Shown piece by piece: positions 1-64,000 of a DNA stretch of 64,000 bases. The notes beneath the pieces were generated by a model. That model saw nothing but the letters and a program-made list of their open reading frames with translations. It was not told where the DNA came from and made no database searches. Where the stretch lies: the NCBI GenBank assembly GCA_018826295.1, contig JAHJZX010000006.1, positions 1 through 64,000 on the forward strand, written 5' to 3'. Position 1 is the first letter of the stretch; every line of letters begins with the position of its first letter. The position numbers and the translations under genes were made by a program. The DNA comes from Gammaproteobacteria bacterium. GTDB lineage: Bacteria; Pseudomonadota; Gammaproteobacteria; Enterobacterales; Alteromonadaceae.

Positions 1-626
1 ACGAATGCACCGTAGTCAGTCAGGTTCTTAACGATACCTTTAACTTCCATGCCTTCTTCCAGTGTTTCTAACAGCTGGTCACGTTCATGGCTGCTTTCTG
101 ATTCAATAACCGCACGACGTGATACCACCACGTTGTTACGCTTCTGATCCAGTTTGATAACTTTGAACTCAAGTTCTTTGTTTTCCAGGTGCAGAGTGTC
201 ACGCACCGGACGTACGTCTACTAATGAACCAGGCAGGAATGCACGAATACCGTCAACTTCAACTGTGAAACCACCTTTAACTTTACCAGTGATAACACCG
301 ATAACAGTTTCTTTGTCTTCACAAGCTTTTTCCAGGCGTACCCAGGCTTCGTGACGTTTAGCTTTTTCGCGAGACAGTAAGGTTTCGCCGAAACCATCTT
401 CAATGGCGTCTAATGCTACGTCGATGATGTCGCCAACGCTAACTTCGATTTCGCCGCTCAGAGATTTGAACTGCTCAACCGGAATTGCGGCTTCTGATTT
501 CAGACCGGCGTCAACCATAACGACGTCTTTCAGAACAGCAACAACAGTACCTTTAACAATGGCACCCGGACGGGTTTCGATGGCTTTGAGGCTTTCCTCA
601 AATAATTGTGCAAAATTTTCAGTCAT
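1..626 (-). CDS. rpsA: 30S ribosomal protein S1, N-terminal part (runs off the left edge of the window)
   Basis: Reverse strand from ATG at 626 reads [31 protein letters not shown]..., typical S1 N-terminus. The ORF track misses it because it is open at the window edge. Located next to cmk as in E. coli. Confidence 0.97.
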
Positions 627-736
627 ATTCACTTTTTCGGTTGAGTGCTCCACGCTGCATCATGCGTTGTGGGGTTGCTAAATTTACCTGATTAAATCCA
701 TTTAACAGGCTGTCCAAAATGCGGTTTTGGCCTGGT

Positions 737-1426
737 TCACAACGTTGCTGGCAATTTCATGCCGGCGTAGTTCAGTACCTCTTCCAACACTTGTTCAATC
801 GTTTTATCTGTCGAATCCAGCATGTAGGCGTCGGCCGCAGGTTTCAGTGGCGCGGTGGCGCGATTGATATCACGCTCGTCTCTGGCTTGGATTTCGCTTA
901 AAAGGTCGCCGATGTTAACATCAAAGCCCTTTTCTTTCAACTCTAAAAAGCGCCGTCTGGCGCGCTCTTCCGGCGTAGCGGTTAAAAAGATTTTAACCTC
1001 AGCATGCGGAAATACCACTGTGCCCATGTCACGGCCGTCTGCCACTAACCCCGGCGCTTCAGAAAAAGCCCGCTGACGGCGCAGCAGCGCCTCACGCACC
1101 CGGGGTAACGAGGCAATTTTTGAAGCAACATCAGCCACTTCCTGCGTACGTATGGTGTGCGTTACATTTTCGCCTTCCAGCGTAATGCGCATATTACCTT
1201 GGTCATCACTACCAAATTGCACATCTAAATGCGCGGCTAAAGGTTGTAATGCTTCTTCATCGTCGCTGGCAATCTGATGATGCATAGCCGCCAGCGCCAA
1301 AACGCGGTATATGGCGCCACTGTCGAGTAATTGCCAGCCTAAGCGTTGAGCCAGCAAACGACAAATTGTGCCTTTGCCTGAGCCACCCGGGCCATCTATG
1401 GTAATTACTGCTGCAGAGTGTGGCAT
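737..1426 (-). CDS. cmk: (d)CMP kinase
   Basis: 229 aa, [21 protein letters not shown]-loop and [15 protein letters not shown] motif; upstream of rpsA. Confidence 0.97.
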
Positions 1427-1569
1427 CCTACCCCCTTAAAAACTGCTGGTTTATCGGATAAAAAACGGCGCTATTATACAGACTTTTGCGACAAAAACTG
1501 TGTTTAATTCGGTGAAATTACAGCAAATGCACGCAGCCGGACGGCTGCGCGTCTGGATGATAGTTAGCG

Positions 1570-2850
1570 TTAACCGGCCAGGCCGGCAAAAACGCTAAAG
1601 TAGTCCGGAAAGGTTTTGGCCGTGCAATCCGGATCTTCAATGGTAACGGCGGTATCGCTTAGTGCCACCAGTGAGAAGCACATGGCCATACGATGGTCAT
1701 TGTAGGTGGCAATACTGGCATGTTGCAGTGTAGCTGGCGGTGTTACTTTAATATAGTCATGGCCTTCTTCCACTTCGGCGCCGACTTTACGCAGCTCCGT
1801 TGCCATTGCCGCTAAGCGATCGGTTTCTTTAACCCGCCAGTTATACACATTGCGGATCACTGTTGGGCCCCTGGCAAACAGCGCCGTGGTTGCTATGGTC
1901 ATAGCGGCGTCTGGTATAGCGTTGTAATCCCGATCTATGCCATTTAGCTCATTACGCGTAACCATAATATAGTCGTCGCCCCATTCAACCGCAGCGCCCA
2001 TTGCCTCAAGTGCATCGGCAAAATGGATATCACCCTGTACCGCATGTTTGCCAATGCCTGTGACTTTAATGCTACCGCCTTTAATGGCTGCTGCTGCCAG
2101 AAAGTAGGATGCCGAGGATGCATCGCCCTCTACCAGCCAGTGGCCGGGTGAGCGGTATATCTGATTACCCTTGATACTAAAACGTTTGTAATCATGGTTT
2201 TGCACCGTTACGCCAAAACGCTGCATCAGTGCCAGGGTAATGTCGATATAAGGTTTGGAGACCAGCTCGCCGATGATGTCTATCTGGCTGTCACCTTCAA
2301 GTAGTGGTGCAACCATAAGCACGGCGGTTAAAAACTGGCTGGAAATACTGCCGTCAATCTGCATGTTGCCGCCTTGCAGCGCCTTGCCTTTAATCTGCAG
2401 CGGCGGAAAGTCTTCGCTGCCGATATAACGAATATCTGCTTGCCATTGACGCAGTGCATCAACCAGATGGCCAATAGGTCGCTCGTACATACGCGGTTCA
2501 CCGGTGAGGGTAACATCGACATTCGACGCTGCCAGTGCTGCGGTTAGCGGCCGCATTGCTGTGCCGGCATTACCCAGAAACAGAGTAACCGGCTGTGGGT
2601 GGTTAAACAGGCCACCAATGCCACTTACCTCACATTTACTGCGACAAGCAGATAACTTATAACGGATACCCAGTGCGGTTAACGCATTAAGCATGTGCTT
2701 GATATCATCGCTATCGAGCAAATTAGAGATCTGTGTTGTACCTTCTGCCAGTGCTGCTAACAGTAATACCCGGTTGGAAATACTTTTTGAGCCTGGCAGA
2801 TTGACTTCGCCGCTCACGCGGTCTATCGGAGATAAGGTTAATGTTTTCAT
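1570..2850 (-). CDS. aroA: 3-phosphoshikimate 1-carboxyvinyltransferase (EPSP synthase)
   Basis: 426 aa, [20 protein letters not shown] and [15 protein letters not shown] motifs; start overlaps the serC stop (ATGA). Confidence 0.97.
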
Positions 2851-3929
2851 CCGTGCACCCGTTCAAATTCCTGCATAAAGCTAACCAGGGTTTGTACCCC
2901 TTCAATTGGCATAGCGTTGTAAATACTGGCACGCATACCGCCAACCATACGGTGGCCTTTTAATGCCAGCAAACCATATGTTTCTGCCTGGTCAACAAAC
3001 ATATCGTTTAATCGCTCGTCGCCTAAGAAAAACGGTACATTCATCCACGAGCGATATTCCGGGTCAACGTCATTGCTGTAAAAATCGCTTTTATCAATAT
3101 AATCATAAAGTAAGCGGGATTTAATCTGGTTACGCGTAGCCATTGCCGACACGCCACCCTGCTGCTTCAGCCATTTAAACACCAGCCCTGCCAGGTACCA
3201 GGCAAAAGTCGGAGGCGTGTTAAACATACTGTCGTTTTCGGCGGCTAAGCGGTAATCCAGTACCGAGGGTATAACGGCATCTTTGCCGGGCAGTAAATCG
3301 TCGCGCACTATCGCCAGTGTTAAACCGGATGGGCCAATATTTTTTTGCGCACCGGCGTATATTACGCCATAGCGGCTGACATCGATTGGCCGTGATAAAA
3401 TGGTAGAGGATAAATCAGCGACGATTGGACTTGTGGTTTCAGGTAACGCAGTAAACTCTACGCCGTCGACGGTTTCGTTCGGGCAGCAATGTACATAAGC
3501 GGCGCCGTCGGTTAACTGCCAGTCTCTGGGCGCAGTAACAGTGCGGATGCCGCCTGCGCTTTTCTGCCGGATGTCCTGTGTTTTAATGCTACCGAATTTG
3601 ACGGCTTCTTCTACCGCTGATTTTGACCAGGCACCGGAGACAATATAGTCTGCCGTTTGGCCGGCTTTTAATAAATTAAGTGGCACTGCCGAAAACTGAC
3701 CACGGCCACCGCCGTGCATAAACAGCACCTTGTAGTTTGGCGGAATACTAAGTAAATCACGTAAATCCTGCTCCGCTTCTGCGGCAACACGGATAAAGGC
3801 TTTGCTGCGATGGCTAAGTTCCATCACTGAGCAGCCATGTTGTTGCCAGTTTATAAATTCCTGTTGCGCCTGCTGCATCACCTCAACCGGTAACATAGCC
3901 GGGCCGGCGCAAAAATTAAAAGTGGTCAT
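2847..3929 (-). CDS. serC: phosphoserine aminotransferase
   Basis: 360 aa, [16 protein letters not shown]-terminus, [17 protein letters not shown]-lysine region. Confidence 0.97.
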
Positions 3930-4021
3930 CTTTACTGCGAGCTCCTGATTTAGCGTCTTATTTTCACTGGCCTGGTTGTCTATTTGTGCCGGCTTATACC
4001 GATCTTCTTAGCTTTAAAAGC

Positions 4022-4049
4022 AAAACGAGCGCATAAGCGCCCGTTTTTT
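4022..4049 (-). terminator. Rho-independent terminator downstream of gyrA
   Basis: Stem-loop AAAACGAGCGC-ATAA-GCGCCCGTTTTTT; on the minus strand GGGCGC-TTAT-GCGCTC followed by TTTT. Confidence 0.8.
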
Positions 4050-4055
4050 CTGCTG

Positions 4056-6674
4056 TTACTCTTCTTCATCCTGGGCTAACTGGGTATCCGTCAGCACAGT
4101 GTTAGCTGCTTTTTCAGCCTCAGCTGCTGCCAGCTCTTCTGCATCCTGAATTTCGTCTACTTTTTCCACACCAACAACTTTTTCGTTGTCAGCAGTGCGG
4201 ATCAGGATCACACCCTGGGTGTTACGGCCAACTTCAGAGACTTCATTAACACGGGTACGTACCAACGTGCCCTTGTTAGAAATCATCATAATTTCATCCA
4301 GCTCGTTAACCTGTACCGCACCTACTACCAGGCCGTTACGCTCGGAAACCTTAATTGATACCACACCCTGGGTGGCACGGCTCTTCGCTGGATACTCGGT
4401 TAATGCAGTGCGCTTACCATAGCCGTTTTCGGTTACTGTCAAAATAGGACCTTCACCGTTTGGAATGATCAGTGATACCACTGAACCGCCTTCGCGCAGC
4501 TTGATACCGCGTACACCAGTAGCAGTACGGCCCATGCCGCGCACCTGATCTTCGGTGAAACGTACTACTTTACCGTCATCTGAGAACAACATAATTTCGT
4601 TATTGCCATCGGTAATGCCAACGCCGATTAACCGGTCGCCGTCGTTAAGGTTAACAGCAATAATACCGTTTGAACGTGGCCGCGAGTATTCGACCAGTGA
4701 GGTTTTCTTCACGGTACCGTTAGCGGTGGCCATAAAGACATACTTGTCTGCTTCGTACTCACGCACTGGCAGAATAGCATTAATACGTTCACCTTCTTCC
4801 AGTGGCAGTAAGTTCACTATCGGCTTACCACGGGCAGTACGGCTGGCCAGCGGTAATTGATATACCTTCATCCAGTACAGACGACCACGGTTAGAGAAGC
4901 ACAAAATAGTATCGTGTGTGCTGGCCACTAACAGCTTATCGACAAAGTCTTCATCTTTTACTGTGGTAGCTGCTTTACCCTTACCACCACGGCGCTGTGC
5001 TTCGTAATCAGACAGTGGCTGATACTTGGCATAGCCCAGATGCGACAAGGTCACGACTACGTCTTCTTCGGTGATTAAATCTTCCATATTGATATCCAGC
5101 ATATTGTCCTGGATATCGGTGCGGCGTTTATCAGCATATTGCGCTTTAACCGCTTCTAACTCTTCGCAAATCACTTCCATTAAGCGCTCTGGGCTCGCCA
5201 AAATGTGCAGTAACTCGGCAATCAGCTCTAACAGTTGTTTGTATTCGTCGAGGATTTTTTCGTGCTCAAGCCCGGTCAGCTTATGTAAGCGCAAATCCAG
5301 AATCGCCTGTGCCTGTTGCTCGGTAAGGAAATACAAGCCGTCGCGAATACCAAAGTGCTCTTCTAACCACTCAGGCCGCGCCGCATCTTTACCGGCACGT
5401 TCTAACATGGCGCTGACATCACCTAATTGCCAACCGCGGTCAACTAAACGTAACTTAGCTTCAGACGGGCTGGGTGAGGTTTTAATCAGCTCGATAATGT
5501 CATCAATATTGGCCAGCGCTATGGCTAAACCTTCTAAAATGTGGGCGCGGTCACGGGCTTTACGCAGGTCGTACACAGTACGACGGGTAACCACCTCACG
5601 GCGGTGCAGCACAAAGCACTTGAGCATTTCAATTAAGCTAAGCAGCTTAGGCTGGCCCTGATCCAACGCCACCATATTGATACCAAACACCGTTTGCATC
5701 TGGGTGTTGGTATATAACTGGTTTAGCATTACATCGGTAGACTCACCGCGCTTCAGCTCGATAACAATACGCATACCGTCTTTGTCAGACTCATCGCGCA
5801 GCGCCGAAATACCTTCGATGCGTTTTTCTTTTACCAGCTCGGCGATTTTTTCAATTAAACGGGCTTTATTAACCTGATATGGAATCTCGTTGACGATGAT
5901 GGCTTCACGGCCAGTCTTCTCATCGGTTTCAATTTCCGTTTTCGCGCGGATATACACCTTGCCGCGGCCAGTACGGTAGGCTTCTTCAATGCCCTTGCGG
6001 CCATTAATAATAGCGGCGGTCGGGAAATCCGGCCCCGGGATGTACTGCATCAGCTCGTGCAGTTCGATATCCGGATTAGCAATTAAGGCTAAGCAACCAT
6101 CGATAACTTCAGTTAAGTTATGCGGTGGAATATTGGTAGCCATACCAACGGCAATACCACTTGAGCCGTTGATTAACAAGTTAGGTACCTTAGTTGGCAT
6201 GACTGCCGGGATTTGTTCTGTGCCGTCATAGTTGGGCACAAAATCCACCGTCTCTTTATCTAAATCGGCCAGCAATTCGTGCGCAATCCGCGCCATCCGC
6301 ACCTCGGTGTAACGCATTGCTGCCGCCGAGTCGCCATCAATAGAACCAAAGTTACCCTGGCCATCAACCAGCATATAGCGCAGCGAAAACGGCTGCGCCA
6401 TCCGCACTATAGTGTCATATACAGCGCTGTCGCCGTGCGGGTGGTATTTACCGATAACGTCACCTACCACACGGGCAGATTTTTTGTAGGCTTTGTTCCA
6501 GTCATTGCCTAGTTCCTTCATCGCGAACAGCACGCGACGGTGTACCGGCTTTAAACCATCCCTTACGTCCGGTAAGGCGCGGCCAACAATAACGCTCATG
6601 GCGTAATCGAGGTACGAATTTTTTAATTCGTCTTCGATATTTATAGGAACTATTTCTCTGGCCAGATCTGTCAT
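4056..6674 (-). CDS. gyrA: DNA gyrase subunit A
   Basis: 872 aa, N-terminus [69 protein letters not shown]. Confidence 0.98.
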
Positions 6675-6747
6675 AAAACGCTAATTTCCCTTAAATCAAA
6701 TAGATAACTCGCTTTTGTCGCTGTTATAAAGCGCGAGACAACGCGGG

Positions 6748-6776
6748 ATTCTAACACAGAAAATCACAGTTGCCAT
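6748..6776 (-). promoter_or_regulatory. Predicted sigma70 promoter for gyrA
   Basis: Minus strand ATGGCA (-35), 17-bp spacer, TAGAAT (-10). Confidence 0.4.
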
Positions 6777-6781
6777 GCCCC

Positions 6782-6802
6782 AAATGTGATGCAAATTACA
6801 CG
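6782..6802. promoter_or_regulatory. CRP-like binding site in the gyrA/ubiG divergent region
   Basis: AAATGTGATGCAAATTACACG; TGTGA-N6-TTACA, 9/10 of the core TGTGA-N6-TCACA. Confidence 0.45.
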
Positions 6803-6808
6803 CTGGCA

Positions 6809-6836
6809 TTGCTCTGGCCGATCAAGGCTTTATAAT
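6809..6836 (+). promoter_or_regulatory. Predicted sigma70 promoter for ubiG
   Basis: TTGCTC, 16-bp spacer, perfect TATAAT at 6831-6836. Confidence 0.5.
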
Positions 6837-6861
6837 GCGCAAAAACGACAGAGCAAGCAGC

Positions 6862-7572
6862 ATGACAGTACAAAGCAACGTTGATCACGCCGAGATCGCC
6901 AAATTTAATGACATTGCCTCACGCTGGTGGGACCCGTCAGGCGAATTTAAACCTTTGCATTTACTTAACCCGGTGCGGTTAAGCTATATCAGTGACGAAT
7001 TACAGGGACTATTTGGCAAAAGCGTGATTGACATCGGTTGTGGCGGCGGCATTCTGGCCGAAAGCATGGCCCGTTGTGGTGCTATTGTTACTGCGCTGGA
7101 TATGGCAGCCGACTCACTGGAAGTTGCCCGGCTGCATGCCCTGGAGGCAGGTGTCGAGGTAAACTATCAGCAAGCCACAGCCGAAGACTATGCCGCTGCA
7201 CATGCCGCTAGTTTTGATGTTGTCACCTGCATGGAGATGCTCGAGCATGTGCCGGATCCGATGTCGGTGATCCAGGCCTGCGCAGACTTGGCCAAACCGG
7301 GGGCGACATTGTTTTTTTCTACGCTGAATAAAACCTGGAAAGCCTATATGCTGGCAATTATCGGCGCCGAACAAGTCTTAAAATTGGTGCCAAAAGGTAC
7401 GCATGAATTCAGTAAATTTATCCGGCCATCGCAACTGATGCGTTATCTGGAGCAAGCCGGCCTGGAGCTGGTCGATGCCACCGGTTTACACTTTAATCCG
7501 TTAAACGAAAGTTTTAAAACTGGCCCGGGGCTGGATGTTAACTATATCGTCGTGGCGCGAAAAACTCTTTAA
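6862..7572 (+). CDS. ubiG: bifunctional 2-polyprenyl-6-hydroxyphenol methylase / 3-demethylubiquinol 3-O-methyltransferase
   Basis: [37 protein letters not shown] motif [16 protein letters not shown]. Start chosen at the second Met of the track ORF ([12 protein letters not shown]). Confidence 0.95.
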
Positions 7573-7828
7573 CACGACGTTAGCGGTATAAAGCGTAATG
7601 TAACGGGCACTGCAACAGCCCTGGCGCAGCGCTGAAGTGCTGGATTTATCAGCACTTAAATAGCGATGAGATATAAAAAAAAGATTGATAGAACAAATAA
7701 ATTTATTGCGAAAAAAAGCTTGCGTCGCTGGCGGGTATCTTTGCACACTAGCGACGCGGTTAGCAGCTACTAACTGCAGTTTTAGCACTACAAATCTGCC
7801 GAATTACACCCTTGCAAAAATACCGGAT

Positions 7829-7875
7829 CCACACTATCTTGTGATAACTTTCTAAAAAGCATCTATATGTTGTGT
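7829..7875 (+). promoter_or_regulatory. Pair of NrdR-box-like sites upstream of nrdA
   Basis: 7829-7844 CCACACTATCTTGTGA and 7860-7875 CATCTATATGTTGTGT; each 12/16 to ACACWATATATWGTGT; start-to-start spacing 31 bp. Confidence 0.65.
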
Positions 7876-7964
7876 AATTAAGCAACAATAGCTGCTGCTA
7901 AAATGGCCGTGCGCTACATGGCTGATGATAACAACATATACAACTGAAACGGAAATCTGCAGCG

Positions 7965-10250
7965 ATGACTCAATCTCTTTTCGTCACTAAACGTGATGGC
8001 CGCCGTGAACCTTTGGATCTCGATAAAATTCACCGCGTTATTACCTGGGCCGCCGAAGGCTTATCAAATGTCTCGGTGTCACAGGTTGAGCTGAAGTCTC
8101 ATATCCAGTTTTATGATGGCATTAAGTCAGAAGATATTCATGAAACCATCATTAAAGCCGCCGCAGATCTTATTTCAAAAGACTGCCCTGATTACCAATA
8201 TCTGGCAGCACGCTTAGCGGTATTTCACCTGCGTAAAAAAGCTTATGGTCAATTTGAGCCACCGCACCTGTATGATCAGGTAGTGAAGATGGTTGAAGCC
8301 AAACGCTATGATCAGCATATTCTGGCCGATTACAGCCGCGACGAGCTGGAGCAGATGAACAGCTTTATCGACCACAGCCGTGATTTAAACTTCAGTTATG
8401 CAGCAGTAAAACAGCTGGAAGGTAAATATCTGGTACAAAACCGCGTCAGTGGCGAAATTTACGAAAGCGCGCAGTTTTTATATATGCTGGTCGCAGCCTG
8501 TTTGTTTGCTAACTACCCCAAAGCGACCCGGTTAGATTATGTGCGCCGTTTTTACGATGCCTGTTCAACCTTCAAGTTGTCACTACCAACGCCAATCATG
8601 TCAGGTGTACGCACCCCTACCCGTCAGTTCAGCTCTTGCGTGCTGATTGAATGCGGTGACAGCTTAGATTCGATTAACGCTACCTCAAGCGCCATCGTTA
8701 AGTACGTTAGCCAGCGCGCCGGTATCGGCATTAACGCCGGCCGTATTCGTGCACTGGGCAGTCCAATCCGCAACGGTGAAGCCTTTCATACCGGCTGTAT
8801 TCCGTTTTATAAACACTTTCAGACCGCCGTTAAAAGCTGCTCGCAAGGTGGTGTACGAGGCGGCGCGGCAACCCTGTTTTACCCATTGTGGCATTTAGAG
8901 GTTGAATCGTTACTGGTCCTGAAGAACAACCGCGGCGTAGAAGAAAACCGCGTTCGCCACCTGGATTACGGCGTACAGTTTAACCGCCTGATGTACACCC
9001 GCCTGATTAAAGATGACTACATTACGCTGTTCAGCCCGTCCGACGTGCCGGGCCTGTATGATGCCTTTTTTGAAGATCAGGAAAAATTTGAACAGCTGTA
9101 TGTTAAATACGAAGCCGATACCACTATTCGCAAGAAGCGTTTAAAAGCGCTGGAGCTGTTCACCTTGTTTATGCAGGAACGCGCCAGTACCGGCCGCATT
9201 TATCTGCAAAACGTTGACCACTGTAATACGCACAGCCCGTTCAACCCGAAATATGCCCCGGTACGCCAGAGCAACCTGTGCCTGGAAATCGCTCTGCCGA
9301 CCAAACCGATGAACGATGTAAATGATCCGGAAGGTGAAATTGCACTGTGCACGCTGTCGGCGTTTAACTTAGGCGCGATTGAAGATTTAAGCGAGTTAGA
9401 GCCACTGGCCGAGCTGGCTGTGCGGTCACTGGACAGCCTGCTGGATTATCAGGACTACCCTATTCCGGCGGCGTTTCATGCCTCAATCAACCGCCGCACT
9501 TTAGGTGTTGGTGTGATTAACTATGCCTACTATCTGGCGAAAAATGGTGTGAAATACTCTGATGGTTCAGCTAACGGTTTAACGCACCGTACTTTTGAAG
9601 CTATTCAGTACTACCTGTTAAAAGCCTCAAATAAGCTGGCACAGGAATTTGGCGCCTGCCCTAAATTTAACGAAACCACCTATGCGCAGGGTATCTTACC
9701 CATTGATACCTACAAGAAAGATTTAGACAAAGTATGCAACGAGCCATTGCAGTTAGATTGGGAACAATTACGCCAGGATATACTGAACCATGGCCTGCGT
9801 AACTCAACGCTGTCAGCCTTGATGCCGTCGGAAACCTCATCGCAAATTTCCAACGCGACTAATGGTATCGAGCCACCGCGTGGCCATATCAGTGTTAAAG
9901 CCAGTAAAGACGGCATTTTAAAACAGGTAGTGCCGGAATATGAGCGGTTGAAACACCAGTACGAATTGTTATGGGATATTCCGAACAACAGCGGTTATAT
10001 ATCGCTGGTGGCGATAATGCAGAAGTTTATTGATCAGACCATCTCGGCTAACACCAACTATGATCCGAACAAATTTGAGGCCGGCAAAGTGCCAATGAAG
10101 TTGTTACTCCAGGATCTGTTGTCTGCCTATAAGCTGGGTGTGAAAACCATGTATTACCATAACACCCGCGATGGCGCGTCAGATGTGCAGGAAGATATTA
10201 AACCTGAAGCAGAAGACGACGGCTGTGCCGGCGGTGCTTGTAAAATTTAA
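7965..10250 (+). CDS. nrdA: class Ia ribonucleoside-diphosphate reductase subunit alpha
   Basis: 761 aa, N-terminal ATP-cone (VTKRDGRREPLDLDKIHRVI), C-terminal redox cysteines CAGGACKI. Confidence 0.98.
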   Translation: MTQSLFVTKRDGRREPLDLDKIHRVITWAAEGLSNVSVSQVELKSHIQFYDGIKSEDIHETIIKAAADLISKDCPDYQYLAARLAVFHLRKKAYGQFEPPHLYDQVVKMVEAKRYDQHILADYSRDELEQMNSFIDHSRDLNFSYAAVKQLEGKYLVQNRVSGEIYESAQFLYMLVAACLFANYPKATRLDYVRRFYDACSTFKLSLPTPIMSGVRTPTRQFSSCVLIECGDSLDSINATSSAIVKYVSQRAGIGINAGRIRALGSPIRNGEAFHTGCIPFYKHFQTAVKSCSQGGVRGGAATLFYPLWHLEVESLLVLKNNRGVEENRVRHLDYGVQFNRLMYTRLIKDDYITLFSPSDVPGLYDAFFEDQEKFEQLYVKYEADTTIRKKRLKALELFTLFMQERASTGRIYLQNVDHCNTHSPFNPKYAPVRQSNLCLEIALPTKPMNDVNDPEGEIALCTLSAFNLGAIEDLSELEPLAELAVRSLDSLLDYQDYPIPAAFHASINRRTLGVGVINYAYYLAKNGVKYSDGSANGLTHRTFEAIQYYLLKASNKLAQEFGACPKFNETTYAQGILPIDTYKKDLDKVCNEPLQLDWEQLRQDILNHGLRNSTLSALMPSETSSQISNATNGIEPPRGHISVKASKDGILKQVVPEYERLKHQYELLWDIPNNSGYISLVAIMQKFIDQTISANTNYDPNKFEAGKVPMKLLLQDLLSAYKLGVKTMYYHNTRDGASDVQEDIKPEAEDDGCAGGACKI

Positions 10251-10261
10251 TCGTTAACTAA

Positions 10262-10283
10262 ACGGGCTGCAACTGCAGCCCGT
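10262..10283. other. Perfect 10-bp inverted repeat in the nrdA-nrdB spacer
   Basis: ACGGGCTGCA-AC-TGCAGCCCGT; no following U-tract. Confidence 0.6.
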
Positions 10284-10320
10284 ACTTTGTAATAAATCCC
10301 TGTTAGGACACTAAGTGGCA

Positions 10321-11451
10321 ATGGCGTACACAACCTTTAACCGACAAATAAATGATCAGATGAAAGAGCCGATGTTCTTCGGTAATCCGGTGAACGTTTC
10401 CCGCTATGATCAACAAAAATACGGTATTTTTGAAAAACTGATAGAAAAGCAGCTGAGCTTTTTCTGGCGTCCGGAAGAAGTCGACGTCAGTAAAGACCGC
10501 ATTGACTATCAAAACCTACCACCACATGAAAAGCATATCTTTATCAGTAACCTGAAATATCAGACCTTGCTTGACTCGGTACAGGGCCGCTCGCCAAATG
10601 TGGCGTTTTTGCCGATAGTGTCACTGCCAGAATTAGAAACCTGGATTGAAACCTGGGCCTTTAGCGAAACCATTCACAGCCGCAGTTACACCCATATAGT
10701 GCGCAACATCAGTTCAGAGCCGCATAAAGTCTTCGACGACATTATGCTAAATGAAAAAATTCTGCAGCGCGCTGATGATGTTACCCGCTACTATGATGAT
10801 CTGATAGATGGCATTAACCTTTATCAGCGCTGCGGTGAAGGCACACACACTATAAATGGCCAAAACCACAGTATCAGCCTGTACGAATTAAAACGTCGCT
10901 TATACCTGTGTGTAATGTCGGTTAACGTACTGGAAGCAATCCGCTTTTACGTCAGTTTTGCTTGCAGTTTTGCCTTCGCCGAGCGTGAATTAATGGAAGG
11001 CAACGCCAAAATTATCCGCCTGATTGCCCGTGATGAAGCGCTGCACCTGACCGGCACCCAGCATATGCTGAATATTATGGCTGCCGGTGAAGACGATGCC
11101 GATATGGCTAACATTGCCAAAGAATGCGAAGAAGAAGCTTACGCCATCTTCCGCAAAGCCGCCGAGCAGGAAAAAGACTGGGCAGAATATCTGTTTAAAG
11201 ACGGCTCTATGATAGGCCTGAATAAAGACATTCTGTGTCAGTATGTTGAGTACATTACTAATAGCAGGATGCAGGCTATTGGTTTAAAACCTATTTTCTC
11301 AACCACGCAAAACCCCATTCCGTGGATAAACACCTGGTTGGTATCTGACAACGTACAGGTGGCACCGCAAGAGGCAGAGATAAGCTCGTACTTAGTCGGA
11401 CAAATCGATAACGAGGTTGATGGCGCCGACTTCGGCGACTTTGATCTGTAA
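10321..11451 (+). CDS. nrdB: class Ia ribonucleoside-diphosphate reductase subunit beta
   Basis: [35 protein letters not shown]-terminus [13 protein letters not shown]. The track start at 10315 is a GTG two codons upstream. Confidence 0.97.
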
Positions 11452-11462
11452 GTGTGTAACCG

Positions 11463-11717
11463 ATGTACCGTGTAAAGGTTGGCAACAACACTGTCGTTGA
11501 GTTCGATGACAGTGCCGCCAACCTGCTGCAAGCGCTGGAACGACACCAATTGCAGGTTAATTTTCAATGCCGTGAAGGTTATTGCGGCGCCTGTCGCTGC
11601 AAACTGAATAGCGGAGAAATCCGCTATCTGCACGAACCTTTGGCATTCGTCCGCCAGGGTGAATTTTTACCCTGCTGTAGCATTCCACTGACAAATATTG
11701 ACATTGAAATTCCGTAA
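11463..11717 (+). CDS. yfaE: 2Fe-2S ferredoxin-like protein (YfaE family, NrdB cofactor maintenance)
   Basis: 84 aa, CREGYCGACRCKL 2Fe-2S motif; directly after nrdB. Confidence 0.93.
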   Translation: MYRVKVGNNTVVEFDDSAANLLQALERHQLQVNFQCREGYCGACRCKLNSGEIRYLHEPLAFVRQGEFLPCCSIPLTNIDIEIP

Positions 11718-11790
11718 CAACGTAGTAATTACACTGGAAATCCAGCACACTAACGCTATTTATCGCTGATCTTTAAGGAGATCTCTCCCG

Positions 11791-12798
11791 ATGAAATCTT
11801 TGCTACTGCTGTTGAGTGCGGCACTTGGTAGTGCTGACATAGCCCATTTTGAGCAACTGCTGGCTAAATCACAGTATACCGAGCTTGAACATCAGATGAT
11901 CCAAACGCCGGATTATAAACAGCACGGCGACTTGCTCGTTATTTATGCCAAAGCCTTAATCGCTCAACAACGGCTGGATGACGCTAACACCCTGCTTAAT
12001 TTCGCTATTGAGCAATTTCCGCAAAATATTGAACTAAGTTATCTGGCCGGACTAAGTAAAATACGTTTAGCCAGTGACGGCAATGTGTTTGCCGCCAAAG
12101 ATCGCGCTGCCCGCGGGGTCGCTTTACTGCAAAAAGCCATTAGCCTTAAACCAGATCACTACGCCGCCAGAGCAGCACTGATTGACTTTTACAGCATAGC
12201 GCCTGCCGCTGCCGGCGGCGATAAAGCGCTGGCGCAACAGATGACCGAAGAGCTGGCAAAAGACAACCCGGCGCAAGCTTTGTTGGCACAAAGCCGCATG
12301 TTGCTAAACGAAAATAAGCCTAACGAAGCTTTAGCCTTACTAAATAGCATGATGCCCGACCCGCCAACCGCACGGCTACTGGCGCGAAAAGCACAGATCT
12401 TAAATGAGATGGCAGAGTATAAGCAGGCGTTTGAAACCTACAAAGACGCGGCCGAACTGGCGACAGATTTGACCGAGCGCTATAACGCCCTGTATCACAT
12501 AGGTCGCCTGGCGGTAATAGCAGATCAAAGCCCTGATGTTGGCATCAGCGCGCTGCAAAAATACATCAGTTTTTATCAGGACACGGAAAATAAAACCCTA
12601 CCCTGGGCAAAATTACGTTTAGCACAACTGATGTACCGCACCGGTGACAGTTTTGAGGCAAGCTTATTAGTTGGCGGCTTAACAACCACACAAGTGGCAG
12701 ACGAAGAGTTTAATCTGATCCTGGTCAGCTTGCTTAGCGCACTCAAATCTAAAGAGCAATCCAAAGCTAACCAGTTAAACGAGGGTACACCGCCTTAA
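11791..12798 (+). CDS. tetratricopeptide-repeat protein
   Basis: 335 aa, repeated helical hairpins (YAKALIAQQRLDDANTLLNFAIEQFPQN...); good SD AAGGAG upstream. Confidence 0.7.
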   Translation: MKSLLLLLSAALGSADIAHFEQLLAKSQYTELEHQMIQTPDYKQHGDLLVIYAKALIAQQRLDDANTLLNFAIEQFPQNIELSYLAGLSKIRLASDGNVFAAKDRAARGVALLQKAISLKPDHYAARAALIDFYSIAPAAAGGDKALAQQMTEELAKDNPAQALLAQSRMLLNENKPNEALALLNSMMPDPPTARLLARKAQILNEMAEYKQAFETYKDAAELATDLTERYNALYHIGRLAVIADQSPDVGISALQKYISFYQDTENKTLPWAKLRLAQLMYRTGDSFEASLLVGGLTTTQVADEEFNLILVSLLSALKSKEQSKANQLNEGTPP

Positions 12799-12815
12799 CA
12801 GCGGCGTACCCTTTG
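12783..12815. terminator. Terminator hairpin between convergent TPR gene and yceI; loop contains the TPR-gene stop codon
   Basis: GGGTACaCCGC-CTTAACA-GCGGcGTACCC-TTT. Confidence 0.5.
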
Positions 12816-12818
12816 ATA

Positions 12819-13388
12819 TTACTGACGAATACCTTCAACAGTTAAGTCCAGCTGCACGGTAGATGAGGCCGGTCCTAAATCCATTTTGATATTAAAATCT
12901 TTCAGCGTTAAGGTAGTGGTGCCGGCAAAGCCCGCGCGGTAACCACCCCAGGGATCGCTGCCCTCGCCCAGTTTTTCTGCTGCTATTACCACTTCTTTAG
13001 TGACGCCATTTAGTGTCAGGTTGCCGTGCAAATCAAAAGTATCAGCGGCTTTAGGCACAATTTTAGTGCTGACAAAAGTCGCTGCCGGGTGCTTGGCCAC
13101 ATTTAAAAAATCGGCACTGCGTAAGTGCTTATCACGCTCGGCATGGTTAGAGTCGACACTGGCAGTATCTATCGTCAGCTGAATTTTTGACTCGGCCAAT
13201 TTTGCCGCATCATAACTAAAGTTACCCGAAAAGGTATTAAAACGGCCATATAACCAGCTGTAGCCCAAATGGCTAATTTTAAACTGGACAAAAGCGTGGG
13301 CGCCCTGAGTATCTATTGCATATTCAGCAGCTTCGGTAGGTAAAGTCATCATTGCTGCCATCGACGCAGCCAGTAACAGTTTTTTCAT
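12819..13388 (-). CDS. yceI: YceI family periplasmic protein
   Basis: Start refined to [45 protein letters not shown], with signal peptide. Confidence 0.92.
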
Positions 13389-13401
13389 CGTTATCTCCGG
13401 G

Positions 13402-13950
13402 TTAAGGTTTACGGCCAAACATACGCATCAGCGTATGGTCTTTATCAATAAAATGGTGTTTTACGGCCGCCAGGCCGTGTAAAAGCGCCAAACTAATCAA
13501 AGCATAAGCGGTGTATTCATGGATAAGGCCAGCAATGTCAGCCTGATTAGCAAATAATTTTCCCATTGATGGTACGTCAAACCAGCCAAATACGGCTATG
13601 TCCCTGCCATCTTCTGTAGAAATTAAATATCCGCTTACGACCAACACTAAAATGCCGCAATACAGCGCAAACTGTACCAGCGCAGCAGCACGCCGCTCCC
13701 AATTTTTATGGCTTGCCAAAGCTTGTGGCGCCGGGCTGATAAAACGCCAAAACAGACGTAACAGCATCACCAGTGCCAGCAGAATACCGACACTTTTGTG
13801 CCAGTGCGGTGCAGTACGATACCACTGACTGTAATAGCTCAGATCGACCATCCAGAAGCCGACGGCAAACAAAGCAAAAACGCTGACAGCCACCAGCCAG
13901 TGTATTACAACACTGACAACACCAAATTGAGATTGTGAATTTTTAAGCAT
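13402..13950 (-). CDS. yceJ: cytochrome b561 family protein
   Basis: 182 aa, four hydrophobic segments with conserved His ([36 protein letters not shown]); adjacent to yceI as in E. coli. Confidence 0.9.
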
Positions 13951-14064
13951 AAGTACTCCTGACAGCGTGCAATAATAACCCTAAATACTAAAACTAAAAT
14001 CGCATTTTTACCGCCTTAACATTCCATTTTATCGAAAGAATAACGTGCTCCGATAAATTTAAGT

Positions 14065-14093
14065 TAAAAAAAAGCCAGCTTAATGCTGGCTTT
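14065..14093 (-). terminator. Rho-independent terminator downstream of trhO
   Basis: AAAGCCAGC-TTAAT-GCTGGCTTT with a T-run on the minus strand. Confidence 0.8.
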
Positions 14094-14115
14094 AGCTAAT
14101 AGCGCAGGTGGCGCT

Positions 14116-15030
14116 TTATTCAAATTTACCGTCGCGGATGTGTTTTTCGCCACGTTGTTTGGCCAGTTCTACCTGGCGCTGCCGCTCAGCAAACGCCGCT
14201 TTTTGCTCAGCTGTAGTTGTGTCATGGCAGTGTGGGCAACTTAAGCCTTTAACATATTGGTCTGACTGCATTTCATCAGCGGATAAAGGCATACGACAGG
14301 CGTAACATTGATCATAACTGCCCTGCTCAAGGCCATGTTTTACCGCTACGCGTTGGTCAAACACAAAGCACTCGCCCTGCCACAGGCTGTTTTCTTCTGG
14401 CATTTCTTCCAGATATTTTAAAATGCCACCATCAAGGTGGTATACCTCGTCAAAGCCCTGTTCTTTCAGGTAGGCAGTCGATTTTTCACAGCGAATACCA
14501 CCGGTACAAAACATCGCCACTTTTTTATGTTTGGTTTTGTCCAGGTTGTCTGCTGCCCACTGTGGAAATTCACGAAAAGTGGTGGTATTTGGATTGACGG
14601 CATTTTTAAAAGTACCAATAGCCACTTCGTAATCGTTGCGGGTATCAATAAGAATAGTATCGGGGTCGTTAATCAACTGGTTCCAGTCATCACCTTTAAC
14701 ATAGGTGCCGACGATATGTGCCGGATTAATGCCAGGTACCCCCATAGTGACAATTTCGTTCTTCAGTTTGACTTTAGTACGGTAAAACGCCAACTCGTCA
14801 GATAGTGACTCTTTGTAGCTCATACCCGCGAAGCGGCCATCGGCATCCAACCAGGCTTTTACTGCATCTACACCTTCACGTGGGCCACAGATAGTGCCAT
14901 TTATGCCTTCCTCTGCCAGCAACAAGGTACCTTTTACCTTATTGGCGACCATATGATCATACAAGGCATCGCGCAAACTGACATAGTCAGATAACTGAAC
15001 AAACTTATATAAAGCAGCTACTACGTACAT
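14116..15030 (-). CDS. trhO: rhodanese-type tRNA uridine(34) hydroxylase
   Basis: 304 aa, [21 protein letters not shown] rhodanese active site, C-terminal CxxC...CPHCH. Confidence 0.94.
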
Positions 15031-15125
15031 AATTTACCTCTTGCAGTGCCGGAGCGTAAATCCGGAGCAATATTAAAAACCGCGCGTATTATAGCCATGA
15101 TACGGCTGATAGCAAGACCATAATA

Positions 15126-15656
15126 TTAATGTGGATATAGTGGCAATGCACTGATATTAAGTTGCAACTGATGTTCACCGTCGGTGATGTGCAGTAAGGG
15201 ATCTTCGCGCCAGACGCTAAGCTGCATATGGCTTTTCAGCATCAGACAAAATGCATCCAGCTGGGTATGATCTAAAGTAAAAATATGCTGATTAAGCGGC
15301 TGAGGTAAATGACGGGCTTTGTCGGTTTCCTGCTCGTCCAGCACCAGTATTAATTTATCGGCCTGGTGCGCTGCCCGCAGCAGCCGTTTTTCCGGCACCA
15401 AAGCGACCTGACACCAAAGCTGAACATGTTGGTACTGATCGGCAACATACAGATCGGGTGTCTTACCGCCGGAATCGTCTTTGGCAAAACTGGGGTGCTG
15501 TTCATACAAACTCAGATAAGCCAGTAAGCGTTTGGCAAAATGCTCAGCACTTTCACCCTGCCAGGGTGAAACATAATGCCGCTGCTGTTGATAAGCATGA
15601 CTGGCATCACAACTGTAATTCAGATCCAGACAGATCACCTTGCTGGCCATTTGCAT
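15126..15656 (-). CDS. YaeQ family protein
   Basis: 176 aa; pattern resembles YaeQ (AKRLLAYLSLYEQHPSF, C-terminal LLHITDGEHQLQLNISAL). Confidence 0.7.
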   Translation of the reverse strand: MQMASKVICLDLNYSCDASHAYQQQRHYVSPWQGESAEHFAKRLLAYLSLYEQHPSFAKDDSGGKTPDLYVADQYQHVQLWCQVALVPEKRLLRAAHQADKLILVLDEQETDKARHLPQPLNQHIFTLDHTQLDAFCLMLKSHMQLSVWREDPLLHITDGEHQLQLNISALPLYPH

Positions 15657-15703
15657 AAGCCCAACTCCAGATCGCCAAACCGCATCAGCGACGTGCTCAA
15701 AGT

Positions 15704-16345
15704 TTAGTTGCTAAAACTACTCACTAGCAAATGCATAGCCAGTGCCAACAATAGCAATCCCATTGCACGATCGAACCAGTATCCTTTAAGCAGTAAAAAA
15801 GCCCTTACTTTTGTGTGTGTTAGCAGCATAGATAACATACAAAACCAGGCTGCAGTGGCAACGGCCATATAAACACCGTACATAACTTTGTAAAAAAGTG
15901 GCGTAAGTGGCGAAATAATGACTGCAAATAACGACAAAAAAAACAGCGTAGCCTTAGGGTTTAAGCCGTTGGTAATAAAGCCGGCAATAAAGGCCTTTTT
16001 AGCGGACGGTACTGTGTCATTATCGGCACCGGCAATGGCCTGTTCCGGGTGCGCCGCAGCCTTACTTTTCAAAGCCTGCACACCGATATACGCCAGATAC
16101 GCCGCTGCGGCTAAACTCAGCGCTTTAAACAACCAGGGGGTAGTTTGAATAAGTACGGCAATGCCAACCAGCGACCAGCTAACATGCAGCAGTATCGCCA
16201 GGCCAATGCCTATACTGGCAAAGAGCGCCTGACGCCGGCCAAAACGCACAGCATAACGCAGCACTATGGCAAAATCCGGCCCCGGGCTGGCAACGGCCAT
16301 CAGGTGTACGCTTGCTATTAGTAAAAACTCCGGCCAAAAATTCAT
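15704..16345 (-). CDS. LysE/RhtB family translocator
   Basis: 213 aa, ASPGPDFAIVLRYAVRFGRRQALFASIGIGLA; GFITNGLNPKATLFFLSLFA. Confidence 0.92.
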   Translation of the reverse strand: MNFWPEFLLIASVHLMAVASPGPDFAIVLRYAVRFGRRQALFASIGIGLAILLHVSWSLVGIAVLIQTTPWLFKALSLAAAAYLAYIGVQALKSKAAAHPEQAIAGADNDTVPSAKKAFIAGFITNGLNPKATLFFLSLFAVIISPLTPLFYKVMYGVYMAVATAAWFCMLSMLLTHTKVRAFLLLKGYWFDRAMGLLLLALAMHLLVSSFSN

Positions 16346-16359
16346 ACTACATCCTTAAA

Positions 16360-17694
16360 CTATAAATACCGGTCTTTAAACCGGCCCCATTGATAATACG
16401 CTTGCTGGCCTAAACGGCGAAACTGCGGTAATGGAAAGGGTGTTAAACCGCTTTGATAAATAGGCAAAGCCGGTAACGTTACACCACTGGCCAGCTGTGC
16501 CAGGCGTTTGCCGGCCAGACTACTGAATGACAAGCCACTACCGCAGTATCCCGCCGCATAAAATAAGCCTGGTTCGCTCTCACAGATCCGAGGCATGTCA
16601 TCAAAAGATACCGACACCCAGCCACTCCAGTGGTATGCCATCCCTAACTGCTGCAACTGCGGGAAACACTGTTTTAACGCCACTAACAATCGCTCCGGAT
16701 AACAGGCTTTGTCAGCATCCTTACCATAAACCGCACTTCGGCCACCAAACAACAACCGGTTGTCGGGTAATTTGCGGTAATAATATTTTAACGCCCGGGT
16801 ATCCATTACCAACTGTGTATGGTTAAGTCCGCTGGCCGCTAACTGCTGAGCTGTTAGCGGTTGCGTAACGATAACACTGCTAAGCGCCGGCAAGCTGGCC
16901 CGGTTAAGCTGCGGATAAAAACCTTTGCCGGTGTAGGCATTGGTGGCCAGAATAATTTGCCGGCACCGCACCGTTGCCTGTGGGGTTTGCACAATAAAGC
17001 CCTGGCCACTGCGTTGCCAGCTTAGTACCGGCGTAGCGCCATAAATTACAGCACCGGATTGCTGTGCCAGTTTTGCATAGCCTTGCGCCAGCGCCAACGG
17101 ATTAACACCGAAACAATCCGGAAAACGGATAGCACCAAAAGCCTGCGTATTGTGCATATAACGCTGTTGCAGCTCAGCCTGGCTAACGTATTCCACCTGA
17201 TAGCCAAACTGACGTTGTAAATACTCAGCTTGCTGCGGCAACTGCCGGCCCAGTGCTGCTTTGTGAGCCACTTTTAAATAACCTGGCGCCTGAGCCTGAC
17301 AGTCAATGTCCGCGGCCGTTATAAGCTGCTGTACCCGCTCCAGCGCAGCGCCATATTCCAAATGAAACTGCTGTGCGGTTTCAGTGCCATAGCGCTTTGC
17401 CAATTGAGCCAGACCTAACCGACCAGTGCCCCTGAGCACAAAGCCGGCATTACGGCCGCTACAGCCCCAGCCGCTTTGGTTAGCGTCGAGCACTGTCACC
17501 TCTCGGCCTAATTCGCCAGCCAGCTCAATTGCGCAGCTGAGGCCGGTATAGCCAGCCCCAATCACCAGCACATCGGTACTGATGTCTGCCATAAGCGGAT
17601 TACAAGGCTTAGTGCTGGTGGTACTGGCTGCCCAATACGACGAAGGATACGGCTGTGCGGCAGGTACTGCACGATCAATTAGCGGATCATACAT
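16360..17694 (-). CDS. FAD-dependent oxidoreductase (DadA/PuuB-like amine/glycine oxidase family)
   Basis: DVLVIGAGYTGLSCAIELAGELGREVTVLDANQSGWGCSGRNAGFV; start refined to MYDPLIDR at 17694. Confidence 0.88.
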   Translation of the reverse strand: MYDPLIDRAVPAAQPYPSSYWAASTTSTKPCNPLMADISTDVLVIGAGYTGLSCAIELAGELGREVTVLDANQSGWGCSGRNAGFVLRGTGRLGLAQLAKRYGTETAQQFHLEYGAALERVQQLITAADIDCQAQAPGYLKVAHKAALGRQLPQQAEYLQRQFGYQVEYVSQAELQQRYMHNTQAFGAIRFPDCFGVNPLALAQGYAKLAQQSGAVIYGATPVLSWQRSGQGFIVQTPQATVRCRQIILATNAYTGKGFYPQLNRASLPALSSVIVTQPLTAQQLAASGLNHTQLVMDTRALKYYYRKLPDNRLLFGGRSAVYGKDADKACYPERLLVALKQCFPQLQQLGMAYHWSGWVSVSFDDMPRICESEPGLFYAAGYCGSGLSFSSLAGKRLAQLASGVTLPALPIYQSGLTPFPLPQFRRLGQQAYYQWGRFKDRYL

Positions 17695-18262
17695 CGGCGA
17701 ACGCCTTAAACAACAGCTCCATCTCTGCCGCACTGCAGTTACACAGGTTGCCGCACAGCGGACAGATATAACCTGCAGTTACTGACAAATGCCGCCAACG
17801 CTGCGGATGTACTTTCAGCAATCTCGCCCCAGCGTAACTAAAGTAACGCTCGGCGGCATTACCGGGGCTTTCACGCCAGATATGCGCCAAGCCGGCCCGG
17901 GCCCCCTGGTGCGCCAACACCTGAGCCGAGGCTTTTAACAACGCACTGGCCACACCTTTACCGCGCATAGATGCTGCTACTGCCACCGACTTAAAATAAG
18001 CCATTTGCTCAACAGGTACAGACCACAGCACCGTGCTACACCACGAATCTAACTGCCATTGGCCCGGCGCAAAACTAAGCCGGTATCCGACTACTGCACC
18101 GCTGGTGTCCACGGCAACAAAACTGGCATTGAGTTGCTGTTTTATACCTTGCTGGTACATCTGCTGCAGACGGTCGGTATCGAGATAATTATCACCATGT
18201 ACCTGATTCGCCAAGGATATTACCGCAGAAAAGTCGTTTTCGCTCAAAGGAAGCAGTTGCAC
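17687..18262 (-). CDS. GNAT family N-acetyltransferase with Cys-rich C-terminus
   Basis: 191 aa, VAVAASMRGKGVASALLKAS acetyl-CoA motif; C-terminal YICPLCGNLCNCSAAE; stop overlaps next start (ATGTATGA). Confidence 0.82.
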   Translation of the reverse strand: MQLLPLSENDFSAVISLANQVHGDNYLDTDRLQQMYQQGIKQQLNASFVAVDTSGAVVGYRLSFAPGQWQLDSWCSTVLWSVPVEQMAYFKSVAVAASMRGKGVASALLKASAQVLAHQGARAGLAHIWRESPGNAAERYFSYAGARLLKVHPQRWRHLSVTAGYICPLCGNLCNCSAAEMELLFKAFADV

Positions 18263-18479
18263 TGAGAAACTCCGTCAGGCTTTTTTGCAGTTATAAACAG
18301 TCTGCAACGGACAATCAATCTGTTTTTTTAAGACTTCAAAGCCGAAATTACCTACTTTCAAGACAAAATAACAAAAAACTACGTTAGACAACGGCGCATT
18401 TATCTCATATTGTTAATTGGACGCAAAAATAAAAGCATAAGCGTCTGGTATCAAAATAATAATCCAGGAAATATCACTC

Positions 18480-21038
18480 ATGAAAAATCATAATAACTAC
18501 CATCCGCTAAGCCGTGCGATAAAATATGCTTTGGCGGCGTCGCTAACATTGGGCGTTACTGCAACCGCTACAGCACAGGATGCTGCGCCGGATACGGCGA
18601 AAAAAGAGCAAGCCGTAGAGAAGATCGCCGTTGTCGGTACCCGCTCTGCCCCCCGCTCTATTGGTGATTCGCCGGTCCCGGTCGACATTATCGGTGGTGA
18701 AGAACTGAACAAAAACGGTAATTCCGATATGCTGAATTTGATCAGCACCACAGTACCGTCACTCAATGTGCACGCACAACCTATCAGCGATGCCGCGACA
18801 TTGATCCGGCCTATCAACTTACGCGGTCTGTCGTCTGACAGTACGCTGGTGCTGCTAAACGGTAAACGCCGGCACCGTGCTTCGGTTATATCTTTCCTCG
18901 GTGGTGGTATCAATGACGGTGCTCAGGGCCCAGACTTGTCGGTAATACCTGGCATTGCGATGAAACAGGTAGAAATATTACGTGACGGCGCCGCAGCACA
19001 ATACGGTTCAGATGCCATTGCCGGCGTAGTCAATTTTGTCTTAAAAGATGCCTCTGATGGCGGCACCATTGAAATTAAACACGGCGAATACTACGCCGGT
19101 GATGGCACCTCGACAGAGATCGCTGCAAACGTCGGTATGCCGCTGACCAAAGACGGCTTTGTTAACTTCAGCCTGCAATATAAAAATGTTGATGCGACCA
19201 GCCGCAGCGTACAACGTGATGATGCTCAGGGGCTGATCGATGCGGGTAACACCTCTGTATTGACACCAGCCCAGGTTTGGGGCGCACCGGAAATTAACGA
19301 CGACATAACCATATTTGCCAACGCCGGTTTAGATTTAGATAACGGTGGTCAGGCTTACATGTTTGGTAACTACTCTGAACGCGATGTCCGTGGTGGCTTC
19401 TACTTCCGTAACCCGCATAACCGCGGTGGCGTATTTTCCAATGACGGCGGTGAAACGCTGGAGGTTGTTGATACCACGGGCGCTGGCGGTTGCGCCAATG
19501 TGCCGATTTCAGGCTTAGATCATCAGCAAATCACCAGCGCGGTTAATGCCCTGCCAAACAACTGTTTTACTTTCTTCCAAATGTTCCCGGGTGGTTTTAC
19601 CCCTAATTTTGGCGGTAATATTACCGATACCTCATTGGCCATAGGCACTAAAGGTGAGTTTAAAGGCGGTTATTTTGACGGTGTTCTTTACGATTTCAGC
19701 GGTGTAGTCGGACGCAGTGAATCAATGTTCCAGCTGTTTAATTCAGTAAACGCGTCTTTAGGCCCGGATACGCCAACAGACTTCGATGCCGGTAAATATA
19801 TCCAGTTAGAAAAAACCTTTACAGCCGACTTTGTTAAGTATGTTCCTGCCGGCTTGTATGAAGATCTGACCGTTGCATTCGGTGCGCAGTGGACCGAAGA
19901 AACGTTCGAAATTGTTGCCGGTGAACAGGCATCATGGGAAGTGGGCCCTTACGTTGATCAGTTAAGCAATGGCTCCAATGGTTTCCCTGGTTTCCAACCA
20001 CAAACTGCTGGCACCTCAAGTCGGCGTAACTATGCCGCCTATGTTGATATCGAAGCTGAGTTTACTGAAGACCTGCTCGGTGCTCTGGCGGTGCGTTTTG
20101 AAGACTATGACTCTTTTGGCACCACGACCAACTATAAACTGACCGGCCAGTATCGTATTAACGATGACTGGGCGCTGCGTGCCTCAACCAGTACCGGCTT
20201 CCGCGCACCTACTGTTGGTCAGGCCAACGTCAGCAACGTTCGTACAGAGCTAAACCAGGGTGTGTTAGTTGACGTCGGCGTACTACCGCCAACTAATCCG
20301 GTTGCCATTTTAAAAGGCGCAACTGAATTAACACCAGAAGAGTCAACAAGCTACGCTTTAGGCTTGGTATACACTGGCTATGATTTCTTTGTCACAGCCG
20401 ACTACTACCGTATTGATGTTGACGACCGCATTAGTCAGTCTGCTGCGTTTGAAATTACGCCGGAAGAAATTGCCGCACTAAAAGCTGCCGGTGTGCGCGG
20501 TATTGATTCACTAACCAGTATCACCTATCTGACCAACGACTTTGATACCCGTACTCAGGGTATTGATATCGTGGCCAATTACGCTATGGATGCCTTTAAT
20601 GGCCGCAGCAGCTTCGCGCTGGCGTACAACTGGAACGACACTGAAGTTACCCGTTTCAGTGACATTACCGGTGAGTTCCGTGTATCGCGGTTAGAGGACG
20701 ACTTACCTAAACATCGGGCTACCTTTACCTGGACGCAAACCTGGGATGACTGGACTGCATTTGTGCGGACTAACTATTACGGCACCTATCAGGGTGTTCA
20801 CGCCGATGATCCGGGCTTTGCGGTCAAAGCAACCTGGGAAGTAACCCTGGATGCCGAAGTGAGCTACTATATTAACGACAGCTTTATCGTGTCTGTTGGC
20901 GCGCAAAACCTGCTGGATAACGATCCGGCTGAATTACCAGCCGAATGGCAGGGTATTTTGGGTGGCAAATATTTTGAAACCTCTCCCATGGGTATCAATG
21001 GTGGTTATTACTACTTAAAAGGCACCTATAAGTTCTGA
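18480..21038 (+). CDS. TonB-dependent receptor
   Basis: 852 aa, signal peptide, VEILRDGAAAQYGSDAIAGVVNFVLK plug, C-terminal aromatic GGYYYLKGTYKF. Confidence 0.95.
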   Translation: MKNHNNYHPLSRAIKYALAASLTLGVTATATAQDAAPDTAKKEQAVEKIAVVGTRSAPRSIGDSPVPVDIIGGEELNKNGNSDMLNLISTTVPSLNVHAQPISDAATLIRPINLRGLSSDSTLVLLNGKRRHRASVISFLGGGINDGAQGPDLSVIPGIAMKQVEILRDGAAAQYGSDAIAGVVNFVLKDASDGGTIEIKHGEYYAGDGTSTEIAANVGMPLTKDGFVNFSLQYKNVDATSRSVQRDDAQGLIDAGNTSVLTPAQVWGAPEINDDITIFANAGLDLDNGGQAYMFGNYSERDVRGGFYFRNPHNRGGVFSNDGGETLEVVDTTGAGGCANVPISGLDHQQITSAVNALPNNCFTFFQMFPGGFTPNFGGNITDTSLAIGTKGEFKGGYFDGVLYDFSGVVGRSESMFQLFNSVNASLGPDTPTDFDAGKYIQLEKTFTADFVKYVPAGLYEDLTVAFGAQWTEETFEIVAGEQASWEVGPYVDQLSNGSNGFPGFQPQTAGTSSRRNYAAYVDIEAEFTEDLLGALAVRFEDYDSFGTTTNYKLTGQYRINDDWALRASTSTGFRAPTVGQANVSNVRTELNQGVLVDVGVLPPTNPVAILKGATELTPEESTSYALGLVYTGYDFFVTADYYRIDVDDRISQSAAFEITPEEIAALKAAGVRGIDSLTSITYLTNDFDTRTQGIDIVANYAMDAFNGRSSFALAYNWNDTEVTRFSDITGEFRVSRLEDDLPKHRATFTWTQTWDDWTAFVRTNYYGTYQGVHADDPGFAVKATWEVTLDAEVSYYINDSFIVSVGAQNLLDNDPAELPAEWQGILGGKYFETSPMGINGGYYYLKGTYKF

Positions 21039-21066
21039 TCAGCTCATAGCTAAGTTGCCAATGTAA

Positions 21067-21096
21067 AAATCCGCCTTAACCGGCGGATTTTTTTTA
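21067..21096 (+). terminator. Rho-independent terminator after TonB receptor gene
   Basis: AAATCCGCC-TTAACC-GGCGGATTTTTTTT. Confidence 0.88.
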
Positions 21097-21117
21097 ATCA
21101 AAAACTATTGCCAGCGG

Positions 21118-24100
21118 TTATAACGCCGCGAGCAGCGCCTGCAGCGGGTGCTTTGGTTTATCACCTACCAGCCGCTTTACCTGGCTGCGACATGAAAAGC
21201 CGGTGACCAATACTTGCGCCGTACCAAACTGCTCAACCGGTGCGCGCCAACTCATATCAAACAGCGCTTTGCTGTTAGCCAGGTTTTGCGCTTCATGGCC
21301 ATAGGTACCGGCCATACCACAGCAGCCTACACTAACGGGCTTTAAGCTTAAGCCTGCCTGCTGAAAAATCTGCTGCCAGGCTTTTTCAGTTGCCGGTAGC
21401 GCCGTTTTCTCGGTGCAATGCGCCAGTAAGGCAAATTCTGCGCTGGTGTTTACCTGCGGCAAGTTTTGCTGTAGCAGCCATTCATGCAGCAGCTGCACAT
21501 TAAAATCTCCACGCTTATCACCCAGTGCTTTATGGTATTCATCGCGATATACCAGTACTAACGATGCATCCAGCCCCAGCATCGGTAAACCCAGTTGCTG
21601 CAATTGATTTAGCAATTGGGCGGCATTGGCAGCGGTTTTGGCAAACTGGCGCAAAAAGCCTTTTACGTGCTGTGGCTTGCCATTGGGTAAAAACGGCAGT
21701 AGTACCGGGTTAAAGCCCAGTTTGTGTAACAGTTGCAGCGCATCTGCCACCAGCTCAGCTTCATAAAAGCTGGTAAAAGGGTCTTGTACCAGCAGCACAG
21801 TGCGAGCCCGCTGCTCTGCGCTTTGTTGTTGCAGCGCGGCTAAATCAAAGCGGTAACGATCGCCAATCTGCTGCGCTAAGGTAGGCACTGACAATAGTGG
21901 CGTATCAACATAGCCGACCGTTTTTTCCAGTACCGCAGCGGTCAGTTGGCGTTTAAGCATAAAGTTAACCAGTGAAGGCGCTTTGGCCAACCAGGGCGCG
22001 GTACGCTCAATATTGCCGACGATATAATCTTTTGCCGGGCGCAAATAGCGGCTGTGATACAGTTGTAAAAATCTAGCCCGAAAGGATGGCACATCCACTT
22101 TGATCGGGCATTGACCAGCACAGGCTTTACAGGCCAGACAGCCTTCCATCGCTTCCATCACTTCATGTGAGAAATCCTGTTCACCGCGCCGTTTTGCCAG
22201 GGTATTTTTTGTGCGTTGCCACAAGCCTTTAATACCGCCAGCTTGCTGCAGTAACTGTTGCTCCTGTGCCAGTACGTCTACACCCTGCATTTGGGTTAAG
22301 CGTAACCATTCGCGCATTAACCCGGCGCGGCCTTTCGGGCTGTGCCGGCGGTCTTTAGTGACTTTGCTGGACGGACACATTGGCGAGTTTTCTTCATAGT
22401 TAAAGCACAAGCCATTGCCGTTACAATTCAGGCTGCTGTCAAAGCTGTCTTTAACAGCGACCGGAATTTGTCGGTCAAAGTACGCCCGCTTTACACCGTC
22501 GACCGACACCAAGCTGTCAGCATTGTTATAGGGCGTACAAATTTTACCGGGGTTCACCCGGTTACGCGGGTCAAACGCCGCTTTAATTTTACGCAGCTCA
22601 TTAAACAGCTCGTCACCAAAAAACGCCGGACCGTATTCACTACGATAACCCTTGCCATGCTCGCCCCACATCAAACCGCCATATTTGGCGGTAAGTGCCA
22701 CCACCTGATCGGAAATGGTCCGCAGCAGTTGTTCCTGCTCAGGATCACATAAATCTAATGCCGGGCGCACATGCAATACGCCGGCATCAACATGGCCAAA
22801 CATACCGTATTGCAAGCCATGGCTGTCCAGCAAAGATCGAAACTCTAGAATGAAATCGGCCAGATTCTCCGGCGGGACTGCCGTGTCTTCAGCAAAGGCT
22901 AACGGTTTTTGCTTACCTTTAGTGTTGCCCAGCAAACCAACGGCTTTTTTGCGCATGGCGTAAATGTTAGCGATAGCTGCATTATCGTAAGTTAGCTGGT
23001 AGCCGATAATGCCGTCGGTTTTATCGCTAATGGCGTTATCCAAACGGGCCGTTAGCGTGGCAATTTTTTGCTCAATCTCAGCCTGGCTTTCGCTATTGTA
23101 CTCCACCATATTCAGCCCCTGCATTTCAACGTCGGGCACATCGGTGATTAAGTCTTTTACCTGATGCCAGATAATATCCGCGCGGGCTAAGTTCAGTACC
23201 TTACTGTCGACCGTTTCAACTGATGTTGCTTCTGCCGCTACCAAAAACGGCGCATTTCTCAGCGCACTCTCAAAGCTGTCGTATTTTACGTTAACCAGAC
23301 ATTTGTATTTGGCTATCGGCGTAATATTCAGTTTAGCCTCAACCACAAAGCCTAATGAGCCTTCCGAGCCGGTAATAATGCGCGACAAATCAAACTCGGT
23401 TAAGTCGTCATTAAACACATGCTCTAAGTCGTAACCGGTTAAAAAGCGATTTAAGCGCGGGAATTTTTCTAATATTTGTGGCCGCAAGTCACGACAGCTA
23501 TCCAGCACCTGGCGATAAATACGGCCGATACTGTTGGGCTGCTCGGCGCGATGCTCGGCTTCAAAGGTAGCCATTTTGTGGGTTTTTAATATATTGCCGT
23601 CTATCAGCACCGTTTTTAGCGCCAGAACATGGTCACTGGTTTTACCGTATACCAAAGAACCCTGGCCGGAGGCATCGGTATTAACCATACCGCCGATAGT
23701 GGCGCGGTTAGAGGTGGATAAATCCGGCGCGAAGAAAAAGCCATATGGCTTTAAAAAGGCATTAAGCTGGTCTTTAATCACCCCGGCCTGCACCCGCACC
23801 CAGCGCTGCTCAAGATTTATTTCCAGAATGTTGCGCATATGGCGCGATAAATCCACCACCACATGCTCAGTCAGCGCCTGGCCGTTAGTGCCGGTACCAC
23901 CGCCGCGCGGGCTGAATTTGATATGCGAGAAACTGGAGGTTTGCGCCAGCGAGGTTAGAATAACCAGATCATCAGTAGATTTGGGCAGCAATACCGCTTG
24001 CGGTAAGGCCTGGTATACGCTGTTGTCAGTGGCCACCGCCAAGCGGCTGCCGTAGCTGGTTTCGATATCGCCGCTAAAGCCAGCGGCAACTAAGGCTTTA

Positions 24101-24168
24101 CTGAAAGCAACAATGCTGGCATCCAGCGCGAGTTCGGGATTAAGCTTTGGGATCATAACTGCAGACAC
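21118..24168 (-). CDS. ydiJ: FAD-binding and (Fe-S)-binding oxidoreductase (YdiJ-like, D-2-hydroxyglutarate dehydrogenase family)
   Basis: 1016 aa, FSPRGGGTGTNGQ FAD-binding, CLACKACAGQCPIKVDVP Fe-S, C-terminal VGCCGMAGTYGHE. Confidence 0.93.
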   Translation of the reverse strand: MSAVMIPKLNPELALDASIVAFSKALVAAGFSGDIETSYGSRLAVATDNSVYQALPQAVLLPKSTDDLVILTSLAQTSSFSHIKFSPRGGGTGTNGQALTEHVVVDLSRHMRNILEINLEQRWVRVQAGVIKDQLNAFLKPYGFFFAPDLSTSNRATIGGMVNTDASGQGSLVYGKTSDHVLALKTVLIDGNILKTHKMATFEAEHRAEQPNSIGRIYRQVLDSCRDLRPQILEKFPRLNRFLTGYDLEHVFNDDLTEFDLSRIITGSEGSLGFVVEAKLNITPIAKYKCLVNVKYDSFESALRNAPFLVAAEATSVETVDSKVLNLARADIIWHQVKDLITDVPDVEMQGLNMVEYNSESQAEIEQKIATLTARLDNAISDKTDGIIGYQLTYDNAAIANIYAMRKKAVGLLGNTKGKQKPLAFAEDTAVPPENLADFILEFRSLLDSHGLQYGMFGHVDAGVLHVRPALDLCDPEQEQLLRTISDQVVALTAKYGGLMWGEHGKGYRSEYGPAFFGDELFNELRKIKAAFDPRNRVNPGKICTPYNNADSLVSVDGVKRAYFDRQIPVAVKDSFDSSLNCNGNGLCFNYEENSPMCPSSKVTKDRRHSPKGRAGLMREWLRLTQMQGVDVLAQEQQLLQQAGGIKGLWQRTKNTLAKRRGEQDFSHEVMEAMEGCLACKACAGQCPIKVDVPSFRARFLQLYHSRYLRPAKDYIVGNIERTAPWLAKAPSLVNFMLKRQLTAAVLEKTVGYVDTPLLSVPTLAQQIGDRYRFDLAALQQQSAEQRARTVLLVQDPFTSFYEAELVADALQLLHKLGFNPVLLPFLPNGKPQHVKGFLRQFAKTAANAAQLLNQLQQLGLPMLGLDASLVLVYRDEYHKALGDKRGDFNVQLLHEWLLQQNLPQVNTSAEFALLAHCTEKTALPATEKAWQQIFQQAGLSLKPVSVGCCGMAGTYGHEAQNLANSKALFDMSWRAPVEQFGTAQVLVTGFSCRSQVKRLVGDKPKHPLQALLAAL

Positions 24169-24212
24169 TCGGCAATAAGTGGCTGCAGTATAACATTAAC
24201 TTTACTGTAGGA

Positions 24213-24680
24213 TCAGCTGGCAGCAGGACGGAATTTCAGAGAAATACCGCGTAAAAAATAGCGCAGAACTTGCTCCTGACAGGCACGGTAGTGTTTATGA
24301 TCTGGCCGGCGGAAAAACGCACTCAGTTCATGCTTACTTAAGCGAAAATCAGCGCCTTCCAGTAAGGCTAAAATATCATCGTCTTTTAAATCAAAGGCGA
24401 TTTTTAGCTTACGCAAAATAATATTGTAATTCAGCTTGGTTTCCGGCGCTGGAATAACACCGTCTTTGGCACCACGGCGCTGTATAATTACACCGTTTAA
24501 AAAGCCCGCCAATAACTCATCGCTGATTGCTGCAAAGCTCTCGCTTTCATCAGCCTCTAACCAGGCCATCACCTGCTCTTTTGTCACCGTGACATTGGTT
24601 AAGGCAAAAATGGCTATCATGCCATGGTTAGGTGCATTTAGCGTGTAACGCAAGCTGCGCAGTACGTCGTTATTGGTCAA
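24213..24680 (-). CDS. yehS: DUF1456 family protein (YehS)
   Basis: 155 aa, MTNNDVLRSLRYTLNA and RKLKIAFDLKDDDILALLEGADFRLSKHELSAFFRRPDHKHYRACQEQVLRYFLRGI. Confidence 0.92.
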   Translation of the reverse strand: MTNNDVLRSLRYTLNAPNHGMIAIFALTNVTVTKEQVMAWLEADESESFAAISDELLAGFLNGVIIQRRGAKDGVIPAPETKLNYNIILRKLKIAFDLKDDDILALLEGADFRLSKHELSAFFRRPDHKHYRACQEQVLRYFLRGISLKFRPAAS

Positions 24681-24707
24681 GATAGTGTCCTGTAAACAAA
24701 GTCAGAT

Positions 24708-24741
24708 GAAAAACGGCGGCTATGATACCACAGCCGCCGTT
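24708..24741 (-). terminator. Rho-independent terminator downstream of ribA
   Basis: Perfect 10-bp stem AACGGCGGCT/AGCCGCCGTT with T-run on the minus strand. Confidence 0.75.
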
Positions 24742-24774
24742 AAATCCGCATCCCGCTATCTGTTAACCTGCAAC

Positions 24775-25359
24775 TTAGGGTAAATGCCCCAGCTTGCTGG
24801 CTTTGGTGGCAAGATAACGATGGCTGTGGGCGGTGGTTTTTACCCGGTGCTGTACCCGCTCTAGCACATTGACGCCGGCATCGGTTAAGGCTTTAAGCTT
24901 ACGCGGGTTGTTAGTTAACAGCCGCACCTGGTTAATACCTAATTGTTGAAACATTTGCGCCGCGATATCGTACTCGCGCATATCCGGTAAAAAGCCGAGG
25001 ATCTCATTTGCTTCTACCGTATCCAGGCCTTTGTCCTGCTCGGCATAAGCACGAATTTTATTGATAAGGCCAATACCACGGCCTTCCTGGCGTAAGTACA
25101 AAATACAGCCACGGCCTAAATCGGCAATTTTCCGCATCGCCGCTTCTAACTGCGGGCCACAATCACAGCGCAGGCTAAACAGCGCATCACCGGTTAAACA
25201 TTCAGAATGCACCCGCGCCAGCACCGGCTCTGTGCCTGTTACATCGCCCAGCGTTAAGGCGACATGCTCTTTACCATTAGGCGCTTCAAAGCCATGCAAA
25301 CGAAATTCGGCAAAAGGCGTGGGTAACAAAGTTGAGGTTACAAGTTTTAATTTCATCAT
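24775..25359 (-). CDS. ribA: GTP cyclohydrolase II
   Basis: 194 aa, [40 protein letters not shown]. Confidence 0.97.
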
Positions 25360-25639
25360 GACTTCTCAGAGAACGGCCGCGCTGCATACAGCACAGGCGT
25401 TATTAGCTACAGCGCAAACTTTATTGGGCCAACAGCGGCAAAATTCAAGCTAAGCTGTTGTGGCATTATAGCAGCCTTAGTAGCGATGGATAGAACACAA
25501 ATGTGATATTATCACAAAATAGTGTGTTCAACTGCAGTGATTGTCGACAGCGATAAAATCCGGCTAACCAGCGCAGCAGCCATGCAATTTTTATTAAACC
25601 CGTTACAATAGCCGCTCTTATAGCTACAGGTTCTGTGCA

Positions 25640-27487
25640 ATGCTAAGTTTTTTCGAACGTATTATTAAGCCGTTTCCGGCCGTTGAGCCAACGCAACCGC
25701 CTAAGGGCATTTTTGCCTTTTGTCGCCATTATACCCAAGGCATGGAAGCATCACTTGTTCTGATGTCGATAACCACCGCTATTCTGGCCATGCTGGAAGT
25801 GTCGTTATTTAGCTTTATGGGCCAGCTGGTTGACTGGCTGGTACAGAATGAACCCGACGCGTTGTTTAGCACTGAACGCGCCACTTTGATCAAGATGGCC
25901 GTGGTAACGGTAATATTGCTGCCGGCACTGAGCTTTCTTCATGCCGCTATAGTGCATCAGACATTGCTGGGTAATTACCCTATGTCTATCCGCTGGTTAG
26001 CCCACCGCTACCTGTTGCGCCAGAGTATCAGCTTTTATCAGAACGACTTTGCCGGCCGCATTGCCACTAAGGTGATGCAAACCTCGCTGGCGGTACGCGA
26101 AACGGTAATGAAGCTGCTGGATGTGATGGTGTACATCCTGGTGTATTTCGGCTCTATGTTATTTTTTATTGCCGATGCCGACTTGCGGCTGATTATTCCA
26201 ATGCTAGTATGGCTGGTTATTTACATTGCAATGCAGTTTTATTTTGTACCACGTTTAAAGGCGGCCTCTACCCGCCAGGCCGATGCCCGTTCAGAAATGA
26301 CCGGCCGCATTGTCGACAGCTACACCAATATCACCACGATTAAGCTGTTTTCGCACACCAACCGCGAAGAAGCCTATGCTAAAGACAGCATGGAAGTGTT
26401 TTTAAAACCGGTGTACCGGCAAATGCGTTTGGCCACAGGTTTAAGCGTGTCTGTGCAAACGTTAAATTACTTTTTAGTGTTCGCCATAGCGGCATTATCC
26501 ATTTATTTATGGGCTGACAGCGCTATCAGCGTGGGGGCCATTGCTATAGCGGTGAGTTTAGCGCTGCGTTTAAACGGCATGGCGCAGTGGATCATGTGGG
26601 AAGTCAGCAGCCTGTTTGAAAACATCGGCACCGTAGCCGATGGCATTACCACCCTGTCGCAGCCAGCGCAGGTGCTGGATGTTAAAGACGCTAAACCGCT
26701 GCAGGTTAGCCAGGGAGCAATCAGCTTTAATAATGTGTGCTTTAACTACGGTAAGGCCGGTGATAACAACGGCAAAGCGCCGGTGTTACAGCAGTTGAAC
26801 CTGGAAATTAAACCCGGTGAAAAAGTGGGTTTGGTTGGCCGCTCCGGTGCGGGTAAATCTACGCTGGTGAATTTGCTGCTGCGTTTTTACGATGTCGAAA
26901 GCGGTAAAATCCTCATTGATGGCCAGGATATCAGCCAGCTAAATCAGGAAAGCCTGCGCCAGCATATTGCCATGGTAACCCAGGATACGTCTTTGCTGCA
27001 CCGCTCCGTGCGTGACAATATCGCCTATGGTAAGCCCGATGCCAGTGAAGCTGAGTTACAGCGGGCAGCAGAGCAAGCCGAAGCCAGTGACTTTATCAGT
27101 GACTTAACCGATCCTAAAGGCAATACCGGTTTTGACGCCCAGGTTGGCGAGCGCGGCGTTAAATTATCCGGCGGCCAGCGCCAGCGTATTGCTATCGCCC
27201 GCGTGCTGCTTAAAAACGCACCGATCTTAATTCTGGATGAGGCCACCTCAGCACTGGATTCCGAAGTAGAAGCCGCAATTCAGGCCAGTTTAAACACTCT
27301 GATGGCCGGAAAGACAGTCATTGCCATTGCCCACCGTTTATCAACCATCGCGCAGATGGACCGTTTAATTGTGTTGGATCAGGGCAATATTGTTGAACAA
27401 GGCACGCACAGCGAGCTGATAGCCAGCGGCGGTATTTACGCCCAGTTATGGGCGCACCAAACCGGTGGTTTTATTGGCGTAGAATAA
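25640..27487 (+). CDS. ABC transporter, fused permease/ATP-binding protein (exporter type)
   Basis: 615 aa, GRSGAGKSTLVNLLLRFYD Walker A, LSGGQRQRIAIARVLLKNAPILILDEATSALD signature and Walker B. Confidence 0.96.
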   Translation: MLSFFERIIKPFPAVEPTQPPKGIFAFCRHYTQGMEASLVLMSITTAILAMLEVSLFSFMGQLVDWLVQNEPDALFSTERATLIKMAVVTVILLPALSFLHAAIVHQTLLGNYPMSIRWLAHRYLLRQSISFYQNDFAGRIATKVMQTSLAVRETVMKLLDVMVYILVYFGSMLFFIADADLRLIIPMLVWLVIYIAMQFYFVPRLKAASTRQADARSEMTGRIVDSYTNITTIKLFSHTNREEAYAKDSMEVFLKPVYRQMRLATGLSVSVQTLNYFLVFAIAALSIYLWADSAISVGAIAIAVSLALRLNGMAQWIMWEVSSLFENIGTVADGITTLSQPAQVLDVKDAKPLQVSQGAISFNNVCFNYGKAGDNNGKAPVLQQLNLEIKPGEKVGLVGRSGAGKSTLVNLLLRFYDVESGKILIDGQDISQLNQESLRQHIAMVTQDTSLLHRSVRDNIAYGKPDASEAELQRAAEQAEASDFISDLTDPKGNTGFDAQVGERGVKLSGGQRQRIAIARVLLKNAPILILDEATSALDSEVEAAIQASLNTLMAGKTVIAIAHRLSTIAQMDRLIVLDQGNIVEQGTHSELIASGGIYAQLWAHQTGGFIGVE

Positions 27488-27504
27488 AACGTCTATCAGG
27501 TTAA

Positions 27505-27533
27505 AAAAACGCCCGGCTTAACCGGGCGTTTTT
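27505..27533. terminator. Bidirectional terminator between convergent ABC exporter and S41 protease genes
   Basis: AAAAACGCCCGG-CTTAA-CCGGGCGTTTTT. Confidence 0.88.
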
Positions 27534-27536
27534 GTG

Positions 27537-30500
27537 TCAGGGCTTAATATCAGCCGCTATAGGTGCCGTTAACGGCTCGGCATTTAACGGTGCCACCGGT
27601 TGTTGTTGCAGTTTTTGCTGCAAATAATCAATCGCCTGCAACAGCTGGGCGTCTTTACCGTTAAAGCGCTCATAGGGCAAATTGTCCACTTCCAGATCTG
27701 GCGTTACGCCATAACCTTCAATGATCCAGCGGCCATCCATCGCAAACTGAGCGGTTTCGGCCACCCTGGCCATGCCGTTGTCGGCCAGCCGGTTGCGGCC
27801 AGATAACCAGACACCGGCACCGGCAGTGCGCTTACCAATCAGCGGGCCTAAGCCGAGCGCTTTTACGCCGGCAGAGAAGGTTTCACCATCGGAGTATGTA
27901 AGCTGGTCCGTTAGTACCACTAAATGACCGCGAAAGGTTTGCTGCATATTGGTATAAGCTGCACCCTGTGTTGGCTGCCAGAATGCCCAGGTCCGGCGCA
28001 ACAGCTTTTCAATCAGCCAGCTATCAATATTGCCACCACGGTTGCGTCGTACATCAATGATTAAACCCGCTTTATCATAATGGGCATAAAATTCACGGGC
28101 AAAGTTGGCAATATCATTAGGACCCATTGCATACAAATGCAGGTAGCCAAACTGGTTATTACTGGCTGTGGCCACACTTTGCTGATTACCGACCACCCAA
28201 TCCTGATAGCGTAACTGACTGTTCTGACCTGCACTTACCGGCTCGACAACCGTTTGCCATTGCTGTTTATCGCGCTTTAAGCTTAACAATACCTGTTTAC
28301 CAGCCTGATTACGCAGTAGCTCAGTTAATCCGGCCAGATCAGTAACAGCTTTGCCGTTAATAGCGGTCAGGGTATCGCCTTCGCGGGCATTAACACCAGG
28401 TTTCGCCAGTGGCGCCGCCAGTGCCGGTACTTCAGCATCGGTTCGATAAATGTGCTTGATAAGCAAACCATCTTTTACCGGGCTAAACTCGGCGGCCAGA
28501 CTGGCTGCTTTAGCCCCGGCGTCGTCATCGCGATACTCGCCACCGCGCACTTGCGAATGCAGTGCATTCAGTTCGCCCATCATCTGGGCAAAAATATCGT
28601 CAAGCTCATGCCTATCGGTTACCCGTTGCAACAGCGGTTGATATTTCGCTTTGCTGGCAGCCCAGTCCAAACCGCGCATACCTTTATCAAACAGAAAGTC
28701 GCGATGCATACGCCAGCCATCGGCAAACATTTGTTGCCACTCTTGTACCGGGTTAATACTCAACTGCCAACTGCCGATGTTTAGTTTATGTTTATTCAGC
28801 TCAGAGGGGGCTTTAGCTCCGGCGTCAACCACATACATGTCGCCGGCGCCCTGACTGGCGTGCTTGCGCATAAACAGCTTTTTGCCATTTGCGGCCAGTT
28901 GGAAGTCACTGATATCACTGGCGAACACTTCGGCATTGGCTTCTGTCCGGCTAAATTCAATCTGTTTTAACACTGGTTTAGCGCCAGCGCTGCTGTCGCG
29001 TTCCAGCAAATACAGCCGTTTATCATTGGCTGCCAACTGGCTATAGTTACCCGATGCCAGCGGCACCTGCCACAGACGCGCGCTTAAACCGTCCCAGTCG
29101 ACTAAGCGGCCTTTTTTTGCACTGCGGCTTTCTTTGGCGGCTTTATCATCGCAGTTGTCCAGCTCTTGCTCTGGCCGGAAGGCAAAACAAGCCTGCTGCT
29201 TTAAACTGACAGCAAAGAGCTGACTGCGCTTGTCAAACATAGGCCCCAGATTACGATCGCCCCACGGGTGTCCCGGTGTCGCCGTAAATTGGCGGTTAGA
29301 AATAAAATACAGCCACAAGCCGTCCGGGCTGAACGCCGGTGCATAGGCGTCGTATTTATCAGAAGTAATTACCGCACTTTGCTGCTCTGTCAGGCTGTAC
29401 AACACCACCTGAGCGCGGCTTTGCCGTGACGGGTTTAAGGTAAATGCCAACAATTTGCTGTCGGCCGACCAGCTAATATCGTCATAGGCCGATAACCCAA
29501 TGCCGCCAGTGTAAATTTTACTATTACGCCCGCTTGGCAGATGTAACAGCCACAAATCGCCATTTTTGTCATCATGGGCCAGATAGTCACCGTCGGGTGA
29601 TAATCGAAGCTGCCAGCGATGCACACTGCCATCGGTAGTAAGTTGTTTGGCGTTGTCTGAACCGTCTGCGGCAAAACGCCAAATCTCATGCTCGCCACTG
29701 TGGTCATTAATGGCGTACACCCAATTACCGTCTTTGGATAATACGGCCTCGCGTGAGCGGCTGCCGACAGGCGTGCTAATTTGCACCAGCCGCTGTTTAC
29801 CCTGCATGGCTAACGCAAGTTGGCTGCGCGCTGTCACCAGCACCTTGTCGCTGTCATCCTGCTGCGCCTGATAATAGGCCGAATTAAAATACTGCAAAGG
29901 CTTGGCAATTATCCGCTCGCGCTGCTGCACTAAGTCCGACTGAATTTGCACGGGCAAAGTGCGGCTTTTACCATCAGCAAGTTGCAACAGCTGCAAATCG
30001 GCACCTAACTGATATAACACCTGGCCGTTTGACACGCTGATACGACCAATACGCCAGTCTTTATGATAACTGTGCTGGGTAAAATCGCCGCCTGTTGCCG
30101 CCACAGACCAGATATTGCTGTTGCCATCGGCGTCACTGACAAAATAGACCCGGCCCTGGTAAAACACCGGCTGGCTGATGCTGCCTTTGTGGCCGCTACT
30201 TAGCAGCGTGGCTTCTGCTTTACTGCCCAGCGTCCAGCGCCACAGTTCACCCATAGCACCGCCACGATACACTTTGCTGTTATCGCCAGTTAATTGCAGG
30301 CCAAAACGGGTAAAGAACACCGTGCCACCCTGCTCGTCTATGCTGCCAGCTGAAGCGTCGGCCAGCGGCAAGGTGTCAGTTTTCAGGCTTTGTGGATCGA
30401 CTGTTTTTAACAGCCAGTAGTTGGCCGGTCCGGCTGCGCTGTCGGTGGCATATAAAATACGGCCGTCTGCCAGCCATTGCTGAATACGCACCCGGCTGTT

Positions 30501-30815
30501 TTCGAAACTAATACGTTTGGCCACACCACCGGACAGCGGCATCAGGTATATTTCGCTGGCGCCGTCATAGTCAGCAACAAATGCCAGTGCTTTGCCATCG
30601 GGCGACAACAAAGGTTGCGATTCTTGCACCAAATGGCTGCTTAGGCGGCGGGCTGTCAGATCGCCAAGCGTGGCCTGCCATAAATCACCTTCAGCAGTAA
30701 AAACCAGTTGATCCTGCTGCAGCACAGGTGAGCGATAATAACCCTGCACGGCATGCAGCGGCAAAGACAGCAGGCTAAGTAAGCTGGCACTTAGCAAGGA
30801 ATAGCGTAGTTTCAT
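27537..30815 (-). CDS. tricorn-like S41 family peptidase
   Basis: 1092 aa, signal peptide, N-terminal beta-propeller repeats, PDZ, and GYLHLYAMG...IIDVRRNRGGNIDSWL, TDQLTYSDGETFSAG. Confidence 0.92.
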   Translation of the reverse strand: MKLRYSLLSASLLSLLSLPLHAVQGYYRSPVLQQDQLVFTAEGDLWQATLGDLTARRLSSHLVQESQPLLSPDGKALAFVADYDGASEIYLMPLSGGVAKRISFENSRVRIQQWLADGRILYATDSAAGPANYWLLKTVDPQSLKTDTLPLADASAGSIDEQGGTVFFTRFGLQLTGDNSKVYRGGAMGELWRWTLGSKAEATLLSSGHKGSISQPVFYQGRVYFVSDADGNSNIWSVAATGGDFTQHSYHKDWRIGRISVSNGQVLYQLGADLQLLQLADGKSRTLPVQIQSDLVQQRERIIAKPLQYFNSAYYQAQQDDSDKVLVTARSQLALAMQGKQRLVQISTPVGSRSREAVLSKDGNWVYAINDHSGEHEIWRFAADGSDNAKQLTTDGSVHRWQLRLSPDGDYLAHDDKNGDLWLLHLPSGRNSKIYTGGIGLSAYDDISWSADSKLLAFTLNPSRQSRAQVVLYSLTEQQSAVITSDKYDAYAPAFSPDGLWLYFISNRQFTATPGHPWGDRNLGPMFDKRSQLFAVSLKQQACFAFRPEQELDNCDDKAAKESRSAKKGRLVDWDGLSARLWQVPLASGNYSQLAANDKRLYLLERDSSAGAKPVLKQIEFSRTEANAEVFASDISDFQLAANGKKLFMRKHASQGAGDMYVVDAGAKAPSELNKHKLNIGSWQLSINPVQEWQQMFADGWRMHRDFLFDKGMRGLDWAASKAKYQPLLQRVTDRHELDDIFAQMMGELNALHSQVRGGEYRDDDAGAKAASLAAEFSPVKDGLLIKHIYRTDAEVPALAAPLAKPGVNAREGDTLTAINGKAVTDLAGLTELLRNQAGKQVLLSLKRDKQQWQTVVEPVSAGQNSQLRYQDWVVGNQQSVATASNNQFGYLHLYAMGPNDIANFAREFYAHYDKAGLIIDVRRNRGGNIDSWLIEKLLRRTWAFWQPTQGAAYTNMQQTFRGHLVVLTDQLTYSDGETFSAGVKALGLGPLIGKRTAGAGVWLSGRNRLADNGMARVAETAQFAMDGRWIIEGYGVTPDLEVDNLPYERFNGKDAQLLQAIDYLQQKLQQQPVAPLNAEPLTAPIAADIKP

Positions 30816-30917
30816 TCAGGCCTCGGATTTTATTTAGTGTTTATAATGAGTACTTTGCTGCTTCAAATTAGCAGAAGCAGCAAGGTACACCAAATAAAAA
30901 CGGCCAGATGCCAAATA

Positions 30918-32054
30918 TTAATGATTAGTTAAAACGTCTGCCAGAGCCTTTAAGCACAAGGCGATATTTTCACGCCGTGCGCCATAGCCCATCAGGCCAA
31001 TACGCCAGGCTTTACCGGCTAAATCCCCCAGGCCGGCACCAATTTCCAGGTTGTATTGCTCAAGCAATTGCCGGCGCACTGCGGCGTCATCAACACCAGA
31101 TGGTATATAGACACTGTTAAGCTGTGGCAGCCGGTGCGGCTCTGCTACGACAAACTTAAGCTCTAACTCAGTTAAGCCGTGCTTTAACAGCTGATGCATA
31201 TCACGGTGGCGTTGCCAGCTTTGCTCCAGCCCTTCGCTGGCTAGCTGACGCAATGATTCATGCAAAGCATAAAGCGCATTAACCGGCGCCGTATGGTGGT
31301 AACTGCGCTTGGCGCCACCACTCCAATAATTCATTACCAGGCTTTGATCTAAAAACCAGCTTTGCACCGGTCGCGTGCGCGCTTTGATCCGTGCAACCGC
31401 TTTGGCTGAAAAGGACACCGGTGACAAACCCGGTACACAGGATAAACATTTCTGGCTACCGGAATAAATGGCATCTATGCCCCACTCATCCACTTTTAGC
31501 TCAACCCCGCCTAACGAGGTTACCGCATCGACAATAGATAAACAGCCATACTGCTGAGCCAGCGCACAGAGTGTTTTGGCATCCGAAAGTGCGCCTGTTG
31601 AGGTTTCAGCATGCACAAAGGCGAGAAATTTCGCCTGCGGATTGGCTTTTAGCGCGTCTTCTACCTGCTGTGGATTTACCGGCTCGCCCCAGGCGTTGTC
31701 TACTACTATAGCGCTGGCGCCGCAGCGTTCGACGTTTTGCCGCATCCGCTCACCAAAGACGCCATTACGGCAAACAATAACCGTATCGCCGGGTTCCAGT
31801 AAGTTAACAAAACAGGTTTCCATGCCGGCGCTACCGGGTGCCGATACCGCCAGTGTCATATCGTTTTCGGTTTGAAAGGCATACTGCAGCAACTGTTTTA
31901 GCTCATCCATCATGCCGATAAACAGCGGGTCAAGATGGCCGACGGTAGGTTTAGCCTGCGCGGCCAGTACTTGCGGATAAACATCCGACGGCCCCGGCCC
32001 CATTAAAATTCGCCGCGGAGGTAAAAAAGCAGAAATCACGGGTGGCTTATTCAT
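30918..32054 (-). CDS. alanine--glyoxylate / serine aminotransferase family (class V PLP)
   Basis: 378 aa, LMGPGPSDVYPQVLAAQAKPTVGHLDP; GIDAIYSGSQKCLSCVPGLSPVSFS. Confidence 0.92.
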   Translation of the reverse strand: MNKPPVISAFLPPRRILMGPGPSDVYPQVLAAQAKPTVGHLDPLFIGMMDELKQLLQYAFQTENDMTLAVSAPGSAGMETCFVNLLEPGDTVIVCRNGVFGERMRQNVERCGASAIVVDNAWGEPVNPQQVEDALKANPQAKFLAFVHAETSTGALSDAKTLCALAQQYGCLSIVDAVTSLGGVELKVDEWGIDAIYSGSQKCLSCVPGLSPVSFSAKAVARIKARTRPVQSWFLDQSLVMNYWSGGAKRSYHHTAPVNALYALHESLRQLASEGLEQSWQRHRDMHQLLKHGLTELELKFVVAEPHRLPQLNSVYIPSGVDDAAVRRQLLEQYNLEIGAGLGDLAGKAWRIGLMGYGARRENIALCLKALADVLTNH

Positions 32055-32190
32055 AGACTTTCCTTACTGTTCGTCTTTACACCTTAACAAATTCCTGGCA
32101 TCAGCTGGCCAATTTTGCATTAATAATCAGTATTCAACAGACAAATGCCAGTCAAGACGCTGGCAGTTAACCAGCTAACGGAACCTATTA

Positions 32191-33417
32191 ATGCCTACGC
32201 TATTACGCCTGCCAATAACTAATGTGTACGCCAACGGCGATTATACAGTCACTGTTTGTGTCGGTAGCGAAGCTCTGCCGCTGCAATTGGTACTGGATAC
32301 CGGCAGCAGCACACTGGCACTGCACACTACAGCATACCAAACAGAACAAGATAGCGATCTGGTTACTACCAGCCTGGTGCAGGAAGTCATTTACGGCATA
32401 GGTGGCTGGGCGGGTGCTGTGGTGCAAACTTCAATGCAGTTACACGGCGATACCAGCCTGAACTTAGCAGAAAATTATATCGCCGTTGCTGCAGTCGGTG
32501 CTTTGGCGTCTACCAAAGCAGACGGTATTCTTGGTTTGGCCTATAAGCGGTTAAATCAGGCAACAGATATCAGCCAGTATCTACAGCAGCAACTCCCCCC
32601 GGCACAAAGCAGTCTGCCATGGCCATTTGCCAGCGGTAACGACACCCAGCTAAGCCAAATTCAGCAATTGTTGGCTGATTACCCCAAGCGCAACCTTTGC
32701 CCCTGGTTTAGCAATATTGCGCAAGCTGGCGTGGTAAATAACTGTTTTGCCTTTTATTGCCGACGCTCTTCCGTACACTACGCAAAAGATATGGCAACGC
32801 CGCAGCCGGACGATCCGTTAAATCAGGGCTGGTTTATTCTTGGTGGTGGCACCGGGCAAACTGATTTATATCAGGGTGAGTTTGACAATATCAGCGTGTT
32901 GCATGATGTTTACTACAATGTGCAACTTACAGCGCTGCAGGTTGATGAGTTGCCGCTACTACCTTGTGCTCCGGGTAACAACGACGATCTGGCCAATGGT
33001 TTTTTTGACACCGGCGCGTCTGCCATTTTGCTGCCCAATCCGCTTTACCAACAGCTATTGCAGCAACTTGCGCAATATAACCCGGCGCTGTCGCCAGTGT
33101 TACAGCAGCTGCCTGTTTTTAACGGCGTTGAACAAGGCATAGATGCCAAACTGGTAGAGCTGGCGCAGTGGCCGCCGTTACATTTTTACTTCGCCGGCGA
33201 CAACGGCAACACCGTTAAGCTAACCTGCCCGCCGGGCGATTACTGGCAGCACAATGCCCCCGCCTTTGGCTTGTGTAGCTTCAAATTAATACCGCAGTTT
33301 CCACATTTTGCCAGTCAGCACATTATCGGCTTACCACTGTTGTGTAACTACTACAGTATATTTGACCGTGCGGCGCATCATACCGGTATCATCCGTTGTG
33401 CTAAAGCCAGACGTTAA
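32191..33417 (+). CDS. pepsin-like (family A1) aspartic protease
   Basis: 408 aa, two catalytic motifs LVLDTGSSTLAL and FFDTGASAILL; flap-like VIYGIGGWAG; ADGILGLAYKRL; FILGGGTGQTDLYQGEFDNISV. Confidence 0.93.
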   Translation: MPTLLRLPITNVYANGDYTVTVCVGSEALPLQLVLDTGSSTLALHTTAYQTEQDSDLVTTSLVQEVIYGIGGWAGAVVQTSMQLHGDTSLNLAENYIAVAAVGALASTKADGILGLAYKRLNQATDISQYLQQQLPPAQSSLPWPFASGNDTQLSQIQQLLADYPKRNLCPWFSNIAQAGVVNNCFAFYCRRSSVHYAKDMATPQPDDPLNQGWFILGGGTGQTDLYQGEFDNISVLHDVYYNVQLTALQVDELPLLPCAPGNNDDLANGFFDTGASAILLPNPLYQQLLQQLAQYNPALSPVLQQLPVFNGVEQGIDAKLVELAQWPPLHFYFAGDNGNTVKLTCPPGDYWQHNAPAFGLCSFKLIPQFPHFASQHIIGLPLLCNYYSIFDRAAHHTGIIRCAKARR

Positions 33418-33491
33418 TTTTACCTACACCCGCCAGAGCTAACGGGTATAATGCGCGTTTTTGCGCTTAAGCGCCTAGTCGGAGCCCTGCT

Positions 33492-33833
33492 ATGAGTACT
33501 TTACCCGCCTGCCCGAAGTGTCAATCTGTGTATACCTATGAAGATGGTGCCCTGTTAATGTGCCCGGAATGTGGCCACGAATGGTCGGCTAATGCCGTTG
33601 CGGCCAGTGACGAAAACCCCATACGCGATAGCGCTGGCAACGTGCTGCAAGATGGTGACACGGTGACGGTGATCAAAGATTTAAAAGTAAAAGGCTCATC
33701 GTCGGTAGTGAAAATTGGCACCAAGGTGAAAAACATCCGCCTGGTAGAGGGCGACCACGATATCGACTGTAAAATTGATGGCTTTGGTGCCATGAGTTTA
33801 AAATCTGAATTTGTGCGTAAAGTGCAGGAGTAA
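33492..33833 (+). CDS. yjdM: zinc-ribbon PhnA/YjdM family protein
   Basis: 113 aa, [64 protein letters not shown]. Confidence 0.95.
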
Positions 33834-33863
33834 AAAAAGGGGCAGATTATTCTGCCCCTTTTT
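33834..33863. terminator. Bidirectional terminator between convergent yjdM and htpX
   Basis: AAAAAGGGGCAGA-TTAT-TCTGCCCCTTTTT. Confidence 0.92.
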
Positions 33864-33878
33864 CGTTTGACTCTTTAG

Positions 33879-34745
33879 TTAAAACTGCTGACTACGCAGC
33901 GCCGCTATACGTTTTTCCAGTGGCGGGTGGCTTAAAAACAGTTCTGATTTCTTCGCACCACCGGCAATTCCAAAGGCCATCATGCTGCCTTCAAGGCGGC
34001 TTTCGTGGTTGTATTTCAAGCGTTCCAGCGCCGCAATCATTTTACCCGGGCCGCCTTCAAGTTTGGCCGCACCGGCATCGGCCCGGTATTCACGCTGGCG
34101 TGAGAACCACATAACAATAATGCTGGCCAGCACACCAAACACCATTTCCAGCACGATAACGGTAGCAAAATAAGCCAAACCGCCACCCTGATTATTATTG
34201 CCGTTGTTATTGAGCATACCGGCCACTAAACGCGCCAGGAAGATGACAAAGGTATTTACCACGCCCTGAATTAATGTCAGCGTCACCATATCACCATTGG
34301 CAATATGCGACACCTCGTGTGCCAGCACCGCCTCGACTTCATCCTCGCGCATATTGCGCAATAAACCGGTGCTTACCGCTACCAGCGCATCGTTACGGTT
34401 CATGCCGGTGGCAAAGGCGTTCATCTCCGGTGAGTCATACACCGCTACTTCAGGCATACCGATACCGGCGGCTTTGGCCTGACGCGCCACTGTGGCCATT
34501 AGCCACTGCTCGGTGGCATTGCGCGGCTGCTCAATCACTACAGCACCGGTAGAGCGTTTAGCCATCCACTTTGACATTGCTAAGGATATAAAAGAGCCGC
34601 CAAAGCCGAACACCGCAGCAAATACCAGTAAACCGCCAATACTGCTGCGGTCAACACCCAGAAAACTGAAAACGATATTGAGCACTATGCTCAGCACCAA
34701 TATCACGGCCAGGTTAGTGGCTAAAAACAAAAATACTCTTTTCAT
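33879..34745 (-). CDS. htpX: protease HtpX
   Basis: 288 aa, [19 protein letters not shown] metalloprotease motif. Confidence 0.97.
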
Positions 34746-34889
34746 ACTGCTTTACCTCAATTGGCTTGATGGGTTGAACTATATGGGCTGGCTGGCCGTT
34801 TTCAATCTTATCTGGCGGGTTAATTTGTAAGAAAAGGTGTCTGCAGTAGTGCTTTTGGCTACAATGGCCGCAACATGAAGGAGTTAGCC

Positions 34890-35591
34890 ATGCAATTATT
34901 ATTACTTAGCAGTTCGCGCGCCAACAACAGTGCTTATCTGGCACCTTATATCAGCTGGATTAAGCAGCATCTTCAGGCCACAGACGAGTTATTATTTATC
35001 CCGTACGCCGGTGTCAGTATCAGTTACGATGACTACCTGCACACGGTGCAACAGGCACTGGCACCGCATGGCATTAAAGTTAGCAGTATTCATCAATACC
35101 AGGATGCGCGTCAGGCTGTATTAAACGCCAAAGCTATCGCTGTCGGTGGTGGTAATACTTTCAAGCTGCTTTATCAGTTATATCAACAAGATATACTAAA
35201 TCTCATTAAGGAACGCGTAACCGAAAACATTCCCTATATTGGTTGGAGTGCCGGCTCAAACATTGCCGGAGCCACTATTCGTACCACCAATGATATGCCC
35301 ATTATTGAGCCGCCGTCGTTTAATGCGCTTAACCTGTTACCGCTGCAGCTAAACCCGCATTACACCGATTACCAACCAGAAGGCTTTCATGGTGAAACCC
35401 GCGATATGCGCCTGGCAGAATTTATGGCGTTAAACCCTGTTACACCTATTATTGCCCTGCCCGAAGGTAGTGCAATTAAACGCAGTGGCAACAGCCTGAC
35501 CTTGCTTGGTAGCGAGGGCGGCTATCTGTTTCTCGGCGGCAATAAAACGCCTCTGGCAGCGGATAGCGATTTAGCTGATTTCATGGAATAA
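34890..35591 (+). CDS. pepE: dipeptidase E (peptidase E, alpha-aspartyl)
   Basis: MQLLLLSSSRANNSAYLAPY; YIGWSAGSNIAG nucleophile. Start refined because AAGGAG SD lies at 34878-34883. Confidence 0.95.
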   Translation: MQLLLLSSSRANNSAYLAPYISWIKQHLQATDELLFIPYAGVSISYDDYLHTVQQALAPHGIKVSSIHQYQDARQAVLNAKAIAVGGGNTFKLLYQLYQQDILNLIKERVTENIPYIGWSAGSNIAGATIRTTNDMPIIEPPSFNALNLLPLQLNPHYTDYQPEGFHGETRDMRLAEFMALNPVTPIIALPEGSAIKRSGNSLTLLGSEGGYLFLGGNKTPLAADSDLADFME

Positions 35592-35608
35592 ACAGCCTGT
35601 AATTAGCG

Positions 35609-35713
35609 GGAGCGGTCGGTTTGCTCTAAACCAACCGTTGAAGGCATGGATGCCTGAGTCGAGCCTACAGGGATGTATTCACGGCGTGTTGGTGTGGGCA
35701 AACCGGCTGCTCC
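35609..35713 (+). ncRNA. Structured intergenic RNA element with two CsrA/RsmA-type GGA hairpins (candidate, family unknown to me)
   Basis: 16-bp outer stem 35609-35624/35698-35713; inner stem 35630-35635/35688-35693; hairpins AGGCA-UGGA-UGCCU (35642-35655) and UACA-GGGA-UGUA (35666-35677). Confidence 0.5.
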
Positions 35714-35720
35714 TGACACC

Positions 35721-36395
35721 TTATATCAACTGCTTTGTCAAATCCTGCGCTAACTGCTGATACTGCGCCAGTTCTGGCGCAAAAGGCACTACCGCCAGGC
35801 AAGGTGCACTAATACGTTGCTGCAAATCAGCAATATTTTGCTCCAGCAACAGCATTTGCGGGTCAACGCAATTGGCGACCCAACCAATAAGCTTACAACC
35901 GCTACGCTCTATTTCGCGCACGCTGAGCATGGCATGGTTTAAACACCCCAGTTTGACGCCTACCACCAATAGCACCGGTAAACCATGCTCTGCCACCCAA
36001 TCAGCCAGATAGCGCTGCTGGTTTAGTGGCAATAACCAACCGCCAGCGCCTTCAATCAGCAAGTGTTCGATATTCTGGCTTTGCCAATGCAGCAAGGCAT
36101 TGTTTAACAGCGTTTCGTCTATCGGCTGTTGCTCGTTTACTGCGGCCAGATGCGGCGCTACCGGCGCCTGATAACAGATTGGATTTATATCTTCATAAGG
36201 TAACGCGATACCAGAATACTGTTGCAACAGTAACGCGTCACCATTTCGACCCTGCTCGTCAGCGCCCGCCGCTATTGGCTTTACACCCAATGCAGCGATA
36301 TTTAGCCCGCTAAACCCTTGCAACAGTAAACTGCTGATGTACGTCTTACCCGCATCGGTGTCGGTTGCGGTTATAAATAGCGCTTTAGCTGCCAT
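35721..36395 (-). CDS. bioD: dethiobiotin synthase
   Basis: 224 aa, LFITATDTDAGKTYISSLLLQ; LIEGAGGWLLPL. Confidence 0.96.
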   Translation of the reverse strand: MAAKALFITATDTDAGKTYISSLLLQGFSGLNIAALGVKPIAAGADEQGRNGDALLLQQYSGIALPYEDINPICYQAPVAPHLAAVNEQQPIDETLLNNALLHWQSQNIEHLLIEGAGGWLLPLNQQRYLADWVAEHGLPVLLVVGVKLGCLNHAMLSVREIERSGCKLIGWVANCVDPQMLLLEQNIADLQQRISAPCLAVVPFAPELAQYQQLAQDLTKQLI

Positions 36396-37188
36396 GTTTT
36401 ACTCCGCTTATTATCAGCACCTGATAACTGGCCGGCAAACCCAGCATAGTACGGCGTGTCTCATAGGCTTGAGCCAGTTGTAGCCAGTAACCTTTGCCGG
36501 TTAAACCATTGCGCCGCCCCGCAACCTGATTTGCCCCCAGCAGTTTTAGTTCTCTGGCTAAGCTTTGTACATCGGGGTAATACAGCGGATAGCGCCGCAG
36601 TTCAAACTGCCAGTGCATAGCGTTAGCTGTTAACGCCGCCTGTTTAATAGCATCAACAGGAAAAAACCGGCTGACATGGGGATAACTGTCTAAACTGGCA
36701 AAGGCCTGCGCAAGCTCCGTCAGGGTGCCATCTACCAGGGTGGTGATAACTACTTTGCCGCCAGGGCTTAACACCCGGGCGATTTCAGCAAACACTGCAG
36801 CAGGCTCAGTGCACCACTGCAACATCAGGCTGGAAAATACCGTATCTACACTGCTATCGGCCAGTGGTAACTGCTGCGCATCCGCCTGCAAATAGCTTTG
36901 CGCCAGGGCGGCCTGTGCAGCCTTCTTTAACATGCCGGCGCTTAAATCCACTGCTGTGAAGCTGCTGCAGTGATCGGCAAAACGTGGGTGCAGCCAACCG
37001 GGGCCACAGCCCAGATCAAGCAAATGCCCGTTTTGCGCTTTTGGCAACATAGCTAATGCATCCAGTGCTACCTGCTGCTGTAACCGGGCACCTTGCATAT
37101 AGCTTTGACAGGCCGCGCTAAAACTATTGGCTACTTGTTGTTTAAACCCGCTGTTACTTTCTAACCTGGGGTGTATTACAGCACTCAT
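36385..37188 (-). CDS. bioC: malonyl-ACP O-methyltransferase
   Basis: 267 aa, LLDLGCGPGWLHPRFAD SAM motif; inside bio cluster. Confidence 0.96.
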   Translation of the reverse strand: MSAVIHPRLESNSGFKQQVANSFSAACQSYMQGARLQQQVALDALAMLPKAQNGHLLDLGCGPGWLHPRFADHCSSFTAVDLSAGMLKKAAQAALAQSYLQADAQQLPLADSSVDTVFSSLMLQWCTEPAAVFAEIARVLSPGGKVVITTLVDGTLTELAQAFASLDSYPHVSRFFPVDAIKQAALTANAMHWQFELRRYPLYYPDVQSLARELKLLGANQVAGRRNGLTGKGYWLQLAQAYETRRTMLGLPASYQVLIISGVKHGS

Positions 37189-38336
37189 ACTAACTGCCTT
37201 AACTGCTGTACTAATTGATGAATATCCTGCTCAGTATGCTGAGCACTTAACGTAATACGCAGCCGCGCACTGCCTTGCGGCACTGTCGGCGGCCGGATCG
37301 CACTTAGCCAGATGCCGGCCTGTTTTAATTGCACACTGGCTGCCACGGCGCGCTGGCTGCTACCCAACACCAGGCCCTGAATAGCTGTTTGCGAGTTAAG
37401 CAGCGGCAGATCGGTGGCCAAATGGCGAAACAGGGCAATATTGCTTTGCAATTTGTCACGACGCCAACTTTCACTGCGACACAGAGCTACGCTTTTTAAT
37501 ACTGCCGCACACAGCGCCGGCGGTAAGGCCGTGCTGTAAATATAATGCCGGCCAAACTGCTCAATATAATCGATAACCGTTTTACTGCCGGCTAAAAATG
37601 CCCCGCCAACACCAAGCGCTTTGCCAAAATTGGCCATAGTGCAGTAAAGCTGCTGTTGCGTTACGCCCTGCGCTGCGGCCGCGCCTCTGCCTTGTGGCCC
37701 CAGCACGCCTAAACCATGGGCATCGTCCAGCAGCAACGGCGCATTAAACTGCTGACAAAGCTTAAGCATGGCGGGCAGATCCGGGCTATCGCCATCCATA
37801 CTAAACACACCTTCGGTAACAACCATAGGCTGCTTAACCTGGCTAAGTAATGCATGCAGCGCTGTTACATCGTTATGCGCAAAGCGCTTAAGTGTGGCGT
37901 CACTATGCAAAGCGGCGTCAATCAACGAAGCATGGCTAAGCTTGTCCAGCAGCAGGCTGTCGTTTTTATTGCTTAGCGTCAGCAACATTGCCTGATTTGC
38001 CGCAAAGCCTGACGAAAACAGTAAAACCCGCTCCACGTCCAGCCAGTCACACAGGCTGTCACACAGCTGCTGATGCACAGTATGCTGGCCGGTAACCATA
38101 GGCGAACCGCTGCTGCCAGCGCCCAATTGCATGGCACCGTCGGCAAAAGCCTGCAGCACTTGTGGCGCAGTGGCTAATCCCAGGTAATCATTACCACAAA
38201 AGTTTATAAAGTGTCGCCCAGCCACGGTTAAAAGCCGGCCGTTGTACTGCTGCAGTGTTACCGGCGTGCGCAACAGTTGTTGTGCTGCACGCTCATCCAG
38301 CGCCTGTTGTAACTGCGCCAGTCTGTTAGCAGACAT
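37185..38336 (-). CDS. bioF: 8-amino-7-oxononanoate synthase
   Basis: 383 aa, FCGNDYLGLA, LLLDDAHGLGVLGPQGRG, TMANFGKALGVGGAFLAG. Confidence 0.97.
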   Translation of the reverse strand: MSANRLAQLQQALDERAAQQLLRTPVTLQQYNGRLLTVAGRHFINFCGNDYLGLATAPQVLQAFADGAMQLGAGSSGSPMVTGQHTVHQQLCDSLCDWLDVERVLLFSSGFAANQAMLLTLSNKNDSLLLDKLSHASLIDAALHSDATLKRFAHNDVTALHALLSQVKQPMVVTEGVFSMDGDSPDLPAMLKLCQQFNAPLLLDDAHGLGVLGPQGRGAAAAQGVTQQQLYCTMANFGKALGVGGAFLAGSKTVIDYIEQFGRHYIYSTALPPALCAAVLKSVALCRSESWRRDKLQSNIALFRHLATDLPLLNSQTAIQGLVLGSSQRAVAASVQLKQAGIWLSAIRPPTVPQGSARLRITLSAQHTEQDIHQLVQQLRQLV

Positions 38337-38337
38337 C

Positions 38338-39378
38338 TTATTGCGCCGCGTGAAACAACGGCGGGTTAGCCTGCTCTTTTATCGCATCAGCCAGTGCCAG
38401 TTCGTGAGCTTGATCAGACACATCATGGCGCTGCTCTGGCTTAATACCCAGCTTGGCAAACAGTTGCATATCGGCGTCCGTTTCCGGGTTATCAGTGGTT
38501 AACAGCTTATCGCCGTAAAAAATTGAGTTTGCCCCGGCGAAGAAACACAGCGCCTGCATTTGCTCGTTCATACGCGAACGGCCGGCCGATAAACGCACAT
38601 GGCTTTGTGGCAGCATAATACGCGCCACTGCTATGGTACGGATAAATTCGAAAGCGTCTAAATCATCAACGTTTTCCAGCGGTGTGCCCGCCACTTTAAC
38701 CAGCATATTAATCGGTACGCTTTCTGGGTGCTCTGGCAGGTTGGCCAGTTGCATTAACAATGCCGAGCGATCATTGGCACTTTCACCCATGCCCAAAATA
38801 CCGCCACAACATACCTTCATACCGGCATCGCGCACATGGCTTAGCGTATCTATGCGATCCTGATAAGTGCGGGTGGTAATAATTTCACCGTAAAACTCCG
38901 GCGAGGTATCCAGGTTATGGTTGTAATAATCCAGGCCAGCATCGGCTAACGTTTTTGCCTGATCACCGGTTAACATGCCGAGCGTCATACAGGTCTCCAG
39001 CCCCATAGCTTTAACGCCCTGCACCATTTCAATTATGTACGGCATGTCGCGCTGCTTCGGGTTGGTCCAGGCGGCGCCCATACAAAAGCGGCTGGCTCCC
39101 TTGTCTTTGGCTGCTTTAGCCTGGGTAAGCACTTTTTCCACTTCCAGCAGCCGTTCGCGCTCCAGGCCGGTATTATAGTGGCCGCTTTGCGGGCAATACT
39201 TGCAGTCCTCTGCGCAGGCACCGGTTTTTATCGACAACAAGGTACTAACCTGCACTTCGTTGGGTTTAAAGTGTTGACGGTGCACCGTTTGCGCCTGAAA
39301 CAGCAAATCGTTAAATGGCAGTGCATATAGCGCATTAACCTGCGCTAAGGTCCAGTCGTGGCGGACAACAGAGTGCAT
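38338..39378 (-). CDS. bioB: biotin synthase
   Basis: 346 aa, [17 protein letters not shown] radical-SAM motif. Confidence 0.98.
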
Positions 39379-39419
39379 AAATATCCCTGATAAAATTGAG
39401 GTTGTAATAGTTTTCGGCT

Positions 39420-39447
39420 AGTCTAACCGCCGCCACTGGGTTGTCAA
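39420..39447 (-). promoter_or_regulatory. Predicted sigma70 promoter for bioBFCD
   Basis: Minus strand TTGACA (RC of 39442-39447), 16-bp spacer, TAGACT (RC of 39420-39425). Confidence 0.5.
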
Positions 39448-39484
39448 CGCTGACCAGGTTTAAAACTTTACTAAAGGTTAATAT

Positions 39485-40756
39485 ATGAGCATTGATTTGG
39501 CTTTTGATCGTTCGCATATCTGGCACCCTTACACCTCTATGCTTGACCCGTTACCGGTGTATCCGGTGGTTGCAGCAGAGGGCTGTGAGTTGATCCTGCA
39601 AAATGGTCAGCGTTTAATTGACGGCACCGCATCCTGGTGGTCAGCTGTGCATGGTTACAATCACCCCGCGCTTAACGCTGCAGTAACGAACCAACTTAGC
39701 AAGATGGCGCATGTCATGTTTGGCGGCATTACCCACCCGCCGGCCGTGCAGCTATGCCAGCAATTACTGAGTATGGTGCCGCAAAATTTAACCAAGGTCT
39801 TTTTGGCTGACAGCGGCTCTATTGCCGTTGAAGTAGCAATTAAAATGGCGCTGCAGTACTGGCTGGCAAGCAACAGCCCCAGCAAACAAAAGCTGATAAG
39901 CCTGCGCAAGGGTTACCATGGTGATACCTTTGCGGCGATGGCGGTGTGCGATCCTGTTGATGGTATGCATGATATGTTCGCCGCCTTATTACCACAGCAC
40001 TATTTTTTACCGGCACCACTAAGCCGATTTAACGGCGATTTTTTACCGGCAGATATAACCGCGCTGGAAACCCTGTTAGCAGAAAAACATGCTGAAATTG
40101 CCGCACTTATTCTGGAGCCGATAGTACAGGGTTATGGCGGTATGCGCTTTTATCATCCGGAGTATTTACGTCGCGCCCGCGCCCTGTGTGATAAATATCA
40201 GGTACTGCTGATAGCCGATGAAATTGCTACCGGTTTTGGCCGCAGCGGCAAACTGTTTGCCTGCGAGCACGCAGCCATACAACCCGACATTATGTGCGTC
40301 GGTAAGGCACTGAGCGGTGGCTATATTACGCTGGCCGCGACCCTGTGCACCGATGAAGTGGCCCGCGGCATCAGTTTAAGTGCCGCCGGTGGCTTAATGC
40401 ACGGCCCAACCTTTATGGCCAACCCGCTCGCCTGCGCAGTGGCCAGCGCCAGTTTGCAACTTATCGCTAAAGGTGACTGGCAACAGCAAGTGGCCGCCAT
40501 TGAAGTGCAACTTAACCACGAATTGGCGCCCTGCCGACAGTCAGCATTAGTAAAAGACGTGCGCGTGCTGGGTGCAATAGGCGTGTTAGAGCTGCATAAC
40601 AAGGTTGATGTGGCTGCGTTGCAGCAGCGCTTTGTTGAACTGGGCGTGTGGATCCGCCCTTTTAATAACCTGATTTATGTGATGCCGCCCTTTATTATCA
40701 GCCCGGCTGAACTTGGCAAACTGACAGCAGCCATGTGCAGCGTGGTGGGCGTCTAA
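39485..40756 (+). CDS. bioA: adenosylmethionine--8-amino-7-oxononanoate transaminase
   Basis: 423 aa, [42 protein letters not shown]; divergent from bioB. Confidence 0.97.
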
Positions 40757-41127
40757 ACAAACCAGTACAAATACAGTAAAAAGCCGGCACAGCTTAACAA
40801 CAGCAAAATAATATTCAGATGCAGGTGGTCATTACGCCGGCGCGAACGCAGGTAATTCAATAACAAACTGGCTGCACTTAGCGCCGCTATCAACCACAGC
40901 ATAAGTTGCAGATACAAGGTAAGTTTAGGCCGCCAGTCGGTGCGGATCTCAATGCCCCAATAGCGAACCAGGCCGGTGTCCATTTCCGGTCTGGCATAGT
41001 GCGCCAGTACCAGTGCCAGCAAAAAAATCAACCAGGCACTGATAGCCAGCCAGGCAAAGGCCCGGCACAGCAGATCCGGCCCTTTACGGCGCTCGGTTTT
41101 TAACGGTATTTCATCACTTGACGTCAA
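40753..41127 (-). CDS. small integral membrane protein, unknown function
   Basis: 124 aa, about three hydrophobic segments; stop interlocks with bioA stop (CTAA). Confidence 0.7.
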
Positions 41128-41228
41128 TTTTAGCGTCCTGATAACTTTTACTTGTGTTGTGCGTTTGGCTCAGTATCATTACAGCCTTTATGCTGTTTGC
41201 TTAGTTTATACCCTCTGGAGTTTGTTGC

Positions 41229-42629
41229 ATGACGCACGCCGTAATTAAAGATGTATTAGCAGGTCGCTATGCCGTGGGTGACACTGTCACCGTTAAAGGC
41301 TGGATCCGCACCCGCCGCGATTCAAAAGCCGGCATTTCCTTTTTAGCTATTCATGATGGCAGCTGCTTCGATGCAGTGCAGGCTGTCGCGCCTGCCGAGC
41401 TTAATAATTACGAGTCTGAAATTAAACGTTTAACCACGTCGTGCTCGGTAGCGGTCAGCGGCGTTATCGCCCGCTCTGAAGGTCAGGGCCAGGCGTTTGA
41501 GTTACAGGCGACACAAGTTGACGTGTTAGGCTGGGTAGAAAACCCGGATACCTATCCAATGGCGCCCAAGCGCCACAGCATGGAATACCTGCGCGAACAC
41601 GCTCACCTGCGCCCACGCACCAACATTATGGGTGCGGTTACCCGGGTACGGCATTGTTTAGCCCAGGCGGTGCACCGTTTTTTCCACGAGCAGGGCTATT
41701 ACTGGATCAGCACGCCAATCATCACTGGCTCAGACGCTGAAGGTGCCGGTGAGATGTTCCGCGTCAGCACGCTGGACATGGAAAACCTACCGCGCAATGA
41801 CAAAGGCAAAGTCGATTACAGCCAGGATTTCTTCGGTAAAGAGACCTTTTTGACGGTATCTGGCCAATTAAACGGCGAAACCTACGCTTGTGCCATGTCG
41901 AAAATTTATACCTTTGGCCCGACGTTCCGTGCTGAAAACTCTAACACCAGCCGCCATTTAGCTGAGTTTTGGATGATAGAACCAGAAGTGGCCTTTGCCG
42001 AGCTAAAAGACATCGCCCAGTTAGCTGAAGACATGCTGAAATACGTCTGTAAAGCAGTATTAACCGAGCGTGCCGACGATATGGCCTTCTTTGCCGAGCG
42101 TATCGACCCTACCGCCGTAACCCGCTTACAGCAGCTGGTTGATTCAAGCTTTGTGCGGATGGATTACACCGACGCTATTGAGATCTTAAAAAGCTGCGGT
42201 AAGAAATTTGAATACCCGGTTGAATGGGGTGTCGATTTACAGTCTGAGCACGAGCGTTACCTGGCCGAAGAGCATGTGGGCGCACCCATCATCATGCAAA
42301 ACTACCCGAAAGACATTAAAGCCTTTTACATGCGCTTAAATGACGATGGCAAAACCGTAGCAGCAATGGACGTGTTAGCGCCGGGTATCGGTGAAATAAT
42401 CGGCGGTAGCCAGCGTGAAGAGCGTTTAGAAGCCTTCGACAAACGCCTGGATGAAATGGGCTTAAACAAAGAAGACTACGGCTGGTACCGTGACCTGCGC
42501 CGCTACGGCACAGTGCCACACGCCGGTTTTGGTTTAGGCTTCGAGCGCCTGGTATCGTACGTTACCGGTATTGGTAATATCCGTGATGTTATCGCCTTCC
42601 CGCGTACACCGGGTAATGCTGAGTTTTAA
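41229..42629 (+). CDS. asnS: asparagine--tRNA ligase
   Basis: 466 aa, [56 protein letters not shown]. Confidence 0.98.
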
Positions 42630-42653
42630 TAACTTCCGATGCACAAAATGCAG

Positions 42654-42686
42654 AAAAGGCGCTTTAAACAGCGCCTTTTTTATTTT
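42654..42686 (+). terminator. Rho-independent terminator downstream of asnS
   Basis: AAAAGGCGCT-TTAAAC-AGCGCCTTTTTTATTTT. Confidence 0.9.
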
Positions 42687-42701
42687 GCTGATAAGACGTT
42701 T

Positions 42702-43259
42702 TTATAACAGGGAAAAATACTCGGCCGGATCAGGGGTATGGCGTTTAGCTGGCTCGCCGCTTGGCGTGCCGAGGTATAAAAAGCCGACAATTTCGTCGTC
42801 TTCGCCCAGCTCCAGCGCTTGTTTAACAAAATCTAACTGGGCGTAGGCGCCGGTGCGCCAGATACCGCCAAAGCCCTGAGCAAAGGCGGCTTGTTGCATG
42901 GCCATTACCGCACAGGCTGCCGATTGCTGTTGCTCAATTAACGGTACCTTGGCATGCTCCACCGCTTTGGCGATACAGATAATAACCATAGGCGCGCGCA
43001 GTGGCAGTTGGCGGGCCCGCTCCAGCAAGTCATTGCCAATGGCCGGATCGTCTTCAACGGCCGCTTCGGCAAAAATATCGCCCAACCGGCACAGTGCCTG
43101 GCGGCCTTCTGCAATAACAAAACGCCAGGGCCGTAAATTACCGTGATCCGGCACCTGCAGCGCGGCACGTTTGATGTTGTCCAGCACCTCGCCTGATGGC
43201 GCGGGTTCAGTTAAGCGGGCCGAGGAAAAACGGCTGGTTAATAAAGTCAGTGCATCCAT
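42702..43259 (-). CDS. nitroreductase family protein (YdjA-like)
   Basis: 185 aa, ALQVPDHGNLRPWRFVI; GFGGIWRTGAYA; GFLYLGTPSGEP. Confidence 0.92.
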   Translation of the reverse strand: MDALTLLTSRFSSARLTEPAPSGEVLDNIKRAALQVPDHGNLRPWRFVIAEGRQALCRLGDIFAEAAVEDDPAIGNDLLERARQLPLRAPMVIICIAKAVEHAKVPLIEQQQSAACAVMAMQQAAFAQGFGGIWRTGAYAQLDFVKQALELGEDDEIVGFLYLGTPSGEPAKRHTPDPAEYFSLL

Positions 43260-43371
43260 ATAAGCCTCAATCTAGTTTGCGCGGGCAGCCTATCAAATTA
43301 ACAGTAACCTTAACATCAGATTATCGCAAGACCAGGTGCGTCTGCTTGGCTTTGCGCCAGTTTATGCTGCT

Positions 43372-44784
43372 TTACTGTTCACTGCTGCCAACAGCCTGCT
43401 GATACAAGGCCAAATACTGACCGGCCGAGCTTTGCCAGCTGAAATTTTGCGCCATACCATTTTGTTGTACCCGCTTGTAGCTGTCGCGTTTACTGTACAG
43501 TAACTCGGCCTGTTGTAAGGTGTCGTACATGCCGCGGGTATCAGGTTCAGTAAAGCCAATACCGGTAGCACCACGTGCCGGCCAGGGCTGCACAGTATCT
43601 TTTAAACCACCAGTAAGCCGTACTATTGGCACAGCGCCATAACGCAGACTATATAGCTGGTTTAAGCCGCAGGGTTCAAATAACGACGGCATTAAGAAAA
43701 AGTCAGCAGCGGCTTCCAGCTGATGTGCCATGGCATCACTAAAACCATGCACAAAACGAAATTGCTGCGGATGTTGCTGTTGCAACTGCTCCAGCGCCTG
43801 GCAATAGCGCGCCTCACCGGTGCCCATAATGATTACCTGGGCACTGGTAGTGTCGAGCCAGTGGCTTAATGCCGGTAGTAAATAATCGTAGCCTTTTTGC
43901 CCGGTAAGCCGGCTTACACCAACAAATAATGGCACTTTGCTGACTGCCAGTGCCAACTCGCTGCGAACTACCGTTTTGCACTGGGCTTTACCGGCTAAAT
44001 TATCGGCATCATAAGGTGCCGGCAAATAGCGATCGATAGCAGGGTGCCAGACGCCATAATCGCAACCGTTTAAAATGCCGAAAAAATCTGCTGCCCGCTG
44101 CTGATACAGGGCCGACAAACCGGCGGCCATCGGCTCGGTCAACAGCTCGTCGCGATAGCCCTGACTGACAGTGTTTATTTTGTCGGCATATTGTAAAGCT
44201 GTAGCAAGGAAATTAAGTTCAGTACTTAAGGTGGGCTCAATATCTAGTTCCTGGCGCCAATGTGCAGCACAGCGCTCCTGATAAGCACCATTATGAATAC
44301 TAAACACAAACGGCACCTTTGCCAGGGCGCTATGCTGGTAATGCTGCTTCAGATAATAAGCCGCGGCAGCGCTTTGCCAGTCATGGCCGTGAATAATGTC
44401 AAACTGCTGGCCGCTATATAAGGCCCACTGCAGCGCCGCCTTAGCGAAAAATGCAAACCGCAGAGGGTTGTCACTGTAGCCATGTTCGCCATCATCATAG
44501 GGCCTGTCGCGCTGGAAAAACTCATGATGCTCAACGAGGGCGATGTTAATACCATCAAGTGCAAACTGATGCACCGCGCAGCCAACACCACGGCCGGCCA
44601 GATCAAAATACAGACTCTGGTAGTTGGCGCTGCGATAATGATACAGCGGTGCATAACATGGCAGTACTACCGTAACCTGATGTCCGCTACCAGCCAATGC
44701 CTGCGCTAAACCACGGCAGGCATCTGCCAGGCCGCCGGTTTTGATCAGCCCTTCATATTCACTGCATATAAACAGGATCTGCAC
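43372..44784 (-). CDS. glgA: glycogen synthase
   Basis: 470 aa, KTGGLADACRGLAQAL; LMPSLFEPCGLNQLYSLRYGAVPIVRLTGGL. Confidence 0.96.
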   Translation of the reverse strand: MQILFICSEYEGLIKTGGLADACRGLAQALAGSGHQVTVVLPCYAPLYHYRSANYQSLYFDLAGRGVGCAVHQFALDGINIALVEHHEFFQRDRPYDDGEHGYSDNPLRFAFFAKAALQWALYSGQQFDIIHGHDWQSAAAAYYLKQHYQHSALAKVPFVFSIHNGAYQERCAAHWRQELDIEPTLSTELNFLATALQYADKINTVSQGYRDELLTEPMAAGLSALYQQRAADFFGILNGCDYGVWHPAIDRYLPAPYDADNLAGKAQCKTVVRSELALAVSKVPLFVGVSRLTGQKGYDYLLPALSHWLDTTSAQVIIMGTGEARYCQALEQLQQQHPQQFRFVHGFSDAMAHQLEAAADFFLMPSLFEPCGLNQLYSLRYGAVPIVRLTGGLKDTVQPWPARGATGIGFTEPDTRGMYDTLQQAELLYSKRDSYKRVQQNGMAQNFSWQSSAGQYLALYQQAVGSSEQ

Positions 44785-44799
44785 ACTTAGCCCTTAATG

Positions 44800-46035
44800 T
44801 TATTCGTCAAAACCAATTTTTGCGCCTTTGGGGATGACTACCACGCCGCTGGCCGAAACATGAAAGCGGGCTTTATCCTGCACCGGATCTTCACCGATAA
44901 TGGTGCCCGGGGCAATTTTGACATCTTTATCGATAATAGCACGGCGAATACGGCAACCGCGGCCGATATCGTTGTTGCCCATCAGTACACACTTTTCGAT
45001 ATAGCTGTGGCTGTGTACATGCACATTAAACCCCAGAATAGACTGATAGACGATAGAGCCACTGACGATGCAACCTGATGCCACCATAGAGCTGATCGCC
45101 TGGCCGGTACGGTTGGCTTCATCATGGACAAATTTTGCCGGTGGTACCGGTGGTGTATAACCACGCAACGGCCAATACCGGTTATATAAGTCAAACGGCG
45201 GCTCGACAGAGATTAAATCCATGTTGGCTTCGTAATAGGAATCGATAGTGCCGACATCACGCCAGTAACCGGCGCTACGCTCATTTTCACCACGTATATG
45301 GTTAGCTGAAAAATCATACACATATACATCACCGGCCGGATACAGGCCGGGAATGATATTATGGCCAAAATCATGTTTAGAATCGCTCTGTTTGGCGTCT
45401 TCTTCCAGTACATTAACCAGGGTTTTTGCTTCAAAGATATAGTTGCCCATCGAGGCTAAGACATAGTCTGGCCGGCCCGGAATGGTTTTAGGGTTGCTTT
45501 TCGGCTTTTCTTCAAAGCCGATCATTTTGCCATTGGCGTCGACTTCTATTACGCCAAACTCATGTGCCTGTGCCACCGGCACCGGTATCGCCGCCACCGT
45601 TAAACGGGCGTTGCGCTGACGGTGGTAGTCCAGCATCTGGCGTACATCCATTTTATAAATATGGTCGCCACCAAACACACAAACATGCTCCGGGTCCAGG
45701 CCATGGATTAAATGCAGGTTTTGATAAATGGCATCGGCCGTGCCCAAATACCAGTGTTTACCGGTTTGCATCTGGGCCGGAATAGGATCAATAAAACGAT
45801 TAGTTAAGCCGGTAACCCGCCAGGCCCGGCTTAAATGCTTCATTAACGAGTGCGATTTAAACTGGGTTATAACAAAAATTTGTAACAGATCGGAATTAAC
45901 AAAATTATTTAAAACAAAGTCGATAATGCGGTAATTGCCACCAAACGGTACTGCAGGCTTGGCGCGGATGCCGGTAAGAGGTGCCAGACGTGTGCCCTCT
46001 CCTCCGGCCAGGATCATGGTTAATACCCCGGACAT
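44800..46035 (-). CDS. glgC: glucose-1-phosphate adenylyltransferase
   Basis: 411 aa, ILAGGEGTRLAPLTGIRAKPAVPFGGNYRIIDFVLNN. Confidence 0.97.
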   Translation of the reverse strand: MSGVLTMILAGGEGTRLAPLTGIRAKPAVPFGGNYRIIDFVLNNFVNSDLLQIFVITQFKSHSLMKHLSRAWRVTGLTNRFIDPIPAQMQTGKHWYLGTADAIYQNLHLIHGLDPEHVCVFGGDHIYKMDVRQMLDYHRQRNARLTVAAIPVPVAQAHEFGVIEVDANGKMIGFEEKPKSNPKTIPGRPDYVLASMGNYIFEAKTLVNVLEEDAKQSDSKHDFGHNIIPGLYPAGDVYVYDFSANHIRGENERSAGYWRDVGTIDSYYEANMDLISVEPPFDLYNRYWPLRGYTPPVPPAKFVHDEANRTGQAISSMVASGCIVSGSIVYQSILGFNVHVHSHSYIEKCVLMGNNDIGRGCRIRRAIIDKDVKIAPGTIIGEDPVQDKARFHVSASGVVVIPKGAKIGFDE

Positions 46036-46041
46036 AGTTAC

Positions 46042-46048
46042 TCCCTGT
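46042..46048 (-). promoter_or_regulatory. CsrA-type ACAGGGA motif overlapping the glgC Shine-Dalgarno
   Basis: Minus strand CCAACAGGGAGTAACTATG; ACAGGGA core directly before the start codon. Confidence 0.4.
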
Positions 46049-46187
46049 TGGCTTGCTGTGTGTTTTTATACTGCAGTTGCAAAGCTGATACCAGAATAGC
46101 AGTCTGGATGCATAAATTGCCAGTGGCGTGATTGAACAATACTTTGCGCGTCATCAAATTAGACAGAAATAATGACAGCCATATGAC

Positions 46188-46211
46188 AAAAGGCACCATG
46201 ATGGTGCCTTT
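46188..46211 (-). terminator. Terminator downstream of fadH
   Basis: AAAGGCACCA-TGA-TGGTGCCTTT, T-run on minus strand. Confidence 0.75.
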
Positions 46212-46256
46212 GCCAGCTTGCCGCACCACATTAGTGCAGCGGGAGTGCAATATCGC

Positions 46257-48314
<2,058 letters not shown>

Positions 48315-48462
48315 TTATCTGCTTTGTTGGTTTATAGCAAGCTAAGGCGCAATAGCTTACTGAGTGTTACACATTTACTTACAAATTCCACTTAGCCTTT
48401 GCGGCCAAATTGTTTAGCATACCAATATGCAATACATCTGATATTTATACAGGGAATCTTAT

Positions 48463-50343
48463 ATGGTTGATAAAAATCCTGGCCTGATACGCCGGTTGTT
48501 TCGCCTGATAGCAGGGCTGTACCGCGGTTTTCGCGCAGTAGTACTTAATGTGTTATTTATTGCGCTGGTTGTCGTGATCGGCATGTCCATTTTCAGTGGC
48601 GACGACAAAGTTGAAGTACCGCCCACGGCTGCGCTGGTACTAAACCTGAAAGGCGACCTGGTGGAAGAAAAGCGCTGGACTGATCCGGTTGCTACCGCCC
48701 TGAATGAAAGCCTGGGTGGCGAAGAAGAAGCGCCGGAAGTGTTGGTCAGTGATGTGGTTAAAGTGCTGCAAGCGGCCACTAAAGATAACCGCATTCAGGC
48801 TTTGGTATTAGATTTAGCGGCCTTAGGCCGTGGCTCGCTGGATAAAATGCAGCGCATAGGTAACGAGATCGACAGCTTTAAAGCTGCCGGCAAAAAGGTG
48901 TTTGCCTATAGCGGCTATTACAACCAAAACCAATACTATCTGGCCAGTTACGCTGATGAAATCAGTTTAACTCCTATGGGTGCGGTATTACTCGAAGGCT
49001 ATGGTGCCTACCCGATGTACTACAAAAACGCGTTAGAAAAACTGAAAATAAATACCCATGTGTTTCGCGTTGGTACTTACAAATCTGCAGTCGAGCCGTT
49101 CCTGCGTAACGACATGTCAGATGCAGCTAAAGAAGCCAATATCGAGTGGTTAAACGCGTTATGGGCAGATTACAAGCAACAAGTGGCACAGCGTCGCGGT
49201 TTTGCCATCGACAATTTCGATGAAACCTATCAGGCGTTGTTAGAAAAACTGCAGGTCGCCGAAGGTGATTTAAGCCAGTATGCGGTAAATGCCGGCCTGG
49301 TTGATGCAATTAAAACGCCTGAAGCCTTCCGTAAAGACCTGATAGCTATCGTCGGTGAAAACGACGATCACAACTACAATCACGTCACCTTTGCTGACTA
49401 TGCTGATGTGACAATACCAGCGCAGCAATTTGATAACCCGATGACCGATAAAGTGGCGTTAATCGTCGCCCGTGGTGTTATTGTAGATGGCAGTGCCAAA
49501 GCCGGTGCCATAGGCGGCGACTCTACCGCTGCACTGCTGCGCAAAGCCCGTCACGATGACAAAGTTAAAGCTGTGGTACTGCGCGTAGACAGCCCTGGCG
49601 GCAGTGCCTATGCATCAGAAGTTATCGCTCAGGAAATCCGTTTACTGCGCGAAGCCGGTAAACCGGTTATTGCTTCTATGGGTTCGGTAGCGGCTTCCGG
49701 TGGTTACTGGATCTCGGCTCCGACTAACGAAATCTGGGCTGAGCCTACCACTATCACCGGCTCTATCGGTATTTTTGGCCTGCTGCACACGGCTGAGAAC
49801 GTTATGCCGACACTGGGCCTGAACGTTGACGGCGTTGGTACCTCTGAGCTAGCTGGTCTGTCAGGCGGTCTGCCACTGTTTAAAGGTTTACAGCCAGCAG
49901 CCAAAGATCTGTTCCAACTGCTGATTGAGCGTGGCTACCGTGAATTTTTAAGCATGGTTGGCGAAAACCGCAATATGAGCACTGCGGATGTGGACAAAAT
50001 TGCCCAGGGCCGGGTTTGGACCGGTGCCAAAGCACAGGAACTGGGTTTAGTTGATAAACTGGGCTCACTGAACGACGCAGTTAAAGCCGCTGCTGATAAA
50101 GCCGGTTTAAATAACTATGACGTTAAGTTAATTGGCCAGGAGCTGAGCCCAAGTGAGCAAATGATCAAAGAACTGCTTGGCGAAGCCAAAGCGCAAGGCT
50201 GGTTACCGCAAGGTAGCGCCAACGCTGAGCAACGCCTGTTGCGTAAACTGACCAGTCAGTTAAAACAGGATTTTGTCTTACTGAACCAGTTTAACGATCC
50301 AAACGGTATCTATTCTTATTGTGTCAGCTGCAGCATCAACTGA
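48463..50343 (+). CDS. sppA: signal peptide peptidase SppA, 67K type
   Basis: 626 aa, RVDSPGGSAYASEVIAQEIRLLREAGKPVIASMGSVAASGGYWIS. Confidence 0.96.
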   Translation: MVDKNPGLIRRLFRLIAGLYRGFRAVVLNVLFIALVVVIGMSIFSGDDKVEVPPTAALVLNLKGDLVEEKRWTDPVATALNESLGGEEEAPEVLVSDVVKVLQAATKDNRIQALVLDLAALGRGSLDKMQRIGNEIDSFKAAGKKVFAYSGYYNQNQYYLASYADEISLTPMGAVLLEGYGAYPMYYKNALEKLKINTHVFRVGTYKSAVEPFLRNDMSDAAKEANIEWLNALWADYKQQVAQRRGFAIDNFDETYQALLEKLQVAEGDLSQYAVNAGLVDAIKTPEAFRKDLIAIVGENDDHNYNHVTFADYADVTIPAQQFDNPMTDKVALIVARGVIVDGSAKAGAIGGDSTAALLRKARHDDKVKAVVLRVDSPGGSAYASEVIAQEIRLLREAGKPVIASMGSVAASGGYWISAPTNEIWAEPTTITGSIGIFGLLHTAENVMPTLGLNVDGVGTSELAGLSGGLPLFKGLQPAAKDLFQLLIERGYREFLSMVGENRNMSTADVDKIAQGRVWTGAKAQELGLVDKLGSLNDAVKAAADKAGLNNYDVKLIGQELSPSEQMIKELLGEAKAQGWLPQGSANAEQRLLRKLTSQLKQDFVLLNQFNDPNGIYSYCVSCSIN

Positions 50344-50365
50344 CAGCAGCAATAAAACCGACTAC

Positions 50366-50396
50366 AATGCCCGGCAATAACCGGGCATTTTTTATT
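50366..50396 (+). terminator. Rho-independent terminator downstream of sppA
   Basis: AATGCCCGG-CAATAA-CCGGGCATTTTTTATT. Confidence 0.9.
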
Positions 50397-50427
50397 CTTC
50401 GCGTAACAACACAGTAAATTTAACACT

Positions 50428-51444
50428 ATGAGCAGAAAACGGATTTATGTCGCCTACACCGGCGGCACTATAGGCATGCAGCACTCGGCTAACGGCTATG
50501 TACCGGTACCCGGCTTTCTATCCGACACCGTAAAACAAATGCCGGAATTTTACCGGCCTGAAATGCCGGAATTTGATATTCATGAGTATCACCCGGTAAT
50601 CGACTCGTCTGATATGTCACCACAACACTGGCAGGATATTGCCGCTGATATTGCGCAGCAATACCATAACTATGACGGTTTTGTTGTGTTGCACGGCACT
50701 GATACTATGGCCTACACCGCTGCCGCCCTGTCTTTTATGCTGGAGAACCTGCAAAAACCGGTCATTATTACCGGTTCGCAAATTCCGCTGGCCCAGTTGC
50801 GCTCGGACGGTCAGGTAAACTTAATGAATGCGCTGTACCTGGCAGCAAACTACCCTATTGCCGAAGTGGCGCTGTTTTTTAATAATCAGCTGTTTCGCGG
50901 CAACCGTGCCACCAAAGCTGACGCAAATGGCTTTAATGCCTTTGCATCCCCCAACTTTGCGCCGCTGATTGAGGCCGGCATACATATCAACCTGATTGCC
51001 GGTAAACTAAGCCAACCACAGCAAGCCGCGCCGCTGCAGGTAGCCAGCATTACGCCGCAACCGATAAGCGTTGTCACCTTGTACCCCGGCATTAACACCG
51101 AGGTGATCCGTAATATGACCACGGCACCGGTGCGGGCGTTGATTATTAAGTCTTTTGGTGTTGGAAATGCACCGCAACGGCCTGAACTATTGAAGATCCT
51201 GCGCGAAGCCAGTGCACGCGGCCTTATTATTGTTAATTGCACCCAATGCTTTAAAGGCACGGTAAATATGCAAGGCTACGCTACCGGTAACGCTCTGGCG
51301 CAGGCCGGCGTAATAAGCGGTTACGATATGACGCTCGAAGCCGCATTAACCAAGCTGCATTACTTACTGAGTAAAGATTTAACCGCTGAGCAAATTCGCC
51401 AACAGATGCAACAAAATTTACGTGGCGAACTGACAGCAGACTAA
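50428..51444 (+). CDS. ansA: type I asparaginase
   Basis: 338 aa, VAYTGGTIGMQHSANGYVP; FVVLHGTDTMAYTAAALSFM. Confidence 0.96.
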   Translation: MSRKRIYVAYTGGTIGMQHSANGYVPVPGFLSDTVKQMPEFYRPEMPEFDIHEYHPVIDSSDMSPQHWQDIAADIAQQYHNYDGFVVLHGTDTMAYTAAALSFMLENLQKPVIITGSQIPLAQLRSDGQVNLMNALYLAANYPIAEVALFFNNQLFRGNRATKADANGFNAFASPNFAPLIEAGIHINLIAGKLSQPQQAAPLQVASITPQPISVVTLYPGINTEVIRNMTTAPVRALIIKSFGVGNAPQRPELLKILREASARGLIIVNCTQCFKGTVNMQGYATGNALAQAGVISGYDMTLEAALTKLHYLLSKDLTAEQIRQQMQQNLRGELTAD

Positions 51445-51463
51445 GCTGGCACCGTATCAAAAC

Positions 51464-51496
51464 AACCGGCTAGCAAAGTGTTAAAGTTAGCCGGTT
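51464..51496. terminator. Long-loop hairpin between convergent ansA and DUF349 gene
   Basis: AACCGGCTA-(15 nt)-TAGCCGGTT; weak U-tract. Confidence 0.35.
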
Positions 51497-51519
51497 AAGT
51501 TGAAAGCTGGCAGCAGTAA

Positions 51520-54234
51520 TCAGTTAATAAACACTGCCTTAACCCGTGCCAGCAATGGCAATTCAGCTTCAGCTACTGCACCAAACTGTAACCAGCGTTT
51601 TAGCAGGCTGTGCTTGTCCAGTGTATTTCCCTGGTTATGTTTATCAGATAACAATAATAATTGTACCTGCTGACGAGCCGCACGTTCGGCATCCGGTGAT
51701 GGCTGATCAGACAATAACTCCAGCGCTAGGGTAAGTTGCTGGCGGTTAAACTGTTGTTCCTGCTGCGCATTAAAGCAGTCACGAAAGCCGGCCGGTAATT
51801 GCTCGGCACTAAGCTCTGGCTCGGCCAGTAAATCAAACATCCGGCTAAATTCACGCTGTTGCTGGCTTTGCTGCCAGCGCTGCTGTTTCTGGCTTAATTT
51901 ATCCAGTAGCTGGCGCACTGCCTGCACTGTTGCCACGCTATGAGGTTCAAGCGCGCTTAACTGTTGACGTACCGCTTCAAAGGCGTTCTGCTCTGCGGCG
52001 ACTTCCAATTCAACAGACAACGCTGATAATACAGACTCAAATTGTTGTAACTCTGCCTGTTCAGCCAATTTCTGTTGCTCGAACTGCTCAGCACGGGCAT
52101 TAAAAAAGCCATCGCACAACGCACGGAAGCTTAACCACAGCGCCTGATCCTGTTTGCGACCAGCACTGGATAAGGCTTTCCATTGTTGCTGACATTCTTT
52201 TAGCGCCTTAGCAGTAAGATTAGGCTCAGCCAGCTGCAGCGCCGCCTGCGCTTTGTCGATCAATTGCTGTTTGGCTGCCGCCGCTTGTTGCTGGCTGTGT
52301 TTTAGCTGTGCTTGCAGCGGTAACAGTGCCTGATTAAAACGCTCGTTCAGTGCACTGTAATGCTGTTTATCCACTGCACCGGCCTGCTGCCAGGCTTGCT
52401 TTAATTGCTGCACAGTAAATTCCAGCGCTTTGGCTTCAGCTAAATCTTTGCCAGCGTCCAGCGCCTGCAGAATAATCAGCTCGCGCTGTTTAACATGCTC
52501 AGCGCGCAGCGCATCCTGTGCGGCAAAATAAACCCGGCAGGGAGCAAACGCCTGCTCACAGGCCAGATCGAAGGCCGTATTCAGTTCTGCTTCCAATGCC
52601 GGATCAGCTTTACCCAGGCTGTTCCATTGCGCCCTGGCCTGCTTTACATCATCCGCGCGCTGGCGCATCTGGCTTTCGCTTAGCTCAGCGCTAAGCTGTT
52701 GCATATGCGCCAACAATTCCTGCTTACGCGGTGTAGCGATATATTCCTGCCAGTCGGCCAGTTCAGCCATTTTATCGCGGGCAAAGTCGTAGTCTTTACT
52801 CAGTTGTGCCTGTAGCGGTGCAGTCAGTTGTTGATAGTCCTGTTCAATACCCTTAAACAAGCCAAACAACACCTTATACTTACCGGCGGCGTATAAACGG
52901 CGGTACTGCGCCAGCTTACTGCGACACTGGCGCTGAATTTTTTCTGCCTGCTGACCGAAGGCCCGCTCTGAGCGCTGCCATTGTTGTTGCAGATCTGTTT
53001 TTGCCTGCAATAAGCTCGCCGGCACAGCTATCATCAAACTTTTGCTTAACTGACGCCAGTGCTGTTGCCATTGCTGACGCTGCTCTGCGCTAAGCGCTAA
53101 CGCCTCGGCGCTGTCTGGCAGCGGCAGCGCCGCCCAGTCTGCAACTATGCGGGTTAAACCGGTTAATTGCTCGGCCAGTTCAGGCAGACGCATCAATTGC
53201 TGCTGTAACTGCTTGCTGCGATTTAACAAGGCTGTTTTCGCGTTAATATCAGCGTCAGTTATTTCTGCCATCAGCGCGGTCAGTTGCAGCTCCAGCTGCT
53301 GGGCGGCACTGATATCGGTAGATACTAACGCCTGCTGTAATTGTTGATCCAGCGCGTCAAGCTGCTGTTGCAACGCCTGCTGCAAAGCGGAGCGCTCGGC
53401 TGCTTTATGCTGCTCGGCCTGTTGCTGTTTTAATTGTTCCAGCTTTGGCGCCAGCCATTGTTCAATCTGGCTGCTGATTTTGGCATATTTAGTGCGAAAC
53501 TCTTCGGCCTCGGCCCCCAGACAATCCAGCTCAGCATCAAGTTGTTGCCACTGCGTTTGATACTGCTGCAGTTGCTCAGGTAACTCTGCCACACTGCTAC
53601 GTTCGCGGGCGGCATTCAGTTTTGCTAACAATAATGTCAGTTGCTTACGCAGCAGCAGCGGTTTTTGCTTTTGCTCGCTAATTTTTGCCAGTTTTTCCTG
53701 CACCTCAGCCTGTAAGCTGTTATCGAGTTTCTGGCTTAACTTTTCCAGCGTTTTTTCATCGTCAATCTGGCCTAGCAACTGGCGTTTTTGCGCCAATTGT
53801 AATACCGGATCGTATAAAGCCTTAATATTCAGCTCAGCTTTGTTTAAGCGCTGCAGCAAAGTAAACTTAATGCTGGCGTCGGTTTCAGTTTGCGCCAGCT
53901 GCTCCAATATACTGCTGCGATTACACTGGCTGATAAATTGTTGTTTAAGTTTGGCATCTACCTGATTTTGCAACAGCTGGTTGATCAGCGTTTGCTCGGC
54001 CAATTGCTGTAAACGCTCGGCACTGTCATGTTTGCTGGCTTGCCACCACAAGGAAAAATCGTTCAATTTATACAGGGCGGCTTTGCGCACCGCTTCGGCA
54101 CCATCGTTAAAGGCCAGTTCATGCAACACGGCTTTGTGGCTGGCATCTTCAGGGTTTAGTGTCGCTATGGCTTGCTGGCGTACAGCTGCATCAGCATGCT
54201 GCCACTTGGGTTTGAAAAAGCGGTTAAAGATCAT
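51520..54234 (-). CDS. DUF349 domain-containing protein (Q-rich coiled coil)
   Basis: About 904 aa; start refined to MIFNRFFKPKWQHADAAVRQQAIATL; repeated W-x-x-L/L-Q-Q blocks typical of DUF349. Confidence 0.85.
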   Translation of the reverse strand: MIFNRFFKPKWQHADAAVRQQAIATLNPEDASHKAVLHELAFNDGAEAVRKAALYKLNDFSLWWQASKHDSAERLQQLAEQTLINQLLQNQVDAKLKQQFISQCNRSSILEQLAQTETDASIKFTLLQRLNKAELNIKALYDPVLQLAQKRQLLGQIDDEKTLEKLSQKLDNSLQAEVQEKLAKISEQKQKPLLLRKQLTLLLAKLNAARERSSVAELPEQLQQYQTQWQQLDAELDCLGAEAEEFRTKYAKISSQIEQWLAPKLEQLKQQQAEQHKAAERSALQQALQQQLDALDQQLQQALVSTDISAAQQLELQLTALMAEITDADINAKTALLNRSKQLQQQLMRLPELAEQLTGLTRIVADWAALPLPDSAEALALSAEQRQQWQQHWRQLSKSLMIAVPASLLQAKTDLQQQWQRSERAFGQQAEKIQRQCRSKLAQYRRLYAAGKYKVLFGLFKGIEQDYQQLTAPLQAQLSKDYDFARDKMAELADWQEYIATPRKQELLAHMQQLSAELSESQMRQRADDVKQARAQWNSLGKADPALEAELNTAFDLACEQAFAPCRVYFAAQDALRAEHVKQRELIILQALDAGKDLAEAKALEFTVQQLKQAWQQAGAVDKQHYSALNERFNQALLPLQAQLKHSQQQAAAAKQQLIDKAQAALQLAEPNLTAKALKECQQQWKALSSAGRKQDQALWLSFRALCDGFFNARAEQFEQQKLAEQAELQQFESVLSALSVELEVAAEQNAFEAVRQQLSALEPHSVATVQAVRQLLDKLSQKQQRWQQSQQQREFSRMFDLLAEPELSAEQLPAGFRDCFNAQQEQQFNRQQLTLALELLSDQPSPDAERAARQQVQLLLLSDKHNQGNTLDKHSLLKRWLQFGAVAEAELPLLARVKAVFIN

Positions 54235-54505
54235 CGTGCGAGAACCTTGCAATAGACGGCTGAGTTTCGAATTGTTTTTTTAGTTCGGCTTTAGATTTTT
54301 GCACCAGCTGGCCATTGGCACCCACGGTGAAAATTTCTTCAGATTGAAGCACCTGCGCCTGATACGCCATCACCAGTTGCAAGCTGTGCGCCTTTTGCGC
54401 ATCGCTTAGCACGTTGCCATCAGCCCAACGCCCGGTTGCCACGGCGTCAGCAAGTTTTTCATAGGTATCAGGCGTCATCGCCTGCACCAGAGCGTTAAAG
54501 TTCAT
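54224..54505 (-). CDS. yeaC: YeaC family (DUF1315) protein
   Basis: 93 aa, MTPDTYEKLADAVATGRWADGNVLSDAQKAHSLQLVMAYQAQ. Confidence 0.85.
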   Translation of the reverse strand: MNFNALVQAMTPDTYEKLADAVATGRWADGNVLSDAQKAHSLQLVMAYQAQVLQSEEIFTVGANGQLVQKSKAELKKQFETQPSIARFSHDDL

Positions 54506-54506
54506 G

Positions 54507-54833
54507 CTACTTCTTTCTCTTTGCTAACATAATGCGAATACGCGTAATGATGTACCAACAAAAGCCGATACCGATACAAGCACCGGCCAGCATTTGCTGC
54601 ATGCCACCGGGTTCCGGGTTCCACCAGTACATCAGGCCAAAACCGGATAAAAACATCAGCAGGGCCAGCATAGAATGGTTAACCAGGCTTTGGCTTTTAT
54701 CTAAGGCTTTGCTGCGGGCCAGCGACGCCATTTTTTCCGGCGTCAGGTTGGTTAAGTCGCTACTACATTTGCTGCATTGCGCCGCTTTATCTGAAATTTT
54801 ATGCCCGCAAAACGGACAGGATACAATTGCCAT
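54507..54833 (-). CDS. zinc-ribbon membrane protein
   Basis: 108 aa, CPFCGHKISDKAAQCSKCSSDL and two hydrophobic segments. Confidence 0.8.
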   Translation of the reverse strand: MAIVSCPFCGHKISDKAAQCSKCSSDLTNLTPEKMASLARSKALDKSQSLVNHSMLALLMFLSGFGLMYWWNPEPGGMQQMLAGACIGIGFCWYIITRIRIMLAKRKK

Positions 54834-54884
54834 ACTGCCTGTACCTTGTGTTGATCAACCCTGTATTTAACGACGTGCCGATGC

Positions 54885-56579
54885 CTACTGCATCGCCTGA
54901 TATATTTTACTCATGATGCTGCCATACATACCAGTTTCAAAACGGTCTCCGGCAAAATAATAGCTATTTTCACCCTCTGCCAGCACCGGGCTGTGCTTTT
55001 TGTTGGTCAGCAAAACCACCACCAGCTGATAATAAGGATCAATCAGGGTGGCAGTGCCCGTCCAGCCGGTATGGCCAAAAGCATAGCGGCTGGCGTAGGG
55101 GCCAAAATGCCAGTCCAGCTCTGTACCAACAGCGGTACGCCAACCCAGTCCCATAGTGGCATTTATGGTTGACGGGCTGACAAATTGTGCCAGCGTGCTT
55201 TCATTAAAAACGGTTGTTAAGCCATAACCGCCGGTTAATGCCATAAAGGCTAATTGCGCCGTGTCGCGGGCGCTGGAAAATAAGCCAGCATGGCCGGCGA
55301 CACCGTCAAAGGCATAGCGGGCTTTTTCGTCATGCACATAACCACGCACCACGCTGCGCTTATCGGCTGGAAATTCAACCCGCCCGCCCCGACTGTTACC
55401 ATCAAGCTCTGTTGCGGCAATACGCGCTAATGGCACGCCATGTTGTAATGGATTAAAGCCGGTGTCCTGCAAGCCCATCGGCTGATACAACGACTGGCGC
55501 AAATAAGCGTCCTGTGTCATACCGCTAATGCGCTCTATCAGCAAGCCCAGCAGCATATAATCAATATCGCTGTATACGGCCTCAACATTGCGGTCACGGC
55601 TAAACGGTACGGCGGTGCTAATTAGCTGCATACTGCGGGACCGATCCAGCGAGTAGAACATGGCACCGTGTTTATTGTCCGGCCGGTGAAAGTGTACCTC
55701 GGGATCATAACCCGCAGTGTGCTGCAATAAATCGCTGACCAGGCGTTGCTCCCGGCCATCGCCCTGGTATTCAGCAATGTAATGTTGTACCGGTTTGTTC
55801 AGCTCGAGCTTACCACTGCTGACCAATTGCATCAGGGCGTAGTTGGTGGCGTACATCTTAGTGTTAGACGCCAGATCAAACACGGTGTCTGGCTGCATCG
55901 GTTCCGGCGTGGCCAGCTCAGTGCCATCCTGCAGGTAGCGGTTGGCATAACCATAAGCGCTGTGTTTGATCACTTTGCCATCTTTAGCAATAAGCAGCAC
56001 GGCCCCCGGAAAACCCTGCGCCACTTCGCGTTCAATCAGCACATCGAGCTCATCCAGTACAGTTGGCGAAAACCCGGCCGCTTCCGCCGTTGCATCAATC
56101 AATTGTGGATAAGGCACCACCAGGCGCACCGTGGCACCTACTGGCTGAATGTCTACCAGCTCCAGCTGATTTATACCGTTGCGGCTGTAACGACTGATAT
56201 CCAGCGCCCTTAGGCGGCTATCTGCTGTCGCCGACAGGATTTTAAGTTGATGACCATTTAGCTTTAATGTCAGGCTCTGGCTGTTAGCCATATCCAGCAG
56301 CAAACTGCCCTGCCCCTGAAACCCATTAAAGCGGCGCCGGTTATTGACCAATGCTCTTTTGCTATGTTGCTCAGGCCAAATCAGGTCAAGTTGGCCAACA
56401 GCGCTGCCACGGCGAAATGCCTGCTGTTGCTCCGGCGTTAGCGGGCTGACAGCAACCGGTGATACTGCCAGCCAGGACGGTAAAGTCGTGCAACTACCAA
56501 GCATCAAACAGACACTGACCGCCAGCAGCTTGCCGATACAAGCTGCTGCTGTCGTGTTAAAGCGGTAGTTGCAGTGCAC
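54885..56579 (-). CDS. serine hydrolase / beta-lactamase-fold protein (YfeW/PBP4B-like)
   Basis: 564 aa, lipoprotein-like N-terminus (LMLGSC), DLASNTKMYATNYALMQL SxxK, VYSDIDYMLLG, GHTGWTGT. Confidence 0.85.
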   Translation of the reverse strand: MHCNYRFNTTAAACIGKLLAVSVCLMLGSCTTLPSWLAVSPVAVSPLTPEQQQAFRRGSAVGQLDLIWPEQHSKRALVNNRRRFNGFQGQGSLLLDMANSQSLTLKLNGHQLKILSATADSRLRALDISRYSRNGINQLELVDIQPVGATVRLVVPYPQLIDATAEAAGFSPTVLDELDVLIEREVAQGFPGAVLLIAKDGKVIKHSAYGYANRYLQDGTELATPEPMQPDTVFDLASNTKMYATNYALMQLVSSGKLELNKPVQHYIAEYQGDGREQRLVSDLLQHTAGYDPEVHFHRPDNKHGAMFYSLDRSRSMQLISTAVPFSRDRNVEAVYSDIDYMLLGLLIERISGMTQDAYLRQSLYQPMGLQDTGFNPLQHGVPLARIAATELDGNSRGGRVEFPADKRSVVRGYVHDEKARYAFDGVAGHAGLFSSARDTAQLAFMALTGGYGLTTVFNESTLAQFVSPSTINATMGLGWRTAVGTELDWHFGPYASRYAFGHTGWTGTATLIDPYYQLVVVLLTNKKHSPVLAEGENSYYFAGDRFETGMYGSIMSKIYQAMQ

Positions 56580-56582
56580 GGC

Positions 56583-57710
56583 TTAGCGTAGCTTATCTGC
56601 CACAGCCAGCACGGCCGGCAAAACGTCCTGCCCCAACTTCATCGAGCGGATATCAGACCAGCCATAGGCTTCATCCGGCAAGTTTGCGTTGTCTTTAAAT
56701 GGCATTTCTACTGTGTAAGCCAGGCAGTTAAATTGCTCGCCAACCCAGGCAGTAGCAATGGTCATATTGGCCTGGCCAGGTGCATCCAGCTCATAGCCGT
56801 ATTCGGTCTGAAACTCTGGTGTAACGGTAAGCCAGCTTTGTTTAAACAGGTTTTCCAGCTGCTTAATACGCTCGTTGTATGACGGCACGCCTTCGCTACC
56901 GGCAACAAAGTTATATGGCAGGTTTTCATCGCCGTGAATGTCCAGAAACATGTCACAGCCGATTTCCTGCATTTTCTGCCGGACTAAAAACACTTCCGGG
57001 CTTTTTTCCATGCTGGGGGTTAACCATTCACGGTTTAAGTTCATACCGGCAGCATTGGTACGCAAATGGCCACGCACTGAGCCGTCCGGGTTCATATTTG
57101 GCACGACATAAAATACCGCTTTTTCCAGCAGCGCACGGGCAACACCATCGTCTTCATCTAGCAGCCGATCTAAAAAGCCTTCAATAAACCACTCGGCCAT
57201 AGACTCACCCGGATGCTGGCGGGCAATAACCCAAATTTTCTTTTTGCTGTCGTCGGGCTCGCCCACCACCAGCATACTCATATCACGGCCATCCAGCGTA
57301 GCACCCAGTTCTACCAGCTGACAGTTGTAATCTGACTGCGCCTGATGCAGTAAATCCATATGACGCTCATAGCTATATGGCGCGAAGTAAGCAAAATACA
57401 CTGACTCGGCTTCCGGGTAATGCGTGATAGTCAGCTCTTTGCCGTTGTAGTCAGTTTCTACCCGAAACCAGGTTTGCCGATCGTACGAGGCTACCGCCTG
57501 GTAATCTTTCCAGCCATCCGGGTAAGCCGAGTCACCGGCATTGGTGATTGTCAGCTTATGCACCTGATTGTGGGGCGTGCTTAAGCGAAAGTGAAACCAC
57601 TGGTAAAAATCGGACTGGTTGTCTTTGCGAATGGCCAGTTTAATGTTGTCCGGCGAGCTGGCGTCAAGTACTTCAATATTGCCGCTGTCGAAGTTGCTGG
57701 TAATTCTCAT
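56583..57710 (-). CDS. M14-type cytosolic carboxypeptidase
   Basis: 375 aa, ARQHPGESMAEWFIEGFLD zinc ligands, VPNMNPDGSVRGHLRTNAAGMNLNREW. Confidence 0.93.
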   Translation of the reverse strand: MRITSNFDSGNIEVLDASSPDNIKLAIRKDNQSDFYQWFHFRLSTPHNQVHKLTITNAGDSAYPDGWKDYQAVASYDRQTWFRVETDYNGKELTITHYPEAESVYFAYFAPYSYERHMDLLHQAQSDYNCQLVELGATLDGRDMSMLVVGEPDDSKKKIWVIARQHPGESMAEWFIEGFLDRLLDEDDGVARALLEKAVFYVVPNMNPDGSVRGHLRTNAAGMNLNREWLTPSMEKSPEVFLVRQKMQEIGCDMFLDIHGDENLPYNFVAGSEGVPSYNERIKQLENLFKQSWLTVTPEFQTEYGYELDAPGQANMTIATAWVGEQFNCLAYTVEMPFKDNANLPDEAYGWSDIRSMKLGQDVLPAVLAVADKLR

Positions 57711-57810
57711 GAGTGTGATCCGTATTAACTGATGTTGGTAAGTGCAGGCAGCAATAAATAGCGTGGTGCCACCCTCGAATAAGCTGATTCTAACAGGTTA
57801 ACACAAAAGA

Positions 57811-57834
57811 AAAAGCCGCTATCAAGCGGCTTTT
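57811..57834 (-). terminator. Rho-independent terminator downstream of the GAPDH gene
   Basis: AAAAGCCGCT-ATCA-AGCGGCTTTT. Confidence 0.85.
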
Positions 57835-57849
57835 CGATAAAACAACAGC

Positions 57850-59301
57850 TTAACGCGCTACGGGCAGGGTTGGGTATTTAATACCAGCCATATCGTTCAT
57901 TACGCGGATAACCTGGGTGCTGTAACCGAACTCGTTGTCATACCAGACGTACAACACGCAGCGATCACCATCTACGATAGTAGCTTGAGAATCAACAACT
58001 CCGGCGTAGCGTGAACCAACCAGATCGGATGATACGATTTCGGTTGAAGCGGTAAAATCGATTTGGTCCTGCAACTCCGAGAACAACGAGGTACGCTGCA
58101 GAAAATCGTTCATTTCATCGCGGCTGGTTTCACGGTTTAAGTTCAGTGACAAAATCGCCATTGATACATTTGGCGTTGGCACCCGGATAGCATTGCCAGT
58201 TAATTTACCTTTTAACTGTGGCAGCGCTTTGGCCACGGCACTGGCAGCACCGGTGGAGGTTAACACCATATTCAGCGGTGCCGCACGGCCACGACGCTCA
58301 GCACTGTGGAAATTATCAATCAGGTTTTGATCGTTGGTGTATGAGTGCACGGTTTCAACGTGGCCATTACGAATGCCAAACTCATCTTCCAGCGCTTTTA
58401 ATACCGGCGTAATGGCATTAGTGGTGCAACTGGCTGCCGACACTATGTTGTGCTCTGGCAATATCATATGCTGGTTTACGCCGTAAACGATATTCGGCAC
58501 TTCGCCTTTGGCAGGTGCAGTTAACAGTACTTTGGCAGCACCTTTGCTTTTAAAATGAATGCTTAGCTCTTTGTCATCTTTCCAGATGCCGGTGTTATCC
58601 ACCACTAAGGCGTCCTGAATACCGTATTGGGTATAGTCAACCAACTCTGGTGAATTAGCGTAAATCACTTTGATAAAGGTACCGTTAGCTTTAATACCCT
58701 GGTTTTCTTCATCTACGGTAATGCTGCCGTTAAAAGGGCCATGAATAGAGTCACGGCGCAGCAAACTGGCCCGTTTTTCTAAATCACCTTTTTTACCGCC
58801 ACGCACCACTACAGCGCGCAGACGTAATTTGCTGCTTGGGCCAGAGCGTTCTAACATTAAGCGGGCCAGTAACCGACCAATACGGCCAAAACCGTACAGT
58901 ACCACGTCTACCGGTTTAACCTGATCTTCGTGATCAAGTAATTCGGCCAATTCACGCGCCAAATACTGCTCCAGTTCAGTGCCGTTAGCCGCATTTTTAT
59001 AAATATAACCATAAGCCAGCTTACCAATATCAACCCGCCCCGGCGCCAGGTTCATCTTGCTGATGGCATCCAGTACCGGAAAGCTCTCGCGCAGGCGCAG
59101 TTTCTGGCCTTCAAAACGTTCAACGCTTTTATGGGCTTTAATAATGTCGATAGTGGTAGCATTTACCAGCGGGCGGCCATACACCACCACTTCAATGCCT
59201 TTGTTACGATACAAGCGCCCGATAATAGGCTGCATGTTTTCGGCATATTCCTGGCGTTCCTGCCAGCTTTTCTGATACTGCTCTGCGTGCGATAGGGTCA
59301 T
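57850..59301 (-). CDS. long-form glyceraldehyde-3-phosphate dehydrogenase
   Basis: 483 aa, VVLYGFGRIGRLLARL, catalytic SAASCTTNAITPVL, WYDNEFGYSTQVIRVM; about 125-aa N-terminal extension. Confidence 0.93.
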   Translation of the reverse strand: MTLSHAEQYQKSWQERQEYAENMQPIIGRLYRNKGIEVVVYGRPLVNATTIDIIKAHKSVERFEGQKLRLRESFPVLDAISKMNLAPGRVDIGKLAYGYIYKNAANGTELEQYLARELAELLDHEDQVKPVDVVLYGFGRIGRLLARLMLERSGPSSKLRLRAVVVRGGKKGDLEKRASLLRRDSIHGPFNGSITVDEENQGIKANGTFIKVIYANSPELVDYTQYGIQDALVVDNTGIWKDDKELSIHFKSKGAAKVLLTAPAKGEVPNIVYGVNQHMILPEHNIVSAASCTTNAITPVLKALEDEFGIRNGHVETVHSYTNDQNLIDNFHSAERRGRAAPLNMVLTSTGAASAVAKALPQLKGKLTGNAIRVPTPNVSMAILSLNLNRETSRDEMNDFLQRTSLFSELQDQIDFTASTEIVSSDLVGSRYAGVVDSQATIVDGDRCVLYVWYDNEFGYSTQVIRVMNDMAGIKYPTLPVAR

Positions 59302-59431
59302 GAGTAGAGGCCTTTTACTTCAGTAAGATGAATTAATCGGGTATTGCCAACGCGCGGTCTGCGCCGCTTTATGCTCTGACGGCGCGTATTGTAATAGAAG
59401 TTGAAAGGTAACGACAACAGTTACAGAATTT

Positions 59432-59818
59432 TTATTCCACCTCGCCATTGAAGCTTAGCGCCACGGAATTAAGGCAATACCGCTGTCCGGTCGGCGCAGG
59501 GCCGTCGGTAAACACATGGCCTAAATGCGCATCGCAGTTAGCACAAACAATTTCAATCCGTATCATGCCGTGGCTATTGTCTTGCTGATAGCTGACTTTG
59601 CCCTCAAGAGCCTGATAGAAACTGGGCCAACCGCAACCGGCATCAAATTTGGTAGCTGACGAAAACAAACTGCTGCCACAACAAATACAGTGATAAGTTC
59701 CGGCTTTGTCGTTATGCAACAATTCACCGCTAAACGGGTATTCAGTGCCTTTTAACCGGGTAACCCGGTATTGCTCATCGGTTAATCGCTCTCGCCACTG
59801 CTGTGCGGATAATTTCAT
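59432..59818 (-). CDS. msrB: peptide-methionine (R)-S-oxide reductase
   Basis: 128 aa, [54 protein letters not shown]. Confidence 0.97.
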
Positions 59819-59980
59819 GTTTTTGCTCCCGTTTTAACCTTGTGTCTGTCAGCATTACAGCTGGGGTTAATTGACAATGATGTTGCGTTTTTCCAAGGCT
59901 GCTAACTGATTTTGCAATAGTTTTCACATTGCTGTCATGATTTTCTGTTTCACTGCGCTGGTCAAACCAGGAGAATAATA

Positions 59981-61762
59981 ATGACCAGACTGACCCGTCG
60001 CGATTTTCTAAAAGCCTCTGCAGCCGGTTTTGGCTCAGTAGTGATATCGACCAGCTTAATCGGCTGCTCCAGCGATACCCGTGAACCCGCAGCCTTACCC
60101 TATCGTGTGCAATTTTTACATGGTGTCGCCAGTGGCGACCCCAGCTCAGACGCCATTATATTGTGGACCCGTGTCAGCGCCGACGCAACAACAGTGCCGC
60201 TACAGTGGCAACTGGCGGAAGACAGACAATTTAACCGTATTATCCGCAGTGGTGATACCAGTACGTCAGCAAGCAGTGACTACACGGTAAAAATTGATGT
60301 GCGAGATCTGAATGCCGGTACAGAATATTTTTACCGCTTTAAAGCCGGCACCGTCACCTCAGCGGTGGGCCGGGCTAAAACCTTGCCGGCCGCGGGCGTA
60401 GATGCGGTTAAACTAGCGGTGTTTTCCTGCTCGAACTACCCGACAGGTTATTTTCATGTTTACGCCAAAGCGGCGGAAATTAGCGATCTGGATGCAGTAA
60501 TCCACTTAGGCGACTATATCTACGAATATGGCGAAAATGGCTACGCCAGCGAAAACGCCGCCGCGCTCGGCCGGGTGGTGTTGCCAGCGACAGAAATCCT
60601 TAGCCTGAGCGATTATCGTGGCCGCTATGCCCAGTACCGCACTGATGCGGCTTTACAGCAGTTGCATGCTGCGGCACCTTTTATCGCGGTGTGGGACGAT
60701 CATGAAATAACCAATGACACCTGGCGTGACGGCGCCGAAAATCATCAGCCTGATGAGGGAGATTTTAATACCCGCAAACAAGCGGCATTAAAAGCCTATT
60801 TTGAGTGGATGCCGATCCGCCCGGTAGCGAGCAATGACGAGCTGACCATTTACCGCCAATTTGAGTTTGGCGATTTGCTCAACCTGTTAATGCTGGACAC
60901 CCGTGTTATAGGCCGGGATGAGCAATTAAGCTATGCCAGTTACACAGATCCGGTCAGCGGCCAGCTTGACAGTGCGCGTTTTAGTGCTGATTTGATGCAG
61001 GCCAGCCGTACCTTGTTAGGTAGCACTCAGTTGCAATGGCTAATGGACAAAATAGCGCAATCTGATGCACGCTGGCAGCTGCTGGGCCAGCAAGTGCTGA
61101 TGGGTAGAATGCTATTGCCAGCGGCCATAGCTACGCAACAGCTGAGTATCAGTGACTTTGCCACCCTGGCCGCACTGGCGCAATTGGCTGCCAGGGCACA
61201 GGCCGGCGATCCCAGCCTGACTGCCGAGCAATTAGCTTACTTGCAGACTAATCAGGCCAGGCTAACCCCCGAGGTGCTGACTTTGCTGCAGCTGCCAGCT
61301 ATTCCGTACAATCTGGATGCCTGGGATGGCTATCCGGTTGAGCGCGAGCAGATCCTGGCGCAGGTAAAAGCCCGGAACAAGAAAATGATCGTGTTGGCAG
61401 GTGATACACACAACGCCTGGGCCAATCATCTGGATTTAGCCGACGGGACACCGGTTGGGGTTGAACTGGCAACGTCATCGGTTACTTCACCGGGTTTAGA
61501 GCAGTATATTGGTTTGCCTGATCGGCAAACGGCGGCGGCAACAGAAGCCGGCCTGGTGCAGTTGGTCGCACCGTTACAGTATACCAATGTGTATGACCGG
61601 GGTTTTATGCTGCTGAATATTAGCCGCGAGGCATTGCGTTGCGACTGGCTGTATGTTGACAACATTTTAGCGCCCACTGCCGCTATGTTGCCTGAGCGCC
61701 AGCAAACTGCTGTTGTGAGCTGGCATGCGGACAATGCGCCACGCTTAGCGCTACAAAACTAA
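59981..61762 (+). CDS. PhoD-like alkaline phosphatase with Tat/lipoprotein signal
   Basis: 593 aa, TRRDFLKASAAGFGSVVISTSLIGCSSD; VIHLGDYIYEYGENG; AVWDDHEITND; VLAGDTHNAWANHL. Confidence 0.93.
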   Translation: MTRLTRRDFLKASAAGFGSVVISTSLIGCSSDTREPAALPYRVQFLHGVASGDPSSDAIILWTRVSADATTVPLQWQLAEDRQFNRIIRSGDTSTSASSDYTVKIDVRDLNAGTEYFYRFKAGTVTSAVGRAKTLPAAGVDAVKLAVFSCSNYPTGYFHVYAKAAEISDLDAVIHLGDYIYEYGENGYASENAAALGRVVLPATEILSLSDYRGRYAQYRTDAALQQLHAAAPFIAVWDDHEITNDTWRDGAENHQPDEGDFNTRKQAALKAYFEWMPIRPVASNDELTIYRQFEFGDLLNLLMLDTRVIGRDEQLSYASYTDPVSGQLDSARFSADLMQASRTLLGSTQLQWLMDKIAQSDARWQLLGQQVLMGRMLLPAAIATQQLSISDFATLAALAQLAARAQAGDPSLTAEQLAYLQTNQARLTPEVLTLLQLPAIPYNLDAWDGYPVEREQILAQVKARNKKMIVLAGDTHNAWANHLDLADGTPVGVELATSSVTSPGLEQYIGLPDRQTAAATEAGLVQLVAPLQYTNVYDRGFMLLNISREALRCDWLYVDNILAPTAAMLPERQQTAVVSWHADNAPRLALQN

Positions 61763-61796
61763 ACCGGCACAGCCGCTAGTGAAGGGCTGCTAACAA

Positions 61797-62318
61797 TTAA
61801 TCGGCAAACAGCTTTTCAATATTGCGGTAATAATTGGTGGCCCTGGCAGCATGCGGGTTTTGCAGATTGGCCACCAGTTGCCGCAACTGTGACTCGTTAT
61901 CTGCCAGCACAAAACTATAACCGCTGCTTCTGGATGTACGCACCGACATCGACAGCTGTATAGTGCCGTCGCCACTGCGGATATAATTCAGACTGTCACG
62001 CACCGGAAAACGCTCCAGGCTGAAATAAAAAAACTGCAAGGCGTATTCAATTTTCTGAAAAGTGGTTGGGTAACTGTTACGGGCATCATTAAAGCTGCTA
62101 ACGGCATAACCAATAACATCACTACGGGGAAAAGCAGTTACCGGCTTGATATTGTCAAAACTGAAGTTTAGTTTGCAATGACCACTGGCCTTTTGCTCAA
62201 TTAAGCGCCAGCACAATTCATTTTGGTCAACGGCAAAGCTAACCGGACGATCAGCAGCAGTCACAGCCAAACTGAACAAGCTTAACGCGCACAACAGAAG
62301 TCCTTTTACACCACGCAT
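61797..62318 (-). CDS. DUF3019-like/unknown secreted protein
   Basis: Start refined to MRGVKGLLLCALSLFSLAVTAADRP (SD GGAGGA); signal peptide; C-terminal helix-rich tail. Family assignment tentative. Confidence 0.5.
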   Translation of the reverse strand: MRGVKGLLLCALSLFSLAVTAADRPVSFAVDQNELCWRLIEQKASGHCKLNFSFDNIKPVTAFPRSDVIGYAVSSFNDARNSYPTTFQKIEYALQFFYFSLERFPVRDSLNYIRSGDGTIQLSMSVRTSRSSGYSFVLADNESQLRQLVANLQNPHAARATNYYRNIEKLFAD

Positions 62319-62563
62319 TGGTACATCCTCCATGACTGCAGTATCACTACCCAAACAACATCAATACTCAATGTGTACCCTTCTGTTATAGCGTTATAAT
62401 TAGACCTATGCAATTGATCCGGATAAGGAAATAATGACTATCACGCAGTTTTATGACTAAGCTGTCATAATGTCATACCAGTTAAACCTAGCAGTTTTGT
62501 TTTATTAACACAACCTGAATTTGCCGACAAAATAACTACATTTTGATACAGGTAATTATCCTG

Positions 62564-62971
62564 TTAACTCCGGCCCGGCTCAAAGCTGTTATAGCGCGGC
62601 AGATCGGCATCTAAATCTTCCCAGTTGGCTTTGGAGCTATAAAAATTATGTGATAGCGGCCGCTCGCTGATATCAGTGTTGATAATACCCAGCCGTATGC
62701 GGATACGCGTCGGATCCTCTGCATTACTGCTATAAACAGGTGAGCCACAATTGCGACAAAAGTGGCGCAGCCTACCGGGTTTAAAAGCAAACTGGTTTAA
62801 CTGCTCTGCGCCTTTTAGCACGGCAAAATCCGCAGTTTGCACAAAACCATTGGTAGCAAAAGCGGTACCACTGGATTTACGGCACAATGAGCAGTGGCAA
62901 TGAATAATACTGCTGATAGGCCCGCTAATTTCAACTGTCACTTCGCCACATAAACACGCGCCCTGGTACAT
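62564..62971 (-). CDS. GFA (glutathione-dependent formaldehyde-activating) family protein
   Basis: MYQGACLCGEVTVEISGPISSIIHCHCSLCRKSSGTAFATNGFV; HFCRNCGSPVYS. Confidence 0.93.
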   Translation of the reverse strand: MYQGACLCGEVTVEISGPISSIIHCHCSLCRKSSGTAFATNGFVQTADFAVLKGAEQLNQFAFKPGRLRHFCRNCGSPVYSSNAEDPTRIRIRLGIINTDISERPLSHNFYSSKANWEDLDADLPRYNSFEPGRS

Positions 62972-62972
62972 A

Positions 62973-64000
62973 CTATTCCTTTTTAGTTGTGACAACCGAA
63001 GCCAGTAAACTGTCCCGATAGTGCGGAAAGAACCGGTTATCATTGTTAGTCATAAAAATAATCAGTAATTGGTTGTCAGCATAATAACGCAAGTCAGCAC
63101 TAAAAATGCCGTTACTGCCACCATGACGCACCACCTTACCCTGCTCCCCAGCCGGTTCTATTATCCAGCCATAGCCGTAAAAGATGCCAGCGCGGGAAGT
63201 AGCAACATGTGGCGTAAACAACAAGGCTGTTGACGCCTTATTAAGCACAGTTTCGGTTTGTAGTGCCTGGTGCCAGCGGACAAGATCTCCAAGAGTCGAT
63301 AAAAAGCCGCCATTAGCATGCAAATTCCACCAGGGGCCATCTTTATCCCAGGACTTTTCCAGCGGAGTGCCCCAGCGCTTAGTGCTGCCATCTGCTTTGC
63401 CGCCCCAAAAGCTATCGCGCTCTAACTCATAACCTGTTGCTATCGGCAGGGTTTGCCAGTCCGGCATGCGATAACCGGTATTAACTAAGCCTGCAGGTTG
63501 CAATAAATGCTGCTGAACGTACTGCTCATAGCTCTGGCCGGATACCCGCTCAATAACCAAGCCTAGTAGCGCGTAACCGGCATTGGAATAGGAAAACGCA
63601 GTGCCTGGCAGTGTATCAAGTTTGGAGCTGAACAAACGCTTTATAAAGGTATTACGACTAACTTTGCTGTAGTCGCCGCCGGACAAGTTATTTACCAGCC
63701 CAGAGCTATGAGTTAGCAACTGATGCAGCGTAATTGGCTTTTTGTCAGCCCCGGCTTCGGGGAAAAACTGGCCCAACGTATCGGTCAATTGCAGCTTACC
63801 CTGCTGCTGCAACGTTAATATTGCGGCGGCAGTAAACTGTTTGGTAATAGAGCCGATATCAAACACCGTGTCGGTAGTAAAGGCTCTGCCGGCCTCGTGA
63901 TCTGCCATACCGTAAGCTTGCAACAACAACGGTTTACCTGCCTGTATTACCGCCACCTGGCCGTCAAAGCCGTCGGCAACGGCTTGCAGGCTCCAGCGTT
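62973..64000 (-). CDS. beta-lactamase family serine hydrolase (partial, runs off right edge)
   Basis: FDIGSITKQFTAAAILTL SxxK, YSNAGYALLG. Reading frame stays open past the track start at 63956 (RWSLQAVADGFDGQVAVIQAG), so the 5' end is outside the window. Confidence 0.9.
   Translation of the reverse strand, partial: RWSLQAVADGFDGQVAVIQAGKPLLLQAYGMADHEAGRAFTTDTVFDIGSITKQFTAAAILTLQQQGKLQLTDTLGQFFPEAGADKKPITLHQLLTHSSGLVNNLSGGDYSKVSRNTFIKRLFSSKLDTLPGTAFSYSNAGYALLGLVIERVSGQSYEQYVQQHLLQPAGLVNTGYRMPDWQTLPIATGYELERDSFWGGKADGSTKRWGTPLEKSWDKDGPWWNLHANGGFLSTLGDLVRWHQALQTETVLNKASTALLFTPHVATSRAGIFYGYGWIIEPAGEQGKVVRHGGSNGIFSADLRYYADNQLLIIFMTNNDNRFFPHYRDSLLASVVTTKKE

Follow-up and report, generated by a model that had tools for sequence, protein, structure and literature searches.

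The binding consensus of Rsm proteins is CANGGANG. For CsrA, the sequence RUACARGGAUGU presented in hairpin loops is quoted as the consensus (PMC7937890). Repeated GGA hairpins that are expected to sequester CsrA/RsmA are carried by CsrB/CsrC, RsmX/Y/Z, and Aln1a-c of Alteromonas (PMC5864184), which are the products of dedicated, strongly expressed sRNA genes. Palindromic DNA has also come up in work on these proteins: in P. putida, the RNA recovered by pull-down with RsmA, RsmE, and RsmI included that of a 'long palindromic region' where ISPpu8 inserts (PMC7937890).

Also described is a dispersed repeat, YPAL/RU-2, which has been reported for Yersinia and Erwinia carotovora and is about 168 bp in length. 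YPAL was described by De Gregorio 2006 (as cited in PMC2229807); according to that review, its insertions lie in or close to sites of dyad symmetry and are accompanied by target duplications of 3-26 bp, and it is transcribed with upstream genes, possibly altering the stability of their transcripts. The YPAL/RU-2 papers (PMC2229807, PMC2759123) describe neither covariation of an RNA nor a connection with CsrA nor a range across the class, and in open-licence PMC papers we found neither a report linking YPAL-like repeats or MITEs to CsrA nor a match to the exact core strings of the element studied here.

In this study, we analysed a stretch of 64,000 nucleotides (the window) from an Alteromonadaceae genome (contig JAHJZX010000006.1), for which a preliminary description had proposed a structured RNA between a pepE-like and a bioD-like gene. 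On sequence comparison, the core of this element is homologous to the mobile Yersinia palindrome YPAL/RU-2 and to Rfam Ysr224. The RU-2 sequence published by Delihas contains the same core (AAGGATGGCGCGGCTCGAGCCTACATGGATGTATTTACGGCGTC) and both hairpins (PMC2759123); the two cores are identical bar stem and N positions, share the two-hairpin structure, and belong to repeats that are dispersed, intergenic, and multi-copy, whereas the flanks differ. No match in the window was found in Rfam at the gathering threshold. The Ysr224 model (RF02770) gave 129.9 bits on a Y. similis copy, 37.8-39.2 bits on two copies of the window's own genome, and 18 bits, on the minus strand and below the gathering score of 70, on the window copy. 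This model describes the opposite strand, with UCC in the loops; RF02770 appears to model the antisense strand of the mobile repeat, so that the many Ysr224 annotations may be copies of a repeat rather than of one sRNA gene. Unlike CsrB/CsrC, RsmX/Y/Z, and Aln1a-c, the element is dispersed; each copy has two sites, and a search for a promoter found none. The ISPpu8 palindromes resemble it by description, since they too are intergenic and their RNA was enriched in vivo with Rsm proteins (PMC7937890), whereas Pseudomonadaceae genomes of at least 5 Mb gave at most one covariance-model match each.

Position and parts of the element

The window copy is a palindrome of 105 bp (35609-35713; all its parts are given on the plus strand) in the gap between a gene for a peptidase of family S51 (pepE-like; 34875..35591, plus strand; PF03575, 199.5 bits) and a convergent bioD-like gene (AAA_26; 35721..36395, minus strand; PF13500, 123.7 bits). 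It begins 17 nt past the pepE-like stop codon, and the bioD-like stop codon lies 7 nt beyond it. The strand that bears the GGA motifs (the GGA strand) is sense to the pepE-like gene and antisense to the bioD-like gene. No promoter or T-tract terminator overlapping 35609-35713 was found, which speaks against the discrete small CsrA-binding RNA considered in the preliminary description.

Sequence and covariation delimit the 5' arm of the basal stem P1 (35609..35635), made of GGAGCGGTCGGTTTGC (35609-35624) followed by ACCAAC (35630-35635); its 3' arm (35688..35713), delimited by sequence and covariance model, consists of GTTGGT (35688-35693) followed by GCAAACCGGCTGCTCC (35698-35713). Read from the sequence, 35609-35624 and 35698-35713 pair at 16/16 positions, two of them as G-U. 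Hairpin P2 (35636..35661) contains the pairs C35636-G35661 and G35637-C35660, then AGGC/GCCT, and a hexaloop AUGGAU (35646-35651) with CANGGANG at 35645-35652 and the first GGA, a putative CsrA/RsmA site, at 35648..35650. Hairpin P3 (35663..35685) is built from GCC/GGC (35663-35665/35683-35685) and UAC/GUA (35666-35668/35675-35677), with a 3' bulge UUCAC and a hexaloop AGGGAU (35669-35674); here CANGGANG lies at 35668-35675 and the second GGA, likewise a putative CsrA/RsmA site, at 35671..35673, 23 nt from the first. The sequence check agreed with the 16-position stem, the inner stem ACCAAC/GTTGGT, and the hairpins AGGCA-TGGA-TGCCT (35642-35655) and TACA-GGGA-TGTA (35666-35677) that had been drawn before.

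The fold of the region is not due to chance: its folding energy of -63 kcal/mol (z -6.6) was equalled in 0 of 200 shuffles, and a 24-nt core, GCCTACAGGGATGTATTCACGGCG, searched with up to 3 mismatches, had 13 matches in the own genome against 0 for the reversed-pattern control. The covariance model matched the window copy at 35608-35712 with 87.2 bits (E 4e-23), a score that is not independent because this copy is one of the 56 rows behind the model. The preliminary description had also looked to single-sequence folding; the minimum-energy fold of the window copy lacks both P2 and P3, and forcing the two costs 3.2 kcal/mol (median over the 56 copies, 0.9). The pairing probability exceeded 0.5 in 51/56 copies for P2 and in only 15/56 for P3. 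The two hairpins are thus supported by covariation among homologs, not by the energy of the window copy.

Copies and range of the repeat family

The own genome holds about 20 copies of the repeat, with 23 matches in a full-element BLAST. The core was present in 25/25 genomes of the genus scanned, in 2/16 genomes from other families of the order, and in 21/291 genomes of a class scan, with up to 366 copies per genome; this maximum, counted as exact cores, was reached in Methylotuvimicrobium buryatense 5G (NZ_KB455575.1), and 63 occurrences of the core were counted in Yersinia similis. When one genome per species was scanned, at least 80 loci came up under titles that give Gammaproteobacteria or nothing narrower than Proteobacteria, with Yersinia, Stenotrophomonas, Marinobacter, Shewanella, Halopseudomonas, Methylomonas, Ectothiorhodospira, and Idiomarina among the matches listed. 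Plasmids yielded a single weak match, in Yersinia similis. The repeat is patchy across Gammaproteobacteria, and the core scans of genome, genus, and class bear out the idea of the preliminary description that ACAGGGATGTATTCACGGCG is a dispersed repeat. Tandem arrays of five copies (period about 118) and three copies (period 121) occur in relatives.

The orientation of copies to genes was also compared. Genus copies (n = 43) adjoin gene 3' ends, and none lies in a divergent promoter region; where a gene 3' end was within 60 bp, 15 were sense and 24 antisense (P = 0.2). In M. buryatense, in which genes were called as simple ORF picks, 17 copies stood as >E> and 13 as <E<, some of them also upstream of genes. 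No sense-orientation bias was seen in either set, and the notion that the element was selected in sense as a 3' UTR sponge is not supported. A replication-strand bias in M. buryatense was rejected: the initial listing was all plus, and an 800 kb sample had mixed strands. In the five-copy array of a genus relative (L044 2982-3557, G019:C1), the GGA strand is antisense, between two minus-strand genes that we take, from reading their proteins, to resemble ilvA and ilvD, and alternate copies have no GGA in hairpin 1 (CATAGATG). Given the random orientation and this antisense array, GGA-strand transcripts may be rare for many copies.

None of the pepE orthologs showed a clean empty site: their pepE-bioD gaps contain this element in the same or in inverted orientation, a different palindromic repeat, or sequence that has diverged. 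In many genus relatives (L048, L051, L052, L054, L055, L059-L063), this convergent gap is filled by a second family of palindromic repeats (CGCCACAGAGTGTCTGAGCG...AGTTGCTGTGGCGAGCTT), which suggests that the site turns over between repeat families. In one of these relatives (L063), a piece nested in the gap bears CGTATGGAACG and AAACAGGATGTTT, which are GGA hairpins as well.

Covariation of the stems and the selected strand

Fifty-five gammaproteobacterial copies in one ungapped register, together with the window copy, made an alignment of 56. The 55 were chosen with a fixed core and a fixed GGA in hairpin 1, so these positions are untestable in that set, and their conservation was judged from scans without a GGA requirement. 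P1 is a near-perfect stem of median length 24 bp. For the structure of the preliminary description with P1 extended to 24 pairs, 83.2 percent of the cells in the 56 copies were paired, against 57.0 percent after shuffling. The covariation score of the 56 copies was 0.645 (shuffled, 0.184 +/- 0.010; slid partners, at most 0.223), and changes on both sides were seen in 24/24 P1 pairs and 7/8 P2 pairs. RNAalifold, supplied with no structure, returned P1, an extended P2 (columns 29-30 with 53-54), and P3 as GCC/GGC (56-58 with 76-78) plus UAC/GUA. Column 76 covaries with 58 and not with 29 (58-76 in further copies: C-G 142, U-A 10), which removes the CGU/ACG extension of the inner stem that had been drawn in the preliminary description. 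P3 shows the double changes UA>CG at 59-70 (UA 131, CG 25) and AU>CG at 60-69 (AU 132, CG 22) among 158 distinct copies, and a relaxed Pseudomonadaceae scan and the covariance-model matches have the hairpin 2 stem variants UACA/UGUA, CCCA/UGGG, UCCA/UGGA, and CACA/UGUG.

The mismatches in P1 bear on which strand is selected. A DNA cruciform would tolerate G-T and A-C equally, and an excess of G-T points to the GGA strand as the selected single strand. Isolated P1 mismatches comprised 44 G-T/T-G and 9 A-C/C-A; over all P1 cells there were 103 and 39, a ratio of 2.64, against 1.22 +/- 0.09 when the 3' letters were shuffled between sequences. Counted per sequence, 24 copies had an excess of G-T and 3 an excess of A-C. 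The GGA strand is thus the selected single strand, most simply as RNA. On these comparative grounds we regard it as very probable that the element belongs to a repeat family with a structure selected at the RNA level.

Conservation of the GGA loops

The loops are conserved where the stems vary. For hairpin 1, which lies outside the search pattern, the best hairpin upstream of the core had GGA in its loop in 73/85 copies; shuffled sequence gave 6-15 such copies and the reverse complement 2. For hairpin 2, searched with five loop positions free, GGA was kept in 85/88 copies among the matches listed, and all four bases occur at the N positions that flank it. The positions C61, A62, GGA, and G68 of hairpin 2 are nearly unchanging (158 distinct copies), as are C38, A39, GGA, and G45 of hairpin 1 in the alignment, in which the P2 stem covaries. 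CANGGANG is thus fixed in both loops while the stems change and the N positions drift, and a motif in which CA, GGA, and G are constant and the N positions vary is the Csr/Rsm consensus. The GGA hairpins fit both RUACARGGAUGU and CANGGANG, as CsrB/RsmZ-type sites do. The comparison with homologs, to which the preliminary description had looked for covarying arms and retained GGA loops, accordingly upholds its picture of a structured RNA with two Csr/Rsm-consensus hairpins.

The own genome encodes one CsrA. The protein is present in 20/21 of the element-bearing genomes; since 252/291 of all genomes scanned already have it, the co-occurrence is without power and was set aside as uninformative.

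Discussion

From the exact match to the consensus we infer that the two loops are CsrA/RsmA docking sites, and we consider CsrA their probable ligand. Somewhat less firmly, we lean towards the whole chain in which a YPAL-like mobile repeat carries a CsrA-docking RNA module. The element would be one copy of a MITE-like dispersed palindromic repeat of the YPAL/RU-2 type that has spread through Gammaproteobacteria, presumably by transposition, as the YPAL literature suggests. Its GGA strand would usually be transcribed by read-through from a neighbouring gene, and the RNA would fold, as the covariation supports, into the long basal P1, which ends in a three-way junction from which two hairpins extend, each presenting an ANGGAN hexaloop closed by C-G. 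At a spacing of 23 nt, a single CsrA dimer could bridge both loops of one element. The probable local effect would be on the processing or stability of the carrier transcript, here the pepE 3' UTR, and the copies together would probably add a small titration of CsrA.

The same conservation could in principle serve DNA. The element may be the remnant of a palindromic transposon whose hairpins are recognised as single-stranded DNA by a mobilising enzyme, in the way that IS200/IS605-type transposases recognise REP hairpins, the Csr match being a coincidence. The copies are mobile, occur in both orientations, and often form inverted pairs in Stenotrophomonas and Pseudomonadaceae; YPAL duplicates 3-26 bp at targets with dyad symmetry (PMC2229807); and a recogniser of single-stranded DNA would likewise select one strand. 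However, one and the same eight-position motif is conserved in two separate hairpins whose stems change freely, and the positions that vary within it are exactly those at which the Csr consensus is degenerate; the G-T tolerance of P1, with its median length of 24 bp, is more in keeping with RNA than with a DNA cruciform; and no transposase is tied to the element here. We regard this explanation as rather unlikely.

An RNA role need not involve CsrA: as has been suggested for ERIC, YPAL, and NEMIS, the element could form a stem-loop in 3' UTRs that shields mRNA from decay or serves as a substrate of RNase III. This would suit the near-perfect P1 of median 24 bp, the position of the genus copies next to gene 3' ends and never in a divergent promoter region, and the co-transcription of YPAL with upstream genes, with its possible effect on stability (PMC2229807); but it leaves the conservation of CANGGANG in both loops unexplained, M. 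buryatense copies are found upstream of genes as well, and we think it improbable. Still further down we place a dedicated small RNA gene of the CsrB/RsmZ kind that sequesters CsrA, which we disfavour strongly: two consensus hairpins per copy and tandem arrays of 3-5 copies in some relatives are in keeping with it, whereas the failure to find a promoter or T-tract terminator at the element, the limit of two sites per copy, and the multi-copy, mobile occurrence without orientation bias are not.

If CsrA does bind the repeats, many gammaproteobacterial genomes would contain a mobile layer of CsrA sites, among them that of the well-studied methanotroph M. buryatense with its 366 exact cores, and such sites could be discarded as repeats in regulon predictions and CLIP analyses. 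This would connect a global posttranscriptional regulator with a mobile element and offer a testable reason why a palindromic repeat that is otherwise cryptic is so deeply conserved. More speculatively, and in our estimation at somewhat less than an even chance, the most conserved part of this mobile element family may be a CsrA-binding RNA module by which it uses or manipulates the host Csr system selfishly for the stability, silencing, or movement of its own RNA, seeding hundreds of CsrA sites in some genomes.

Several variant arrangements were seen among the copies. In Stenotrophomonas and Pseudomonadaceae (L224-L250, L306-L351), copies often stand in pairs, inverted and divergent, that are mostly separated by about 40-240 nt, and in Stenotrophomonas other palindromic repeats lie in these gaps as well. 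In M. buryatense (L253-L292), the 5' half of many copies is chimeric and includes a hairpin in inverted orientation, GCCATCCATGGC, which suggests recombination between oppositely oriented copies. A longer variant in the own genome (L005, L008, L011) has one more hairpin, AAATTCGTCAGGAACGAATTT, on the 5' side of the two standard ones, a possible third GGA loop.
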